Assembly (NCBI RefSeq): GCF_900186865.1 | Contig: NZ_LT906480.1 | Span: 2,188,001-2,252,000 of the forward strand | Direction of reading: 5' to 3' | Length of the DNA: 64,000 nucleotides | Source of the DNA: Stenotrophomonas maltophilia | Lineage (GTDB): Bacteria; Pseudomonadota; Gammaproteobacteria; Xanthomonadales; Xanthomonadaceae | In this document: positions 1 through 64,000 of the stretch, piece by piece | How positions within the stretch are numbered: position 1 is the first letter of the stretch | Layout: every line of letters starts with the position of its first letter | Made by a program: the position numbers and the translations under genes | Notes under the pieces: generated by a model | Database searches by the model: none | What the model was told of the DNA's origin: nothing | What the model saw: the letters and a program-made list of their open reading frames with translations, nothing else

Positions 1-4
1 CTTA

Positions 5-22
5 ATCAAACGATTGTTTGAT
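5..22. promoter_or_regulatory. Palindrome resembling a PsrA-type operator
   Basis: ATCAAAC and GTTTGAT flank a 4-base centre. The inner CAAAC-N4-GTTTG fits the motif known for PsrA (a TetR-family fatty-acid regulator). The regulated gene would lie to the left of the window, so the assignment is an inference from motif shape alone. Confidence 0.3.
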
Positions 23-108
23 ACTAGGACCAGACGGTACCGTATGGCATTTTGCAGTGCAGCAAAATCGGCCGGTCCGGTCAGATTTCACTCAGGTCGG
101 TGAATGGG

Positions 109-178
109 GTAGTGCCGGCCGCTGGCCGGCAGCTCCTAGGTTGAATGGCGCCCAATGCCGGCCAGCGGCCGGCACTAC
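109..178. repeat. SMAG/REP dimer (inverted pair of GTAG hairpins)
   Basis: Two stem-loops built on GCCGGCCGCTGGCCGGC and its complement face each other and begin and end with GTAG/CTAC. This is the form of the S. maltophilia GTAG repeats. It lies in the otherwise gene-free stretch before ndk. Confidence 0.85.
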
Positions 179-225
179 CATGCCGCCGCTTTATCTTTTA
201 CAATTCGCCTACGTTTATCAGGCTA

Positions 226-252
226 AGCCCGCGTCCCGACGCGGGTTTTTTT
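226..252 (+). terminator. Rho-independent terminator
   Basis: A GC-rich stem (CCCGCGTC/GACGCGGG, short loop) is followed by a run of T. It lies about 50 bases before ndk, so it ends transcription from a gene left of the window or acts as an attenuator before ndk. Apart from this, the palindrome at the left edge and the SMAG dimer, nothing was seen before ndk. Confidence 0.7.
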
Positions 253-301
253 CATGTTACCCTTCGGGCCATCAGCGGCCCGATTCCATTGGAGACATCC
301 C

Positions 302-727
302 ATGGCGCTGGAGCGCACCCTTTCGATCATCAAGCCGGACGCCGTTGCCAAGAACGTCATCGGCGAAATCTACGCCCGCTTCGAGAAGGCCGGCCTGAAG
401 GTCGTGGCCGCCAAGTACAAGCAGCTGTCGCGTCGTGAAGCCGAAGGCTTCTACGCCGTGCACCGCGAGCGTCCGTTCTTCAACGCGCTGGTCGAGTTCA
501 TGATCTCCGGCCCGGTGATGATCCAGGCCCTGGAAGGCGAGAACGCCGTCCTGGCCCACCGCGACCTGCTGGGCGCCACCAACCCGAAGGAAGCCGCGCC
601 GGGCACCATCCGCGCCGACTTCGCCGAATCCATCGATGCCAACGCCGCCCACGGCTCGGACTCGGTCGAGAATGCCGCGATTGAAATCGCCTACTTCTTC
701 GCCGCCACCGAAGTCGTTTCGCGCTGA
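302..727 (+). CDS. ndk: Nucleoside diphosphate kinase
   Basis: Cytoplasmic enzyme that transfers the gamma-phosphate of ATP to NDPs through a phosphohistidine, balancing NTP and dNTP pools. The 141-residue length is standard. The N-terminus [12 protein letters not shown] and the active-site motif NAAHGSDS (phosphorylated His117) are present. The ATG is at the position usual for the family; a longer reading frame starts upstream but has no family match. It is followed after 10 bases by rlmN, a conserved gammaproteobacterial order, which suggests co-transcription. Confidence 0.97.
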
Positions 728-737
728 GAGTAATGCC

Positions 738-1943
738 GTGAACGAGGTCGTACAGTCCCCCGCCATCCAGCCGCTGCCGAAGTCGGCACCCACGGCTGGC
801 AAGCAGAACCTGCTCGACCTCGATCGCGCGGGCCTGGAGAAGTTCTTCGTCGAGGTTCTCGGCGAAAAGAAGTTCCGTGCCCATCAGGTGATGAAGTGGA
901 TCCACCATCGCTACGTCACCGACTTCGATGAAATGACCGACCTCGGCAAGGTCCTGCGCGCCAAGCTGCAGGCCCATGCCGAGGTGCTGGTTCCCAACAT
1001 CGTGTTCGACAAGCCCTCCGCCGACGGCACCCACAAGTGGCTGCTGGCGATGGGCGTGGATGGCAAGAACGCCATCGAGACCGTGTACATCCCGGACAAG
1101 ACCCGCGGCACGCTGTGCGTGTCCTCGCAGGTCGGTTGCGGCCTGAACTGCACGTTCTGCTCCACTGCTACCCAGGGCTTCAACCGCAACCTGACCACCG
1201 CCGAGATCATCGGCCAGGTGTGGGTTGCCGCGCGCCACCTGGGCAACGTCCCGCACCAGATGCGCCGCCTCACCAACGTGGTGATGATGGGCATGGGCGA
1301 GCCGCTGATGAATTTCGACAACGTCGTGCGCGCCATGAGCGTGATGCGCGACGACCTGGGCTACGGCCTGGCCAACAAGCGCGTGACCCTGTCGACCTCC
1401 GGCCTGGTGCCGCAGATCGACCGCCTGTCTGCCGAAAGCGACGTGTCGCTGGCGGTGTCGCTGCATGCGCCGAACGACGCGCTGCGCGAGACCCTGGTGC
1501 CGCTCAACAAGAAGTACCCGATCGCCGAGCTGATGGCCTCGTGCGCACGCTACCTGCGCGCCAACAAGCGCCGCGAATCGGTCACCTTCGAATACACCCT
1601 GATGAAGGGCATCAACGACAAGCCCGAGCATGCCCGCGAGCTGGCCCGCCTGATGCGCCAGTTCGACAACGCGGTGCAGGCCAAGGATTCGGGCAAGGTC
1701 AACCTGATCCCCTTCAACCCGTTCCCGGGTACCCGCTACGAGCGTTCGGAAGAGGCTCACATCCGCGCCTTCCAGAAGATCCTGCTCGACAGCAACGTGC
1801 TGACCATGGTCCGCCGTACCCGTGGCGACGACATCGACGCCGCCTGTGGCCAGCTCAAGGGCCAGGTGATGGACCGCACCCGCCGCCAGGCGGAGTTCAA
1901 CAAGACGCTGCAGGCGGGGAAGGGGAGCGATGCCGCGGCCTGA
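738..1943 (+). CDS. rlmN: Dual-specificity 23S rRNA/tRNA adenine-C2 methyltransferase RlmN
   Basis: Radical-SAM enzyme that methylates C2 of A2503 in 23S rRNA and A37 in some tRNAs. The iron-sulfur motif CX3CX2C is at Cys134, Cys138 and Cys141. The MGMGEPL motif follows, and the C-terminal DAACGQL carries the cysteine expected for the methyl-transfer intermediate. 401 residues from the GTG start chosen here (MNEVVQ); an in-frame ATG at 636 would overlap ndk by 92 bases and add a non-homologous tail. The end overlaps pilF by 14 bases. Confidence 0.95.
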
Positions 1944-2715
1944 CCGCCTCTGGCTGGTTCTGCTCGCAGGCACGCTGGCCCTCGCGGTCGGCGGCTGCAA
2001 ATCCCATCCCAAGGCCAAGCTTGGCCCGAGCGAGGCGCCGGTCTACTCCGTCCGTGATCCGGAAGGGGTGCGGCAGCAGGTGCGCTGGCAGGAGTTGCTG
2101 ACCCTGGCCGGCCGCGACATCCAGGGCGGCAATCTCGATGCTGCCGAGCGCAAGGCGCGCGAAGCCCAGAAGCTGGTGCCGACGGCCCCCGACGGCCTGG
2201 TCCTGCTTGCGGGCATCGACGAGCGTCGCGGTCGCAGCCAGCAGGCCGGCGAGAACTTCCGCAAGGCTGCCGAGCTGGCGCCGCAACGTGGCGACGTGCT
2301 CAACAACTATGGTGCCTGGCTGTGCCAGCAGGGCCAGGCGGCCGAATCGCTGGTGTGGTTCGATCATGCCCAGCGGGCGCCGGGCAATCCCGCCGTCGCC
2401 GAAGCGCAGTCCAATGCCGGCAGCTGTGCGCTGGATGCAGGCCAGTTCGAGCGTGCCGAGCGCGACCTGCGCGCGGCGCTGTCGGCGCTGCCGGGAAACC
2501 CGGTCGCGCTGGAGGCCATGGCCCAGCTCAGCTTCCGCCAGGGCCGCTACATGGAGGCCCGGGCCTTCGCCGAACGTAGGATTGCGGCTGCACCCGCAAC
2601 GCGTTCCGTGTTACAACTTGCGTCTCAAATCGAAGCGCGGCTGGGTGATCGGGCGGCATCTGACCGCTATCTTCAGCGCATTCGACAGGAATTTCCGCAG
2701 GAAGCGGGCTCCTAA
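1930..2715 (+). CDS. pilF: Type IV pilus biogenesis/stability lipoprotein PilF (PilW)
   Basis: Outer-membrane lipoprotein (pilotin) needed for PilQ secretin multimerisation and pilus stability. The signal peptide ends in a lipobox with Cys23 (AVGGC). The rest is tandem tetratricopeptide repeats, roughly residues 55-250. At 261 residues it is the usual length. It overlaps rlmN by 14 bases and precedes rodZ, the order seen in Pseudomonas and Xanthomonas. Confidence 0.9.
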
Positions 2716-2733
2716 CTCCAGGGTTGATGCATT

Positions 2734-3606
2734 GTGATTGATGACCAGACTGTGAGCGCTCTCGAGACTGCGGCCGGCTGCGGCACCCGCCTGCGCCAGG
2801 CCCGTGAAGCGGCCGGACTGACCCTTGAGGATGTCGGCTCGCGCCTGCGCATGCCGGTCCAGGTGGTCAGGTCGCTGGAGGAAGAGCAGTGGCAGAAGCT
2901 GGGCGCGCCCGTCTTCGTGCGCGGCCAGTTGCGCAGCTACGCGCGCCTGCTCGACGTCGATGTGAGCCAACTGCTGGAGCAGGCCCAGGTGGGTCCTGTC
3001 GTGCCGCCCACCCTGGTCAGCCATACCCATACCCCGCGTGCGCGCCGCATTGCCGAGAATCTCGGCCGGCGCGTGCTGTACGTCGGCATCACCGCCGTGC
3101 TGGCCGTGCCGGTGTGGTTCGCCACCCGCGGCCATTTCGATGGCAGCGCCACGCCGTCGCCGAACACGGCCTCGCTGGACGCGATCCCGGCCGCTGTGCC
3201 GGTAGCTCCGTCCGCTGCGGGTGTCGAGCCGGCAGCCCCGGCTGAAGTCGCGAGCGCCCCGGCCAGCAAGCCGGCCGCAACCCCGTATGTCGCTTCGCTG
3301 TCCCCGGTGCCGCGTTCGGCACCCGCTGCGCCCGCAGCCGCCAATACGCTGGAGATGCAGTTCAGCGGCGACAGCTGGGTCGATATCGGTGGTCCGGACG
3401 GCGCCACGGTCGAAAAGGCGCTGATCAAGTCCGGCGAGAGCCGCAGCTTCACGCCGGGCCAGGTGACCCGGGTGACCCTGGGCAACGCCTCGGCGGTCCA
3501 GGTTCAGCAGAACGGCGCTATCGTCGATCTGACCCCCTACCAGCGAGCCAACGTGGCACGCTTTCAGGTATCCTCTGAAGGCTCCGTAGTCCCGGTTTCG
3601 CACTGA
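2734..3606 (+). CDS. rodZ: RodZ-like helix-turn-helix cell-shape protein
   Basis: Bitopic membrane protein linking MreB filaments to the elongasome. Domains in order: cytoplasmic Xre-type HTH (about residues 14-80), basic linker, one membrane segment (about 112-130), a long Ala/Pro-rich periplasmic spacer, and a C-terminal beta domain of the DUF4115 type (about 205-285). The GTG start is the first plausible one after pilF and gives 290 residues. The DNA-binding fold in RodZ binds MreB rather than DNA. Confidence 0.88.
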   Translation: MIDDQTVSALETAAGCGTRLRQAREAAGLTLEDVGSRLRMPVQVVRSLEEEQWQKLGAPVFVRGQLRSYARLLDVDVSQLLEQAQVGPVVPPTLVSHTHTPRARRIAENLGRRVLYVGITAVLAVPVWFATRGHFDGSATPSPNTASLDAIPAAVPVAPSAAGVEPAAPAEVASAPASKPAATPYVASLSPVPRSAPAAPAAANTLEMQFSGDSWVDIGGPDGATVEKALIKSGESRSFTPGQVTRVTLGNASAVQVQQNGAIVDLTPYQRANVARFQVSSEGSVVPVSH

Positions 3607-3671
3607 GGCGCGGTTTCACCACCTTCGATTAAACCCAATGGTCCCTCCCGATGGGCGGGGCGAGAGTACGC

Positions 3672-4310
3672 ATGGCGATCGACGATCTGCTCGACGAGCA
3701 CGAACAAAGTGAACGCGTCCGCAGCTGGCTGCGGAAGAATGGCGCCAGCATCCTCGGTGGCGTAGCCATCGCGATCGGTGCCATTGCCGGCTGGCAGTGG
3801 TACCAGAAGGATCAGGGCGGCAAGCTGGCCTCGGCCAACGTGGAATACCAGAAGGCCCTGGTCGGTCTTCAGCAGAACAAGCTCGACGACGCTGCCAAGG
3901 CAGTGAAGGCGCTCGAAGCGGGCCCGTCCAGCATCTATGGCGACCTCGCGGCGCTGCAGCTGGCCAAGGCCCAGGTCGACGCCGGCAAGAACGAAGAAGC
4001 GCTGGCCACCCTGCGCGCCGTGAAGGTCGAAAGCGACCTGCAGCGCGTGGTCGACCAGCGTGTGGCCCGCCTGCTGGTGGCCACCGGCAAGAGCGACGAG
4101 GCGATCAAGCTGCTGGGCAGCGCCACCGACAGCAGCAGCCTGGAAATCCATGGCGATGCGCTGATGGCGCAGGGCAAGCGCGATGACGCCCGCGCACAGT
4201 ACGAGAAGGCGCTGAAGTCGCTTGACGTGGCAGCGCCGCAGCGGCGCCTGCTGGAAACCAAGGTTATGGATGCCGGCGGCACGGTCGCCGCCCCTGCGGA
4301 GTCGGTTTGA
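3672..4310 (+). CDS. YfgM-like TPR protein, SecYEG-associated
   Basis: Single-pass inner-membrane protein with a periplasmic TPR domain. YfgM in E. coli is an ancillary SecYEG subunit working with PpiD in periplasmic folding. A cytoplasmic N-terminus (AIDDLLDEHEQSERVR) is followed by one membrane helix (about 25-45) and repeats (50-205). 212 residues. The ATG at 3672 was chosen over the in-frame ATG at 3651 because family members begin with this acidic segment. It directly precedes bamB, as in E. coli. Confidence 0.85.
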   Translation: MAIDDLLDEHEQSERVRSWLRKNGASILGGVAIAIGAIAGWQWYQKDQGGKLASANVEYQKALVGLQQNKLDDAAKAVKALEAGPSSIYGDLAALQLAKAQVDAGKNEEALATLRAVKVESDLQRVVDQRVARLLVATGKSDEAIKLLGSATDSSSLEIHGDALMAQGKRDDARAQYEKALKSLDVAAPQRRLLETKVMDAGGTVAAPAESV

Positions 4311-5518
4311 TGAGTCAGAAGGTCATGATCACCCGCGTCGCCACCGTGCTCCTGATGGGCATGGCCCTGACCGGCTGCAGCACCATGAAGGGCTGGTTCG
4401 CCGGCAAGGACGCGGCAGCGAAGAAGGCCCAGGAGCCGGCTGAGCTGGTCAAGTTCGAGCCGAGCGTCAAGGTCAACAAGGCCTGGTCGGTCAACCTCGG
4501 CAAGGGCGAGCGCCGCATCGGCGTGCGCCAGGGCCCGGCCGTGGCCAACGGCCATGTGTTCGCTGCGGCGATCACCGGCGGCGTGCACGCCATCGACCTG
4601 CAGACCGGCAAGAAGGTCTGGACCTGGGAGCCGCAGAAGGAAAAGAAGAAGCCGAAGCTGCGCCTGTCCGGCGGCCCGGGTGTCGGTGAGGACCTGGTCG
4701 TGATCGGCACGCTCGATGGCCAGGTCATCGCCCTGGACATCAATGACGGCAGCGAGAAGTGGCGCGCCCGTGTTCCGGGTGAGGTCATTGCCGCGCCGGC
4801 CGTGGCCCAGGGCCTGGTGTTCGTGCGCAGCAACGACGGCCGCGTCACCGCGTTCGATGCCGGCAACGGCACGCAGAAGTGGTTCAACCCGAGCGAACTG
4901 CCGGCGCTGACCGTGCGCGGCAACGCGCCGGTGGTCACCGGTCCGGGCGTGTTGTTCATCGGCAAGGACGAAGGCGCGGTTGCCGCGCTGGCCATGCAGG
5001 ATGGGCGTACCCTGTGGGAACAGAACCTTGGCAACGGCGAAGGCCGTACCGAGCTGGACCGCATGGCCGATGTCGACGGTGCCCCGGTGCTGGAGGGCAA
5101 CACCCTCTTCGTGAGCAGCTTCAAGAACCAGACCATGGCCATCGAGGGCCCGACCGGTCGCCCGCTGTGGGCGCGCGACCATGGCGGTGCAGGTGGCGTG
5201 GCGGTGTCGTCGGGCAATGTGTTCGTCACCGACAACAAGGGTGGCGTGTTCGGCCTGGACAAGGCGACCGGCGCTGCCATGTGGTCGCAGACCGAGCTGG
5301 CGCGTCGTTCGCTGACCGGCCCGGCGCTGCACGGTGATTACGTGGTCGTCGGCGACTACAAGGGATACGTGCACTGGTTGAAGACCTCCGATGGTGCGAT
5401 GGCGGCACGGGCGAAGAGTGGCGGTGACGCCCTGCTGGCCCAGCCGGTCGTCGTCGACGGGGTGCTGCTGGTGCAGAACGTGGATGGCAAGCTGACCGCC
5501 TTCCGGTTGGCAAATTAA
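4310..5518 (+). CDS. bamB: Outer membrane protein assembly factor BamB
   Basis: Periplasmic lipoprotein of the BAM complex, an eight-bladed beta propeller that helps BamA insert beta-barrel proteins. Lipobox LTGC with Cys23; PQQ-like blade repeats such as [14 protein letters not shown] and VIALDINDG run through the length. 402 residues. The ATG overlaps the stop of the upstream gene by one base (TGATG), indicating translational coupling. A TTG three bases upstream is an alternative start. Confidence 0.95.
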
Positions 5519-5535
5519 AAATTGGAGTAATCGCG

Positions 5536-6933
5536 ATGCTGCCTTTGGTCGCCCTGGTTGGACGGCCGAATGTCGGCAAGTCGACTATTTTCAATGCGCT
5601 TACGCGCACCCGCGACGCGCTGGTCCATGACCAGCCCGGCGTCACCCGTGACCGCAACTACGGCGTCTGCCGCCTCGACGAGGACAACCATTTCCTCGTC
5701 GTGGATACCGGCGGTATTGCCGGGGAAGACGAAGGCCTGGCGGGTGCCACCACGCGCCAGGCCCGGGCTGCGGCGGCCGAAGCCGATCTGATCCTGTTCG
5801 TCGTCGACGCCCGCGAGGGCACCTCGGCGCTGGACGACGAGATCCTGGCCTGGCTGCGCAAGCTGTCGCGCCCGACGCTGCTGCTGATCAACAAGATCGA
5901 CGGCACCGACGAGGACAGCGTCCGTTCGGAGTTCGCCCGTTACGGCTTCGGCGAGATGCTGACCGTGTCGGCTGCGCACCGCCAGGGCCTGGACGACCTG
6001 CTTGACGAAGTGATCCAGCGCCTGCCGGAAGAAGGCAGCGGCGAAGAGCTGGACAACGATCCGAACCGTATCCGCATCGCCTTCGTCGGACGTCCGAACG
6101 TGGGCAAGTCGACCCTGGTCAACCGCATCCTCGGCGAGGAGCGCATGATCGCCTCCGACGTGCCGGGCACCACCCGCGACTCGATCGCGGTGGACCTGGA
6201 GCGCGATGGACGTGAGTACCGGCTGATCGATACCGCCGGCCTGCGCCGCCGTTCGCGCGTGGACGAGGTCGTCGAGAAGTTCTCGGTGGTCAAGACCATG
6301 CAGTCGATCGAGCAGTGCCAGGTCGCCGTGCTGATGCTGGACGCCACCGAAGGCGTGACCGACCAGGACGCCACCGTGCTCGGTGCCGTGCTCGACGCCG
6401 GCCGCGCGCTGGTGATCGCCATCAACAAGTGGGATGGCCTGACCGAGTACCAGCGCGAACAGGCTGAAACCATGCTGTCGCTGAAGCTGGGCTTCGTGCC
6501 GTGGGCCGAATCGGTGCGCATTTCGGCCAAGCACGGCTCGGGCCTGCGCGAGCTGTTCCGTGCGGTGCACCGCGCGCACGAATCGGCGAACAAGACCTTC
6601 ACCACCAGCGAAGTGAACAAGGCGCTGGAAGTGGCCTACGAGACCAACCCGCCGCCGACCATCCGCGGCCACGTCTCCAAGCTGCGCTACGTGCACCCGG
6701 CCGGCGCAAACCCGCCGACCTTCATCGTGCACGGCACCCGCCTGAAGGAACTGCAGGAGTCGTACAAGCGCTACCTGGAGAACTTCTTCCGCAAGCGCTT
6801 CAAGCTGATCGGCACGCCGGTGAGCTTCATCTTCCGCGAGGGCACCAACCCGTACGAGGGCAAGAAGAACGTCCTCACCGAGCGGCAGGTCAAGGCCAAG
6901 CGGCGCTTGATGAAGCACGTCAAGGGCAAGTGA
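5536..6933 (+). CDS. der: Ribosome biogenesis GTPase Der (EngA)
   Basis: Essential tandem GTPase required for 50S subunit maturation. Two G domains each carry GRPNVGKST (first at residues 8-16, second near 180), with NKID and NKWD for guanine specificity and DTGG/DTAG switch motifs. A C-terminal KH-like domain follows and the tail is lysine rich. 465 residues, normal for the family. A GGAG ribosome site lies just before the ATG. Seventeen bases separate it from bamB. Confidence 0.98.
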
Positions 6934-6941
6934 TTCACGGG

Positions 6942-6970
6942 AAGGCGGCCGCAGGGCCGCCTTTCTTGTC
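6942..6970 (+). terminator. Rho-independent terminator of der
   Basis: AAGGCGGCC/GGCCGCCTT stem with a 4-base loop, followed by a T-rich stretch, 9 bases after the der stop codon. It closes the ndk-to-der block. Confidence 0.85.
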
Positions 6971-6974
6971 TGTG

Positions 6975-7050
6975 ATAGTGCTGGCCGCTGGCCGGCAACC
7001 CGATGATGCCTGGCGTGTTCACGAGGTTGCCGGCCAGCGGCCGGCACCAC
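6975..7050. repeat. SMAG/REP dimer
   Basis: Inverted pair of GCCGCTGGCCGGC hairpins between two convergent genes (der and the minus-strand LysE gene), a typical intergenic position for these repeats. Confidence 0.85.
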
Positions 7051-7071
7051 CCCTACGTCTACAGTCCTCGA

Positions 7072-7821
7072 TCATGGCGAACTGTTGCGACGAGCGCGGC
7101 AATGCGGCAACGCGCATGGGGCGCTGCGGGGCGCGGCCATCATCGATTCGGGCAGCTGCGCCTGCCCCGTGAGGCTTGCCCAGACCAGGGTGGTACCCAG
7201 TACCCCTGCCAGGTACGCCACCGACACCGCGCCGATCACCAGGCCCGCGGCATGCTCCAGCCACGGAAGCAATCGGCAACACCCCTGTGCCCAGCGTGGG
7301 TGGCTGCCAAGCCACGCCATCAGCAGGCCGAGCGACAGCGCGACGCCGCCCAGGCAGGCCACGTAAGCGGCCTTTGTATCCATGTCGGCAACGAGGCCGC
7401 TGACCAGGGCTGCAACCGCGAACTGCAGCGTCCAGTTGTTGATGCTGGCGAGCGCCAACAGGCATCCAGCCTCGGCGTGCGGCCAGCGGGAGCGGGCCTT
7501 CAGGCCCCGGGGCATCTGCAGGGAAAGCGGAGAGAGGGAGGTCAGCCCAGCGTCGCGCAGGCACATGCCCGCCAGGCGCAGCAGCAGCAGGCAACCCGCG
7601 CACTCCATCGCCAGCGTCCACAGGCCGCGGTTTCCCAGCATGCCCGCCGCTACGAAGGCCGTGGCGCAGCTGATGCCCGTACCGATGGCGATACCGAACG
7701 ATGCGGCCATGGCGGCGTGCCCGCCAGCGCCCATCGCGGTGCGCAGGATCTTCGCGTGATTCGACGCAGGCAGGAGCATGGCGAAGCCGTACAGCACCGC
7801 GACGATGAAGAACTGCTGCAC
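7072..7821 (-). CDS. LysE/RhtB-family transporter-like membrane protein
   Basis: Predicted inner-membrane protein of 249 residues with about six hydrophobic segments, resembling amino-acid exporters of the LysE/RhtB type. The usual N-terminal SPGP signature reads LPASNHAK here, so it is a diverged member. The last 30 residues are polar and family-unlike. Substrate unknown. A second LysE-type gene lies just upstream on the same strand, and both have the same 17-base element 54-57 bases before their start codons. Confidence 0.7.
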   Translation of the reverse strand: MQQFFIVAVLYGFAMLLPASNHAKILRTAMGAGGHAAMAASFGIAIGTGISCATAFVAAGMLGNRGLWTLAMECAGCLLLLRLAGMCLRDAGLTSLSPLSLQMPRGLKARSRWPHAEAGCLLALASINNWTLQFAVAALVSGLVADMDTKAAYVACLGGVALSLGLLMAWLGSHPRWAQGCCRLLPWLEHAAGLVIGAVSVAYLAGVLGTTLVWASLTGQAQLPESMMAAPRSAPCALPHCRARRNSSP

Positions 7822-7877
7822 GAAAACCTGCCACCAAACTACAGAAAGTGCCGAGTGTGGGCTGCGCTGGACGCGCC

Positions 7878-7894
7878 GTATTGAACGCTATTGC
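7878..7894 (-). promoter_or_regulatory. Candidate operator, copy 1 (upstream of the first LysE gene)
   Basis: On the + strand the 17-mer reads GTATTGAACGCTATTGC. It starts 57 bases before the start codon of the gene ending at 7072. A copy with one base difference sits at almost the same distance before the neighbouring LysE gene. Possibly bound by the adjacent AraC-family regulator; this is an inference. Confidence 0.5.
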
Positions 7895-7915
7895 GACAGG
7901 CGCGAATTACCGGCA

Positions 7916-8545
7916 TCAGCCCAGCCACAGCGACACGGCGATCCATAGCGCCAGCGCAATCATCAGCAGCCCTGCGGCCCGTTCCAGCCACGGCAGGGCA
8001 CGCGCGAATCGACCCAGCACCCACGGGTGGCCGACCAGCGCGGCAACCAGCAGATCCCATAGCAGGACGATGCCGAACATCCACGCGCCATATAAGAACT
8101 TCGTTGCGGCCTGCGGACCGTTGAGCATCGCCGCCAGCGTTGCGTAGAACAGCGCATTCTTCGGGTTCAGCAGCGCAGACAGGGCGCCCAGCCCAGCCGC
8201 CCTCCACCATCCGTGGGCACCGCCCGCTGGCGATCCATCGGCCGCTTCAGCTGCCTGCAACGTCGTCGAACCCGCATGGCGCAGGAACAGCGTGCCGAGG
8301 TACAGCAGGAACCCGCAGCCCGCCAACTGCACCGCGATGAACCCTGCGCTGCCTGGGCGCAGCATGGCCGTTCCGGTGAAAGCGGCTACGATGAAGACGC
8401 CATTGCCGAGGGCGATGCCTGCGCAGGCGCCACTGGCGGTGCGCCATCCCGAGGTGATCGCGGTGCGTGCAACGAGGAAGAAGTCGGGGCCAGGTGAGAG
8501 CAGGGCGAGAAAATGTACGGTGGCGATGACCAGGAACTGTTCCAT
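7916..8545 (-). CDS. LysE family translocator
   Basis: Amino-acid or metabolite exporter of 209 residues with about six membrane helices. The family signature LLSPGPDFFLVARTAI is at residues 15-30 and NPKNALFY is near 128. It lies between another LysE-type gene and an AraC regulator on the same strand. Such pairs usually form a regulator-exporter unit responding to the exported compound. Substrate cannot be read from sequence. Confidence 0.88.
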   Translation of the reverse strand: MEQFLVIATVHFLALLSPGPDFFLVARTAITSGWRTASGACAGIALGNGVFIVAAFTGTAMLRPGSAGFIAVQLAGCGFLLYLGTLFLRHAGSTTLQAAEAADGSPAGGAHGWWRAAGLGALSALLNPKNALFYATLAAMLNGPQAATKFLYGAWMFGIVLLWDLLVAALVGHPWVLGRFARALPWLERAAGLLMIALALWIAVSLWLG

Positions 8546-8598
8546 CGGGTCCGGCGGCGGCTGGCTGGGGCGCCAGTCTGGGGATGCGCCGCGCGACG

Positions 8599-8615
8599 GT
8601 ATTGAACGTTATTGC
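8599..8615 (-). promoter_or_regulatory. Candidate operator, copy 2 (upstream of the second LysE gene)
   Basis: GTATTGAACGTTATTGC on the + strand, starting 54 bases before the start of the LysE gene and just after the AraC stop. It differs at one position from copy 1. Confidence 0.5.
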
Positions 8616-8619
8616 AGGC

Positions 8620-9435
8620 TCAGCGCCGGTACTGGCCCGGGGTCGCACCGGCGTGGGCCTTGAAGACCCGCTGGAAATGGCTCTGGTCGGCAAAACCCAG
8701 CGCATGCGCGACCACGGCCAGTGCCTGCCCTTCGCACAGCCGCCGGCGGGCCTCCTGGATGCGCTGGTCAATCTGCCAAGCGTGCGGTGTCAGGCCCGTG
8801 GCGCGTCGGAAGGCGCGGATCAGCTGGTAGCGGCTCATGCCTGCCAGCGATGCCAGCTCCTGCAGGGCCGGGGTGTGTTCGAGCCGCTGGCGCAGAACGT
8901 CCATCACCGGCTGCAAGCGCTGCTGTAACGCGGCATCTTCAAGCGGGCCGGCGACGGCTACACCATCGTGTTCATCCAGATCGCCGACGAACGCGATCAG
9001 GGCCGCTTCCTTGACGCTGACCGGATCGTCGGAGAACAGCGTCTCGTTGAGCTGGCAGTACTGCTGGTAGCGCGGGCGATGGTTGGAGATCCGGATCGGT
9101 TCCTGCTGCCAGTCGGGTTCGGGCAGGTCGTCATACTCGGCGCGGACCTCGGCCATCCAGCGCGGGTCCAGATGCAGCATCTGGTAGCTCCAGACCTGGC
9201 CGGGCAGGGGGTTGCAGGCGTGCACGCGGCCTGCGGGCACGCCGACCAGACTGCCGGGCTGCAGCAGACGCGGCCCTTTCGCGGCGCCGGTGAACAGGCT
9301 GCTGCCGGCGTCCACGGCGCCGATCGAGAAGGTGTCATGGCTGTGCGGGCGATGGCAGGCGCGGCTGTCGCACGCCCGTCGGCTTTCGACGAAGGGCATG
9401 CGCGGGTCACGCCAGAATTCGGTGGCAGAGCGCAT
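8620..9435 (-). CDS. AraC family transcriptional regulator
   Basis: About 271 residues: an N-terminal cupin-type sensor domain (PHSHDTFSIG near 32-41) and a C-terminal double HTH of the AraC type (about 170-268, with LASLAGMSRYQLIRAFR and ALGFADQSHFQRVFK). It probably controls the two downstream LysE exporters. The start is uncertain: an ATG at 9471 adds 12 residues; neither has a clear ribosome site. Divergent from the MoeB-like gene. Confidence 0.87.
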   Translation of the reverse strand: MRSATEFWRDPRMPFVESRRACDSRACHRPHSHDTFSIGAVDAGSSLFTGAAKGPRLLQPGSLVGVPAGRVHACNPLPGQVWSYQMLHLDPRWMAEVRAEYDDLPEPDWQQEPIRISNHRPRYQQYCQLNETLFSDDPVSVKEAALIAFVGDLDEHDGVAVAGPLEDAALQQRLQPVMDVLRQRLEHTPALQELASLAGMSRYQLIRAFRRATGLTPHAWQIDQRIQEARRRLCEGQALAVVAHALGFADQSHFQRVFKAHAGATPGQYRR

Positions 9436-9524
9436 GCAGCGGTTCCGGGGTGCAGGGGGCAACGCCCGCATGGTGCCATGTTCGGGGCAGGGCGCGTCGA
9501 GGATGTCTGCGCGATAATGCGGCC

Positions 9525-10661
9525 ATGAGCATCCAAGAGCTTTCCCCCGCGCGGGCACGCGAGCGCCTGGCCCATGGCGCGGTGCTGATCGATGTGCGCG
9601 AGGCGCACGAACGGGCCGGCGGGATGGCCGAGGGCGCGCGCGGCGTGGCCAAGGGCGAGCTGCAGGCCGACCCGGCCGCACACCTGCCGCGGCACGACCA
9701 GGAGATCCTGCTGATCTGCCAGAGCGGCAAGCGCTCGGCCGATGCCGCGCAGTTCCTGCTGCAGGCCGGCTACACAAACGTCGCTTCCGTGACGGGCGGT
9801 ACCGTGGCCTGGCGCGAGCAGTCGCTGCCGCTGGTGCAGCCGCTGGCCAGCGCCGCCGACCGCGACTTCTACGACCGCTATTCGCGCCACCTGCTGCTGC
9901 CGCAGGTGGGCGAGGCCGGCCAGCGCCGGCTGCAGCAGTCGCGCGTGCTGGTGCTGGGCGCGGGTGGGCTGGGCGCACCGGCTGGGTTCTACCTGGCCGC
10001 CGCCGGGGTAGGGCACCTGCGCTTCGCCGACCACGACCGCGTGGAGCGCAGCAACCTGCACCGGCAGATCGTGCATACCGAAGCCAGCGTGGGCCAGCTC
10101 AAGGTCGATTCGGCGCGTGAGCGGCTGCTGGCGCTCAACCCCTCGATCAAGGTCGAGGCGGTGCCGGAGCGGGTCACCTCCGAGAACGTGGATGCGCTGT
10201 TGGACGGCGTGGACGTGGTGCTGGACGGCTCGGACAACTTCCCGCTGCGCTACCTGCTCAACGACGCCTGCATCAAGCACGCCACGCCGCTGGTGTATGC
10301 CGCCATCGAGCGCTTTGATGGCCAGGTAAGCGTGTTTGACGCCGGCCGCCAGCGTGGCGTGGCGCCGTGCTACCGCTGCCTGTTCCCCGAGCCGCCGCCG
10401 CCGGAGTTCGCGCCGAACTGCTCCGAGGCCGGTGTGCTGGGCGTGCTGCCTGGGTTGGCCGGCGTGCTGCAAGCGACCGAGGTGCTGAAGCTGCTGCTGG
10501 GCATCGGCGAGCCGCTGGTCGGCCGCCTACTGCGCTTCGATGCGCTGGGCATGCGCTTCCGCGAGACCGGCATCCGGCCGGACCCGCAGTGCCCGGTGTG
10601 CGCGCCGGGCGTGCCATTCCCGGGGTATATCGATTACGCCGCGTTCTGCCGGGGTGGGTGA
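9525..10661 (+). CDS. moeB: Rhodanese-MoeB/ThiF fusion, adenylyltransferase/sulfurtransferase
   Basis: E1-like enzyme that adenylates the C-terminal glycine of a sulfur-carrier protein (MoaD/ThiS type). Rhodanese domain first (about 1-95; active-site LICQSGKRS with Cys65), then the ThiF/MoeB fold (about 115-370) with ATP-binding GAGGLGAP, DGSDNF and two zinc cysteine pairs (CYRC, CPVC). 378 residues. Most MoeB-rhodanese fusions carry rhodanese at the C-terminus; the N-terminal order here is known in Xanthomonadaceae-type proteins. Whether it serves molybdopterin, thiamine or another carrier cannot be decided. Confidence 0.88.
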   Translation: MSIQELSPARARERLAHGAVLIDVREAHERAGGMAEGARGVAKGELQADPAAHLPRHDQEILLICQSGKRSADAAQFLLQAGYTNVASVTGGTVAWREQSLPLVQPLASAADRDFYDRYSRHLLLPQVGEAGQRRLQQSRVLVLGAGGLGAPAGFYLAAAGVGHLRFADHDRVERSNLHRQIVHTEASVGQLKVDSARERLLALNPSIKVEAVPERVTSENVDALLDGVDVVLDGSDNFPLRYLLNDACIKHATPLVYAAIERFDGQVSVFDAGRQRGVAPCYRCLFPEPPPPEFAPNCSEAGVLGVLPGLAGVLQATEVLKLLLGIGEPLVGRLLRFDALGMRFRETGIRPDPQCPVCAPGVPFPGYIDYAAFCRGG

Positions 10662-10682
10662 GGCTGGCCGGGGAATGCCTTG

Positions 10683-10765
10683 GTAGATGCCGACCTTGGT
10701 CCGCGTTTTCGTGCCAACCAAGGTTGGCACCTACCGAAGCGGGTGCATGGTTGGCACCCACCGAC
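10683..10765. repeat. GTAG hairpin repeats (GCCAACC-type stem)
   Basis: GTAGATGCC...GTGCCAACCAAGGTTGGCACCTACC followed by a partial GGGTGC...TTGGCACCCACC. Same architecture as SMAG but with a different stem sequence (GCCAACC/GGTTGGC). It fills the gap before the antiporter gene. Confidence 0.7.
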
Positions 10766-10911
10766 GCGGATGCATGGTTTCGGGATGATGCTGGGGGTCG
10801 CTCCCTACATCGTTCCACCTCCAAGACAATCCGGCGCAACATGCGTGCTATTGCCGTCATCGGCATTGCTCTATTGTTGAACCCGATTCTGGATCTTGGG
10901 GAACACACCGA

Positions 10912-12744
10912 ATGGCGGTAGAAGCAGCGACCAGCGAGCTGGTCAAGGTCGTGGCCCTGTTGGGCGCGGCGGTGGTGATGGTGCCTTTGTTCCGCCGGGC
11001 CGGCCTGGGCTCGGTGCTGGGCTACTTCGCCGCTGGCCTGGCGATCGGACCGTTCGGGCTGGGCTGGTTCTCCGACCCCCAGGCGATCCTGCATACCGCC
11101 GAGCTCGGCGTGGTGATGTTCCTGTTCGTGATCGGCCTGGAAATGCGGCCCTCGCACCTGTGGAGCCTGCGCAAGGAGATCTTCGGGCTGGGCACGCTGC
11201 AGATCGTTACCTGTGCGGTGGTGCTGACCAGCATTGCCAAGTTGTTCGGCCTGCCTTGGCAGGTGGCCTTCATCGGTGCCACCGGCTTCGTGCTCACCTC
11301 CACCGCGGTGGTGATGCAGCTGCTGGCCGAGCGCGGTGACATCGCGCTGCCGTCAGGGCAGAAGATCGTCTCCATCCTGCTGTTCGAAGACCTGCTGATC
11401 GTGCCGTTGCTGGCGCTGGTGGCGTGGATGGGCCCGAGCGCGGGCAGCGCCGATGGCGGGGGTTCGCGCTGGCTGTCGGTGGCGATCGGCGTGGGTGCCA
11501 TCGTCGGCCTGGTGCTGGTCGGCCGCTTCCTGCTCAACCCGCTGTTCCGCGTACTGGCCGAGTCGAAGGCGCGCGAGGTGATGACCGCCGCCGCGCTGCT
11601 GGTGGTGCTGGGTGCGGCACTGCTGATGCAGCTGTCCGGCCTGTCGATGGCGATGGGCGCATTCCTGGCTGGCGTGCTGCTGAGTGAATCGACCTTCCGC
11701 CACCAGATCGAAGCGGACATCGAGCCGTTCCGCGGCATCCTGCTGGGCCTGTTCTTCCTCAGCGTGGGCATGGCGCTGGACCTGAGCGTGGTGGCCGGCA
11801 ACTGGCAGCTGATCCTCGGCCTGGTGCTGGCGTTGATGGCAGCCAAGGCGCTGTGCATCTACGTGGTGGCGCGCATCATGGGCAGCGACCACGCGCAGGC
11901 GCTGGATCGCGGCGTGCTGATGGCGCAGGGCGGCGAGTTTGCCTTCGTGCTGTTCTCTGCCGCCGCATCGGCCGGCGTGATCAATCTGGAAATCAATGCC
12001 AACTTCACCGCCGTGGTGGTGCTGTCGATGGCGCTGACCCCGCTGGTGGTGCTGGTCTACAAGCGCATCGCGCCGAAGCCGACGGTGAACATGGACGGCG
12101 TGGACGAGGCCGAGGGCCTGTCCGGCAGTGTGCTGCTGATCGGCTTCGGCCGCTTCGGCCAGGTCGCCAGCCAGTCGCTGCTGGCGCGCGACGTGGACGT
12201 GACCATCATCGACAACGATGTGGAGATGATCCAGAGCGCCTCGCGTTTCGGTTTCAAGATCTACTACGGCGACGGTACGCGACTGGACGTGCTGCATGCC
12301 TCGGGCGCGGCCACCGCACGTGCGATTGCGGTGTGCGTGGACAAGGCCGAGGCCGCCGACCGCATCGTTGAACTGGTGGCACACGAGTTCCCGCAGGCCA
12401 AGCTGATGGTGCGCTCGTTCGACCGCGAACATTCGCTGCGGCTGATCCATGCCGGTGTCGATTTCCAGATCCGCGAGACGTTTGAATCGGCAGTGTTGTT
12501 CGGCCAGGCCGCGCTGGTGGAGCTGGGTGCGGATGAGGACGACGCGATCGAGATTGCCGAGCAGATCCGTCGCCGCGATGCCGAGCGTTTCGAGCTGGAG
12601 ATTGCCGGTGGTGGTCTGAATGCCGGCGCCAAGATGGTGTTTGGCAACTCCGGCCAGGGCGTACCGACGCCGACGCCGTTCACCGCGCCGAAGCGGGCAA
12701 GCAAGACGTTGAACCCGCAGGACGTGCCGGAAGAGGAAGAGTAA
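10912..12744 (+). CDS. Kef-type monovalent cation/proton antiporter (CPA2) with TrkA-N domain
   Basis: Inner-membrane K+ efflux/H+ antiporter. Residues about 1-385 hold some 12 membrane helices of the Na+/H+ exchanger fold; about 400-515 is a Rossmann RCK (TrkA-N) domain beginning LLIGFGRFGQVAS with acidic strand end TIIDND. 610 residues, matching KefB/KefC/YbaL-like proteins. No KefF/KefG ancillary quinone reductase is adjacent, so glutathione-adduct gating is not implied. An array of SMAG dimers starts 6 bases after the stop. Confidence 0.9.
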   Translation: MAVEAATSELVKVVALLGAAVVMVPLFRRAGLGSVLGYFAAGLAIGPFGLGWFSDPQAILHTAELGVVMFLFVIGLEMRPSHLWSLRKEIFGLGTLQIVTCAVVLTSIAKLFGLPWQVAFIGATGFVLTSTAVVMQLLAERGDIALPSGQKIVSILLFEDLLIVPLLALVAWMGPSAGSADGGGSRWLSVAIGVGAIVGLVLVGRFLLNPLFRVLAESKAREVMTAAALLVVLGAALLMQLSGLSMAMGAFLAGVLLSESTFRHQIEADIEPFRGILLGLFFLSVGMALDLSVVAGNWQLILGLVLALMAAKALCIYVVARIMGSDHAQALDRGVLMAQGGEFAFVLFSAAASAGVINLEINANFTAVVVLSMALTPLVVLVYKRIAPKPTVNMDGVDEAEGLSGSVLLIGFGRFGQVASQSLLARDVDVTIIDNDVEMIQSASRFGFKIYYGDGTRLDVLHASGAATARAIAVCVDKAEAADRIVELVAHEFPQAKLMVRSFDREHSLRLIHAGVDFQIRETFESAVLFGQAALVELGADEDDAIEIAEQIRRRDAERFELEIAGGGLNAGAKMVFGNSGQGVPTPTPFTAPKRASKTLNPQDVPEEEE

Positions 12745-12750
12745 AGCCCG

Positions 12751-13350
12751 GTCGTGCCGGCCGCTGGCCGGCAGATATGGAAGCGTTCCGGCGTCATGAG
12801 GTTGCCGGCCAGCGGCCGGCACTACCGTGTGGGGATTACCCAAGCCGGCGGTTGGTCGTGCCGGCCGCTGGCCGGCAGATGCGCAAACGTTCCGACGTCA
12901 TGAGGTTGCCGGCCAGCGACCGGCACTGCCGGGTGGGGAATTGCCGAAGCCGGTGGTTGGTCGTGCCGGCCGCTGGCCGGCAGATACGGAAACGTTTCGA
13001 CGTCATGGGGTTGCCGGCCAGCGGCCGGCACTACCGTGTGAGGAATTGCCGAAGCCGGTGGTTGGTCGTGCCGGCCGCTGGCCGGCAGATACGGAAACGT
13101 TCCGACGTCGTGGGGTTGCCGGCCAGCGGCCGGCACTACCGTGCGGGGAATTGCCGAAGCCGGTGGTTGGTAGTGCCGGCCGCTGGCCGGCAAATACGGA
13201 ATCGTTCCGACGTCATGAGGTTGCCGGCCAGCGGCCGGCACTACCCGTGTGGGGAATTGCCGAAGCCTTTGGTTGGTAGTGCCGGCCGCTGGCCGGCAGA
13301 TACGGAAACGTTCCGACGTCATGGAGTTGCCGGCCAGCGGCCGGCACTAC
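12751..13350. repeat. Tandem array of six SMAG dimers
   Basis: Units start at 12751, 12855, 12960, 13065, 13170 and 13276, a period of 104-106 bases. Each holds GT(C/A)GTGCCGGCCGCTGGCCGGC, a short spacer containing CGTTCCGACGTCATG, the inverted hairpin, then GGGGAATTGCCGAAGCCGGTGGTTG. The spacers are conserved too, so the array arose by tandem duplication of a whole dimer plus flank. It fills the gap between the antiporter and folD; no gene is seen in it. Confidence 0.92.
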
Positions 13351-13435
13351 CGGTGCGCGGTGTCGGCGCGCGGCGGTGGGCGAGGGGGCCTGAATCAGGG
13401 ACAATAGCGTCCCCGCCGCCCCACGCCCGCTCCCG

Positions 13436-14314
13436 ATGACCGATTCCGCCCCCCAGCATCCTGCCCGCATCCTCGATGGCCGCCGTATCGCCGAGGCCCT
13501 GCTCGACAGCCTGAAGGTGCGCGTCGACGCCCGCGTCGCCGCTGGCGGCAGCCGTCCGGGCCTGGCTGTGGTGCTGGTCGGTGGCGACCCGGCCTCGACG
13601 GTGTACGTGCGCAACAAGCGCCGTGCCGCCGAGAAGGTCGGCATCGAGGCGCACGACTACGATCTGCCGGCCGGTACCACCGAGGCCGAGCTGCTCGACC
13701 TGATCGACCAGCTCAACGCCGATCCGAAGATCAACGGCATCCTGATCCAGCTGCCGCTGCCGGGCATCCCCGACGCGCGCCGGCTGATCCAGCGCATCGA
13801 CCCGCGCAAGGACGTGGACGGCTTCCACCCGGAAAACGTCGGCCACCTGGCCCTGCGCGAGTTCGGCCTGCGCCCGTGCACCCCGCGCGGCATCACCACG
13901 CTGCTGGGCCACACCGACCAGCCGGTACGCGGCCGCAACGCCACCATCGTTGGCGTGAGCAACCATGTCGGCCGGCCGATGGGCCTGGAGCTGCTGATTG
14001 CCGGCTGCACCGTGACCAGTTGCCACAAGTTCACCCCCAAGGACGTGCTGGAGCAGGCCGTGCGCAACGCCGACATTCTGGTGGTGGCGGTGGGCCGCCC
14101 GGGCATCGTGCCGGGCGAGTGGGTGAAGCCGGGCGCGGTGGTGATCGACGTGGGTATCAACCGGCTGGATGACGGCCGGTTGGTGGGCGATGTCGGGTTT
14201 GAGGCCGCTGCCCAGCGGGCCAGCTGGATCACCCCGGTGCCGGGTGGTGTCGGCCCGATGACCGTGGCCACGTTGATGCAGAACACCCTGGAAGCGGCGG
14301 AAGCGCTGAGCTGA
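13436..14314 (+). CDS. folD: Bifunctional methylenetetrahydrofolate dehydrogenase/cyclohydrolase FolD
   Basis: Cytoplasmic one-carbon enzyme interconverting 5,10-methylene-THF, methenyl-THF and 10-formyl-THF with NADP. Signature [14 protein letters not shown] includes the catalytic lysine; [14 protein letters not shown] and the C-terminal [13 protein letters not shown] are present. 292 residues. The ATG lies about 85 bases after the SMAG array. Its 10-formyl-THF product feeds purine synthesis, in keeping with guaB and guaA downstream, although hairpins separate them. Confidence 0.96.
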
Positions 14315-14342
14315 CCTGCGATTGGGGAGAACTGCTGTTGTT

Positions 14343-14668
14343 GGGTGCCGACCGTTGGTCGGCACAATGCCGGGGCAGGCGGATGACCCGCTCCTGGTAG
14401 GTGCCAACCTTGGTTGGCACGATCCGTCCGGCACCTGGACCCCAGGTGGGGTGAAGGCCTCTGGCTGTTTGTGCCAACCAAAGTTGGCACCTACCAAAGG
14501 CGCTCCAGGACTGGCCCGAGTGATCCTCTTAAGGTGGGTGCCGACCGTTGGTCGGCACAATGCAGGAGCACAGGTGTCTGAAGGGTAGTGCGGACCAACG
14601 GTCCGCACCCACCAAAGGCAGGCCGGTGACTCGCTCCTGGTAGGCGCCAACCAAGGTTGGCACTTACC
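14343..14668. repeat. Cluster of six GTAG-type hairpins between folD and guaB
   Basis: Hairpins at 14343-14366 (GCCGACC stem), 14396-14420 (GCCAACC), 14471-14495 (GCCAACC), 14533-14558 (GCCGACC), 14585-14613 (GCGGACC) and 14639-14668 (GCCAACC). Each is flanked by GGTAGG/CCTACC or GGTGGG variants. No reading frame of the intergenic region resembles a protein. Confidence 0.8.
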
Positions 14669-14771
14669 AAAGGCAGTATGCCGCCGGCCCGGATGGCCCC
14701 CTGAGCCAATCACCGCCCGCGCGACACTGCGTCGCATCTACCCCCTGCCACGCGGCGCGAAAAAGGGGTAA

Positions 14772-16262
<1,491 letters not shown>

Positions 16263-16274
16263 CGCGGGCCGAGC

Positions 16275-16314
16275 AAAGAGGAACGAGGAAGCTGATTCCC
16301 GTTCCTCTTTCTCC
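16275..16314 (+). terminator. Terminator-like stem between guaB and guaA
   Basis: AAAGAGGAACG and CGTTCCTCTTT form an 11-base stem 13 bases after the guaB stop, followed by a short CT-rich tail. It may attenuate rather than stop transcription into guaA. Confidence 0.6.
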
Positions 16315-16367
16315 ATCTGCCGCCGCAAATTCCGAGTTCGTTTTCCCTACTGCATTGCCAGGGCGCC

Positions 16368-17933
16368 ATGACCAACATCCATAACGACAAGATCCTGATT
16401 CTCGATTTCGGCGCGCAGTACACGCAGCTGATCGCCCGCCGCATCCGCGAGCTGGGCGTCTACTGCGAAATCTGGGCGTGGGACCACAACCCGGCCGAGA
16501 TCGCCGCGTTCGGCGCCAAGGGCATCATCCTGTCGGGTGGCCCGGAATCGACCACGCTGCCGGGCGCCCCGGCCGCGCCGCAGGAAGTGTTCGACAGTGG
16601 CCTGCCGATCTTCGGCATCTGCTACGGCATGCAGACCCTGGCCGCACAGCTGGGCGGTGCCACCGAAGCCGCTGACCAGCGCGAATTCGGCCACGCCGAA
16701 GTGAACGTGATCAACCCGGATGCACTGTTCAAGGGTCTGAGCGACCACGGCGGCGAGCCGAAGCTGAATGTCTGGATGAGCCACGGCGACCACGTCTCCG
16801 TTGCACCGCCGGGCTTCACCATCACCGCCACCACCGACCGCATTCCGGTGGCCGCCATGGCCAACGAAGAAAAGCGCTGGTACGGCGTGCAGTTCCACCC
16901 GGAAGTGACCCACACCCTGCAGGGCCAGGCGCTGCTGCGCCGCTTCGTGGTGGATGTGTGCGGCTGCCAGACCCTGTGGACCGCCGCCAACATCATCGAC
17001 GACCAGATCGCCCGCGTGCGCGAACAGGTGGGCGATGACGAAGTGATCCTGGGCCTGTCCGGCGGCGTCGATTCGTCCGTGGTCGCTGCGCTGCTGCACA
17101 AGGCCATCGGCGAGAAGCTGACCTGCGTGTTCGTGGACACCGGCCTGCTGCGCTGGCAGGAAGGCGACCAGGTGATGGCGATGTTTGCCGAGCACATGGG
17201 CGTGAAGGTGGTGCGCGTGAACGCCGCCGACCGTTATTTCGCCGCGCTGGAAGGCGTGAGCGACCCGGAAGCCAAGCGCAAGATCATCGGCAACCTGTTC
17301 GTTGAGATCTTCGACGAAGAGTCCAGCAAGCTGAAGAACGCCAAGTGGCTGGCGCAGGGCACCATCTACCCGGACGTGATCGAGTCGGCCGGCAGCAAGA
17401 CCGGCAAGGCGCATGTGATCAAGAGCCACCACAACGTGGGCGGCCTGCCGGAGCACATGAAGCTGGGCCTGGTGGAGCCGCTGCGCGAGCTGTTCAAGGA
17501 CGAAGTGCGCCGCCTGGGCGTTGAGCTCGGCCTGCCGCGCACCATGGTCTACCGCCATCCGTTCCCGGGCCCGGGCTTGGGCGTGCGCATCCTGGGCGAG
17601 GTAAAGCCGGAATACGCCGAACTGCTGGCCAAGGCCGATGCCATCTTCATTGATGAGCTGCGCAAGGCCGACCTGTACGACAAGACCAGCCAAGCGTTTG
17701 CCGTGTTCCTGCCGGTGAAGTCGGTGGGCGTGGTGGGCGATGCGCGGGCGTATGAGTGGGTGATTGCGCTGCGCGCGGTGGAGACGATCGACTTCATGAC
17801 CGCACATTGGGCGCATCTGCCGTATGAGTTCCTGGGGACGGTGAGCAACCGGATCATCAATGAGTTGCGGGGGGTTTCAAGGGTTGTCTATGACATCTCG
17901 GGGAAGCCGCCGGCGACTATTGAGTGGGAATGA
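16368..17933 (+). CDS. guaA: GMP synthase (glutamine-hydrolysing)
   Basis: Converts XMP to GMP using ATP and glutamine. Class I glutaminase (about 8-200; GICYGMQ with Cys85, FHPE histidine-glutamate pair), ATP-pyrophosphatase domain with P-loop LSGGVDSS (about 230-237), and C-terminal dimerisation domain ending PPATIEWE. 521 residues. The last 90 or so bases use codons unlike the rest of the gene (for example TCA, GTT, TCT, ATT), consistent with replacement of the 3' end by an integrated element. Confidence 0.97.
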
Positions 17934-17936
17934 GTT
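17900..17936. other. Probable island attachment site in the 3' end of guaA
   Basis: The 3' end of guaA is a known integration target of tyrosine integrases of genomic islands. Here GC content drops directly after the stop, an integrase remnant follows, and the final guaA codons are atypical. No second copy of this sequence was found by eye in the window, so the core and boundaries are inferred. Confidence 0.5.
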
Positions 17937-17944
17937 GAAAGAAC

Positions 17945-17976
17945 GAGGGCGCCGAGAGGCGCTCTCTATTTTTATA
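17945..17976 (+). terminator. Terminator after guaA
   Basis: GAGGGCGCC/GGCGCTCTC stem with GAGA loop and one mismatch, followed by TATTTTTATA. Located 12 bases after the guaA stop. From its end to about 18422 the DNA is lower in GC and holds no gene that could be recognised. Confidence 0.65.
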
Positions 17977-18422
17977 GAATCTATCACCTCTCCATTTCGA
18001 TCGATATTGACGTCTCAAGTCACTACATGCGTCTGGTCCGATTCGGCTGCCACAACGCCGCGCTCTATTCTGGAGCGGGGCGCTATACACTGCTTTTTGG
18101 ATAAGCAGGGCAAATCCTCTTCAGTGGCTCATCAACCACTCACTTCCTTTCAGCGAGAGAGTCCAAATGATCCCACTGCAAGACATTGAAATCTTTACCG
18201 ACACTCGGAAGAGCATGGGTGTGGTGCTCAGCAGTCATGGTAGCGTTCTTTCACGATGACTCCAGTGCCGCAATTCGCTGGACTACGCCACGGCTCTATA
18301 TCGCAGGTTTATCAATTTCTTGGGCGAGTTCAATATATGTCGGTGCTTTCCGAGGCATGACCTGGCTTCCCCTGCGGGGCTCACATGGGACTCTTGGAAA
18401 CCGCGTCTTCCGAGGAGTCATC

Positions 18423-18713
18423 ATGGCGAAAATCAAGCTCACCACGTCGGCAGTCGATGCGGCACTACCCCCAAGACAGGGCCATTGAGCTGCAGCACAC
18501 TGTGGCGGCGGGCTTCTTGTGCAAGCTCAATCCAACGGGTCGTATTCATCTTCCAGTAGCGCACGAACGCAAGCGAGTGTTGCAAACCCGCCACGGAGCT
18601 AGTAGGGCGAACGGGCGGTCGATGAGGTGCGGACGATGGCGCAGGGGTGGCTGGTCAAGGTGCGCCAGGAGGAGGGGGGCTCATTCGCCGAGCAAGGACT
18701 GATCTAGTATTGG
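18423..18713 (+). pseudogene. Decayed tyrosine-type integrase (N-terminal remnant)
   Basis: Three reading frames together resemble the N-terminus of phage-type integrases: MAKIKLTTSAVDAA in the first, IELQHTVAAGFLCKLNPTGR in the second (with the usual arm-binding motif), and VDEVRTMAQGWLVKVRQ in the third. At least two frameshifts separate them, and the catalytic domain with its Arg-His-Arg-Tyr residues is absent. It sits next to guaA, where an island integrase is expected. The island can no longer be excised by its own integrase. Confidence 0.72.
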
Positions 18714-18779
18714 AGTTTTCGCCCACTTTTATTTATCCAGCACCAGGCATCTGATTAAGATTATTTATGTTTACTCGGA

Positions 18780-19334
18780 TTAGTCACTGCTTTCAGTCAG
18801 GGAGCGAACCAATCTAAATAGCTCGGCCTGATATTCTGCGTCGTGAAGAGCATCATGATCTCCCTTTTTCTTGGGATGCACAACTTTATCAATAGCGCTT
18901 GATCTGGTTTCGTACCATGAGCAACCCGTAGCGCCCATAAAGAGCGCCTTGATGTCTAGGGCCGTAAAGCCGAATGGATTATATCCAAGATATTTCAGGA
19001 AATAGTAATTTACAAATCCCCAATCAAATGGGGCATTTAATCCAACAAAAACTGGAATGCTGCCCTTGGGGGTATTTGTGGTGATCCAGGATGAAAATTC
19101 CGTCATGGCTTCAGTTGGAGTTACCCCTATATTCTCGGCCTGCTCCAAAGTAAGGCCTGTGATCGCCAGCGCTTCTGCAACCGACTTATCACTAATTGGT
19201 TTTAACGATGCCGAAAATGATATTTCTGGCTGGTACACCAGGCAGGCGCCCACAGTAAGCATGCTGTGCTCTCCGACAACAGGGCCAGCAGTTTCAATGT
19301 CAACCGATATAAAAACTTCAGGTTTCTTGTTCAT
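18780..19334 (-). CDS. CBASS-associated DEDDh 3'-5' exonuclease
   Basis: 184-residue DnaQ/RNase T-like fold exonuclease: ExoI motif VDIETAG (Asp12, Glu14), a central NAPFDWGFV with aspartate, and ExoIII HDALHDAEYQ giving the DEDDh set. Exonucleases of this kind are a recognised accessory protein of CBASS operons (named Cap18 in the literature, as far as I recall). Last gene of the operon, 26 bases after the ATPase gene. It could degrade phage DNA or turn over nucleotides or signals; the role is not fixed by sequence. Codon use is AT-richer than in the host genes. Confidence 0.82.
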   Translation of the reverse strand: MNKKPEVFISVDIETAGPVVGEHSMLTVGACLVYQPEISFSASLKPISDKSVAEALAITGLTLEQAENIGVTPTEAMTEFSSWITTNTPKGSIPVFVGLNAPFDWGFVNYYFLKYLGYNPFGFTALDIKALFMGATGCSWYETRSSAIDKVVHPKKKGDHDALHDAEYQAELFRLVRSLTESSD

Positions 19335-19360
19335 TTTCTCATCCGGTAATCGGTTTTTAT

Positions 19361-20257
19361 TCAGCCGGCCATGACAGGGGGTGGCTCCAATTCTGCAGCA
19401 GCCTGATAAAAGTGTTCGGCCTTTAGTGCGGAGTTTGGAAACGCCATGGATACAGCTGCCGGATACAAGCGTGTACGAATATCAGAATAAGTCCAAGCGG
19501 GTCGATTTTCACTTGCGGATGTCGCCTCGACCAACTTCTTTATTTCGGTTGCCGAAAGACCCATGTCCCCCAAATCGCTTGTGAACAGTTCATTTCGCTC
19601 TTCATCAGTGGGGCGTGTAAACTCCTCAACAATCGACGCACGTCGAATGACTGCTGCATCAAGAGCTGCCAATCGGTTTGTGCAAAGGATGGCGAAGATG
19701 CGCCCGCCATGCTTCCGAATACCGTCTATAGATTGAATCAGGGTGTTCACGCCGACCTTGTCTTCATGGTGACTGTGATGTTGGCTGCGGGATGCCCCTA
19801 AAGAGTCACCTTCGTCAATAATGAGGAAGGCTCGACCCTTTCCCGGCCCAATAGATCTGGAAATATCTTCGAATGCTTGGGTGATGAGTGTTCCCATCTC
19901 ACCCACCTTGCCGGTTCCGCGAACTTTGTTGCTCAGCTTGTAGAGAATTGCGTCTTCAATTTTAGCGTCGCGAGCAAGGCGATTTGCGATCGCCTCTGCA
20001 TTTGCAGTTTTCCCCGTTCCCACATCGCCATGGAAAATAGCTAATGGATACTGTTCATTTAGTAGTTCAATGACCGCGAGCTTCTTGTCATGATGCTTTT
20101 GACTCCATCGCTCAAGTTCATTAGATTGCAGAATTAGCTGGAGGCGCTTTTGTATGCGCTGGTAACGCCCTTCAAAGCCTAGTAGTTTCTTGGATAGGAT
20201 ATCAAGCTGCGTCGTCGGAAGGTTTGTCTTTACCTCGAATACGGATGAGCTGCTCAT
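19361..20257 (-). CDS. TRIP13/Pch2-like AAA ATPase of type III CBASS (Cap6)
   Basis: AAA+ ATPase of 298 residues. Walker A GDVGTGKT (77-84), Walker B FLIIDE (144-149), sensor-1 CTN and an arginine pair RRAS follow. In HORMA-type CBASS this ATPase disassembles the HORMA-cyclase complex and resets signalling. The start ATG overlaps the HORMA stop (ATGA) with AGGAAGGA upstream; a longer frame to 20464 lies wholly inside the HORMA gene and was rejected. Confidence 0.88.
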   Translation of the reverse strand: MSSSSVFEVKTNLPTTQLDILSKKLLGFEGRYQRIQKRLQLILQSNELERWSQKHHDKKLAVIELLNEQYPLAIFHGDVGTGKTANAEAIANRLARDAKIEDAILYKLSNKVRGTGKVGEMGTLITQAFEDISRSIGPGKGRAFLIIDEGDSLGASRSQHHSHHEDKVGVNTLIQSIDGIRKHGGRIFAILCTNRLAALDAAVIRRASIVEEFTRPTDEERNELFTSDLGDMGLSATEIKKLVEATSASENRPAWTYSDIRTRLYPAAVSMAFPNSALKAEHFYQAAAELEPPPVMAG

Positions 20258-20742
20258 GAAAAATCCTTCCTGTTGGTGCCAAAGCCATTGCTGCTGTATC
20301 CGCGCCCCGCGGAAGAGGTTAGGCCTTTGTGACTGGTGTCCGTAGACGAAGGTACCCATGAAATCTTTAGGGGGAGACTCGCGCGCTTGTCCGAGGATGA
20401 CGAATCGGTATAGCGTAAATGAATTCGAATCCACCCTCCTTTGTCCTTTGGTGTCAGAGGCCATGTTACGCCGCCAGGCCGCTCGGTTTCCGTGGCGCCC
20501 TCTTTCTGGAATTCATATTTGATGGCGCGCACTTCTGATGTGCCATTCATGAGCGTCACGTCAGCATATTCGAGATAATCCTTCTTCGCCAATAGTTCTA
20601 TGTCGTGAGCATAGTTTGATGCCTCATCTTCGGTCATAGCCTTGGTGGTGGTTGCAATGATGATCAAGTCGGCTTTGACGCTGCGCATGACCTTTTCAAC
20701 ATCTGCAACTATGTAGCTACTAGTGCTCGAATAAGTGCTCAA
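20254..20742 (-). CDS. Bacterial HORMA-domain protein of type III CBASS (Cap7)
   Basis: 162 residues. Pattern of a bacterial HORMA: N-terminal helix with STSSYIVADVEKVMRSVKAD, a beta core ending near 130, and a Gly/Ser-rich tail (SSAGRGYSSNGFGTNRKDF) that resembles a closure peptide. HORMA proteins bind a phage-derived peptide and then activate the cognate cyclase. The start is TTG, 3 bases after the cyclase stop, supported by AAGGA seven bases upstream. The assignment rests on context as much as on sequence. Confidence 0.8.
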   Translation of the reverse strand: MSTYSSTSSYIVADVEKVMRSVKADLIIIATTTKAMTEDEASNYAHDIELLAKKDYLEYADVTLMNGTSEVRAIKYEFQKEGATETERPGGVTWPLTPKDKGGWIRIHLRYTDSSSSDKRASLPLKISWVPSSTDTSHKGLTSSAGRGYSSNGFGTNRKDFS

Positions 20743-20745
20743 TTT

Positions 20746-21693
20746 TTAGTCCTTGGTCTTGAAGCGACCGCCAAAAATCTCTTTCCATACTTCGTTATCA
20801 TTTTCGACAGATGCATATGTTGCCGTATCCAAAGCGGATTCGGCTGCCTTGGCTATAAGGATCTGCTCATCCTTAGTAATGCGGGATGCTACGTTGTTCT
20901 CTGGACTCACAGGGTCAACAATAATTACAGGGGTGTCAAAATTGCTAGTTGGCTTTCCACAATTTTCTGGAAAGTCAATGCGTTCCCCAAGTTTTGTACT
21001 GGCGATATACCCTAAGAATTCTCTGAAGCGTTTCTCAATAGACTCGGCGGGACCATCTCTATCAAGTAGGTAGCCGAAGATTAGTTCGATATGGAAGGAC
21101 TTTAGGCCTGGAACGTCGTGAAAGTGTTTCCACCGTTATGCTAAACGGACCAACGTCCTAAAGTGTTTATCCTTATCCTTCCTGGTTTTGACAAACTGAA
21201 TGTGGCACGGCGCACAAGTGAGATTTTTTGCGCCGCTCTGAATGTCGAACTGCCAGCCGTGGTCAGCATCAAAACTATCTTGAAGAACAGGTACAACGTC
21301 TACCTCTAGGCCACTTTTGACGAAAGTCACCTTTGCTGCGCGACGCTGAATCTCGAAGTCCTCAACTTTCTTTGTCGGATAAATGTCTATTAAAAGATCG
21401 TATATTTTATTGCAAAGGCTTTCGTACGATTTTCCGTCTTCATCGACGCCTGTGACATAAAAGACAACATCAACATCCGTAGGATAGTCATCAACCCTTC
21501 GAAGAATTGTGTACTTTGCAAACGAACCAGCCTTAACGACCTTTGTGACCTTTATCTTTGACTTGTCGGTGATGCGTTTCTTTAGCTCAGAAACAAGATT
21601 GTCCACCTGGGCGTGATACTCTTTGCGCTTCTCGCCTGGAAGACGCAGTACGTTGTGGTCGAAGTATTCAAGATCTGAATTTGCTAGCGGCAT
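20746..21693 (-). pseudogene. CBASS CD-NTase (cyclic oligonucleotide synthase) with in-frame TAA
   Basis: Second gene of the operon. Codons 1-185 encode the nucleotidyltransferase core: GS at 56-57, DVD at 73-75 and the third catalytic aspartate Asp132. Codon 186 is TAA (21138 down to 21136), between RTLVRLA and RWKHFHDV. The same frame then stays open for 129 codons (LKSFHIELIFGYLL, helical C-terminal domain) to a TAA just before the HORMA gene. A lysine (AAA) is the likely ancestral codon, one substitution away. AGGA precedes the ATG. Type III CBASS cyclases of this class are about 310-320 residues, matching the 315 codons here. Confidence 0.85.
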
Positions 21694-21732
21694 TTTTTTT
21701 CCTGGTTTTTAGAAAATCGACTTCTCTCATTC

Positions 21733-23262
21733 CTATAATGTCATGCCATTTGCAATGTAATCAACAGTGACGGCGGCGGCTGCTTGTGCGGCCAGTAGAT
21801 GAAATCTATTATCTTTTTTTGAGTCACCAAAATCACTAATGCCGCGCACCATCAGTACCGGCTTGCCAAAATTAGCGCATGCAGCAAATAAGCCTGCGCC
21901 TTCCATTTCGGCGACCTCTATTTTTCCGTGAATCTCTCGCATCCCTAGAAATTTTTCTGGATCACGAAGGAGTTTTTCGCCGCTGGCGACCGTCGCCGTC
22001 TTAGGTATGACGCCTTTGGCGACAGGACCAGCCTCAACTTTTTCGGGGAATTCGATGCCTAGAGCTTGGTAACTCTTCAAGAGGCGAGTTTCAAGGCCTG
22101 CCCTGTTGGATAAATAGGAGCTAACGTCTTGGCGAACACGCATCGTAAGCCTAGTGATCTCTGGCCGTGCCTCACTCTGGCCGCCTTCAACAAGTCCCGC
22201 GCCCTCATAGGCGACGATACGTTCTGCCAGAACCACTTCTCCCAGCGCACATTTTTCTCGCAGACCAGCCGCAATGCCCAGCATGATCACGCTGCCAGGT
22301 CGCAGATTACTTAACAGCATGCTAGTTACTGACGCTGCATCTACGTTGCCTGCACCCGCGAAGCAAGCTAAAGCGCAGCTTGCTGTCGTTCCACCACGCT
22401 TGGCAACAGGTGCTTTCCAAACGTGAAGACCGTTCTCAGTAGTGATGTGTTCAGCATCCTCCGCAATACCAAAAGCTTGCTTGGCGGCGGCCAACTCCAC
22501 GTCTAGAGCAGTTAGCACTAATACATCAGGAGGAAGGGCATCAATTCTGGCTAGTTCTTCCTCATAGAAAACACTTACGATACGAGTGCATATTTCTGAC
22601 AATGTAAGTACGGGCTCTTGCAAAGAAAGAGCGGGAAGAAATTTGACAACCCTATTTCCACTATTCGGCATGTATGTCAGAGGGTTGGCTTGGAAATTCT
22701 TAAGGACACCAATCGCACCCAGACCGTCCTCGCTATTTGCACCCAACTGCAAATCAAGCGGTAGAACAGGCAAGAGCTTCTTGGTCATTTTGCGCGCGCG
22801 ATCCAGTACACCCTTGCCACCGCCCAGGGCCACCATCGCAGTAGCATGCTCAACTTGCTCATCGCCGACGTTGCCGCCTGTCAGCACCTCCTCTTCCAGT
22901 GGGACGAGTTCTGCGACTCCTCGTGCGACCATGCCCATGAGCAACTTACGTTGCTCAGGATTCGCCTTGACTTGAAGGCGTTCCTGCGAAGCCACGATTT
23001 TTAGACGAGCGTCAGAGCTGTTGCCGGGCGTTAATCTGTCTACCGCTTTAGCGACCGTCCAGTCGAACAAGAGCGCCTTCCCATCTCCATTGATCGGCTC
23101 GGCTGCGACGTAAACGACAAAGCCGCCACCAGCTTTAAGGACTTCCTCAACAAGGGTATCGACAAAAGCGTGCGCTCTATCGATGAGCTCATTCTCGGTG
23201 GTGTTCGAGATGCTTCCGGCAAGGAGGATATAGGTTGAAGCCAGCATCATGGCATTTGTCAT
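21733..23262 (-). CDS. CBASS effector: SLOG-like domain fused to PNP-family nucleosidase (Cap17-like)
   Basis: 509 residues. N-terminal half (about 10-190) has a Rossmann/SLOG look: YILLAGS at the start and ALGGGKGVLDRA with a GGGKG loop. C-terminal half (about 265-505) is a purine-nucleoside phosphorylase/MTA-nucleosidase fold: VLVLTALDVEL, LGIAAGL, AEMEGAG and RGISDFGD. Nucleosidase effectors of this family in CBASS and other defence systems have been shown to cleave ATP. First gene of the operon. The ATG at 23262 with GGGA upstream was chosen; the frame extends 17 codons further up without support. Confidence 0.82.
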   Translation of the reverse strand: MTNAMMLASTYILLAGSISNTTENELIDRAHAFVDTLVEEVLKAGGGFVVYVAAEPINGDGKALLFDWTVAKAVDRLTPGNSSDARLKIVASQERLQVKANPEQRKLLMGMVARGVAELVPLEEEVLTGGNVGDEQVEHATAMVALGGGKGVLDRARKMTKKLLPVLPLDLQLGANSEDGLGAIGVLKNFQANPLTYMPNSGNRVVKFLPALSLQEPVLTLSEICTRIVSVFYEEELARIDALPPDVLVLTALDVELAAAKQAFGIAEDAEHITTENGLHVWKAPVAKRGGTTASCALACFAGAGNVDAASVTSMLLSNLRPGSVIMLGIAAGLREKCALGEVVLAERIVAYEGAGLVEGGQSEARPEITRLTMRVRQDVSSYLSNRAGLETRLLKSYQALGIEFPEKVEAGPVAKGVIPKTATVASGEKLLRDPEKFLGMREIHGKIEVAEMEGAGLFAACANFGKPVLMVRGISDFGDSKKDNRFHLLAAQAAAAVTVDYIANGMTL

Positions 23263-23500
23263 GAGTGATCCCGATTGATTCTGTGCCTTCGCGCATAGTG
23301 CTCTGCGCGCCAATTACTTGATCCCCGTTGGCGTAGTCGATAAGTTTGAACCACTAGGCTAGCGGTGCCATTTTGATGCATGCGGGGTGATTTTAAATTT
23401 TAAAGGCTCTGTCGCACATTTTATTGATCTGGGGACTTTTAACGAAGGCTTGTATCTAGCCACTGGTGTCATCAGTACGTGTCCTCCAAGGATGATCGCG

Positions 23501-23918
23501 TTACTTGTTAACTTCGTCATAGGGTAACTCAAGTTCATTCCAAAGTTCTTCTTCTGTAAGTCGCTTGAAGTCTTCCGTCAAATTTTTGACTAGCGCTGGG
23601 ATGCACCTTCCAGGGCTGATGTGGCAATCAGGGCGAATCATCCGCGATCTAGGCGAACCGTCACGACCCCAAAACTCTTCCAAGACACTACGCGTGTTGA
23701 TGACGAAGGCATCCCGCAAGGTAGTACGGCCCGAGAGAATTCGTAACGTCTTGTCGCTAACGCGGGCGCGGGTCTTGCCTGCCTGCCGAGAAAAGCTGCC
23801 GGGTAGTGGAGATCGTATCTGCGATCTTCTGCAACGCCATGCTCTTGAATTGGTGGGCAGTACGCAATTGAGTGTCATTGAACTCAGGCTGCTGACGATT
23901 AGGAAACAAGGTGTTCAT
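23501..23918 (-). pseudogene. Frameshifted hypothetical gene in the island
   Basis: Two overlapping frames look like parts of one protein. The first begins at the ATG at 23918 (MNTLFPNRQQPEF...MALQKIADTIS) and stops at 23757. The second runs on from about 23790 (KTRARVSDKTLRILSG, then LTEEELWNELELPYDEVNK) to the stop at 23501. A one-base change near GGCAGGCAGGC would join them into roughly 139 residues. No family recognised. It lies 238 bases upstream of the CBASS operon on the same strand, so a regulator is conceivable but not shown. Confidence 0.35.
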
Positions 23919-24132
23919 TCAGGCTCGTTTGAGCAAGTACTTATGGGGTCACTTCGTGGCGTCATCCTTGAGGCGGGGCAGCGTGCGGCCCATCAGCTAG
24001 CGAGGTGGACCCGGAAGAGATGGTTGTAGGCAGCTTTCGGCAGAAGGAGAGGGCTTGGACGACGGGAGTTCTTCTTTGGGGGTGGGAGGGGGGGCGGGAT
24101 TACTGCGCGGCTGATGTTTGTCTGTGAGTTCG

Positions 24133-24489
24133 TCACTCCGGTCTGACTTCGTGGCAAGCCCACTCAACCAACCCCCGGCAAGCCAGAAACAACCCATCAA
24201 CCACCCCCTCATCCAAATGCCGCTCCGGGTCCGCTGCCACCCGGCAGCGGTCCGCCGAGTGGAGCACCTCCAGCACCGTTAGCAGCCCGACCAACGCACG
24301 CTCGCTCCGCGCCAGGCTCACACGGCGGCCGGGTGACACATCGGTTTCCGGCCAAGGGTGCCCATCAGCGCCCTCGCAGCCGCGCATGCGCTTGAGGATG
24401 CCGAGCAGGGAGTTCAGGTCGGGCAGGGGAGTGTCGTCGTTGATGGGTTCAACAATGGTGTACGAGGAAAAGCTGTCGGATTCGTTCAT
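24133..24489 (-). CDS. Small hypothetical protein (DUF6124-like)
   Basis: 118-residue soluble protein beginning MNESDSF, with an Arg/Ala-rich helical middle (SLARSERALVGLLTVLEVL). It resembles small proteins of unknown role common in Pseudomonas and Xanthomonadaceae, often in phage-like surroundings; this family link is tentative. The ATG at 24489 was chosen because the longer frame runs back into a structured non-coding-looking region. The 214 bases between it and the frameshifted gene show no feature. Confidence 0.5.
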   Translation of the reverse strand: MNESDSFSSYTIVEPINDDTPLPDLNSLLGILKRMRGCEGADGHPWPETDVSPGRRVSLARSERALVGLLTVLEVLHSADRCRVAADPERHLDEGVVDGLFLACRGLVEWACHEVRPE

Positions 24490-25037
24490 GGCTTCGGCTT
24501 CCGTGGCTGTGCTTAACAGCGCCACCGCGAAGAGGTGGCGGACGATGCGTGGCTGCAAACCGGAAGAAGCGATGTCATAAACCGGTGGGCCCGAAAGCCC
24601 CCACGCACCGCCCGCCAGAAAGGCCGACGGATTGCCCGCCGGCACCGGTTAAGGACGGTGCCGACGGGCAAGCGCAAACTACAGACATCGCTTTCTTCGG
24701 GTTTGCAGACCCGAGCCACCCGTTTTCGGTGGCGCGCCATGGTGTTTACGCACCCGCTTCGAATGCCAATAGAAATTCGCGAAGGAATCGCAGAATCCGA
24801 GAGCGAAGAACTATTGTTGCACGCACCCTTCGTGCAGCACGCGACGCCAGTCGACGCATTCGCGCAGCTGCTCTGCTGATGGCGAATCAAAGTGGCGCAA
24901 TCGCCCATGCCACAAGCGAATAGCGCGACGGCCTTCTTTGCAACAGTTCTTAGTTCGCCTCGCCAAGCAACGGCGCGCGATCAGCTACACACCCCGAAAA
25001 TCGGTTCAAACCCGACACTGTTAACAAGCTCGCAGCT
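24490..25037. other. Gene-poor structured region at the right side of the island
   Basis: Contains a long inverted repeat (listed separately). Small ORFs occur on both strands, including a + strand one at 24549-24923 whose translation is Arg-rich and resembles spurious proteins annotated in P4-like immunity/ash regions. From 24930 to 25037 nothing is seen. The region probably holds the right end of the island, but no attachment repeat was found. Confidence 0.35.
24553..24708. repeat. Imperfect inverted repeat, 24-25 base arms, 107-base loop
   Basis: Arm 24553-24576 reads CTGCAAACCGGAAGAAGCG followed by ATGTC; arm 24684-24708 is its reverse complement apart from one extra base and one substitution. 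Arms of this kind could form a long RNA stem. P4-like satellites regulate immunity with such complementary RNA segments; that comparison is an inference. Confidence 0.6.
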
Positions 25038-25955
25038 TCAAACAACGCCAGGCTCAGCCGCATTTCCCACCAGCAACTCAATCATCGCCCGCGCCGCCGC
25101 CGACTGCCGCCGATGCGGCGCATAGATCACCGAGAACGGGCGCGATCTCCCGCGCAACTGCGGCAGCACCTCCACCAGCTCCCCACGCTGCAGCCGCTCG
25201 CGCACGATGAACTCGTAGCTCTGGCAGATGCCGATGCCCTGTTCGGCCAGCGACACCACGCCCAGCACATCGTCCGAAGTCTCAATCGACGAACGCGGCA
25301 CCCAATCCACATCCCGCCCGACATCCCGAAACACCCATGGCGCCAGCCGCCCTGTACGCGGCATGACGAAGGGCAGGCACAGGTGCTGCTGCAGGTCGTC
25401 CAGCGTCTGCGGTGTGCCGCGTCGCTGCAGGTAGTCCGGTGCGGCCACCAGCACCAGCGGAGCGTCCTCCAGCTTTCGTGCCACCAGCCCGCTGTCCGGC
25501 AGCTGGCCCAGGCGGATGGCCAGGTCGAAGCCCTCGGCCACCAGGTCCACGTTGCGGTTGGTGATGTTCAGTTCCACCTGCACCTGCGGGTACTGCTGCG
25601 CAAAGCGCGCCAGCACGGGCGGCAGCCGGTAGTGGCCATAGGTGGTGGGCACACTCAGGCGCACGCGGCCGGCCAGCGCACCGTCCTGGGCCAGTACGTC
25701 GCGCTCGGCGTCGTCCAGCAGGCCGAAGGCGGTGCGCACCTGTTCCAGATAGAGCCGCCCGGCGTCGGTCAGGCCCACGCGGCGGGTGGTCCGCTGCAGC
25801 AGCTGGCGGCCCAGCCGCGCTTCCAGGCGGGTGACCGCGCGGCTCAGCACCGAGGGCGTGGTGGACAGCGCCACCGCCCCGGCCGTGAACGAGCCGTGCT
25901 CGACCACTGCCAGGAACACCTCCACATCGCCCAGGTAGTCGAACTTGCGGCTCAT
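25038..25955 (-). CDS. LysR family transcriptional regulator
   Basis: 305 residues: winged HTH at about 8-66 (FLAVVEHGSFTAGAVALSTTPSVLSRAVTRLEARLG pattern, given here in part), then a periplasmic-binding-like effector domain (92-290). Divergent from the DJ-1/PfpI gene with 96 bases between starts, so it probably controls that gene and itself. The C-terminal end abuts the island's right side. GC and codon use return to host values here. Confidence 0.9.
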   Translation of the reverse strand: MSRKFDYLGDVEVFLAVVEHGSFTAGAVALSTTPSVLSRAVTRLEARLGRQLLQRTTRRVGLTDAGRLYLEQVRTAFGLLDDAERDVLAQDGALAGRVRLSVPTTYGHYRLPPVLARFAQQYPQVQVELNITNRNVDLVAEGFDLAIRLGQLPDSGLVARKLEDAPLVLVAAPDYLQRRGTPQTLDDLQQHLCLPFVMPRTGRLAPWVFRDVGRDVDWVPRSSIETSDDVLGVVSLAEQGIGICQSYEFIVRERLQRGELVEVLPQLRGRSRPFSVIYAPHRRQSAAARAMIELLVGNAAEPGVV

Positions 25956-26020
25956 TTTGCTCTCCGGGGAACAGATGTTTTGCGATGAGGCCAATTTATC
26001 GCCGCTGCGGCGATGAATAA

Positions 26021-26891
<871 letters not shown>

Positions 26892-26989
26892 GGCGGGTTC
26901 TGCATCGCATGCGGTGCCGTGGCACCATGATGGGCTGGCCTCGTCCTTCCGGGCGGGGCCGTTTTCCCAGGGAAGCCCTCGAACACGAC

Positions 26990-27721
26990 ATGCGAACGTC
27001 TTTTTTCATTCTCTCCGCCCTGTGCCTTGGCCTACTGTCCGGCTGTGCCAGTGGCCCGGAGGAGCACGCTTCCAGCCGCGAGATAACCAGTGCGTTCGTG
27101 GCCGACGACGGCCAGCTGTACCTGTTGCCGCGCTATGACGAGCCGATGCGCTTCAATGCCGCGCCGTTCCGCGAGTACCGCGCGCTGATGGACAGCCCGC
27201 TGCGCGAGGCGGTGGTCTGCGCGCAGATGTACTTCCATGAGGACAGGCGCGACCCGGCCAACAAGGCCAAGGTGCACGGCAGCTATGCGCTGCTGCTGCG
27301 GCCGGAGCAGGTGACGGCAGAGCTGGCCGGACAGTTCAAGCTGGAGCGGATTGAAGTGCTCCCGCGTGAGGCCAAGGCCGTGGAGGAGCGGGCGCGCTAC
27401 TACCTGCCGATGGACCGGACCCGTTACGCGCTGGCGTTTGACCGCGCCTGCAGTCTTTCAAGGAAGGGCGGCAGCTATTACAGCGCGCTGTTCGAGGGCG
27501 ACGGCGAACGAGTGCAGTTGTCGGATGCTGCGGCGCTGGCGGAGAAAGGGAAGCTTGCACAGCCGCTCAATGCGCGGGCGCAGCGGATCCTGCCGGAGAG
27601 GGAGGACAAGCCGGGTGCGGGTTCGGCGGCGGGCAAGGTGCTCGGCGCGGCGCTGATCCCTGTGGCGGTGCCGGTGTTTGTGCTAAGCCTGCCGTTCCTG
27701 GGGCCGGATCATTGGAAGTGA
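26990..27721 (+). CDS. Hypothetical lipoprotein
   Basis: 243 residues. Signal peptide with lipobox LLSGC (Cys19) and then CASGPEEH, so probably an outer-membrane-anchored periplasmic protein. No domain recognised. The C-terminus is a hydrophobic stretch (LGAALIPVAVPVFVLSLPFL) that could be a second membrane contact. The frame extends upstream to 26909 without support. Stands alone after the DJ-1 gene, 98 bases away. Confidence 0.72.
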   Translation: MRTSFFILSALCLGLLSGCASGPEEHASSREITSAFVADDGQLYLLPRYDEPMRFNAAPFREYRALMDSPLREAVVCAQMYFHEDRRDPANKAKVHGSYALLLRPEQVTAELAGQFKLERIEVLPREAKAVEERARYYLPMDRTRYALAFDRACSLSRKGGSYYSALFEGDGERVQLSDAAALAEKGKLAQPLNARAQRILPEREDKPGAGSAAGKVLGAALIPVAVPVFVLSLPFLGPDHWK

Positions 27722-27737
27722 AAAGGCGTTGAAGCCA

Positions 27738-27766
27738 GAGCATCCACGCATGGCGTGGATCTACTT
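27738..27766. repeat. Short hairpin repeat (ATCCACGC/GCGTGGAT)
   Basis: GCATCCACGCATGGCGTGGATCTAC forms an 8-base stem with a short loop. A related copy occurs at 28382-28404. It is a second family of small palindromic repeats distinct from SMAG in stem sequence. Confidence 0.7.
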
Positions 27767-27791
27767 GGGCATCGCCAATGCCTGAACGTTC

Positions 27792-28286
27792 ATGTTGGAG
27801 ATCTGTGTGCCAAGTACGCTGGAAACTGTTCTGAAGACCGTAGGCTTCATTGTCCTCGCGGCACTTCCGTTGGTGATCCTCTGGTTCATTCTTCGGCGAA
27901 TGTCAGCGACCGCACGTTCTGCATTGGGATCAGGGCTGCGTTTGAATCCCCCTCGCCGGATTTCCGGTAAGTCCATGACCCTGGTGATGGTGGATGGGAA
28001 AGAGGATCGGGAGCACTACTTCTTTGATACAGAATCCTTCTACCTGCGGCGGGGCCCGGTGCCTACGGCCGTTCCGCTCTCGCAGATCACCTCGGTCACA
28101 CGAACGTCCGACAGGATCTACGGGCGCTATGTCTGGCAGGTGTGCTTCAGCAAGGCATCGGGCAGAAAATGCGTGACGTTCACCAACAACCTGACGCTGT
28201 TCAACCGCGACTTCCTGCTGTTCCTGGAGGCGGTGCGGAAGGCCAATCCACTGGCAACCGTCGATCAGGCAGGTCTGTTCTTCTAA
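27792..28286 (+). CDS. Hypothetical membrane-anchored protein
   Basis: 164 residues. One hydrophobic helix at about 13-35 (TVGFIVLAALPLVILWFIL) is followed by a soluble domain (60-164) of alternating beta-like segments (YFFDTESFYLRRG, VWQVCFSK, CVTFTNNLTLF). This resembles small PH-like membrane-surface domains, but no family is claimed. Neighbours give no functional hint. Confidence 0.6.
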   Translation: MLEICVPSTLETVLKTVGFIVLAALPLVILWFILRRMSATARSALGSGLRLNPPRRISGKSMTLVMVDGKEDREHYFFDTESFYLRRGPVPTAVPLSQITSVTRTSDRIYGRYVWQVCFSKASGRKCVTFTNNLTLFNRDFLLFLEAVRKANPLATVDQAGLFF

Positions 28287-28357
28287 GATTTTCCAGCTGC
28301 TGCTCTAGTTGGTTGGGGTAAGGTGGCACCGTTGCCTTGGATACGGTGCTGGATGAT

Positions 28358-29776
28358 TCAGATGTGTGGGCGTTGAGGCGGTGAATCCACGCGTGGTGTG
28401 GATCTACAGCTTGTCTTCCCACCTGCCACACAGCTGGCTCGCCAATTCTCCCAGGCCTTGCCATCGATGCCGGCCTTCAGCGCAATGCCCTGCAGCTCGG
28501 CCCAGTTCCTCGGCGACGGTGCGGCCAGCAGCCCGCGCATGAAGGCCTGCATCTTCGCTTCGCCCACCTGTTTCTCCAGCGAGAGCAACAGCAAGGGGGC
28601 ATAGACGTAGCGATACATCTCGCCCAGATCGGAGTTGCTGTCGATGGCATCGAATGCCGGCAGCGGCGTGTCCTGCGTGTCGATGGCCGATTGCAGTCGC
28701 GCAATATAGCGATCGGCCGCGGCATCGCCACTGATCTCACGCAGCGCCTTGATCGACAGGAACTCGGCGCTGGACTCCAGCAGAACCCAGAAGTAGGGGC
28801 CCTGCGGACGGTTCAGCGTGCCGAAGTAGTAATGGCCCATTTCGTGTGCGATGTACTGCACGCGCCGTTCAGCATGTTCGCCACCAGCCAGCAGGGAGTC
28901 GGCCACATTGCCGATGCTGCCGCTCATGGCGATGGTGGGCCAGGTGGCAAAGCCCCACTCGCTGCCTTCGCGGTCGCGCTCGATCTGGTTGAGCGTGACC
29001 ATGCGCAGGAAAGTGGGGCGGTCGGCCAGCGGCATGCCCATGTAGCGGCTGTGCACATCGGCTACCTTCTGCAGTGTGCTGGACAGTGCCTGGACCTTGG
29101 CCGAGGGCAGGGTCTCGTTAAGGATCGTGACCTGCGCGGTGCGGGTGATCGGGCCGCCGCCGCCGAACAGCAGGATCGGCCGTGCGTTGTCGCTGCGGAA
29201 TCGCCCCTGCGCGCCTTCGATGGCCGGGCTGCCGTTGAGATACAGAATGCGGCAGCCGGCGCAGTCCACCTGCAGGTCGTAGCGGCTTTCGTTGCTGCGC
29301 ACGCGGGCCTTGGGGTCGAATGCCTGCGGCAGCCATGCGGACTGTTCGGTGAAGCGGGCGCTGTCGCCGTTGAAGGCCATCATGCCCTTGAAGTCGCCCA
29401 TGGCATCGTGCTTCGGGTACAGCGGGAACGCGCCCACGTACTGCACGCAGAGCGTGGCGGTGGGCTCGGCCAGGGTGTAGACGCGCGCCTCGCCATCCAC
29501 GCCCGGGTCGTACCAGCCATCGAACCCTACCGGCTTGCCGTCACCGTCGGTGACCCGCGCGACGTTCAGGCCGGCGTTGAGTACGAACGCGCCCCTTGAT
29601 TCGGCTGGGAGGTTGGACACGCAGACATTGCCTTCGACGCGGCCGCTGGCAATATCCAGCCGCACGCTGCCGGTGGTGAGCGGCGTGGCCGCCTGCGCGG
29701 TCGGCGCGGCCACGCTGGTGGCGGGGGCGAGCAGTGCGGTCAGGGCGGCAGGCAGCAGGGCGGTGCAGGGGTTCAT
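28358..29776 (-). CDS. Exported M1-type (gluzincin-like) metallopeptidase-like protein
   Basis: 472 residues with a signal peptide (about 1-24). Zinc motif HEMGH at 311-315, followed by a downstream glutamate (SSAEFLSIKA, near 338), as in gluzincins. An N-terminal beta domain (35-210) corresponds to the substrate-domain region of M1 peptidases. Likely periplasmic. The last dozen residues (RSTPRVDSPP) are encoded by the small hairpin repeat at 28382-28404, so the native C-terminus may be shorter. The gene is oriented against its left neighbour. Confidence 0.78.
   Translation of the reverse strand: MNPCTALLPAALTALLAPATSVAAPTAQAATPLTTGSVRLDIASGRVEGNVCVSNLPAESRGAFVLNAGLNVARVTDGDGKPVGFDGWYDPGVDGEARVYTLAEPTATLCVQYVGAFPLYPKHDAMGDFKGMMAFNGDSARFTEQSAWLPQAFDPKARVRSNESRYDLQVDCAGCRILYLNGSPAIEGAQGRFRSDNARPILLFGGGGPITRTAQVTILNETLPSAKVQALSSTLQKVADVHSRYMGMPLADRPTFLRMVTLNQIERDREGSEWGFATWPTIAMSGSIGNVADSLLAGGEHAERRVQYIAHEMGHYYFGTLNRPQGPYFWVLLESSAEFLSIKALREISGDAAADRYIARLQSAIDTQDTPLPAFDAIDSNSDLGEMYRYVYAPLLLLSLEKQVGEAKMQAFMRGLLAAPSPRNWAELQGIALKAGIDGKAWENWRASCVAGGKTSCRSTPRVDSPPQRPHI
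28382..28404. repeat. Short hairpin repeat inside the 3' end of the metallopeptidase gene
   Basis: ATCCACGCGTGGTGTGGAT resembles the repeat at 27738 and here encodes part of the C-terminal tail of the minus-strand protein. Confidence 0.6.
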
Positions 29777-29942
29777 TGGGCCATCCTTGGGTGGATGGCG
29801 TTGACTATAGGGCCAACATCGATGGACGCGGAGAGTCTTCTGGTCACCCGGCCTTGTGGGGCTGGTGCAATGCCCTGGCCTGGTGCAGGCATAATGCCAG
29901 CGGGGCGAACGGATGCCCGCGAACAGGACGGACGCCTGCGCC

Positions 29943-30422
29943 ATGACGAACATGCCAACCCAGCTCACGACCGACTTCGATGCGATGCTCGACGGTGGTG
30001 ACATTGCCGAGGCGCGGCGGCTGTTGGCCCCGCAGCTTGCACGCGGCTGTGCTGAAGCGTTGTTCCTCTCTTCTTCGATGCCTGTGGGGGAGGACGACGC
30101 ACATGCCGAGGCGGACAGCTTCGCGACCCTCAAGCAGGCCGCAGAGAAGGGTTATATCCCGGCAATCCATGCGATAGGGCTGTGCCTGCTGACCGGTGAC
30201 CGCGTCGAGCAGGACGTCATGCGTGCGGCCGCGCATTTTGAGCGGGCATCGGAGGCCGGCTATCCGTCGGCCATGTACGAGTTTGGCCTGGCGTTGTTCC
30301 ATGGCAAGGGTGTCGCCAGCGACGTGCCACGTGCGGTGTACCTGATCCGCGCTTCGGCGCAGGCTGGGAATGAGTACGCCAGGGAATTCCTGCTGGCGTA
30401 TTCATTGAACGTGGACGCGTAG
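29943..30422 (+). CDS. Sel1-repeat protein
   Basis: 159 residues, no signal peptide, probably cytoplasmic. Three Sel1-like (TPR-related) repeats at about 50-155, for example AAEKGYIPAIHAIGLCLLTG and ASEAGYPSAMYEFGLALFHGKG (shown in part by motif). Such repeats mediate protein contacts. The ATG at 29943 is preferred; the frame also allows 29913. It precedes bdhA-like gene by 60 bases, with no clear functional link. Confidence 0.8.
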   Translation: MTNMPTQLTTDFDAMLDGGDIAEARRLLAPQLARGCAEALFLSSSMPVGEDDAHAEADSFATLKQAAEKGYIPAIHAIGLCLLTGDRVEQDVMRAAAHFERASEAGYPSAMYEFGLALFHGKGVASDVPRAVYLIRASAQAGNEYAREFLLAYSLNVDA

Positions 30423-30482
30423 GAAGTGGGTGCGGCGGCCGGTGGCGCTACACTGGCGGCCTACCCCGATGGAAGCTCGCCC

Positions 30483-31265
30483 ATGTTCAGTGGAAAAGTT
30501 GCGGTGGTAACCGGCTCCACCAGCGGTATCGGTCTTGGCATTGCCATAGCCCTGGCGCGGCAAGGTGCCGATATCGTGCTGAACGGCTTCGGCGATGCGG
30601 CGGAGATCGAACGCATCCGTTCCAAGCTGGAAACCGAGTTCGGCGTGCGCGTGGCGCATGACGGCGCCGATCTTTCCCGTGGCGAGGCAGTGCGCCGGAT
30701 GATTGAGCATGCCGTCGCGACGATGGGCCGCATCGACATCCTGGTAAACAACGCGGGCATCCAGCACACCGCGCCGATCGAGGAATTTCCGGTCGACAAG
30801 TGGGATGCGATCCTGGCGCTGAATCTCTCGGCGGTGTTCCATGCAACGGCGGCGGCCTTGCCGCACATGAAGCAGCAGCGCGCCGGCCGCATCATCAACA
30901 TTGCGTCGGTGCACGGGTTGGTGGGCTCGGTGAACAAGTCGGCCTATGTGGCGGCCAAGCATGGCGTGGTGGGGTTCACCAAGGTGACCTCGCTGGAGAA
31001 TGCGGGCACGGGAATCACCGCCAATGCGATCTGCCCGGGCTGGGTGCGGACGGCGCTGGTCGAGCAGCAGATCACCGCGTTGGCCGAGCGCGAAGGCACG
31101 GATCAGGAGACCGCCGCGCGTGCGCTGCTGGCTGAAAAGCAGCCGTCGTTGCAGTTCGTGACGCCTGAGCAGCTGGGAGAAATGGTGGTGTTCCTGGCCT
31201 CGGACGCCGCTGCGCAGATTACCGGCACGGCGCTGCCGGTGGATGGGGGCTGGACGGCGCGCTAG
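30483..31265 (+). CDS. bdhA: 3-hydroxybutyrate dehydrogenase (SDR)
   Basis: Short-chain dehydrogenase of 260 residues converting 3-hydroxybutyrate to acetoacetate with NAD. Nucleotide motif GSTSGIGLGIA (about 10-20), NNAGIQH, catalytic Ser in IASVHG, YVAAKHG with Tyr and Lys, and ICPGWVRT. The AGIQH and CPGWVRTALV segments are characteristic of this SDR branch. The stop overlaps the stop of the convergent membrane gene by two bases. Confidence 0.86.
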   Translation: MFSGKVAVVTGSTSGIGLGIAIALARQGADIVLNGFGDAAEIERIRSKLETEFGVRVAHDGADLSRGEAVRRMIEHAVATMGRIDILVNNAGIQHTAPIEEFPVDKWDAILALNLSAVFHATAAALPHMKQQRAGRIINIASVHGLVGSVNKSAYVAAKHGVVGFTKVTSLENAGTGITANAICPGWVRTALVEQQITALAEREGTDQETAARALLAEKQPSLQFVTPEQLGEMVVFLASDAAAQITGTALPVDGGWTAR

Positions 31266-32026
31266 CTGGCTGGCTGTGCTTTACGCTGCAGCATGGGCAA
31301 TGCCACCAGCGTGGCGAGAATGGTGAACAGCACCAGCGACGAGCCCACCGTGCCGAAGCCCAGGCCGCCCTTTTCCAGCGGCTTGGTGAGCAGATCGCCG
31401 AAGGTGGCGCCGAACGGGCGGGTGAGCACGAAGGCGATCCAGAACAGGATGACCCGGTTGATGCCCGTGATGCGGCTGGCCAGTGCGGTGAGCGCGATGA
31501 GGCTGCCGATCAGCAGTGCGCCGCCGGTGAAGCCCAGCCCGGAATCGTCGGCGAGGAAATCACCCAGCGCGGTGCCGAGGGTGTTGGAGAACAGCACGGC
31601 GGTCCAGTAGAAGCCTTCGGCGCGGCGTGATTCGATGTTGCTGACCGAGATCGACTTCTCCGACATGCGCCAGGCCAGCAGCACCAGCGCCAGGCAGCCG
31701 GCCAGCAGGCTGGCGCCGGTGGCGTAGCCCAGCCCCAGGGTGCGGTCGATCAGGTCAGACAGGGTGGTGCCGGCGGTGCTGGTGGCCAGCACCACCGACC
31801 AGAACAGCACCGGGTGGAAGCGCCGCGCCGACAACTGCATGCCCAGCAGGCCGGCGAAGATCGCCAGCAGGATGGCCGAGCTGGCCACGTAGCCCAGGTT
31901 GAGCGTCATCGACAGCAGGTCGCCGGCGGTCTCGCCGAGGGTGGTGGCGGCGATCTTCATCACCCAGAAGCCGAGGGTGACCGCCGCCACTTTGCTGTGC
32001 AGGGAATCTGCGTCTGAAGCACGCAT
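31262..32026 (-). CDS. COG4705-type multi-pass membrane protein
   Basis: 254 residues, about eight membrane helices. A motif of the form G-T-x-x-(G/S)-D-x-(L/I) occurs four times (TTLGETAGDLLS, GTTLSDLIDRT, GTALGDFLAD, GATFGDLLTKP), evidence of internal duplication and of a conserved polar site within the membrane. Members of this group are uncharacterised membrane proteins; transport is a guess. Convergent with bdhA. Confidence 0.78.
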   Translation of the reverse strand: MRASDADSLHSKVAAVTLGFWVMKIAATTLGETAGDLLSMTLNLGYVASSAILLAIFAGLLGMQLSARRFHPVLFWSVVLATSTAGTTLSDLIDRTLGLGYATGASLLAGCLALVLLAWRMSEKSISVSNIESRRAEGFYWTAVLFSNTLGTALGDFLADDSGLGFTGGALLIGSLIALTALASRITGINRVILFWIAFVLTRPFGATFGDLLTKPLEKGGLGFGTVGSSLVLFTILATLVALPMLQRKAQPAS

Positions 32027-32123
32027 CGAACGTCGCCAGGGATGCCTGTGGGCGATGCTGTGGCGGCGGGCGTCAGAGCGCGGTCGGAACCGGGTTCGGT
32101 GAGGGTGAGCGTGGGGGCGGCGT

Positions 32124-32501
32124 TCAGCCGTTGCTGGCGGGGGCCGGCAGGCGTGCCAGCAGGGCGTCCCAGTCGGCCACGAAGCAGCCGTTGTGCCCAC
32201 GGTTGCACTCGGTGATCCACGCGTCCAGCGATTCGCTCTGTGCGCGGTAGCCGCTGACATCGCCCAGGACGGCGAAGTGCAGACGGTAGTTCACCAGCAT
32301 CTGCAGCCATTGCCCGGCCATGCCGGAGCGCAGCTCGAAGAAGTCTGCCGATAGGCGCTGCACCGGCACGGCGATCCACTCGGCCTGATGCCCAAGGGCA
32401 TCGCCGACCAGGTCGCGCAGGGCGTTGCCATCCAGAAGCGGGCCTGTATCGGCGCTGCGCAGGACGCGGGTGCTGCCGATCTGTTCGACATGTGTGTGCA
32501 T
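32124..32501 (-). CDS. DUF4180 domain protein
   Basis: 125-residue soluble protein. The conserved core of DUF4180 is visible: ALRDLVGDALGHQAEW, LSADFFELRSGMAGQ, NYRLHFAVLGDVSGY and ITECNRG. Function unknown for the family. Start ATG at 32501. It is divergent from the alpha/beta hydrolase, with 145 bases between starts. Confidence 0.82.
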   Translation of the reverse strand: MHTHVEQIGSTRVLRSADTGPLLDGNALRDLVGDALGHQAEWIAVPVQRLSADFFELRSGMAGQWLQMLVNYRLHFAVLGDVSGYRAQSESLDAWITECNRGHNGCFVADWDALLARLPAPASNG

Positions 32502-32646
32502 CGTGCGCTCTGAAGTTCGTATCGTCCGCCCAGTATGGCCATGGGAGAGGCCAACAGTAAGCAGATGCAGCATGAATCTGGCAAGCGAACGCGCTAGGCT
32601 GCGCCGGGCGGCCGCACGAGGCGGGTTCACGATACCGGGGAAGGGC

Positions 32647-33933
32647 ATGGCAGGGTGGAGGAGTCGTTCGTTGTTGAGCGCGGCGCTGGTGTGTTCTGGC
32701 CTGCCGGTTGCAGCCGCCGAGCTGTGCACGGTCAGTGCCTACGGTGACGGGCAGGGCAACCTGGCGGTGCTGGGCGCACCCGCTGCGGTGCCGGCCACGG
32801 GCCAGCGCTATCTGATGCTGGACGGGCGACGTGGCGCCACCGGCGATGCCAACGCACCGGTGAGCTGCAGCGGCGACGTGGTCAGCTTCAGGACGCCTGC
32901 GGGAGCCACGCAGCGCTGGCGGCGACTGCCGACCCGCGATACCGATGCAACGTTCATCAGCGCGGGAACCACGCTGGTTGGGCAGTTGATCGAGCCGGCA
33001 GGGCCGGCCGACCCGACGCGGCCGCTGGTGGTGCTGGTGCACGGCTCGGAACGCACGATGGCGGTGGCGGCGATCTACCAGCGCATGCTGGTGGCCCAGG
33101 GCATTTCGGTGTTCGCCTACCAGAAGCGTGGCACCGGCGATTCGGAAGGCGAGTACACCCAGAACTTTGAGCTGCTGGCTGACGATGCAGCGGCGGCGCT
33201 TGCCAAGGCACGTGAGCTGGCGGCGGGGCGTTTCGGTCGGGCCGGCTACTTCGGTGGCAGCCAGGGCGGGTGGATCGCGCCGCTGGCGGCGACGCGCTCG
33301 CAGGCGGATTTCGTGGCGATCGGTTTCGGCCTGGTGGTGTCACCCATCGAGGAGGACCGCGAGCAGCTGTTCGACGAGGCACGCCGCATGCAGCTGGATG
33401 CAACGGCGATGAAGCAGGTCGGCCAGCTTTCAGACGCGACCGCGCAGTTGATGCGCACGCATTTCAATGAAGGGTTCGAGGCGCTGGCGAAGGTGCGTAC
33501 GCAGATCGGTGCCGCACCGTGGGCAAAGAACATCAGCGGCGAATACAGCGGCGACATGCTGCGCATGAGTGAAGCCGACCTGCGCCGGATCGGCCGCGCG
33601 CGATTCGACAACCTGGAGCTGATCTGGGACTACGACGCCGAGGCCGCGCTGCGCCGCCTGAAGGTGCCGTTGCTGTGGGTGCTGGCCGAGCAGGACCGCG
33701 CCGCGCCGATTGCCGCCACGCGTTCGATCCTGTCGCGCCTGCGCGCGTCGGGGCAACCGATCGACACCTACCTGTTCCCGGATACCGACCACGGCATGGT
33801 CGAGTTCCGCACCGATGCCGAGGGCAACCGGGTGTCGACGCGGATCACCGACGGCTATCTTCGCCTGCTGGCCGATTGGATCAAGCAGGATGTGCACGGC
33901 AGTTATGGACGTGCGCGCAGATTGAGCGATTGA
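32647..33933 (+). CDS. Exported alpha/beta hydrolase
   Basis: 428 residues with a signal peptide (about 1-24), so periplasmic or secreted. N-terminal extension to about 125, then the hydrolase fold: oxyanion LVHGSE, nucleophile elbow GGSQGGW, acid LAEQDRA and His in DTDHGM. Serine hydrolase acting on an ester or thioester; substrate unknown. The ATG at 32647 precedes a clean signal sequence; the open frame upstream has none. Confidence 0.84.
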   Translation: MAGWRSRSLLSAALVCSGLPVAAAELCTVSAYGDGQGNLAVLGAPAAVPATGQRYLMLDGRRGATGDANAPVSCSGDVVSFRTPAGATQRWRRLPTRDTDATFISAGTTLVGQLIEPAGPADPTRPLVVLVHGSERTMAVAAIYQRMLVAQGISVFAYQKRGTGDSEGEYTQNFELLADDAAAALAKARELAAGRFGRAGYFGGSQGGWIAPLAATRSQADFVAIGFGLVVSPIEEDREQLFDEARRMQLDATAMKQVGQLSDATAQLMRTHFNEGFEALAKVRTQIGAAPWAKNISGEYSGDMLRMSEADLRRIGRARFDNLELIWDYDAEAALRRLKVPLLWVLAEQDRAAPIAATRSILSRLRASGQPIDTYLFPDTDHGMVEFRTDAEGNRVSTRITDGYLRLLADWIKQDVHGSYGRARRLSD

Positions 33934-33987
33934 CCGGATGGGGAGCGCCAGCGGCGGATGGCGCTCCGCCGCCGATTGCGGCACGAC

Positions 33988-34452
33988 TCAGTTCGGCTTC
34001 GCAAATACGTCCAATCCCTTGCCGGTTTCCAGCAGCGACTTCAGGCTCGACAGCACGATCGGCCAGCCCTGGCGGATGCCGGTATCCATGCCGCTGCCCG
34101 GTTCCAGCTCCTCATGGGTAACCGTCAGCCGCACCATGTCCTGATAGGGCACGATGTCGAAGGTGACGCGGCTGTAAGCATCCGGGTTGTCGGCCTGCGA
34201 GGCGGCGGCCCAGGTGATGACCAGGCGCGAGGGCGGGGTGCTTTCCACCACTTCACCGACCAGCTCGACCGAGCGCGTTTCGTTGGCACGCACGTGCTGC
34301 CAGCGCGAGCCGGGCTTCCAGTCCGATACGTTCTCGTGGCCCCAATAGCGGCTGGCGATCTCGGGGCGGGTGATGGCCTCGAACACCTTCTGTGGCGTGG
34401 ACGCGATGTAGATCACGTGGATGAAGCGGGTTGACTCTGCGGACATCGTCAT
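33988..34452 (-). CDS. SRPBCC (AHSA1-like) domain protein, downstream member
   Basis: 154 residues, a START/Bet v1-like ligand-binding fold of the AHSA1 type (TPQKVFEAITRPEIASRYW at the start, TVTHEEL, WPIVLSSLKSLLETGKG at the end). The start overlaps the end of the ArsR gene by 4 bases (an ATG two codons in is also possible). Third gene of an SRPBCC-ArsR-SRPBCC set. Pairs of ArsR and SRPBCC genes are common and are thought to act in small-molecule sensing; ligand unknown. Confidence 0.85.
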   Translation of the reverse strand: MTMSAESTRFIHVIYIASTPQKVFEAITRPEIASRYWGHENVSDWKPGSRWQHVRANETRSVELVGEVVESTPPSRLVITWAAASQADNPDAYSRVTFDIVPYQDMVRLTVTHEELEPGSGMDTGIRQGWPIVLSSLKSLLETGKGLDVFAKPN

Positions 34453-34763
34453 TCTCCTTCCAGTTCGCGTTTCAGGTCATGCAGCAGGCTCAGGCGCTGC
34501 TGCTCGAACTTGCGTACCCAGCGCTCGTAGACTTCATGCAGCGGCACCGGGTTGATGAAGTGCAGCTTCTCGCGACCACGGCGCACAGTGCTGATCAGGT
34601 TGGCGTCTTCCAGAAGGCCAAGGTGCTGAGTGACCGATTGCCGGGCCATGTCCAGGTGCTCGCACAGCTGGCCCAGGGTCTGGCCGTTGTCCTCGCAGAG
34701 CAGGTCGAGCAGCGTCCTGCGCGTGGGGTCGGCCAAGGCCTTGAACACCTTGTCTGCATTCAT
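34449..34763 (-). CDS. ArsR family transcriptional regulator
   Basis: 104-residue winged HTH (KALADPTRRTLLDLL, LGQLCEHLDMARQSVTQHLGLL, REKLHFINP in the wing). No metal-binding CxC motif in the recognition helix, so not a metal sensor of the ArsR/SmtB type. Middle gene of a three-gene set, 11 bases after the first SRPBCC gene. Probably represses the operon. Confidence 0.9.
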   Translation of the reverse strand: MNADKVFKALADPTRRTLLDLLCEDNGQTLGQLCEHLDMARQSVTQHLGLLEDANLISTVRRGREKLHFINPVPLHEVYERWVRKFEQQRLSLLHDLKRELEGE

Positions 34764-34774
34764 GCGGGGTGTCT

Positions 34775-35230
34775 TCAGTTCCAGTTGTCGATCCTGACGT
34801 CGTGTGGGTTGGGCTGGCCCTTGCCGGTCTCCAGCAGTGCCTTCAGGCTCATCAGGAACACCGCCCACTTTGTGCTGCAGTGGGAGGTGAACTCGACGCG
34901 CTCCTTCCAGCCTTCATGGGTGAACAGGACGATGCAGTAATCGCCTTCCTGCTTCAGCACGAAGCGCGCGTGGGTGCCGATCCATTCGGCGGGACCGGCG
35001 ATGAACCGCCAGAGCACGAGCTCGCCTGGAATGAGCTGTTCCAGCTTCATTTCCATCGCGCCGATCTCCTGGCCGTTGTTGGTGAAACGCGCCTTGACCG
35101 TGCCGCCGACCTCACGGTCGCCCCGGGTGTCTTCGGCCCACCAGGCGGCGACGCCTTCGGGCGTGGCCAGGGCCTGGTACACCTGGCTTGCGGGGGCCTT
35201 GATGCCGACCCTGTGTGCGATATCCACCAT
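34775..35230 (-). CDS. SRPBCC (AHSA1-like) domain protein, upstream member
   Basis: 151 residues, same fold as the downstream partner and sharing the end motif LMSLKALLETGKG; the two probably arose by duplication. N-terminus IKAPASQVYQALATPEGVAAWW. First gene of the SRPBCC-ArsR-SRPBCC set. Confidence 0.87.
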   Translation of the reverse strand: MVDIAHRVGIKAPASQVYQALATPEGVAAWWAEDTRGDREVGGTVKARFTNNGQEIGAMEMKLEQLIPGELVLWRFIAGPAEWIGTHARFVLKQEGDYCIVLFTHEGWKERVEFTSHCSTKWAVFLMSLKALLETGKGQPNPHDVRIDNWN

Positions 35231-35332
35231 TGCAGGTTCCTCGCGATGGGCCGGCAGGCGCCGCCCTTGGGATGGACTATATGCAGGTAAATGCCTGCAT
35301 GTCAAATCCGGCCCAGGGACTTCCGACCCTGG

Positions 35333-35355
35333 TAGTGCTGGCCGCTGGCCGGCAT
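35333..35355. repeat. Single SMAG hairpin
   Basis: GTAGTGCTGGCCGCTGGCCGGC, one half of the usual dimer, between the SRPBCC operon and the GNAT gene. Confidence 0.75.
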
Positions 35356-35395
35356 CCTCGTGACAGCTGATTGACGCGTTGACAGGAGTACGTGC

Positions 35396-35920
35396 ATGAC
35401 TGAAACAGGAAAGGACACCTTGACCATCCGCCGCGCCAGTGCGGCAGATGCCCCTGCGGTGCTGGCGCTGTTCGACGAGGTGATCGAATGGTTCGTGTCG
35501 ATCGGCAATCTGCAGCAATGGGGCAGCGAGCCATGGTCCACGGTGCCACGCCGGATCACCCAGGTGACCGATGCGTGCGCGCTGCCTGGCGCATGGGTGG
35601 CTCAGAACGAGCAGGGTGAGGTGCGTGCGTTCCTGGCGCTGGGCGAGTCGATGCCCTATGTGCCGGCGCCCGATGGGCCGGAGCTGTACGTGCGGGTATT
35701 GGTGGCCTCGCGTGATGCGCGCGTGCGCGGCATTGGCCGTCGCCTGATGGCGTTTGCCGATGAGCAGGCGCGCGCTGCCGGCCTCGACCATCTGCGCGTG
35801 GACTGCTATGGCGGAGGCAGCGGTGATCTGGTGCGCTTCTACGAGTCCTGCGGCTACACGCGAATTGCGCCGTTCAACATGGACGGCTGGCCAGGCATGC
35901 TGCTGGGCCGCCAGCTCTGA
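35396..35920 (+). CDS. GNAT family N-acetyltransferase
   Basis: 174 residues. The GNAT core carries the acetyl-CoA pyrophosphate loop RDARVRGIGRRLM (about 103-115) and a C-terminal segment LRVDCYGGGSGDLVRFYESCGY typical of aminoacyl or small-amine acetyltransferases. Substrate unknown. AGGAG precedes the ATG. Confidence 0.85.
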   Translation: MTETGKDTLTIRRASAADAPAVLALFDEVIEWFVSIGNLQQWGSEPWSTVPRRITQVTDACALPGAWVAQNEQGEVRAFLALGESMPYVPAPDGPELYVRVLVASRDARVRGIGRRLMAFADEQARAAGLDHLRVDCYGGGSGDLVRFYESCGYTRIAPFNMDGWPGMLLGRQL

Positions 35921-36061
35921 AGTGGCTGCGTCATTCGGTCGCAGCGTGCGTGCAGGAAACGGTACATCGGTTCGGTGCTAGAGTAGGGCCATGACCTGCA
36001 TGGAATGGCTGTGTCATTCCACTGCGGGTTCCTGATGATCCCCTCCGGGAAGGAGCAGCGC

Positions 36062-37831
36062 ATGTACTACAGCAGTGGCAATTACGAAGCCTTCGCGCGC
36101 CCGCGCAAGCCCGCCGGTGTGGATGGCAAGCGTGCATGGTTCGTCGGTTCGGGCCTGGCCTCGTTGGCCGGTGCCGCGTTCCTGGTGCGCGACGGCCACA
36201 TGGCCGGTGAGTGCATCACCATCCTTGAGCAGCAGCAGATTCCGGGCGGCGCGCTGGACGGCCTGAAAGTGCCGGAAAAGGGTTTCGTGATCCGTGGTGG
36301 CCGCGAGATGGAAGATCATTTCGAGTGCCTGTGGGACCTGTTCCGCTCGATACCGTCGCTGGAGATCGAAGATGCCAGCGTGCTGGACGAGTTCTACTGG
36401 TTGAACAAGGACGACCCGAACTATTCGCTGCAGCGCGCCACCATCAATCGCGGCGAGGATGCACACACCGATGGCCTGTTCACGCTGACCGAGCAGGCAC
36501 AGAGGGACATCGTCGCGCTGTTCCTGGCCACCCGTCAGGAGATGGAGAACAAGCGCATCAACGAAGTACTGGGCCGTGATTTCCTGGACAGCAACTTCTG
36601 GCTGTACTGGCGAACCATGTTCGCGTTCGAAGAGTGGCATTCGGCGCTGGAGATGAAGCTGTACCTGCATCGCTTCATCCACCATATCGGCGGCCTGCCG
36701 GATTTCTCGGCGCTGAAGTTCACGAAGTACAACCAGTACGAATCGCTGGTGCTGCCGCTGGTGAAGTGGTTGCAGGACCAGGGCGTGGTGTTCCAGTACG
36801 GTACCGAGGTGACCGACGTCGACTTTGATCTGCAGCCGGACCGCAAGCAGGCCACGCGCATCCATTGGATGCATGACGGTGTAGCCGGTGGCGTGGAACT
36901 CGGCGCGGATGATCTGCTGTTCATGACCATCGGTTCGCTGACCGAGAACTCGGATAATGGCGACCACCACACTGCGGCACGCCTGAACGAAGGCCCGGCG
37001 CCTGCCTGGGACCTGTGGCGCCGCATTGCCGCGAAGGATGACGCGTTCGGGCGTCCGGATGTGTTCGGCGCGCACATTCCAGAAACCAAGTGGGAATCGG
37101 CAACGGTGACCACGCTGGATGCGCGCATTCCGGCCTACATCCAGAAGATCGCCAAGCGCGATCCCTTCAGCGGCAAAGTGGTGACCGGCGGCATCGTCAG
37201 CGTGCGCGACTCGCGCTGGCTGATGAGCTGGACGGTGAATCGCCAGCCACATTTCAAGAACCAGCCCAAGGACCAGATCGTGGTCTGGGTGTATTCGTTG
37301 TTCGTGGATACGCCCGGCGACTACGTGAAGAAGCCGATGCAGGACTGCACCGGCGAGGAGATCACGCGCGAATGGCTGTATCACCTGGGCGTGCCGGTGG
37401 AAGAGATCGATGAGCTGGCCGCGACCGGCGCGAAGACAGTGCCGGTGATGATGCCGTACATCACGGCGTTCTTCATGCCACGCCAGGCAGGTGACCGCCC
37501 GGACGTGGTGCCGGAAGGTGCGGTGAACTTCGCTTTCATCGGCCAGTTCGCCGAATCGAAGCAGCGCGACTGCATCTTCACCACCGAGTACTCGGTGCGC
37601 ACGCCGATGGAGGCGGTGTACACCTTGCTGGGGATCGAGCGTGGCGTGCCGGAGGTGTTCAATTCCACGTATGACGTGCGCTCGCTGCTGGCCGCGACCG
37701 GGCGCCTGCGTGATGGCAAGGAACTGGACATTCCCGGGCCAGCGTTCCTGCGCAACCTGCTGATGAACAAGCTGGACAAGACCCAGATCGGTGGTCTGCT
37801 GCGCGAGTTCAAGCTGGTGCAGGAGGACTGA
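36062..37831 (+). CDS. ohyA: Oleate hydratase
   Basis: FAD-dependent hydratase of 589 residues converting oleic acid to 10-hydroxystearic acid; the S. maltophilia enzyme is well known. FAD-binding GSGLASLAGAAFL (about 30-42), catalytic loop GGREMEDHFECLWD, NKDDPNY, and the C-terminal RTPMEAVYTLLG are visible. May detoxify unsaturated fatty acids of host or environment. AGGAG precedes the ATG; a longer frame from 36005 lacks support. Confidence 0.95.
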   Translation: MYYSSGNYEAFARPRKPAGVDGKRAWFVGSGLASLAGAAFLVRDGHMAGECITILEQQQIPGGALDGLKVPEKGFVIRGGREMEDHFECLWDLFRSIPSLEIEDASVLDEFYWLNKDDPNYSLQRATINRGEDAHTDGLFTLTEQAQRDIVALFLATRQEMENKRINEVLGRDFLDSNFWLYWRTMFAFEEWHSALEMKLYLHRFIHHIGGLPDFSALKFTKYNQYESLVLPLVKWLQDQGVVFQYGTEVTDVDFDLQPDRKQATRIHWMHDGVAGGVELGADDLLFMTIGSLTENSDNGDHHTAARLNEGPAPAWDLWRRIAAKDDAFGRPDVFGAHIPETKWESATVTTLDARIPAYIQKIAKRDPFSGKVVTGGIVSVRDSRWLMSWTVNRQPHFKNQPKDQIVVWVYSLFVDTPGDYVKKPMQDCTGEEITREWLYHLGVPVEEIDELAATGAKTVPVMMPYITAFFMPRQAGDRPDVVPEGAVNFAFIGQFAESKQRDCIFTTEYSVRTPMEAVYTLLGIERGVPEVFNSTYDVRSLLAATGRLRDGKELDIPGPAFLRNLLMNKLDKTQIGGLLREFKLVQED

Positions 37832-37842
37832 GCGGGGCGTGG

Positions 37843-37866
37843 GTAGCGCCGGGCCATGCCCGGCGA
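37843..37866. repeat. Hairpin repeat (GGTAGCGCCGGGC/GCCCGGCG)
   Basis: GTAGCGCCGGGCCATGCCCGGCG, a GTAG-headed stem-loop with a CCGGGC stem directly after oleate hydratase. A related copy occurs in the 5' part of the amidohydrolase gene near 47805. Confidence 0.7.
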
Positions 37867-37895
37867 GCCCGGCAGCGGGTAGTTGACAGCGTTTC

Positions 37896-37911
37896 AACCT
37901 ACTAGTAGGTT
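37896..37911. promoter_or_regulatory. TetR operator palindrome, copy 1
   Basis: Perfect 16-base palindrome AACCTACTAGTAGGTT, ending 6 bases before the TetR start codon. A 14-base copy of the same palindrome precedes the next gene, pointing to autoregulation plus control of that gene. Confidence 0.75.
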
Positions 37912-37917
37912 GGTGAC

Positions 37918-38505
37918 ATGAAAGAGTCGCTCTCGCCCAAGGCCCAGGAGATCCTGACCCATGCCCGTTCGCTGCTGGAGGCCGGTGGCTACAACGGTTT
38001 CAGCTACGCCGACGTGTCCGCGCGGGTGAACATCAGCAAGGCCAGCATCCATCACCACTTCCCCAGCAAGGCGGACCTGGTGCGCACGGTGGTTGAACTG
38101 TACCGGGCCGAGGCGCGCGAAGGCCTGGCGCTGCTGGACCGGCAGCTGGACGACCCGCTGCAGGAGCTCAACGCCTATGTGGAGTACTGGTCCAGCTGCA
38201 TTGCAGGGGGGACGTCGTCGTTCTGCATCTGCGCGATGCTGGCAGCGGAGGCGCCGATGATCCCTGCGGAGATTGCCGATGAAGTGCGCGGGCATTTCGA
38301 GGATCTGAGCGGGTGGCTGACGGTGACGCTGGAGAAGGGCGCGGCGCTGGGCCAGTTGCGCCTGCAGGGTTCCCCTGCGGACGAGGCCAGGGCGTTCATG
38401 TCCTCGGTGCACGGCGCGATGCTGGCCGCGCGCGGTTTTGGTGACGCGGCGACCTTCGCGGCACTGGCACGGTTGGCGATCGCGCGGGTGAGTGCGGCGC
38501 TCTGA
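37918..38505 (+). CDS. TetR/AcrR family transcriptional repressor
   Basis: 195 residues. N-terminal HTH (about 8-60: ILTHARSLLEAGGYNGFSYADV and KASIHHHFPSKADL, the classical TetR recognition helix). C-terminal ligand domain with CICAMLAAE, resembling the YxaF/LmrA type. Two palindromes flank this small two-gene unit. Ligand unknown. Confidence 0.9.
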   Translation: MKESLSPKAQEILTHARSLLEAGGYNGFSYADVSARVNISKASIHHHFPSKADLVRTVVELYRAEAREGLALLDRQLDDPLQELNAYVEYWSSCIAGGTSSFCICAMLAAEAPMIPAEIADEVRGHFEDLSGWLTVTLEKGAALGQLRLQGSPADEARAFMSSVHGAMLAARGFGDAATFAALARLAIARVSAAL

Positions 38506-38559
38506 GAGATGTGTGGTGGGCCTGCGGCGACGCGGGCCTTCTTTTTGAGTCCAATGCCT

Positions 38560-38573
38560 ACCTACTAGTAGGT
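38560..38573. promoter_or_regulatory. TetR operator palindrome, copy 2
   Basis: ACCTACTAGTAGGT, identical to the inner 14 bases of copy 1, 25 bases before the membrane-protein start. Confidence 0.75.
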
Positions 38574-38597
38574 TCATTCTATCCCTGGAGATGTCCC

Positions 38598-39098
38598 ATG
38601 TCCCACCCTCTGTCCACGCTTGGCGTGATCCATACCGCTGTCAGCCTGATCCCGGTGTTGAGTGGCCTGTATGCCTTCATTCGCCATCGCGCAATCGATC
38701 CCGCCACGCGCGCGGGCAAGCTGTACCTGGTGGGGCTGGTGCTGTCGGTGGCCACCTCGTTCACCGTGTCCAGCACGGGCGGGATCAACCCCGGCCACGC
38801 ATTCGGGGTGATCGTGCTGCTGGTGGCATTCGGCGGCGTGCTGGCCGCGCGGCTGCGCTGGCTGGGGCGCGCAGCACCTTATGCATCGACGTTTGCGCTG
38901 TCTTTCAGCTTCCTGCTGTCGTTGGTGCCCGGCGTCAACGAAACGCTGACCCGCGTGCCGGCAGCGCATCCGATTGCTGCCGCGCCGATGGCCCCGGTGG
39001 TGCTGCACACGCTGCTGGTTTGCCTGGTGGTGTTCGTGATCGGCGTGGCCGCGCAGTGCTGGAGGCTGCGAAACCGTGCCTTGGCAGGACGATCCTGA
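38598..39098 (+). CDS. Hypothetical four-helix membrane protein, TetR-controlled
   Basis: 166 residues, four hydrophobic segments (about 8-28, 45-66, 75-115, 135-155) with conserved-looking polar residues HTAVSLIPVLSGL and STGGINPGHAFG. No family assigned; it resembles DUF2306-like small membrane proteins. The preceding palindrome shared with the TetR gene suggests it is the regulator's target. Confidence 0.7.
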   Translation: MSHPLSTLGVIHTAVSLIPVLSGLYAFIRHRAIDPATRAGKLYLVGLVLSVATSFTVSSTGGINPGHAFGVIVLLVAFGGVLAARLRWLGRAAPYASTFALSFSFLLSLVPGVNETLTRVPAAHPIAAAPMAPVVLHTLLVCLVVFVIGVAAQCWRLRNRALAGRS

Positions 39099-39109
39099 GA
39101 CGCCGCCGG

Positions 39110-39553
39110 TCACTCCGGCGCGGCAAGTGCGCCCAGCAGTGCCACCGGTTCGATCAGTGCAGCCGAGCGCGCCGGGTCAAGTTGAATGTGCCGGCTGCAG
39201 AAGCCGAACGATCGGCCTGCGGCACGCTCGGGGACGCGTGCGCTCGCGTCCGGTGTCTCAATCTCCAGCACCTCATCCACGGCCAGCGCCAGCGTTGCGG
39301 TACCGGCATTGATCAACAGCATGGCCGGGCTGCCACCGTCGAATGCCGCTTGGCCGCTCATGCGGCGCAGATCGACCACGGGTAATGGCTGCCCACGGAC
39401 TTCCAGGGTCGGCCTGCCGTTGCGGTCTGCAGGGCCGAATGCCTCCAGGCCGCGAATTTCGACGGCAGCCTGGATGTCGATCGCGAACAGGGCGGTGCCT
39501 GCACGCACGATCACGATCTCGAACAGGTCGGCGGGCGATGCGCGTTTTTCCAT
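39110..39553 (-). CDS. CheW-like domain protein
   Basis: About 147 residues with the CheW fold: LFEIVIVRAGTALFAIDI, a LEVRGQPLPVVDLRRM strand-turn, and MLLINAGTATLALAVDEVLEIE. CheW proteins couple receptors to CheA kinases. No CheA, receptor or methyltransferase is nearby, so it is an orphan adaptor. An ATG at 39577 gives a slightly longer form. It lies 131 bases downstream of the BLUF gene on the same strand. Confidence 0.78.
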   Translation of the reverse strand: MEKRASPADLFEIVIVRAGTALFAIDIQAAVEIRGLEAFGPADRNGRPTLEVRGQPLPVVDLRRMSGQAAFDGGSPAMLLINAGTATLALAVDEVLEIETPDASARVPERAAGRSFGFCSRHIQLDPARSAALIEPVALLGALAAPE

Positions 39554-39684
39554 TGCAGGTGGGGCGGGTACTGGCATGCGATGGGCGTGGCGAAGACAGC
39601 GGGAAGGAGGATCCTGATGATGACGCCCGAACGTAGCGCACGGCCGCGTCGGCAGGCGCACGCAAGGCGTCGGTTCAGTCTGTA

Positions 39685-40119
39685 TCAGGCGGGGGCGCGT
39701 GGCGGCTCGACGGTGCCGATGCGTGGGAAATGCGGACGCAGCAGGCCAACGAGCTGATCCATGCCTGGAACGGAATGGCCAAATTCGTCCCATCGCGCAT
39801 TGACCAGCCCGGACACGACGATCTGCCCGGTCTCGATGCGGGTCATCGCCCAGTAGGGTACGGCGCGTGCGCCGATTGCCATGTCCAGTACCGGGGTGAC
39901 GGCGGCGTGCGAACGACTGTCCTGGATGCGGCGCCTGACCGCCTCCAGGCCGTCGGGCGGGCCTTCGATGTACTGGAAAAACCGCTGCCCGTCGACGAGC
40001 AGCGCTCCGGTAACGTCCACCCGGCGATTGAACGCGGCAGAGCCGGAGACGATCTGGCGGAGGGTTTCATCGGAAAGCCCAGCCGACATGTGGCTGGAGT
40101 AAGCAAATGCGTGGAGCAT
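39685..40119 (-). CDS. BLUF-domain blue-light photoreceptor
   Basis: 144 residues, a short stand-alone BLUF protein binding FAD. The photocycle residues are at canonical spacing: Tyr7, Asn31 and Gln49 (24 and 18 apart, as in AppA), with VTGALLVDGQRFFQYIEGPP around the glutamine. The C-terminal helices follow the conserved core. Such short BLUF proteins act through protein-protein contacts. Upstream of the CheW-like gene. Confidence 0.9.
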   Translation of the reverse strand: MLHAFAYSSHMSAGLSDETLRQIVSGSAAFNRRVDVTGALLVDGQRFFQYIEGPPDGLEAVRRRIQDSRSHAAVTPVLDMAIGARAVPYWAMTRIETGQIVVSGLVNARWDEFGHSVPGMDQLVGLLRPHFPRIGTVEPPRAPA

Positions 40120-40213
40120 GGAAGGGGCTTCGTGTGACGCACGTCACTATACGCACGCAAGCTCGCACCGTCGTGAGGCTTTGCTCACGCCACGCCTGGC
40201 ACCGCGCACTGGG

Positions 40214-41215
40214 TCAACAGCCCACCAGGCGGTCGGCACCGAGACCGCTGCGGTGCTGGTTGCGGTACTCGGTAGGGCTCGCATCGACCTGGCCACGGAA
40301 GTGACGACGGAACGATTCCTGCGAACCAAAGCCAGCCTGTTCTGCGATCCACTGCAGCGGCCGGTCGGTGGTTTCCAGCAGCTCGCGGGCGTAGGCCACG
40401 CGCTCGCGGATCAGCCAATCGATGGGCGACAGGCCGGTGGCCTCCAGGAACTGCCGCTGCAGGGTGCGCTGGCTGAGTGCGGCCTGCTCGGCGAGGCTGC
40501 CCAGTGAGTGTGGCTCGCGCAGGTTGCGGCGCATCCATTCCATCAGCTTTGCCAGGCGCGTGGGCTCGCCATGGGGAATGGCGCGGCTGACGCGCTGGCT
40601 GCGTTCGGCATCACGCCATGGCGCCAGTACCAGTCGCTCGGCCACCAGGTTGGCCACGCGCGCGCCGTAATCCTTGCGCACCATGTGCAGCATCATGTCC
40701 ATGCCGGTCGCCGAGCCGGCCGAGGTGATGATGCTGCCGGTATCCACATACAGTGCATCTTCGCGCACATCGATGCGCGGGAACTCGCGTGCGAGCGCGT
40801 CGGTGAGGCGCCAGTGGGTGGTGGCCTGGCGGCCATCGAGCAGCCCGGCCCAGGCCAGCACGAAGGCACCGGAGCAGATCGAAGCGATGCGCGCGCCACG
40901 GCCGTGGGCACGGATGAGTGCATCAAGCAGCGCCTGAGGCGGGCGCTCGCTGGGCTCGCGCCAACCGGGAATGACGATGATGTCGGCGTCGTCGACTGTG
41001 CTGAGGTCATAGGGAAGCTGCACCTGCGTTCCGCCAAGCATGCGCAGCGCACCAGGTTCACCCGCGCACAGCTGGGTGCGATACCAGGCCACGCCGAGTT
41101 CCGGCCGCACCGGCGCGAACAGGCCAACCGCACAGCCGAACTCGAACAGGCCCTGGCCGTGGCAGGCAACGATGGCGACGAGCGGTGCGCTGGGATCGGC
41201 GGGTGGGCTGGGCAT
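40214..41215 (-). CDS. GlxA family (DJ-1/PfpI plus AraC) transcriptional regulator
   Basis: 333 residues: N-terminal DJ-1/PfpI-like sensor (about 10-180; IASICSGAFVLAWAGLLDG contains the usual SGAF elbow) and C-terminal AraC double HTH (220-320; LAEQAALSQRTLQRQF, IAEQAGFGSQESFRRHF). Members control amine or amino-acid catabolism. No obvious target is adjacent, and the gene is divergent from the TonB-receptor cluster at a distance. Confidence 0.88.
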   Translation of the reverse strand: MPSPPADPSAPLVAIVACHGQGLFEFGCAVGLFAPVRPELGVAWYRTQLCAGEPGALRMLGGTQVQLPYDLSTVDDADIIVIPGWREPSERPPQALLDALIRAHGRGARIASICSGAFVLAWAGLLDGRQATTHWRLTDALAREFPRIDVREDALYVDTGSIITSAGSATGMDMMLHMVRKDYGARVANLVAERLVLAPWRDAERSQRVSRAIPHGEPTRLAKLMEWMRRNLREPHSLGSLAEQAALSQRTLQRQFLEATGLSPIDWLIRERVAYARELLETTDRPLQWIAEQAGFGSQESFRRHFRGQVDASPTEYRNQHRSGLGADRLVGC

Positions 41216-41325
41216 GGCTTGATGCTACGGATGCAGATGCGGTGCGCTGCGTGGTGCGAGGGCATGAGGTGATGCCTGTGGAGCATGTGCACGGGGGCAT
41301 TCGTCTGGCCTGGGGCACCCGACGG

Positions 41326-41414
41326 GGTAGAGTCGACTGTTAGTCGACTGCTGTTGGCGATACCGCCTGGAAGCCCGCGCTGCGCGCGATAGTCGACTGA
41401 CAGTCGACTCTACC
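41326..41414. repeat. GTAG hairpin pair with AGTCGACT stems
   Basis: GGTAGAGTCGACTGTTAGTCGACT and, inverted, AGTCGACTGACAGTCGACTCTACC. Each half contains two copies of AGTCGACT. Same dimer layout as SMAG. Confidence 0.75.
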
Positions 41415-41425
41415 CCCGTAGGTTG

Positions 41426-41513
41426 CCGCCCGCCGCCCGCCGCCCGCCGCCCGCCGCCCGCCGCCCATCACCCATCACCCATCACCCATCACCCACCGCC
41501 CGCCGCCCGCCGC
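41426..41513. repeat. Heptanucleotide tandem repeats
   Basis: About six CCGCCCG units, then four CATCACC-type units, then further CCGCCCG units. Such tracts vary in copy number by slippage. They lie roughly 190 bases before the TonB-receptor start. Confidence 0.8.
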
Positions 41514-41698
41514 ACATCATCCAGCGTCGATTGCCCATCGCCATCCCATGGGCGTGGTGCGCAGGGCTGCCTAACGTCATTACCAGCAGTCATGTGGGTG
41601 GCCGGATGTTACGGCTGGGTGACGCGATCCCGCCTGTTGCCGTGGGTGAACAGGCCCTTGAATGGAAGCGTGTTTCCGGCCCACCCCCACGAGCCCCC

Positions 41699-44275
41699 AT
41701 GCCTGCCGCCCACACCCCTGTCCTGAGCACTCTCGCTGTTCTGATCACAGCCGTCCTTGCCGCTTCACCCAGCCATGCGGCTGAAGCCGATGCGGATCCT
41801 GCTGCCGCCGCTGCGACGGCCAACGTGGCCGCGTCCACGCTGGATGCGGTGGTGGTGACCGGCTCGCGCACCAGCACGCGCACGGTGAAGAACAGCTCCA
41901 CGCCTATCGATGTGATCTCCGCCGAAGACCTTGCCGCGACCGGGCAGGGCAACCTGCTGGAAGCGCTGCAGCGCAGCCTGCCGTCGCTGAGCCAGATCGG
42001 CGGCTACCAGAGCGACCAGGAGAGCCTGATCCGTGGCTACCAGCTGCGCAACCTGTCACCGGGCTACACGCTGGTGCTGGTGAACGGCAAGCGCCGCAAT
42101 GCCAGTGCCTATGTAAGCGGTGCCAATGGGGGCGGCTTCCCAGGCCATGCGTGGGCGGACCTGGCGTTGATTCCGGTGTCGGCCATCGACCACGTGGAAG
42201 TGCTGCGTGATGGTGCGTCGGCCATCTATGGCTCCGATGCGATTACCGGTGTGGTCAACGTGATCCTGAAGTCGCAGGCCCACGGTGGCGATGTGTCGGT
42301 GGAGAGCGGGCAGAGCATCGATGGGGATGGCTCGCGCACCAGCGTGCGTGCCAACGTGGGCCTGCCGTGGGGTGCCGATGGCTTCGTCAACCTCTCCGGC
42401 GAGACCACCCGCCAGCATCATGCGATCCGCACCCGCCGCTACATCGATGGCTATCTGAGCTACCCGGCGGTGGATGGTAGCGGCAATCTGGTCGCACTGC
42501 GCCCGAACAACCGGTTGCCGGCCGGCGCATCGCCGAACCCGGCCGAAGCCAGCCGCAATGCCGAGGCCAACACCATCCTCAGCTCCCCGTCGTATGCGCT
42601 GAAGGCGTTCGCGGTGAACGTGGGCCGTGGCCTGGGCGAGAGCGCGCAGTTCTACGCCAACGCCACGGCCAGCGATCGCACCGCGCAGGCAATCCAGAAC
42701 TTCCGCCTGCCGGCGACCATCTTCACCACCTACAAGGCGCCCGGGGTGCTGAGCGTGTTTCCCGATGGCTTCCTGCCCGTGCTGGAAACCAAGGAGAAGC
42801 AGTACACCGGCACCGCGGGCGTGAAAGGCCAGATCGCAGGCTGGGACTACGACGCAAGCCTTACCGGCAACCGCAGCACGGTGCGCACCTATACCCGCAA
42901 CTCGGTGAACTACTCGTTGCCGTACCCCGGATCGCCCACTGACTTCTATGACGGCAAGCTGGACTACCAGCAGGGCATCGCCAACCTGGACCTGCGCCGT
43001 GGCTTCGAGGTGGCGGCGTTTGCGTCGCCGCTGGAGGTGAGCGCGGGCGCCGAGTACCAGCACGAACAATACGAGCGTGGGGCAGGGCAGTGGGAGTCGT
43101 ACACCGGCTTTGGTGCCGCGGCGTTCGTGGGCTACTCCACCGCCGATGCGGTGAAGGCGACGCGCAACAGCAAGGCGGTCTATGTGGGCGCGGCCAGCAA
43201 CATCACCTCGCGCTGGTATCTGGATGCGGCGGCGCGCTGGGAAGACCATTCCGACTTCGGCAGTGTCTCCACCGGCCGCCTGACCACGCGCTTCGACTTC
43301 ACCGATGCGCTGGGCGTGCGTGCCACGGTCAGCAACGGTTTCCACGCGCCCAGCCTGGGCGCGCAGTTCTACCAGGCCACTGGCAGCTGCCCGTGCGGTA
43401 CCACGCTGGTGGCGCAGGTGTCTTCGCCGGCAGCGGTTGCGCTGGGTGCTACGCCGCTGAAGCCCGAGAAAGCCACCAACTACAGCCTGGGCGTGACCTG
43501 GGACCCGAGCCCGGCGTTCCACCTGGCCGTGGATGCCTACCAGATCGACATCCGCGGCCAGCTCGGCCAGTCCAGCCAGATCGGCTACAACGCGCAGGAT
43601 CCTGCACGCGTCACCGACAACAGCGGCACGGTGCTGACTGCGGCGCAGAAGAACACCATCGATGCGCTGTTGGGTTCGGCCGGCATCAGCATCCTGCCGG
43701 GTGATGCGTTCTACGCCAGCTACTTCACCAACGTGGGCAACACCCGCACGCGCGGTGTCGAGCTGACCGTGGAAGCGAACCAGGAAACGGCCTGGGGCAA
43801 GCTGCGCTGGAGCTACGCGGCCAACGTGGGGCGCACCACCATCCAGAAGGTCAGCGACATTCCGGCGGCGCTGCAGGGGCTGCCGAACATCAACCTGCTG
43901 ACCAAGAGCAGCGAGTACGCGCTGCGCTTCCGCACGCCCAGCTACACGCAGGTGGCGGGGTTGGGCTGGCAGAACGGGCGCTGGCGCTCGAACGTCGACT
44001 TCACCTACTACGGCCCGATCAAGCGCTTGAACAACGGCGTGGAGTACAAGCAGCCGCCGGTGCTGGTGACCAATCTCTCCGGTGGCGTGGAACTGGGCGC
44101 AGGCTGGAGTGCGGCGCTGGGCATCAACAACGTGTTCGACAAGCGCACGCGCAAGGTGCCGGAGTACGCGCGCAGTGCCACCGATGTGGCGAGCATCGAG
44201 ACGACCTGGGACAACGGCGACGTGTTGAGCAACGTCGGCGCGTACTGGTACGGGCGGGTCAGTTACCGGTTCTGA
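41699..44275 (+). CDS. TonB-dependent outer-membrane receptor
   Basis: 858 residues. Signal peptide (cleavage after SHA, about residue 23), TonB-box-like TLDAVVVTGSR near 45-55, plug domain (60-180; IDVISAEDLAATG, LVNGKRRN, DGASAIYGSDAITGVVNVI) and a 22-strand barrel ending in the aromatic terminus YGRVSYRF. Heads a cluster for organosulfur use, so the likely cargo is an S-modified cysteine or derived peptide; that is an inference from context. Start chosen for the clean signal peptide. Confidence 0.88.
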   Translation: MPAAHTPVLSTLAVLITAVLAASPSHAAEADADPAAAAATANVAASTLDAVVVTGSRTSTRTVKNSSTPIDVISAEDLAATGQGNLLEALQRSLPSLSQIGGYQSDQESLIRGYQLRNLSPGYTLVLVNGKRRNASAYVSGANGGGFPGHAWADLALIPVSAIDHVEVLRDGASAIYGSDAITGVVNVILKSQAHGGDVSVESGQSIDGDGSRTSVRANVGLPWGADGFVNLSGETTRQHHAIRTRRYIDGYLSYPAVDGSGNLVALRPNNRLPAGASPNPAEASRNAEANTILSSPSYALKAFAVNVGRGLGESAQFYANATASDRTAQAIQNFRLPATIFTTYKAPGVLSVFPDGFLPVLETKEKQYTGTAGVKGQIAGWDYDASLTGNRSTVRTYTRNSVNYSLPYPGSPTDFYDGKLDYQQGIANLDLRRGFEVAAFASPLEVSAGAEYQHEQYERGAGQWESYTGFGAAAFVGYSTADAVKATRNSKAVYVGAASNITSRWYLDAAARWEDHSDFGSVSTGRLTTRFDFTDALGVRATVSNGFHAPSLGAQFYQATGSCPCGTTLVAQVSSPAAVALGATPLKPEKATNYSLGVTWDPSPAFHLAVDAYQIDIRGQLGQSSQIGYNAQDPARVTDNSGTVLTAAQKNTIDALLGSAGISILPGDAFYASYFTNVGNTRTRGVELTVEANQETAWGKLRWSYAANVGRTTIQKVSDIPAALQGLPNINLLTKSSEYALRFRTPSYTQVAGLGWQNGRWRSNVDFTYYGPIKRLNNGVEYKQPPVLVTNLSGGVELGAGWSAALGINNVFDKRTRKVPEYARSATDVASIETTWDNGDVLSNVGAYWYGRVSYRF

Positions 44276-44327
44276 GGTTCACGCCAAAGGCGGCCGGACG
44301 TGGTTCGGCATCATCGAGGAGCATTTC

Positions 44328-44909
44328 ATGTCTTCTGCATTGAAGGTGGTGGCAGTGGTGGGATCACCGACCAGCTCGGCGACGTCGCGCACGTTGCTGC
44401 TGGTGCGGCACTTGTTGGCGTCGTTGCAGCAGCGGGTGCATGCCAGCGTGGAGCTGGTGGAGCTGGCGCCGATCGCGCGTTCGCTGGGGCAGTCGCTGTC
44501 GCGCGATGAAGCGGAGCCAGCCGTAGAGCAGGCACTGCAGGCAATCGAGGCGGCCGGTCTGCTGGTGGTCGCGGCACCGGTGTATCGCGGTTCCTATCCC
44601 GGGTTGTTCAAGCACCTGGTCGATTTCATCGGGCTGGAAGCGCTGGTGGATACGCCGGTGCTGCTGGCGGCGACCGGTGGCAGCGAGCGCCATGCGTTGG
44701 TGATCGACCACCAGTTGCGGCCGTTGTTCAGTTTCCTGCAGGCGCACACGCTGCCGATCGGGGTGTATGCCACGCCTGCCGACTTCGATGGCGAGCAGAT
44801 CAACAGTGCAGCCTTGCAGGCGCGCATCGCACTGGCGGCCGAGCGCGCGGCAGGGCATCTGGCTTCGCAGGCGCTGGCGGTACCGGCGCCGCTGCGAAGG
44901 ATCGCCTGA
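44328..44909 (+). CDS. NAD(P)H-dependent FMN reductase (SsuE/MsuE-like)
   Basis: 193 residues, flavodoxin-like fold with VVAVVGSPTSSATSRTLLLV at the N-terminus and AAPVYRGSYPGLFKHLVDF, the core of the SsuE/MsuE family. It would supply reduced FMN to the two LLM monooxygenases downstream. It has the role played by a flavin enzyme within the Bacillus ytmI operon, though not the same protein. Confidence 0.88.
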   Translation: MSSALKVVAVVGSPTSSATSRTLLLVRHLLASLQQRVHASVELVELAPIARSLGQSLSRDEAEPAVEQALQAIEAAGLLVVAAPVYRGSYPGLFKHLVDFIGLEALVDTPVLLAATGGSERHALVIDHQLRPLFSFLQAHTLPIGVYATPADFDGEQINSAALQARIALAAERAAGHLASQALAVPAPLRRIA

Positions 44910-45066
44910 CGGCATAACCGGCGGCGCTTTGCTTATGGCCAAGGCGCATCTGCATGGCCGGATCTGACCGCCGATTGTCGCCTGGCATCGCCGTGCCGAC
45001 CGCCGTCATCTCTAGCATCGATATCGAAGCGGCATCGCATTGCCGCCCCCCGATGAGGACGACCCC

Positions 45067-45429
45067 GTGAGTCTGGACGCAACCGACAAGCCCATCCTGT
45101 TCCTGCTCGACCGTGAGTTCGAGGACGGACAGATTCCCGGCCAGCGCTTCTTCTGCCGGCACAGCCTGTTGCTGGAAGGTGCGCTGTCGAGCATCGACGG
45201 CCTGGACGCGCAGCTGGACGTGCGCCGCATCGGTTTCGCACGGCCGCGCCGGGAGGTGATCGCCGAAATCGGCGAGCAGGACCAGTCGCTGCCGAAGCTG
45301 GTGCTGCCGCAGGGCGTGCGCAGTGACCTCGCGAGTGGCGTGCACCAGGACCGCCAGTACATCTCCGGTGCCGAACCGATCCTGGCCGCGCTGAACGGGT
45401 TGCTCGGCATCCCCGTGGCCCATCCCTGA
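45067..45429 (+). CDS. DUF3088 protein (thioredoxin-like)
   Basis: 120 residues from a GTG start with GAGGA upstream. Core motif FLLDREFEDGQIPGQRFFCRH, then DVRRIGFARPRREVIAEIGEQDQSLPKLVL. This fold is glutaredoxin-like, but a single cysteine (FFC) replaces a CxxC. In the B. subtilis ytmI operon a glutaredoxin-like protein (YtnI/CmoI) stands in the corresponding place. Function unknown; a reductant or accessory for the monooxygenases is plausible. Confidence 0.75.
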   Translation: MSLDATDKPILFLLDREFEDGQIPGQRFFCRHSLLLEGALSSIDGLDAQLDVRRIGFARPRREVIAEIGEQDQSLPKLVLPQGVRSDLASGVHQDRQYISGAEPILAALNGLLGIPVAHP

Positions 45430-45443
45430 GCGAGGACGCGACC

Positions 45444-46421
45444 ATGAGCTATCAGATCAGCGTGTTGGACAAGAGCCCGGTGGCCGAAGGCGCCTCGCCG
45501 GAGCAGGCGCTGCGCAACAGCCTGCAGCTGGCGCAGCGCGCCGAACAGCTGGGCTATCACCGCTACTGGTTTGCCGAGCACCACGCCGCGCCGACGTTGG
45601 CCAGCCCCGCACCGGAAGTTCTGGCGGCCTGGGTGCTGGCGCAGACCCGGCGCATCCGCATCGGCAGTGGCGGGGTGATGCTGCGCCACTACGCGCCGTA
45701 CAAGGTGGCGGAGAACTTCAACCTGCTGGCGGCGCTGGCGCCAGGGCGCGTGGATCTGGGCGTGGGCAAGGCGCCCGGCGGCCTGCCGGCATCTACCGCT
45801 GCATTGGCAGCGGGGCGGCCGGCGTTTGCCGACTTCGACCAGCAACTGCGCGATCTTGAGGGCTATCTGTCCGGCGCCGAAGCCGATGTGCTGGCGCGGC
45901 CGATTCCGCAGCAGGCGCCGGAGCGCTTCCTGCTCGGTGCCAGCCCGCAGAGTGCACGGCAGGCGGCCGAGCTGGGCTGGCGTTTCGTCTACGCCGCGCA
46001 CTTCGACGGCGACCCGAAGCACATCGAGGCCGCGTTCGACGCCTACCGCAGCGTCTCCTCGCAGCCACCGCTGCTGGCTACGGTGGCCTTCGCCGCGCCG
46101 ACTGCCGAAGCCGCTGCGCGTCATATTGGTGCGCTGCGCGTCTACAAGCTGCACCTCGGTCCCGGGCAGACCGTGAACCTGCCCAGCCCAGAGGCGGCTG
46201 CCGAGTACGCACGCCAGGTGGGCGTGGCCGACTTCCGCATCGAGGAAACACGTCCGAGCGTGTTGTCCGGCGATGCGCAGCACGTGCGCGGCGAACTGGA
46301 CGCGCTGCACCGGCGCTTCGGCGTGGGTGAATTCATCCTCGATGCGCCGGTGGCCGACCTCGACGCACGCCTGACATCCCTTGAACTGCTGTCGCCCGCG
46401 CCGCGCGCGGCGGTGGCCTGA
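45444..46421 (+). CDS. LLM-class flavin monooxygenase, YtmO/CmoO-like
   Basis: 325 residues. Bacterial-luciferase-like TIM barrel; HRYWFAEHHAAP (about 37-48), RIRIGSGGVMLRHYAPYKVAE and RVDLGVGKAPGG are those of the YtmO type. Uses FMNH2 and O2 to oxidise an S-modified N-acetylcysteine or similar. GCGAGGA lies before the ATG, 15 bases after the DUF3088 stop. Confidence 0.88.
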   Translation: MSYQISVLDKSPVAEGASPEQALRNSLQLAQRAEQLGYHRYWFAEHHAAPTLASPAPEVLAAWVLAQTRRIRIGSGGVMLRHYAPYKVAENFNLLAALAPGRVDLGVGKAPGGLPASTAALAAGRPAFADFDQQLRDLEGYLSGAEADVLARPIPQQAPERFLLGASPQSARQAAELGWRFVYAAHFDGDPKHIEAAFDAYRSVSSQPPLLATVAFAAPTAEAAARHIGALRVYKLHLGPGQTVNLPSPEAAAEYARQVGVADFRIEETRPSVLSGDAQHVRGELDALHRRFGVGEFILDAPVADLDARLTSLELLSPAPRAAVA

Positions 46422-46438
46422 CCTGCAGGAGCGATTCC

Positions 46439-47782
46439 ATGAGCACCACTCCGCGCCACATTCCGTTCGGCATCATGCTGCAGGGCCCCGGCAGCCATAT
46501 GCATGCCTGGAAGCATCCGTCCAACCCGGCCGATGCCAGCGTCAACCTGCAGTTCTACATCGACATTGCGCGCACCGCCGAGGACAACGGCATCGCCTTC
46601 GGCTTCGTTGCCGACGGCCTGTACATCAACGAGAAGTCGATTCCGCACTTCCTCAACCGCTTCGAGCCGATCTCGCTGCTGTCGGCACTGGCCACGGCAA
46701 CGAAGAAGATCGGCCTGGCCGGCACGCTGTCGACCTCCTACAGCGACCCGTTCACGGTGGCCCGCCAGTTCGCCTCGCTGGATCTGCTCAGTGGCGGTCG
46801 TGCTGGCTGGAACGTGGTGACCTCACCGTTGGAAGGTTCGGGTCGCAACTATGGCCGGCCGCACCCGGAGCATGCGCTGCGCTACCAGATCGCCGACGAG
46901 TACCTGGAGGTGGTGCAGGGACTGTGGGATTCCTGGGATGACGACGCCTTCGTGCGCGAGCGCGACAGCGGCACGTTCTTTGCGCCGGAGAAGTTCCGCC
47001 GGCTCGACCACAAAGGCCGCTTCTTCCAGGTGGAAGGCCCGCTCAACATCCAGCGTTCGCCGCAGGGACAGCCGGTGATCTTCCAGGCCGGTTCGTCTGA
47101 TGATGGCATCGCGCTGGCCGGCAAGTACGCCGATGCGGTGTTCACCCATTCGCCATCGCTGGAAGAAACCCGCGCGTTCACCCAGAAGGTGAAGAACTCG
47201 GCGATCGCGCACGGCCGCAGCGGCAATGACGTGAAGATCTTCCCGGGTATCGGTCCCATCGTCGGCCGCACGGCCGAGGAGGCCGAAGCCAAGTATCAGG
47301 CGATCGCCGCACTGGCTACGCTGGAGGATGCACTGGCGTACCTGGGGCGCTTCTTCGATCACCACGATTTCAGCCAGTACGATCCGGATGCACCTTTCCC
47401 GGAGCTGGGTGACATCGGCAGTAACTCATTCCGTTCCACCACCGACCGCATCAAGCAGGATGCGCGTGAGAAGGGGCTGAGCCTGCGCCAGGTGGCGCTT
47501 GAAGCGGTGAGCCCGCGACCAAACTTCATCGGCACGCCGGAGCACGTGGCCGATGAGCTGATCCGTTGGTTCGACGCCGGTGCCAGCGACGGCTTCATTC
47601 TCGGCTTTGCCGCACAGCGCGAAGGCCTGGATGATTTCGTGACCCAGGTGCTGCCGATCCTGCAGGCCCGCGGCTACCACCAGCGTGAGCTGCAGGGGCA
47701 GACCCTGCGTGAGCATCTGGGACTGCCGTACAAGGCCAGCCGGTATGCGGCCGATGCCGAACCGGCGCGGAAGGCGGGGTAG
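46439..47782 (+). CDS. LLM-class flavin monooxygenase, NtaA/SnaA/DszA family, YtnJ/CmoJ-like
   Basis: 447 residues. NtaA-type barrel: SMHMHAWKHP-like start, GLAGTLSTSYSDPFTVARQFASLD, GWNVVTSP, and QAGSSDDGIALAGKYADAVFTH. In the ytmI operon, CmoJ oxidises N-acetyl-S-(2-succino)cysteine, allowing release of cysteine. Follows the YtmO-like gene after 17 bases with CAGGAG before its ATG. Substrate is inferred from neighbours. Confidence 0.88.
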   Translation: MSTTPRHIPFGIMLQGPGSHMHAWKHPSNPADASVNLQFYIDIARTAEDNGIAFGFVADGLYINEKSIPHFLNRFEPISLLSALATATKKIGLAGTLSTSYSDPFTVARQFASLDLLSGGRAGWNVVTSPLEGSGRNYGRPHPEHALRYQIADEYLEVVQGLWDSWDDDAFVRERDSGTFFAPEKFRRLDHKGRFFQVEGPLNIQRSPQGQPVIFQAGSSDDGIALAGKYADAVFTHSPSLEETRAFTQKVKNSAIAHGRSGNDVKIFPGIGPIVGRTAEEAEAKYQAIAALATLEDALAYLGRFFDHHDFSQYDPDAPFPELGDIGSNSFRSTTDRIKQDAREKGLSLRQVALEAVSPRPNFIGTPEHVADELIRWFDAGASDGFILGFAAQREGLDDFVTQVLPILQARGYHQRELQGQTLREHLGLPYKASRYAADAEPARKAG

Positions 47783-47786
47783 GGCG

Positions 47787-49007
47787 ATGAGCGGAGAGAA
47801 TTCGGTAGCGCCCGGCCATGCCCGGCGAGACCCCGCGTCAATCGGCGTGCTGCCCGAAATCGCGGCACGCGCCGAGGCGGCCATCGCGATCCGCCATGAC
47901 CTGCACCGGCATCCGGAGCTGGCCTTCGAGGAGCATCGCACCAGCGCCCGTGTGGCCGAGCTGCTGCAACAGTGGGGCTATGAGGTCACCACCGGGCTCG
48001 GTGGCACAGGCGTTGTCGGCACGCTGCAACGCGGGCAGGGCGGCCGTCGTCTCGGCCTGCGCGCCGACATCGATGCACTGCCGATCCACGAAGACTCGGG
48101 GCTGGCCTACGCCAGCCAGAACGAAGGGCTGATGCATGCCTGTGGCCACGATGGGCATACCGCCATCCTGCTGTCCGCCGCGCATTACCTGGCCCATCAC
48201 GGCAATATCGACGGCACCCTGCAGCTGGTGTTCCAGCCGGCCGAGGAGACGGGTTCGGGCGCATCGAAGATGATTGCCGACGGCCTGTTCGAGCGCTTCC
48301 CGGTGGACGCGATCTATGGCCTGCACAACTGGCCGGGCGTGCCGGTGGGCCACTTCGGCTTTGTCGATGGCCCGGCGATGGCGTCGTTGGACTGGGCACG
48401 GCTGAAGGTGATCGGAAAGGGTGGCCACGGTGCCGAGCCGCAGGGCAGCGTGGATCCGATTCTGGTCGCCGCGCACATCATCACTGCGCTGCAGAGCGTG
48501 GTGTCACGCAACGTCGATCCACGGCAGATGGGTGTGGTCACCGTCGGCTCGATCCACGGCGGGCAGGCCGCCAATGTGATTCCGGACGTGGTGGAGCTGA
48601 AACTGACCGTGCGCGCCTACCTGCCGGAGGTACGCGACACCCTGCGGCGCCGGGTCACCGGGATTGCCGAGCAGACCGCTGCCGCGTTCGGTGCGCGCGC
48701 CGAGATCGAGTTCCCGCGCGGTTTCCCCAGCGTGATCAACCACCCGCAGCAGACTGCCTACATCCGCGAGGTGGCGCTGCAGGGCTTCGGCAGTGAACAC
48801 GTAGTGCCCGAATTCGCGCCGCGCACCGCCAGCGAGGATTTCGCCTTCCTGCTGCAGGCGCGGCCGGGCAGTTTCGTGTTCGTCGGCAACGGCGACAGCG
48901 CGCCGCTGCACAGCCCGCGCTACGTGTTCAACGACGCCGCAATCGCACCCGCCGCCAGCCTGTGGGCACGGCTGGCCGAAGACTATCTGGTGAAGGAGGT
49001 GGCATGA
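47787..49007 (+). CDS. M20 family amidohydrolase (N-acyl amino acid deacylase), YtnL/SndA-like
   Basis: 406 residues. M20D fold: RHDLHRHPELAFEE, metal-site HACGHDGHT, FQPAEE with the catalytic glutamate, and GKGGHGAEP. It would deacetylate N-acetylated cysteine adducts as the last step of the pathway. Residues 7-16 are encoded by a GTAG-type hairpin at 47805, so the native start may be the GTG at 47847, 20 codons in. The stop overlaps the next ATG. Confidence 0.87.
   Translation: MSGENSVAPGHARRDPASIGVLPEIAARAEAAIAIRHDLHRHPELAFEEHRTSARVAELLQQWGYEVTTGLGGTGVVGTLQRGQGGRRLGLRADIDALPIHEDSGLAYASQNEGLMHACGHDGHTAILLSAAHYLAHHGNIDGTLQLVFQPAEETGSGASKMIADGLFERFPVDAIYGLHNWPGVPVGHFGFVDGPAMASLDWARLKVIGKGGHGAEPQGSVDPILVAAHIITALQSVVSRNVDPRQMGVVTVGSIHGGQAANVIPDVVELKLTVRAYLPEVRDTLRRRVTGIAEQTAAAFGARAEIEFPRGFPSVINHPQQTAYIREVALQGFGSEHVVPEFAPRTASEDFAFLLQARPGSFVFVGNGDSAPLHSPRYVFNDAAIAPAASLWARLAEDYLVKEVA
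47805..47829. repeat. Hairpin repeat within the 5' part of the amidohydrolase gene
   Basis: GGTAGCGCCCGGCCATGCCCGGCGAG, a copy of the element at 37843. In frame it gives the peptide VAPGHARRDP. Confidence 0.6.
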
Positions 49008-49555
49008 GCAGCAACGAACGCTTCTTCTACACCTCGGTGAATGATCCGCTGGCACGGCCTCTGTTCGATGGCCTGGAACAGGAGTACGACAGCCGCTACG
49101 CCGACGTGCGCCGACGCATCGGCGGCAGCGCCCGCGAGGAACTGCAGCGCTACCCGGCGCAGGCCTTTGCTGCCCCGGTAGGTGCCTTCGTGCTGCTGCT
49201 GCGCGATGGCGTGGCGATCTCCGGCGGCGCGTTCATGCCGCACCGCGATCCGGATACCGCCGAGTTCAAGCGGATCTGGACGCTGCCCGGGCTGCGCCGC
49301 CAGGGCATCGCGCGGCGCGTGCTGCAGGAGCTGGAAGACCAGGCGGCGCGGCAAGGATACCGGCGGGTGTTCCTGACCACCGGCTTCCGCCAGCCTGAAG
49401 CGGTTGGCCTGTACCTCAGCCATGGTTACACCGCGCTGTTCGATCTGGATGCGGATCCCGAAACCATTGCGCACCTGCCGTTCGAAAAGCACCTGCGGGC
49501 AGCGGCGCCCGTCATCGTGCCTGCGCAGACCCAGCTGCAAGGAGCCCACGCGTGA
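49004..49555 (+). CDS. GNAT N-acetyltransferase, YtmI/SnaA-like
   Basis: 183 residues. Acetyl-CoA loop LPGLRRQGIARRVLQ (about 100-114) and TTGFRQPEAVGLYLSHGY near 124-141. In the ytmI operon SnaA acetylates the amino group of S-modified cysteine before oxidation. ATG overlaps the amidohydrolase stop (ATGA) and is preceded by AAGGAGGT, a near-perfect ribosome site. Confidence 0.85.
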   Translation: MSSNERFFYTSVNDPLARPLFDGLEQEYDSRYADVRRRIGGSAREELQRYPAQAFAAPVGAFVLLLRDGVAISGGAFMPHRDPDTAEFKRIWTLPGLRRQGIARRVLQELEDQAARQGYRRVFLTTGFRQPEAVGLYLSHGYTALFDLDADPETIAHLPFEKHLRAAAPVIVPAQTQLQGAHA

Positions 49556-51297
49556 GCACGCCTTCGACCGCGCTGAATGGCATTGCAACCCGGCCCGCGC
49601 CAGCGCCCGCGTTGAAGATCGTGCCGGCCCGGCATCCGCTGCAGGTGTTCGGCACAGTACTGGCACTGGCGCTGATCCTGATCGGGTTGCAGTCCGTACT
49701 GGGTAATCCGCGCTGGGGCTGGGGCACGTTCGCTGAGTGGTTCTTCGCACGCCCGGTGCTCGAGGGCCTGGGCCGCACGCTGCTGCTGACCGCGCTCGGT
49801 ACCGGTCTCGGTTTCGCGCTGGGCACCTTGCTTGCGCTGGCCCGCGTCTCTGGTTCGCCGCTGCTGTCGGCGGTGTCGTGGGGCTACGTGTGGTTGTTCC
49901 GCTCGATCCCGCTGCTGGTGCTGTTGCTGCTGCTGAACAACTTGGGCTATCTGTACAGCACCATCGAGCTGGGCGTGCCGTTCACCGGCATCAGCCTGTT
50001 CTCGTACCCGACCACGCAGCTGATCGGTGTGTTCACCGCCGCGGTGCTGGGCCTGACCCTGAACCAGGCCGCGTTCTCGGCCGAGGTGATCCGCGGTGGC
50101 ATCCTCTCGGTCGACCACGGCCAGTACGAGGCCGCGGCCGCACTCGGCCTGCCGCGCGGTCGCCAGGTGCGCCGCATCATCCTGCCGCAGGCAATGCGTT
50201 CGATCCTGCCGGCCGCGTTCAACGATGTGATTGGCCTGGCCAAGAGCACCTCGGTGGTCTACGTGCTGGCGCTGCCGGAGCTGTTCTACACCGTGCAGGT
50301 GATCTACCGCCGCAACCTGGAAGTGGTGCCGCTGCTGATGGTGGCCACGGTCTGGTACCTGGTGATCCTGACCGTGTTGTCGCTGCTTCAGCGGCGCGTG
50401 GAACAGCGCTTCGCGCGCGGCCAACTGCAGCGCGAGCGCTCGGTGTCGCGGGTGTCATCGCCTCCGCGTGTGCAGAGCGATGCCGCGCAGCGCGTGGCCA
50501 ACCGCCCGCGCATCGCCACCCAGGTTGAAGCGGGCGAGGGCGCTGCGGTGTCGCTGCATGGTGTGGGCAAGGTGTTCGGCGATCAGCCGGTGCTGGACGA
50601 CGTGAACCTGGACCTGCGCGCTGGAAGCGTGACGGTGCTGATCGGCCCTTCGGGCGCCGGCAAGTCCACGCTGCTGCGGCTGATCAATCATCTGGAACGC
50701 GCCGACAGCGGCTATGTGACCGTGGGCGGCCAGCTGATCGGCTACCGCCGCGATGGCGACACCCTGTACGAACTGCCCGAGCGCGAGATCCGTCGCCGTC
50801 GTGCCGAAGTGGGCATGGTGTTCCAGGGCTTCAACCTGTTCCCGCACCTTACCGCGCTGGAGAACATCATCGAGGCGCCGATCGCGGTGCGCGGCGTGCC
50901 GCGACCGCAGGCCGAGCAGCAGGCGCGCACGCTGCTGGAACGGGTCGGCCTGGCCGACAAGGCCGATGCGTTCCCGCGCCAGCTGTCCGGTGGCCAGCAG
51001 CAGCGCATTGCGATTGCCCGCGCGCTGGCGTTGCAGCCGAAGGTACTGCTGTTCGATGAGCCGACCTCGGCGCTGGACCCGGAGCTGGTGGCTGAAGTGC
51101 TGAGCGTGATCGAAGAACTGGCCCGTTCGGGTACCACGCTGGTGATCGTCACCCATGAGCTGAGCTTCGCCCGCCGCGTGGCCGACCACGTGGTGATGAT
51201 GGACCAGGGCCGGGTGATCGAGCAGGGCACGCCCGAGGCCCTGTTCGAGCGCCCGCGGCAGCAACGCACCGCCGATTTCCTGGCCAAGACCCTGTAA
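49552..51297 (+). CDS. Fused ABC permease-ATPase for polar amino acid (cystine-type) uptake
   Basis: 581 residues from a GTG overlapping the GNAT stop. The N-terminal half (about 20-290) is a HisM/GlnP-type permease with the EAA-loop AAALGLPRGRQVRRIILPQAMR. The C-terminal half (about 325-580) is an ABC ATPase: Walker A GPSGAGKST, signature LSGGQQQRIAIARAL, Walker B VLLFDEPTSALDPE. Permease and ATPase are separate proteins in B. subtilis (TcyLM, TcyN). A homodimer would give the full importer. Confidence 0.9.
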   Translation: MSTPSTALNGIATRPAPAPALKIVPARHPLQVFGTVLALALILIGLQSVLGNPRWGWGTFAEWFFARPVLEGLGRTLLLTALGTGLGFALGTLLALARVSGSPLLSAVSWGYVWLFRSIPLLVLLLLLNNLGYLYSTIELGVPFTGISLFSYPTTQLIGVFTAAVLGLTLNQAAFSAEVIRGGILSVDHGQYEAAAALGLPRGRQVRRIILPQAMRSILPAAFNDVIGLAKSTSVVYVLALPELFYTVQVIYRRNLEVVPLLMVATVWYLVILTVLSLLQRRVEQRFARGQLQRERSVSRVSSPPRVQSDAAQRVANRPRIATQVEAGEGAAVSLHGVGKVFGDQPVLDDVNLDLRAGSVTVLIGPSGAGKSTLLRLINHLERADSGYVTVGGQLIGYRRDGDTLYELPEREIRRRRAEVGMVFQGFNLFPHLTALENIIEAPIAVRGVPRPQAEQQARTLLERVGLADKADAFPRQLSGGQQQRIAIARALALQPKVLLFDEPTSALDPELVAEVLSVIEELARSGTTLVIVTHELSFARRVADHVVMMDQGRVIEQGTPEALFERPRQQRTADFLAKTL

Positions 51298-51312
51298 CCC
51301 TCAAGGAATGCC

Positions 51313-52290
51313 ATGAGCCCTGCAGCACCCCGTCGCCCCTCACGCAGCACCTTGTTGATCGCAGGCGTGCTGGTCATCGGCATCGCCGGCATCGTCTATT
51401 CGCGCGTGCGCCAGGCCCCGGATGCCGGCGCCGTGGCCGCGACCAGCCTGGCCGGCGCGAACACCGCCATCCTGAAGGGCACGCTCGACCCGAAGGCGCA
51501 GGCCTTGATTCCGGCTGGCTACCGCTTCGTCACGCCGGGGGCGTTCACCGTGGCGACCCATCCGGGGCAGCTGCCGCTGGCCGACTACGGCGCCGACAGC
51601 AAGGACGTAGTCGGCATCGAGCCGGACATCGCGCGGCTGATCGCCGATGCGCTGGGCCTGAAGCTGGTGATCGTGCCGGTGGCGTGGGCCGACTGGCCGC
51701 TGGGGCTGGAATCGGGCAAGTACGATGCGGTGCTGTCGAACGTGACGGTCACCGAGGAGCGAAAGAAGAAGTTCGATTTCTCCAGCTACCGTTACGACCT
51801 GCTGGGCATCTACACGCGCACTGATGGGCCGATCCAGAAGATCGAAAAGCCGGCCGACGTTGCCGGGCTGAAGGTGGTGGTCGGTGCCAGCACCAACCAG
51901 GACCAGATCCTGCGGCAGTGGGACCAGCAGAACATCGCTGCCGGCTTGAAGCCGGTGGAGTACCAGTACTTCGATGACGCGGTGGTCGGCCGGTTGGCGG
52001 TGATCACCGGGCGGGCCGATGTCTCGTTCGAGCCCAATGCCACCGGCGCGTACTCGGCACGCGACGGCAAGGTGCGGCGCGTGGGCCTGTTCCCCGGCGG
52101 ATGGCCGAACGCTGCGGCGATCTCGGTGACCACCCGCAAGGGCAGCGGCCTGGCTGATGCGGTGACGCAGGCGCTGAACACGCAGATTGCCAGTGGTACC
52201 TATGCGCAGGCGCTGAAGCGATGGAACGTGGCCGAGGAGGCCGTGCCGCAGTCGCAGACCAATCCGCCGGGGTTGCCAACGTTGCAATGA
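51313..52290 (+). CDS. ABC transporter substrate-binding protein (amino acid type)
   Basis: 325 residues. N-terminal signal or membrane anchor at about 13-32 without a lipobox. Type-2 periplasmic-binding fold of family 3: GIEPDIARLIADALGLKLVIVP, KYDAVLSNVTVTEERKKKFDFS, LKVVVGASTNQDQIL. Corresponds to TcyJ/TcyK. Last gene of the cluster, 15 bases after the permease-ATPase. Confidence 0.88.
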   Translation: MSPAAPRRPSRSTLLIAGVLVIGIAGIVYSRVRQAPDAGAVAATSLAGANTAILKGTLDPKAQALIPAGYRFVTPGAFTVATHPGQLPLADYGADSKDVVGIEPDIARLIADALGLKLVIVPVAWADWPLGLESGKYDAVLSNVTVTEERKKKFDFSSYRYDLLGIYTRTDGPIQKIEKPADVAGLKVVVGASTNQDQILRQWDQQNIAAGLKPVEYQYFDDAVVGRLAVITGRADVSFEPNATGAYSARDGKVRRVGLFPGGWPNAAAISVTTRKGSGLADAVTQALNTQIASGTYAQALKRWNVAEEAVPQSQTNPPGLPTLQ

Positions 52291-52320
52291 CACCGGGCGT
52301 GGCCCGGGTGACCCCCCGCT

Positions 52321-52348
52321 TTGTAGAGCCAAGCCTTGCTCGGCTGCT
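52321..52348. repeat. GTAG hairpin repeat (GAGCCAAGCC/GCTCGGCTGC type)
   Basis: GTAGAGCCAAGCCTTGCTCGGCTGC. A related, inverted copy occurs at 55574-55603. It separates the sulfur cluster from the convergent glycosidase gene. Confidence 0.6.
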
Positions 52349-55300
52349 TTACCAGCGCGCCTCCAGCGTTTTGAACGGTTTCGCCAGCCGCACACCCTCG
52401 GCATCGAAGTCGGAAACGCTATGCCCATCCACACGCACCGTCTTCGGCATGGTGCGCGCCGGCCACCAGACTTTCACTGCCGTCCCGCTGCGCAACCCCT
52501 TGCCCAGCGTGACCGTCAGCGTGCCGTCGCGCTGCCGCGCCTGCATCTGCAACGTGCCATACGCGGTCGGCAGCCGCTCCACCGCCAACCCATCGCCCGC
52601 CACCCACGACGGCGGCGTGCCCGGCAGCAATGACAACGCATCATCGTCTTCGCGCATCAGCATGCTGAACAGCGTGCGGCCGTACTCGGCACCAATCCAG
52701 GTATGCGGCATGTCGCCCAGGTAGCGGGGGAAACGCAGCCGCGAGTGCACGACCTCGGCCAGTACCTGCCACTCAAGCGGGCGCCGATCATGCAGCAGTC
52801 CCTGCAGCAGCTCATCGGCAACCTGCGGTTGGCCCAGGTGCACATAGCTCAGCACGTTGCGGATCTCATACGGCGTATAGGCGTACAGCGCATCGGGCTG
52901 GCTGCGCTTGCGCACATCCTCCAGATAACGCGCGAAGGTGGTCCGCAGTGCCTCGGCGGGCAGCACGCTCTGCGCACCGGTGGGGTCCAGTGCGATCGAT
53001 ACGCCGGTTGGATCGCCATCGCCCAGGTCGGCCGAGGAGGGAATGAAGTCGATGCCCTTCCACGCCATCGTCGCCCGGATAGAGGCGTGCAGCGCGTCGT
53101 AGAGCAGCGTGTACTGTTCGCGCGCCCAACGGGCGGTTTCATGGTCGCCCAGCGACTCGGCCAGCCACGCGCCGTCGTGCCAGCCCTTCAGTCCCCAGTA
53201 GTCATCCCAGTAGCTGTGGGTGGGCGACGGATAGCCCTCATGGCTGATCGACGGCGCAAGGATGCCCGCGAATCGCTCCGGCGCCGGTTGGTCGGCCTTG
53301 TAGCCGGGCAGCAGCGTGCGCTCGCGCAGTTCCTGCAGGAAGCGCAGCGCCGCTTTCACTTTCGGCAGATAGGCACGTACCGACTCGGGCCCGCCATCCA
53401 GGCGCGCGACATCGGCCACCAACGCCACGTACTGGCCCTGGCTGTCGTACTCGATGTCCGAACCAAAGCCGGTGTTGACACTGCCATCGTCGTTGAGGAT
53501 CGGCGAGACCAGGCCGTTGGCATGCACGCCGTGTTCGCTGTACCAGGCCAGGTAGTCTCGCGCGACGCGTGCTTCGCCCATGCGCAGCAGCACCGCCGAG
53601 GTGGCCATGCCGTCGCGGATGAAAGAGCGGTTGTAGTTGCGGGGCCCGGGCTGCATGGCAGGGCCGGTCTGGTTGATCAGCATGTAGGCGGCCTGCGCGC
53701 GCAGCATGTCGACCAGCGAAGGATCGGGCAGGCGCAGCCCGACCTGGCCCAGCCGTGCCTGCCAGTCCGCGGAGGCCTGCGTGGCCAGGGAATCGAACGC
53801 CGTATTGGCATCGCGGGGCAGCGTGGCCAGATCGAGCGCGGGCGCCTCGGGCAGTGCGCCCTTGCTATCGGCGGTGGCAGTACCCAGCGGGAACGCGACC
53901 ACGATGGCATCGCTGGTTCCCGGCGCCAACGAGACGCGGTAGTTCAACGCAGCCGAGGCAAGACCCTCGTCGTCGCGCGCCTGTTGCGTGGAGGGCAGCT
54001 GGCCGGCAGCGAGGGTCGCGGTGATTTCCGTTGCGCCATCCCTGCCAAACGGCGCCGCGCCGGACGCAGTCACCGGCGTGAGCGACTGCAGCAGCGTGCG
54101 TCCATTGATGCGCACGGCCTGTCCATCGATCGCCACATCGCGGATGGGTGACAGCCCGCCGTTCTGCCACGGTGGATTCATCTGCATCGGGCGCACGATC
54201 AGGCTGAGCGTGCCGTCGATCCTGGTGCCGCCGGTGTTGCGCAGGCGATGACGCAGGAACGTTACCGGCTGGCCGTTGCGCTCGATGGCGAACACTTCAC
54301 TGCGCAGCTCCAGGCCGGGTTGCGGTGACCAGGTAGCGGAGGGCATCGGCTTCCAGCCGTCCCGCAATGCATGCTGCACGTTCTGCCCGGCCGCACCCGC
54401 AGTGCTCCCATCGGCGCTGCGCCAGATCGGCTGCACCAGCGGCGCGCCCTTGAATGCTTCCAGATTGCCGTACTCGTCGAAGATCGATTTCTGTCGCCCG
54501 GCATGCACGCCGACGGCGGTCCAGTAAGTCTGCTGCATCTGCAGCGAGGCCGGGAACAACGCGCGCTGCGCACCACTGGCGGCAATCTGGTACTGCTTCA
54601 TTGGCGTCATCACGGCTTTCGGGCCGAGCAGGCGCAGGCGTGCCACCTTTGGTGCAGATCCATCCACGCTCAGGCGGAATGCACGCACGGCCTGTGCGGA
54701 ATTGGCGGCCAGCCAGCTCTGGCGGTGGCTGGCCGCCTGCGCATCGTGCGCGAGGTCCTGCCACCGGCCCTGTGCATCCTGAACCTGCAATCGGGCAGGG
54801 CCGCGGCTGCCATCAGCCCAGTCGACCACCAGACCAGCCGTCGATTGAGCCTGCGGCAGCGTGATCTCTAACGCATGGGATCCATTTGTCCCGGCCGGAA
54901 TCGGGACGGTGCCGCCGCCTTGCCAGAGCGCTGCTGCCTGCGTTGCATCGATACCGCTGATGCGTGCGCTGAGCGTGCTGTCCAGCGGCTCCATCTCGAA
55001 GATCGACACGCCCCAGTCGGAAGTGCGCTGCGGACTGGCCAGCCGCAGGTAGCGCGCCTGCCGCGGCGCGAAGTAGAGCGTTTCCACATCGCCCAGTGAA
55101 TCGGCCATCGTGTACGCGGTCTGCCACTGCGTGCCATCCAGTGAGGTCTGCAGCGAATAGCCTTCCGGATTGGAGACATCCCAGGTGAGGCGCGCGCCGA
55201 CCAGCAGGGTGGGCGCGCCCAGGTCGATCTGGAACCAGTGGCCGGGGCTGAAGGCGCCGCCGGTCACGGTCTTCGGGTCGCCGTCGATCAGGTGGCCGAT

Positions 55301-55468
55301 TGCCATCGCCGGCACCTGCTGCGAGGAACTGCTGGCCTGCCATTGGCTGCGCGGGGGGAGGGTCTGTGCCTGTGCGCTGGAGGCGAGGGCGGCCAACAGC
55401 AGGGCCGCGGCAGGGCGCAACGGGAAAAGCGGGGTAGAGACCTTGGAGCGTTCGGCGCGCAACGTCAT
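52349..55468 (-). CDS. Exported F5/8-type (discoidin) domain protein with glycosidase-like (alpha/alpha)6 region
   Basis: 1039 residues with a signal peptide (cleavage after AQA, about 35). An N-terminal galactose-binding-like discoidin domain (about 40-165: DPKTVTGGAFSPGHWFQIDLG, RYLRLASPQ) is followed by a beta-rich middle. A six-hairpin helical region (about 590-930) has NRSFIRDGMATSAVLL and GFGSDIEYDSQGQYVALVADVARL, with acidic residues typical of glycoside hydrolase catalytic sites. Family not identified. Nearby genes give no polysaccharide-locus context. Confidence 0.75.
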   Translation of the reverse strand: MTLRAERSKVSTPLFPLRPAAALLLAALASSAQAQTLPPRSQWQASSSSQQVPAMAIGHLIDGDPKTVTGGAFSPGHWFQIDLGAPTLLVGARLTWDVSNPEGYSLQTSLDGTQWQTAYTMADSLGDVETLYFAPRQARYLRLASPQRTSDWGVSIFEMEPLDSTLSARISGIDATQAAALWQGGGTVPIPAGTNGSHALEITLPQAQSTAGLVVDWADGSRGPARLQVQDAQGRWQDLAHDAQAASHRQSWLAANSAQAVRAFRLSVDGSAPKVARLRLLGPKAVMTPMKQYQIAASGAQRALFPASLQMQQTYWTAVGVHAGRQKSIFDEYGNLEAFKGAPLVQPIWRSADGSTAGAAGQNVQHALRDGWKPMPSATWSPQPGLELRSEVFAIERNGQPVTFLRHRLRNTGGTRIDGTLSLIVRPMQMNPPWQNGGLSPIRDVAIDGQAVRINGRTLLQSLTPVTASGAAPFGRDGATEITATLAAGQLPSTQQARDDEGLASAALNYRVSLAPGTSDAIVVAFPLGTATADSKGALPEAPALDLATLPRDANTAFDSLATQASADWQARLGQVGLRLPDPSLVDMLRAQAAYMLINQTGPAMQPGPRNYNRSFIRDGMATSAVLLRMGEARVARDYLAWYSEHGVHANGLVSPILNDDGSVNTGFGSDIEYDSQGQYVALVADVARLDGGPESVRAYLPKVKAALRFLQELRERTLLPGYKADQPAPERFAGILAPSISHEGYPSPTHSYWDDYWGLKGWHDGAWLAESLGDHETARWAREQYTLLYDALHASIRATMAWKGIDFIPSSADLGDGDPTGVSIALDPTGAQSVLPAEALRTTFARYLEDVRKRSQPDALYAYTPYEIRNVLSYVHLGQPQVADELLQGLLHDRRPLEWQVLAEVVHSRLRFPRYLGDMPHTWIGAEYGRTLFSMLMREDDDALSLLPGTPPSWVAGDGLAVERLPTAYGTLQMQARQRDGTLTVTLGKGLRSGTAVKVWWPARTMPKTVRVDGHSVSDFDAEGVRLAKPFKTLEARW

Positions 55469-55573
55469 TACTGGCAGCCTCGCAGGATCGACCGGAATCG
55501 GGCGAGCGCTACGCTAGCAAGGGCTGTAACCGGTTACATGACGCACTGCAGCGCCGCAGGCCGATTCTGTTGT

Positions 55574-55603
55574 AGGCGCAGCCGAGCATGGCACGGCTCT
55601 ACC
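55574..55603. repeat. GTAG hairpin repeat
   Basis: GTAGGCGCAGCCGAGCATGG followed by CACGGCTCTAC, the reverse-oriented relative of the element at 52321. Confidence 0.6.
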
Positions 55604-55636
55604 GGGCCTTGGAGCACATGACACCCCGTCATGCCG

Positions 55637-56713
55637 TTACAGCTCCACCGTCTCCCACCATCGCGTACCCGCCTGCGGCGCCTGCATGTCCAGTGCTTCG
55701 CCCATCATCGGCGTGGCCACCGGCACATTCTTTGCGGCCGCCAATGCCGTGATGCGCTCGAACGGCTGCTGCCATTCGTGCAGGGCCAGGTCGAAGGTGC
55801 CGTTGTGGATCGGCAGCAGCCACTTGCCGCGCAGGTCCAGGTGCGCCTGCAGCGTCTGTTCCGGCTGCATGTGCACGAACGCCCAGCGCGGATCGTAGGC
55901 ACCGGTCTCGATCATGGTCAGGTCGAACGGACCGTATTTTTCGCCGATGGCCTTGAAGCCATCGAAGTAGCCGGTGTCACCGCTGAAGAAAATGCGGAAA
56001 TCATCGTCCTGGATCACCCATGACGCCCACAGGCTACGATCACTGTCGCCCAGTCCGCGGCCGGAGAAATGCTGGCCGGGGGTGGCGGTCAGGCGCAGGC
56101 CATTGGCCTCGGTCGATTGCCACCAGTCCAGCTGTTCGACCTTGCTGGCGTCCATGCCCCAGGCGATCAACTGGTCGCCGACGCCGAGCGGTGCAATGAA
56201 GCGCGCGGTCTTGCCGGCCAGCTGCATCACCGCTGCATGGTCGAGGTGGTCGTAGTGGTTGTGCGAGAGGATCACGCCGGCGATCGGCGGCAGATCGTCG
56301 ATGCTGATCGGCGGCGCATGGAAGCGCGCCGGGCCCATCCACTGCACCGGCGAGGCGCGCTCGGAGAACACCGGGTCGGTCAGCCAGTACTGGCCGCGCA
56401 GCTTCAGCAGGATCGTGGAGTGCCCCAGCCGGAACAGGCTGCGGTCCGGCGCGGCGTCCAGGGTGGCGCGGTCCAGCGGCTGCACCGGAATGGGGTGGGC
56501 CGGGACGGTGCCCTTGGGCTTGTTGAACAGGAACGTCCACCAGATCTCCAGGCCGTCGCGCAGGCCCATCGCTGGACGGGGCAGGGCATTGCGGAACTTG
56601 CCATCACGGTACTGCGGCGACTCGGGAAAGTCGGGGAGGGACCAGGACTTGCAGAAGGTGTAGGCGGTCACGGCGAGGATTCCAAGCAGGAGGACAAGGA
56701 GCAGGCGCTTCAT
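55637..56713 (-). CDS. MBL-fold metallo-hydrolase (NAPE-PLD/RomA-like), membrane-anchored
   Basis: 358 residues. One N-terminal hydrophobic helix (about 2-22), then a metallo-beta-lactamase fold: SHNHYDHLDH with the HxHxDH metal motif, TPGQHFSGRG, FFSGDTGYFDG and LLPIHNGTFD. These resemble N-acyl-phosphatidylethanolamine phospholipase D-like or RomA proteins. Divergent from a TetR gene with two operator-like palindromes between; the hydrolase is the likely target. An in-frame longer start would overlap the operators. Confidence 0.85.
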   Translation of the reverse strand: MKRLLLVLLLGILAVTAYTFCKSWSLPDFPESPQYRDGKFRNALPRPAMGLRDGLEIWWTFLFNKPKGTVPAHPIPVQPLDRATLDAAPDRSLFRLGHSTILLKLRGQYWLTDPVFSERASPVQWMGPARFHAPPISIDDLPPIAGVILSHNHYDHLDHAAVMQLAGKTARFIAPLGVGDQLIAWGMDASKVEQLDWWQSTEANGLRLTATPGQHFSGRGLGDSDRSLWASWVIQDDDFRIFFSGDTGYFDGFKAIGEKYGPFDLTMIETGAYDPRWAFVHMQPEQTLQAHLDLRGKWLLPIHNGTFDLALHEWQQPFERITALAAAKNVPVATPMMGEALDMQAPQAGTRWWETVEL

Positions 56714-56730
56714 GGGTGACGTCCGCTGAG

Positions 56731-56746
56731 TACACTGCACAGTGTA
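56731..56746. promoter_or_regulatory. TetR operator-like palindrome, copy 1
   Basis: TACACTGCACAGTGTA: 7-base arms with a 2-base centre, placed between the divergent hydrolase and TetR starts. Confidence 0.72.
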
Positions 56747-56765
56747 GTTTCGGATTTTCCAAAAG

Positions 56766-56781
56766 TACACTGCCGAGTGTA
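56766..56781. promoter_or_regulatory. TetR operator-like palindrome, copy 2
   Basis: TACACTGCCGAGTGTA, the same half-sites 35 bases (over three helical turns) from copy 1 and 37 bases before the TetR start. Confidence 0.7.
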
Positions 56782-56817
56782 AAATGGAGGCATCCGTTCA
56801 GTTATCCGGTTCCCGCC

Positions 56818-57429
56818 ATGCCCCGTGCCCCGCAACGCCTGACCGACCGCAAACGCGAAGCCATCGTGCGCGCGGCGGTGGAGGAGTTCCGTGCCGCGGG
56901 CTACGAGGCGACCAGCATGGACCGCATTGCCGAGGCGGCCGGGGTCTCCAAGCGCACCGTCTACAACCACTTCTCGAGCAAGGAAGCGCTGTTCTCGATG
57001 ATCCTGGAGGAGCTGTGGGAGCGCAGCGTGGCCAGCGACACATTGCCGTACCGCGCCGACCAGCCGCTGCAGGCGCAGCTGCTGCAGTTGCTGGGGCAGA
57101 AGCTGGAATTGCTCAGCGATGCCAACTTCATCGACCTTGCGCGGGTGGCGATGGCCGAGATCATCCACTCACCGGAGCGTGCGCAGGCCATCGTCTGCCG
57201 CATGGGTGAAAAGGAAAGCGGCGAGAGTGCATGGATCCGCGCGGCCATCGCTGATGGCCGGTTGCGCGAGGTCGATCCGGAATTTGCTGGCCACCAGCTG
57301 CACGGGCTGGTGAAGAGCTTTGCGTTCTGGCCCCAAGTTACGATGGGGCAGGCGCCGTTGAACGCACAGGAGCGTGCACGCGTGGCCGAATCGGCGGTGG
57401 CGATGTTCCTGGGTTTCTACGCGGTCTAG
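56818..57429 (+). CDS. TetR/AcrR family transcriptional regulator
   Basis: 203 residues. HTH at about 12-60 (REAIVRAAVEEFRAAGYEATSMDRIAEAAGVSKRTVYNHF pattern, given by key parts AAGVSKRTVYNHFSSKEALF). C-terminal domain of the AefR-like TetR_C type. Probably represses the divergent MBL hydrolase and itself through the tandem palindromes. The stop overlaps the stop of the convergent EAL gene by two bases. Confidence 0.9.
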   Translation: MPRAPQRLTDRKREAIVRAAVEEFRAAGYEATSMDRIAEAAGVSKRTVYNHFSSKEALFSMILEELWERSVASDTLPYRADQPLQAQLLQLLGQKLELLSDANFIDLARVAMAEIIHSPERAQAIVCRMGEKESGESAWIRAAIADGRLREVDPEFAGHQLHGLVKSFAFWPQVTMGQAPLNAQERARVAESAVAMFLGFYAV

Positions 57430-59372
57430 CTGGCGGCGAAGCGGAGGAACTCGTCGGCCGGCAGCGCCGCCGAGTACAGATAGCCTTGGCCGACATCCAC
57501 GCCCAGGGCCCGCAGCTTCTGCTCCTGCGCCAGGGTTTCGGTACCTTCGGCCACCACGATCGCGCCGCAGCGGTGCGCAACCTCGACGATGAAGCGCACG
57601 ATCGACTGCGACTTGGCGTCGGACAGTGTGGCGATCAGCGCCTGTTCGATCTTGACCTCGGCGATGGCCAGCTGCGAGAGCAGGATCAGGGTTGAATAGC
57701 CAGCGCCGAAATCATCCAGCGACAGGGTGACCTCTGCCGCCAGCAGCTGTGCGATGTTGGCATCTACCACGTCGCGCTCGACGATCTCGGTCCATTCGAC
57801 GATCTCCAGGCGCAACATCACGCCAGGCACATCGTGCAGCTGCAGCAGTTCCTGCAGGCGCAGGCCGAAGTCGGGCAGGCGCAGTGACTCGGCCGAAACG
57901 TTCACTGCGATCTTCAGCTGCCAGCCATCGCGTCGGCACTGCTGCAGGAAGTGGATGGCCGACTGCAGCGTGGCCCATTCCAGTTCAGCCAATCGCCCCT
58001 GCCGGCGCAGCAGGGAGATCACCCGCATCGGCGCGATCAGCCGGCCCTCGCCGTCGCGCATGCGCAGCAGTGCTTCGGCGCCGACCAGTTGACGATCCTG
58101 CAGGCGATGCTTGGGCTGGTAGCACAGCGGTGCGTCGCCCTGCTGCAGCCAACGTTCGAGAGCGACTTCGATCAGGGCGTCGATCTCGCTGTCGCGCTGG
58201 ATCGGGTCGTCGAAGAACACGACGCCGGATTCGATCGCACTCAGTGCTACGGTGATCGCACGGAACGGAAGATGTCCTTCGTCGGCATCTACGGGGGGCT
58301 TCAATTCGACTACTGCACAGCGGAACAGCGGCCGGAAACCGGGCCAATCGCGGCCGACCTGCTCGGCCAGGTTGCTGGCCAGCTCGGTGATCTGGGGCTG
58401 CGTGCGCAGTTCGGACAAGGTCAGGTCGCGCACCAGGATCGCCAGCGCGGCATCGCCGAACTGGTAGATCTCCAGTTGCGCGGACGGCAGCGAGGGCAGC
58501 AGCCGATGTACTTCTTCGGTGCTGTCGCGCTGCCAGATACCGTTGTCCTGCAGCGGACCATAGCGTAGGCGCAGATCGCGCAGGTTGCCCATCTCGGCCA
58601 CGATCAGGCAGGCCTTGCCGATGCCGTCGTTGTCGCGCCAGTAGTGCTGCAGGCGTTCGCCGAGCGCACGCATGTTGGGCAGGCCACTGATCGGATCGAT
58701 GCGCAGCCAGGCCTGTTCGCGCTGGCGTTGTGCATCGATCTGCGCATCGTTGTAGACCAGTGCGAACACCGCGCCGAGCATCAGCAGTGAGAGTGGCAGT
58801 GCCAGCAGGCGCTGGATTGCCAACTCCTCCACGGGTAGCTGATGGACGCCGATGATTGCTACCCCCAGTGCCAGGCCCAACGCAGTGACGACGATACGAA
58901 CGCCCCAGGCCTGCAGGATCAGGCGCAGCGAGAGTTCATTGAGCATGCGCGGGTGCAGGCACCTGCGCAGCCAGACGCCGGCCAGCATCTGCAGCGTGGC
59001 CTCGAGGCCGGCAGGCAGGAAATACTGGGTGCCGGCGAACTGGTAGCGGGCCAGCAGGCTGGCGCCCAGGCAGGCCAGGCCACCGCGCCAGCCGCCGAGC
59101 AGGCCGCTGACCAGCAGGATGTCGAAACCCAGGTGGAGCTTGACCACGCCCTGGCTGTAGCGGGCCACGAACCAGGAATTGAACAGGTAGATCAGGCCCA
59201 GCGCCACGCCCACATACAGGCGGCGGCCTTCAATGGCGTGGCCGGCGCGGCGGGTGGCGATCAGCAGCACGCCGATCATGCCGATCACCGCCGTGGCCTG
59301 CAGCAGGTACAGCGGCAGGCTGGGCAGGGCGCTGTCCAGGACCTGGGCCGAGACCCGTGAAAGCGCATCCAT
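57426..59372 (-). CDS. Membrane EAL-domain cyclic-di-GMP phosphodiesterase with degenerate GGDEF
   Basis: 648 residues. Membrane sensor of 5-6 helices (about 15-205), degenerate GGDEF (225-385; FGDAA in place of GGDEF), EAL (about 400-645). EAL catalytic residues are present: GAEALLR, VNVSAESL, LEIVEWTE, LDDFGAGYS, VKIEQ lysine, VVAEGTET and the glutamine in GQGYLY. It is therefore expected to hydrolyse c-di-GMP, with the GGDEF regulatory at most. The lysine strand reads KIE instead of the common KID. Confidence 0.87.
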   Translation of the reverse strand: MDALSRVSAQVLDSALPSLPLYLLQATAVIGMIGVLLIATRRAGHAIEGRRLYVGVALGLIYLFNSWFVARYSQGVVKLHLGFDILLVSGLLGGWRGGLACLGASLLARYQFAGTQYFLPAGLEATLQMLAGVWLRRCLHPRMLNELSLRLILQAWGVRIVVTALGLALGVAIIGVHQLPVEELAIQRLLALPLSLLMLGAVFALVYNDAQIDAQRQREQAWLRIDPISGLPNMRALGERLQHYWRDNDGIGKACLIVAEMGNLRDLRLRYGPLQDNGIWQRDSTEEVHRLLPSLPSAQLEIYQFGDAALAILVRDLTLSELRTQPQITELASNLAEQVGRDWPGFRPLFRCAVVELKPPVDADEGHLPFRAITVALSAIESGVVFFDDPIQRDSEIDALIEVALERWLQQGDAPLCYQPKHRLQDRQLVGAEALLRMRDGEGRLIAPMRVISLLRRQGRLAELEWATLQSAIHFLQQCRRDGWQLKIAVNVSAESLRLPDFGLRLQELLQLHDVPGVMLRLEIVEWTEIVERDVVDANIAQLLAAEVTLSLDDFGAGYSTLILLSQLAIAEVKIEQALIATLSDAKSQSIVRFIVEVAHRCGAIVVAEGTETLAQEQKLRALGVDVGQGYLYSAALPADEFLRFAAS

Positions 59373-59435
59373 AGCAGGTTCCCGCCTGTGACCGACGGCC
59401 AGTGACGAGCAGCGTAGTCGCAGCAGCGCGCAGGT

Positions 59436-60338
59436 TCAATTGCGCTGGCTGCGTTCGGGCAGGAGGTGTTCGGCCATGAAATCGACAAACGCGCGCACAC
59501 GCGGCTGCTGATGGCGATGGCTTGGCCAGAGGGCCCAGAAGGTGCTTCGCTCAGTGCTCCATGGGTCCAGAACGCTGACGAGCGAACCGCGGTCCAGCGC
59601 ATCACGCGTGGCGAAGTCGGGCAGGCACGCAATGCCATGGCCATCGATGGCCATGTGCAGGATCGTCTCAAGATGATTGGCGGTCATTGCGGCAGTCAGC
59701 CGGGTTTCAGCGCCTCCCTCACGTGCGGGCAGTGGCCAGCGTTCGATCAGGCCGGTGCCGGGAAAGCGATGGAGAAGGCATGCGTGGCCGCTCAGCTCGT
59801 CCGGGTGCTGCGGCGTGCCGCGCTGGGCGAAGTACGCAGGGGCGCCCACGCACAGCAGGCGGGTACTGCCGAGGTTGCGGCCGTGCAGCCGGGAGTCGGC
59901 GGGGCTGCCTGTGCGGACGACGGCATCGAAGCCTTCCTCGATGACATCGACCAGGCGGTCGCTGAAGTGCAGGTCGAGTTCGATGGCGGGGAAGCGCTGC
60001 GCAAACGCCGAAAGCACCGGCAGCATCAGACCGCTGGCGAGTGGAAGACTGACCTTCAGGCGACCGCTGGGCGCGGCCTGGGCATCGGTCAGTTCGCGTT
60101 CTGCCGCAGCGACCTCGATCATGATGCGGCGGCAGCGTTCAAGGAACTGCTCGCCTTCGGCAGTCAGGCTGACGCTGCGGGTATTGCGATTCAGCAGGCG
60201 GGCGCCCAGGCGCTCTTCCAGCCGGGCGATGGTCTTGCTTGCGGCCGAAGGGGTGATGCCACGCTGTCGTGCTGCGGCCGCGAAGCTGCGTGCCTCGGCG
60301 ACCAGAACGAAGAGGCTGAGACCGGCAAAGCTGTCCAT
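59436..60338 (-). CDS. LysR family transcriptional regulator
   Basis: 300 residues. HTH at about 4-62 (FVLVAEARSFAAAARQRGITPSAASKTIARLEERLG features in part) and effector domain (88-290). Divergent from the MFS exporter with 120 bases between starts, so it is a probable regulator of that gene. Confidence 0.9.
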   Translation of the reverse strand: MDSFAGLSLFVLVAEARSFAAAARQRGITPSAASKTIARLEERLGARLLNRNTRSVSLTAEGEQFLERCRRIMIEVAAAERELTDAQAAPSGRLKVSLPLASGLMLPVLSAFAQRFPAIELDLHFSDRLVDVIEEGFDAVVRTGSPADSRLHGRNLGSTRLLCVGAPAYFAQRGTPQHPDELSGHACLLHRFPGTGLIERWPLPAREGGAETRLTAAMTANHLETILHMAIDGHGIACLPDFATRDALDRGSLVSVLDPWSTERSTFWALWPSHRHQQPRVRAFVDFMAEHLLPERSQRN

Positions 60339-60458
60339 GACGTGACCATTGATGACGTTTGTGTCATTAAAGCATGGAGCGAATGACGGATTCTTACGCA
60401 ATAGCGTCGTCGATAGCATCAATGCGGTGGCGCTTGGCCACGCTCGAGTTTCATCGAC

Positions 60459-61970
60459 ATGTCTGTTGCCTCTGCTGAGACGGCCGGATCATCACGCTTT
60501 GGCGTGGTGCTGGCAGGCTGTCTGACGGCGCTCAACATTCCCTTGAGCATTGCCAGCCCTGCCGTGGGCATTCCTGCCATCCGGGACGCGCTGGGCGGTT
60601 CCCCTGCGGCGTTGTCCTGGATCATCAACGCCTATCTGTTGACCTACGGCTGCACCACGCTGGTGGCCGGTGGACTGGCCGATCTGCATGGCAGGCGCCG
60701 GATCTGGATTCTGGGCGGCGCGTTGTTTGCACTCGTCACCGGCCTGATTCCCTTGATGCCCGATGTGGCGTGGATCAATGTCCTGAGACTGCTTCAGGGG
60801 ATGGCGGCGTCGGCAGCGTTTGCCGGCGCGATGGCGTCGCTGGCGCAAGTGTTCGACGGCCAGGCGCGGGCAAGGGTGTTCAGCCTGATCGGCACCACTT
60901 TTGGTGCAGGGGCCGCAGGCGGTCCGCTGCTGGCGGGCGGGTTGATCGATGCGCTGGGCTGGGAATGGGTGTTCTTCCTGCCTGCGTTGCTGGCGGCCCT
61001 GACCGTACCGCTGGTCGCCCTGTCATCCGCCGAATCGAGAAACGCCGGTTCGCCACGCCTGGATTGGCTGGGGGCCATCACCTTCATGCTGGCGCTGGGC
61101 TCACTCACCTACGCCATGATCGTGCTGCCGGAACGTGGCCTGCTGCATCCGCAGACGCTGGTACTGCTGGCGCTCTCGGTGGTGCTGCTGGGCGTGTTCA
61201 TTGCCGTTGAGCGCTCCCATCGAACACCGCTGCTGGATCTCGGGCTGTTCCGCAACCGGCGTTTTGTTGGCGTGCAGATTCTGGCCGCTGCCCCTGCGTT
61301 CTCCTACGTCGTCCTTCTGGTCGTGCTGCCGGCTGGCTTCATCGGTGTTGAAGGACTGCGACCCACCGAGGCTGGACTGGCGATGGCAGCGCTGTCTGCA
61401 CCCTTGCTGGCTGTTCCCCTGGTTGCCGGCTACCTGCTGCGCTGGATTCCGGCGCGGACGCTGTGCTGTGCGGGCCTGCTGATCGGTGCGCTTGGGCTGG
61501 CATGGCTGGCGCAGGTGTTCCAGTTCCCGTCGGTGCGCTGGATGCCGATGCTGGTCATCGGAATCGGCATCGGCCTTCCCTGGGGGATGATGGATGGCCT
61601 GGCGGTCAGCGTGGTCGGCAAGGAACAGGCCGGCATGGCCGCTGGCATCTTCAATGCGATGCGACTGGCAGGCGATTCCATTGCCCTCGCGCTTGTCGGC
61701 ATCATGCTCTCGGCCTGGATTGGCGGGAACATGATGCTGGAGGCCGGCGTCGTGGCCCGTGCCGCCGTGCACAGGCTGTCCATGGGCGACCTTGGCGGAG
61801 CGGTGGAGGCATTGCCCGGCCTTTCGAGAACGGCGCTTGCCCAGGCATACGTGGAGGCCGTCCGTGGCCAGCTGTTTGTCCTGGCGATGGCGACCGTGCT
61901 GACCGCCATCGTGCTTGGGTACCTGTTGCGCGAAGAGGTCGAGCCCGGCCTGAGCAGGGGCAGTCAGTAG
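60459..61970 (+). CDS. MFS transporter, DHA2 (14-helix) drug-exporter type
   Basis: 503 residues with 14 predicted membrane segments. Family features: LNIPLSIASPAVGIPAIRDAL in helix 1, LADLHGRRRIWILG in the loop 2-3 motif, and GPLLAGGLIDALGWEWVFFLPALLA (motif C region). Likely proton-driven efflux of hydrophobic compounds. Divergent LysR upstream. The stop overlaps the stop of the convergent SDR by about seven bases. Confidence 0.88.
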   Translation: MSVASAETAGSSRFGVVLAGCLTALNIPLSIASPAVGIPAIRDALGGSPAALSWIINAYLLTYGCTTLVAGGLADLHGRRRIWILGGALFALVTGLIPLMPDVAWINVLRLLQGMAASAAFAGAMASLAQVFDGQARARVFSLIGTTFGAGAAGGPLLAGGLIDALGWEWVFFLPALLAALTVPLVALSSAESRNAGSPRLDWLGAITFMLALGSLTYAMIVLPERGLLHPQTLVLLALSVVLLGVFIAVERSHRTPLLDLGLFRNRRFVGVQILAAAPAFSYVVLLVVLPAGFIGVEGLRPTEAGLAMAALSAPLLAVPLVAGYLLRWIPARTLCCAGLLIGALGLAWLAQVFQFPSVRWMPMLVIGIGIGLPWGMMDGLAVSVVGKEQAGMAAGIFNAMRLAGDSIALALVGIMLSAWIGGNMMLEAGVVARAAVHRLSMGDLGGAVEALPGLSRTALAQAYVEAVRGQLFVLAMATVLTAIVLGYLLREEVEPGLSRGSQ

Positions 61971-62680
61971 CGCGGGTCGGCGATGGCCGGCAGCACCAGT
62001 TCGCGCACGAAGCCGGACGGTGACAACTGCAGCAGCGCGCGCACCATCGCAACGACGTCGTGCACCGGCACCAGCTCGCCGTCGCCGCGCCCTGCGGCCT
62101 CTGCCACCGGAACCGACAGCGCATCGTCGGTGTTGAGGTAGCCCAGCTGCAGGCTGGTCACCGCCAGGCGGCGATCGCGGAAACCCTCACGCAGTGCATC
62201 GGCGATGCCGTTGAGTGCGAACTTGGATGCACCGAACGCCACTTCCGGGCGGCCGCTGCGCGGCAGTGCCGAGGTCGAGCCGGTCAGCACCAGCTGCGGG
62301 CGTGGCGCGCCCAGCACCCGCGGCAGCAGGCGCTGCAGCAGCACCAGGGTCGCGGTGATGTTGACGTCGACCAGCTGGGTGAGCGCGGCATCGCTCTCGT
62401 CGAGGAAGGCGTACTCGTCGCTGAAGGCGGTCTCTTCCCAGATGCCCAGGTTGTGGATCAGCACATCCAGATCGGCCGGTGCCTGCGCTGCGATGTGATT
62501 GGCAGCCAGGGTGGGTTGGGAGAGATCGGCCTTGATCCACTGCAGGGTGACACCCTCGGGGCATTCAAGGTCGCGCGGACGGCTGCGCGAAACGCCGATG
62601 ACGGTGTCGCCCGCACTGCACAGGCCTTCCACGAACGCCCGACCCAGGCCCCTGCTGGCGCCGATGACCATCAATTTCAT
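61964..62680 (-). CDS. Short-chain dehydrogenase/reductase
   Basis: 238 residues. Motif VIGASRGLGRAF (about 4-15), a NLG in place of the NAG motif (IHNLGIWEE), and SxxxF/K (FGASKFALNG) where tyrosine of YxxxK is replaced by phenylalanine. The missing catalytic tyrosine makes classical activity doubtful. Reads from the same strand as the GNAT and ArsR-rhodanese genes upstream. Confidence 0.78.
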   Translation of the reverse strand: MKLMVIGASRGLGRAFVEGLCSAGDTVIGVSRSRPRDLECPEGVTLQWIKADLSQPTLAANHIAAQAPADLDVLIHNLGIWEETAFSDEYAFLDESDAALTQLVDVNITATLVLLQRLLPRVLGAPRPQLVLTGSTSALPRSGRPEVAFGASKFALNGIADALREGFRDRRLAVTSLQLGYLNTDDALSVPVAEAAGRGDGELVPVHDVVAMVRALLQLSPSGFVRELVLPAIADPRY

Positions 62681-62708
62681 GTTGCTTCCTTGTTGTACTG
62701 CGGCAGCC

Positions 62709-63437
62709 TCAATCGGCTGCCAGAACGGTGTCCCAGTCGGCGAACGCACGCAGGCCGCTGCGCTCGGCGGTAATGATGGAGGCGGTGTTGTCGAGCTGAC
62801 AACGGTACTGAGGCTGCAGCCCGGCCGCCTGCGCGGACACGGCCATGGCGTGTACCAGCTGGCGCGCGTGCCCGCGACCGCGGGCCTCGGGCAGGGTCAG
62901 CACGCCCATGTCGGCCAGGGCTGGATCCAGGCTCCACGGGTACATGCTTCCCGCGGCAACCAGCCGCTCGCCATCGAAGGCGCCGAACACCTGCCAGTGA
63001 TCCAGTTCAACCCAGGCGGCATCGAGATCCTCTTCGCTGGCGCTGGCCTGGAACACCTCGAACGCGGCGGCGTCGGCCGGGTCGAGACGGCGGATAAGTG
63101 GTGGTGCAGGGCGCGCGGCCAGGGCCGCAAGTTCTGCGGCAGGGAAGTAGAAGACACGATCCGCACCATGCGTGCGCTGGCCGAGCTGCTGCAGGCGCTG
63201 TTGCAGCTGTGCCAGCGTCCAGTGCGGTTGCGCGTGCAGGTGCAGGCGAGTCGCCAGGGCAGGGCGCAACAGTGCGCGAGCGGGGCCCACGACCGGCTGC
63301 AGCAGCATGCCGTCCTCGCCCTCATCGAAATCATCGCTGCACGCCAACTGCAGCTGTGGATCATCCCGCAGCGTGCGCTGCCCGGAGAACACGCCGCGCC
63401 AGGTCGCATCGATCAACGGGGCAAACACATCATCCAT
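62709..63437 (-). CDS. GNAT family acetyltransferase
   Basis: 242 residues. The N-terminal half is a substrate-side extension; the C-terminal half (about 125-235) is a GNAT core with LPEARGRGHARQLVHAM as the acetyl-CoA loop and LDNTASIITAERSGL. Substrate unknown. 14 bases downstream of the ArsR-rhodanese gene, probably co-transcribed. Confidence 0.82.
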   Translation of the reverse strand: MDDVFAPLIDATWRGVFSGQRTLRDDPQLQLACSDDFDEGEDGMLLQPVVGPARALLRPALATRLHLHAQPHWTLAQLQQRLQQLGQRTHGADRVFYFPAAELAALAARPAPPLIRRLDPADAAAFEVFQASASEEDLDAAWVELDHWQVFGAFDGERLVAAGSMYPWSLDPALADMGVLTLPEARGRGHARQLVHAMAVSAQAAGLQPQYRCQLDNTASIITAERSGLRAFADWDTVLAAD

Positions 63438-63451
63438 GACCGGTGTCTCGC

Positions 63452-64000
63452 TCAGTGCCGGGGCAGGTCCACCTGCAGGCCGGCGGCCTTCCATTCGGGG
63501 TAACCGGCGGCGAGCCGCTGCGCGGTCAGTCCGGCCTCGCGCAGCATCGCCACCGCATCGTTGGACAGCACGCAGTAGGGACCGCGGCAGTACGCGACAA
63601 TGTGGACGGCACGCGGCAGTTCGTCCATCCGTGCACGCAGTTCCGTAACGGGAATGTTCAGCGCGCCGGGCAGGTGGCCAAGATCGAATTCCTCGCGCGG
63701 CCGCACATCCAGCAGCACCACGCTGCTGCGTTGTTCCAGCAGCTGCTCCACGGTCAGTCCTTCCAGCGCGTCGCGGCGCTGCAGGCTGTCGTGGATCACG
63801 CCGTGCATTTCGCTGCGTTGGTGGTCGGCATAGTCGCGCAGTGCGGCCAGCAGGTTGCCCAGCGGGCCATCACCGCTGCGGTAGAGGATGCGCTTGCCGT
63901 CACGGCGGGTCTGTACCAGGCCGGCACGGCGCAGCTGCTGCAGGTGCTGGGAGGTATTGGCCACCGACAGGCCGGTCAGTTCAGCCAGGCGTTCCACGGC
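63452..64000 (-). CDS. ArsR-rhodanese fusion regulator (5' end beyond window)
   Basis: The visible 182 codons hold most of a winged HTH (LAELTGLSVANTSQHLQQLRRAGLV and the wing KRILYR) followed by a rhodanese domain (about 95-180 of the visible part; VVLLDVRPREEFDLGHLPGALNIP, active-site AYCRGPYC). Such fusions respond to reactive sulfur or oxidants, but the ligand is not known here. The gene is cut at its N-terminus by the window edge. Confidence 0.88.
   Translation of the reverse strand, partial: AVERLAELTGLSVANTSQHLQQLRRAGLVQTRRDGKRILYRSGDGPLGNLLAALRDYADHQRSEMHGVIHDSLQRRDALEGLTVEQLLEQRSSVVLLDVRPREEFDLGHLPGALNIPVTELRARMDELPRAVHIVAYCRGPYCVLSNDAVAMLREAGLTAQRLAAGYPEWKAAGLQVDLPRH

What the first reader, a model, noticed from the sequence alone, without database searches (positions are those of the whole stretch)
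21136..21138. In-frame ochre stop splits the CBASS cyclase after its catalytic core
The frame is open for 185 codons, then TAA, then 129 more codons in the same frame that look like the missing helical domain and end right before the HORMA gene. All three catalytic aspartates precede the stop. AAA to TAA (Lys) is one change. Neighbours remain intact, so the event is recent, or the stop is read through, or two half-proteins act together. Loss would disarm the switch while keeping the effectors harmless.
Basis: partly seen in the sequence, partly recalled or inferred. Interest (0 to 1): 0.75.

Follow-up and report, generated by a model that had tools for sequence, protein, structure and literature searches.

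The report
Broken switch gene in phage-defence operon
A bacterial anti-phage alarm system still has its effector enzymes, but the gene for the enzyme that would sound the alarm is cut in two by a stop signal, so this copy is most likely a switched-off version of a well-known defence system.

Summary
Observation correct. On the minus strand the CBASS cyclase is open for 185 codons, meets TAA at 21138-21136, then runs 129 codons to a stop 3 bases before HORMA. Both pieces match the same cyclase families in sequence. The operon is a type III CBASS: Cap17, CdnC, HORMA, TRIP13, Cap18. In 43 of 43 relatives of equal length the position holds one and the same amino acid; the second piece keeps 49 of 49 invariant positions but has no ATG/GTG/TTG for 75 codons. 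In a relative's model the break lies inside a helix. None of 65 tRNAs found reads UAA. Best reading: a loss-of-function cyclase on an island with a broken integrase, at a known defence hotspot (guaA-pgrR). An identical second half is catalogued on a contig other than the window's, and the nearest relative of the second half seen is also stand-alone and partly reads in another frame. So a lone sequencing error is unlikely, and the break may not be private to this genome. Ordinary; low interest.

The parts
21139..21693 (-). First 185 codons of the CdnC-type CBASS cyclase (nucleotidyltransferase core; D73, D75, D132)
   Evidence: PDLC00808 E 1.2e-71, NF041116 210.8 bits; PDB CdnC 6p80 E 6.7e-17
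21136..21138 (-). In-frame TAA that interrupts the cyclase
   Evidence: 43 of 43 relatives of length 315 have an amino acid here, always the same one
20746..21135 (-). Second part of the cyclase frame, 129 codons and final TAA; no ATG/GTG/TTG before codon 262
   Evidence: PDLC00808 E 1.1e-38, NF041116 114.5 bits
21733..23262 (-). Cap17-type effector (Cap17-like N-terminal domain plus PNP domain), open frame
   Evidence: PF18178 183.8 bits, PF01048 59.6 bits, PDLC00759 838 bits; start set by comparison with L002
20254..20742 (-). HORMA (Cap7) gene, open frame, TTG start 3 bases after the cyclase's final stop
   Evidence: PF18138 116.5 bits, PDLC00886 218 bits
19361..20257 (-). TRIP13-like AAA+ ATPase (Cap6), open frame, overlaps the HORMA end by 4 bases
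   Evidence: PDLC00914 402.6 bits; start set by comparison with L002
18780..19334 (-). Cap18-type 3'-5' exonuclease, open frame
   Evidence: PDLC00753 291.8 bits, PF00929 39.3 bits
18246..18669 (+). Remnant of an integrase (upstream region and 5' end only, frame broken)
   Evidence: 74% DNA identity to the 5' region of the integrase ORF in L002, 81-82% to G008 and G051
16368..17933 (+). guaA (GMP synthase), conserved left flank of the variable site
   Evidence: PF00958, PF00117; conserved to about window 17965 in the nearer relatives
25038..26558 (-). ORF with a LysR-type regulator (residues 210-498), conserved right flank of the variable site
   Evidence: PF00126, PF03466; conserved from about 24133 in four relatives and in part in a fifth

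Best explanation
This is a disabled type III CBASS operon. A nonsense change ends CdnC translation inside the helix that spans residues 178-191 in a relative's model. The 185-residue product keeps the catalytic aspartates but lacks the C-terminal lobe (shown: frame, family match, helix position in the relative; inferred: no activity). Without the cyclase no cyclic oligonucleotide is made on infection, so Cap17 (named ATP nucleosidase by Pfam) stays off (inferred). Ribosomes also stop 394 bases before the HORMA start. In the five nearer relatives inspected HORMA starts 2-5 bases after the cyclase stop, so HORMA and TRIP13 expression probably falls too (inferred polarity). The operon sits at the guaA-LysR (pgrR) variable site, a named S. 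maltophilia defence island, beside a broken integrase, so it can no longer excise by its own means (inferred).
For: Both halves match one family in order. 43 of 43 relatives of length 315 read through that position with one and the same residue. 116 of the 120 listed hits to the first half are 300 aa or longer. 0 of 13 other genomes with a homologous cyclase have a stop in it, though 12 of these are only 32-34% identical. No ATG/GTG/TTG for 75 codons after the stop. Stop mid-helix in a model of mean pLDDT 87.5 whose best PDB matches are CdnC. No UAA-reading tRNA among 65 found. One SMODS match in the genome. Island GC 45-53% against 62-68% in the flanks. Integrase remnant. In E. coli upec-117 protection depends on CdnC and Cap17 (PMC9122588, passages).
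Against: The second half shows almost no decay: 49 of 49 invariant positions kept, Ka/Ks 0.065 against the Brenneria copy, C/N divergence ratio within the range of intact pairs. Cap17, HORMA, TRIP13 and Cap18 keep open frames. A retained function would look the same as a very recent loss. No expression or activity data exist here.
Confidence: 0.85

Rival explanations
1. Sequencing or assembly error: the gene is really intact in this strain.
For: The second half is preserved, and a single base is enough.
Against: A stand-alone protein equal to the window's codons 219-315 except for its start residue (P0246, 96 of 97) is catalogued with 2 member sequences on 3 contigs, the longest 768,014 bases, which is not the window's 5,004,261-base contig. 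A gene caller would hardly call it alone if the frame upstream were open (inference). It could be the same isolate assembled again. No reads were seen.
Confidence: 0.06
2. Translational read-through or recoding makes some full-length cyclase, keeping the system at a low, safe level.
For: The second half looks constrained.
Against: 0 of the 65 tRNAs found at E <= 0.001 reads UAA; the tRNA-Sec present reads UGA. 43 of 43 relatives of equal length have no stop there. UAA is recognised by both bacterial release factors (general knowledge).
Confidence: 0.04
3. Split cyclase: two separately made halves assemble into a working enzyme.
For: Stand-alone second parts exist in the protein collection: 16 clusters of 23 candidates at E <= 1e-5. 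Two are 132-aa proteins that start near the window's break, MAKRW....
Against: Here there is no ATG/GTG/TTG for 75 codons. The break is mid-helix in a relative's model. The nearest stand-alone relative, P0244, differs from the window at 12 of 14 positions of 236-249, where 7 positions are invariant in 43 intact relatives. Several of the 16 lie on contigs under 4,000 bases and may be fragments.
Confidence: 0.03
4. The remainder (Cap17, HORMA, TRIP13, Cap18) is kept for another role, for example effectors driven by a signal made elsewhere in the cell.
For: Open frames with low Ka/Ks relative to L002.
Against: No second SMODS match in the genome. A search for the DncV-like domain found nothing, but its controls did not ring either, so it shows nothing; other cyclase families were not searched. 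Low Ka/Ks mostly reflects the time before the break.
Confidence: 0.05

Closest known systems
E. coli upec-117 type III CBASS (Cap17, CapW, CdnC, Cap7 HORMA, Cap6 TRIP13, Cap18, Cap19), PMC9122588 (passages seen)
   Same: Same core gene content: Cap17, CdnC, HORMA, TRIP13 and 3'-5' exonuclease; catalytic aspartates at the same numbers (73, 75).
   Different: Here the cyclase is interrupted. None of the genome's 5 WYL matches lies in the window, so no CapW is beside the operon. No Cap19-like gene follows Cap18. The five genes run in one direction.
E. coli MS115-1 CdnC:HORMA:Trip13 (PDB 6p80, 6p8v, 6u7b)
   Same: Best sequence and fold match of P0003, the intact relative 91% identical in the first half.
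   Different: 31% identity by Foldseek; its effector is NucC (recalled; NucC is among the PDB molecule names), here Cap17 and Cap18.
Brenneria alni NCPPB 3934 island (L002)
   Same: Same five genes in the same order, cyclase 88% identical in the first half.
   Different: Cyclase open throughout. After the exonuclease come a DUF1016/YhcG nuclease gene and a 399-aa integrase ORF; in the window the first was not found and the second is a remnant.
Stenotrophomonas maltophilia defence island #13 between guaA and pgrR (PMC11680222, passages seen)
   Same: Same left flank (guaA) and a LysR-family gene on the right (that pgrR is a LysR-type regulator is recalled); described there as the most diverse island.
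   Different: Seen in passages only; they mention CBASS in general and no cyclase interruption. Supplementary tables were not available.

Membership tests
Type III CBASS | CD-NTase with its catalytic core (GS...DxD and third Asp) | tested here: met
   First 185 residues: PF18144 44 bits, NF041116 210.8 bits against a cut-off of 200; D73, D75, D132 by alignment
Type III CBASS | CD-NTase encoded as one uninterrupted protein of about 315 residues | tested here: not met
   TAA at 21138-21136; 43 of 43 relatives of length 315 uninterrupted at this position
Type III CBASS | HORMA domain protein beside the cyclase | tested here: met
   PF18138 116.5 bits
Type III CBASS | TRIP13-like AAA+ ATPase | tested here: met
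   PDLC00914 402.6 bits, PF00004 63.7 bits
Type III CBASS | Effector gene in the operon | tested here: met
   Cap17: PF18178 and PF01048; exonuclease: PDLC00753
Type III CBASS | Cyclic oligonucleotide made on phage infection, protection of the culture | not testable with these tools
   Needs expression and phage assays
upec-117-like CBASS | CapW (WYL) repressor beside the operon | tested here: not met
   5 WYL matches in the genome, none within the window
upec-117-like CBASS | Cap19 three-helix membrane protein after Cap18 | tested here: not met
   No candidate between Cap18 and guaA. Of 4 plasmid relatives fetched, 3 have a protein with predicted membrane helices there (2 of them cut by the stretch) and 1 has none in the 480 bases held; L002 has none directly after the exonuclease
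Split cyclase with two translated halves | Own common start codon for the second half | tested here: not met
   First ATG/GTG/TTG after the stop is GTG at codon 262; a rare ATT start at 219 was used by a gene caller

The most novel reading that the evidence does not exclude
The stop is not mere decay but a held-off state: the cell keeps the effectors and regulators ready while the cyclase is silent, the state is shared by several strains (P0246 on another contig, P0244 as a sister), and it can be left again by mutation under phage pressure.
Probability: 0.05. Interest if true: 0.6.

Novelty: new member of a known kind. Interest (0 to 1): 0.2.

Why it matters
It shows that gene-by-gene defence annotation can count a probably dead system as live: the first half alone passes the NCBIfam cut-off for a CBASS cyclase. 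It is also a clear case of a defence system whose trigger gene is interrupted while its effectors stay open, at a site where other species of the genus hold other defence genes, one of them a complete type II CBASS. If sister strains carry the same stop with open effectors, the survival of silent defence operons could be studied directly.

Tried and rejected
Viral contigs: 13 stretches matched a pattern, none encodes a relative. Plasmids: 53 records with a match, all in the 60-80% identity band, 12 covering at least 80% of the query. E. coli: 8 of 5,426 genomes match in part, none with a place over 80% of the query. Direct repeats around the island: 11 short families, no att site assigned. Rfam over 17500-25200: one match, outside the operon. 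The class and phylum surveys found only 3 further cyclases, all open, so they give no useful rate of breakage. DncV-like domain in the own genome: no match, and no control rang, so uninformative. An empty site was not found; the six relatives looked at hold other cargo. Considered and rejected: a frameshift instead of a stop (lengths add up to 315 without a gap); a second SMODS cyclase to compensate. Literature on broken CBASS cyclases: searches (20 of 109 papers listed; 3 of 3 listed) were judged by titles and starts of abstracts, and PMC10121019 by passages; none of what I saw describes one. Passages were also seen of PMC10952713 (Cap17 in CBASS types I and III, degradation of (d)ATP) and PMC10419184 (role of HORMA and TRIP13).

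Full report
What is there. On the minus strand of the window an ORF of 185 codons (21693-21136) ends in TAA, and the same frame runs on for 129 codons to a TAA at 20748-20746. The two pieces are consecutive parts of one protein family: PADLOC cyclase PDLC00808 positions 3-187 and 199-324 of 325, NCBIfam NF041116 positions 1-182 and 190-317 of 317. Counting the stop as one position the length is 315, the same as most of the close relatives. The genome (G000, one contig of 5,004,261 bases) has one copy and one Pfam SMODS match.

The operon. Upstream lies a Cap17-type effector (PF18178 plus PF01048); downstream lie HORMA (PF18138), a TRIP13-like ATPase and a 3'-5' exonuclease of the Cap18 type. 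This is the core content of the tested E. coli upec-117 type III CBASS, where protection against phage lambda depended on CdnC and Cap17, not on Cap18's active site, and was strongly affected by a stop in cap19 (PMC9122588; passages seen, not the whole text). Its catalytic-dead CdnC is D73N/D75N; the window's cyclase has aspartates at 73 and 75. No WYL (CapW-type) gene lies in the window (5 in the genome, all elsewhere). No Cap19-like gene follows Cap18 in the window. Of 4 plasmid relatives fetched, 3 have a protein with predicted membrane helices there (two of them cut by the fetched stretch), 1 has none in the 480 bases held, and the Brenneria locus has none directly after the exonuclease, so its absence is not counted as a second lesion.

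Is the stop an interruption of a normally whole protein? Of the 55 proteins P0003-P0057 (the closest hits), 43 are exactly 315 long and were compared. The 12 dropped are nine of 316-318 aa and three short ones (203, 219, 283). In 43 of 43 the position of the stop is occupied by one and the same amino acid. Of the 120 listed hits (of 1,619 found) 116 are 300 aa or longer and 4 are shorter (203, 219, 239, 283). In the genome surveys 13 other genomes carried a homologous cyclase (6 of 91 genomes, 4 of 395, 1 of 369, 2 of 398; the samples overlap and each n includes G000). None of the 13 has a stop in the match, but 12 of them are only 32-34% identical and one 62%. One search used the first half only; the open frames there are 322-359 aa.

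Can the product work? An AlphaFold2 model of an intact relative (P0003, 42 sequences, mean pLDDT 87.5) puts the stop inside the helix 178-191, with the helices 199-213, 219-233, 274-297 and 300-307 after it. Its best PDB matches are the E. coli CdnC structures 6p8v, 6u7b and 6p80. The first piece therefore holds the catalytic aspartates but lacks the C-terminal lobe and ends mid-helix. The second piece has no ATG, GTG or TTG until codon 262; a gene caller has used ATT at 219. All 65 tRNA matches of the genome at E <= 0.001 were read with ARAGORN in stretches that cover them: no anticodon reads UAA; one tRNA-Sec (UCA) is present. These results speak against read-through and against a split enzyme.

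How old? Against the Brenneria copy, Ka/Ks is 0.037 for the first half and 0.065 for the second; the other four genes lie at 0.041-0.065. Synonymous sites are saturated (Ks above 1), so this is a weak clock. The window keeps 81 of 82 positions invariant among the 43 relatives in the first half and 49 of 49 in the second. The ratio of second-half to first-half divergence is 1.69 (median of 20 comparisons, range 1.38-2.22) against 1.43 (5-95%: 0.88-2.14) in 374 pairs of intact relatives: within the range, somewhat to the high side. Taken alone this says recent.

Two results complicate 'private and recent'. A search with the second half (16 proteins of 23 candidates at E <= 1e-5) lists P0246, 97 aa, which equals the window's codons 219-315 except for its first residue (96 of 97). 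It has 2 member sequences on 3 contigs, the longest 768,014 bases, so it occurs outside the window's contig, perhaps in other strains, perhaps in another assembly of the same isolate. And P0244 (122 aa, JGI, contig 26,729) is the nearest relative of the window's second half that I saw: 102 of 108 residues equal outside 236-249, against 94 of 108 for the best full-length relative. It too is a stand-alone second part. In the stretch 236-249 it differs from the window at 12 of 14 positions and resembles the window's DNA read in the next frame, although 7 of those 14 positions are invariant in the 43 intact relatives. That looks like decay in a sister copy. Its DNA could not be read here, so whether it has the same stop is unknown. 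Other stand-alone parts lie on longer contigs as well (P0248, named from Pseudomonas mandelii JR-1, 6,778,052 bases; P0254, 597,175; P0253, 31,741), so broken or partial cyclases of this family recur.

Side effects on the rest of the operon. In 4 of 4 plasmid copies inspected HORMA starts with ATG 2-3 bases after the cyclase stop, in Brenneria 5 bases after it, also ATG. The window has TTG 3 bases after the stop. In four more distant loci (L003, L004, L005, L057) the HORMA start was not assigned; the sequence there would allow a start that overlaps the stop, ATG in three and GTG in one, so a non-ATG start need not be a lesion. In the window and in the 4 plasmid copies TRIP13 overlaps the HORMA end by 4 bases. 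Such spacing usually means coupled translation (general knowledge), so the early stop should lower HORMA and TRIP13 as well. This is inference.

Place. The left flank is conserved to about window 17965 (end of guaA) in the nearer relatives. The right flank is conserved from about 24133 in G015, G053, G082 and G045 and in part in G064, up to a LysR-family gene. Between them GC falls to 45-53% against 62-68% outside. Six relatives were looked at on the right side of guaA (for G046 only the left flank was matched, and not every ORF was tested): G015 has a complete type II CBASS (cyclase, E1-E2, JAB, SAVED-2TM); G045 has type I restriction genes with PrrC; G046 has type I methyltransferase and specificity genes with PrrC; G082 has type III restriction genes with DrmD-like and AbiU-like proteins; G064 has an AbiTii-like protein; G053 gave one weak match. 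PMC11680222 names the guaA-pgrR site in S. maltophilia as defence island #13, the most diverse one (passages seen). The integrase is only a broken 5' remnant at 18246-18669. By the coordinates, about 2 kb that in Brenneria hold the rest of the integrase and a DUF1016 nuclease gene are absent here.

Verdict. Observation confirmed. It is an interrupted copy of a known system, most likely without function as CBASS (confidence 0.85). Read-through, split enzyme and sequencing error are each unlikely. Against my reading stand the good state of the second half and of the effectors, which a recent loss explains but does not prove, and the lack of any expression data.

Noticed in passing
L051 (G015:C81:21800-28700), 1126-5564: The same guaA site in another species of the genus holds a complete type II CBASS (cyclase, E1-E2, JAB, SAVED-2TM effector), so one chromosomal site carries different CBASS types in different species.
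   Followed up: partly
window 24475-24750, with 24531-24622 (-): A C4-antisense-RNA match (Rfam RF01695, 60 bits) lies in an element of about 200 bases that recurs at roughly 70-80% identity at many places of related genomes and at 7 other listed places of this one: a dispersed repeat with a phage-type regulatory RNA.
   Followed up: no
P0034 and P0039: Two other truncated cyclases, one of them named from Pseudomonas cannabina, lose similarity within a few codons of each other near residues 202-208; a shared insertion point is possible.
   Followed up: no
P0243 and P0249: Two stand-alone 132-aa second parts from divergent cyclases (79% and 60% identical to the window's) both begin with MAKRW at the same place, near the window's stop.
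   Followed up: partly
P0218: A partial Cap17 (291 aa, 93% identical, longest contig 110,626 bases) named from Stenotrophomonas maltophilia: a related island in that species, perhaps also broken.
   Followed up: no
window 20740-20742: HORMA begins with TTG where the Brenneria copy and four plasmid copies have ATG.
   Followed up: yes
L002 6131-8394: The Brenneria island carries a DUF1016/YhcG nuclease gene between the exonuclease and the integrase ORF; it was not found in the window's island.
   Followed up: partly
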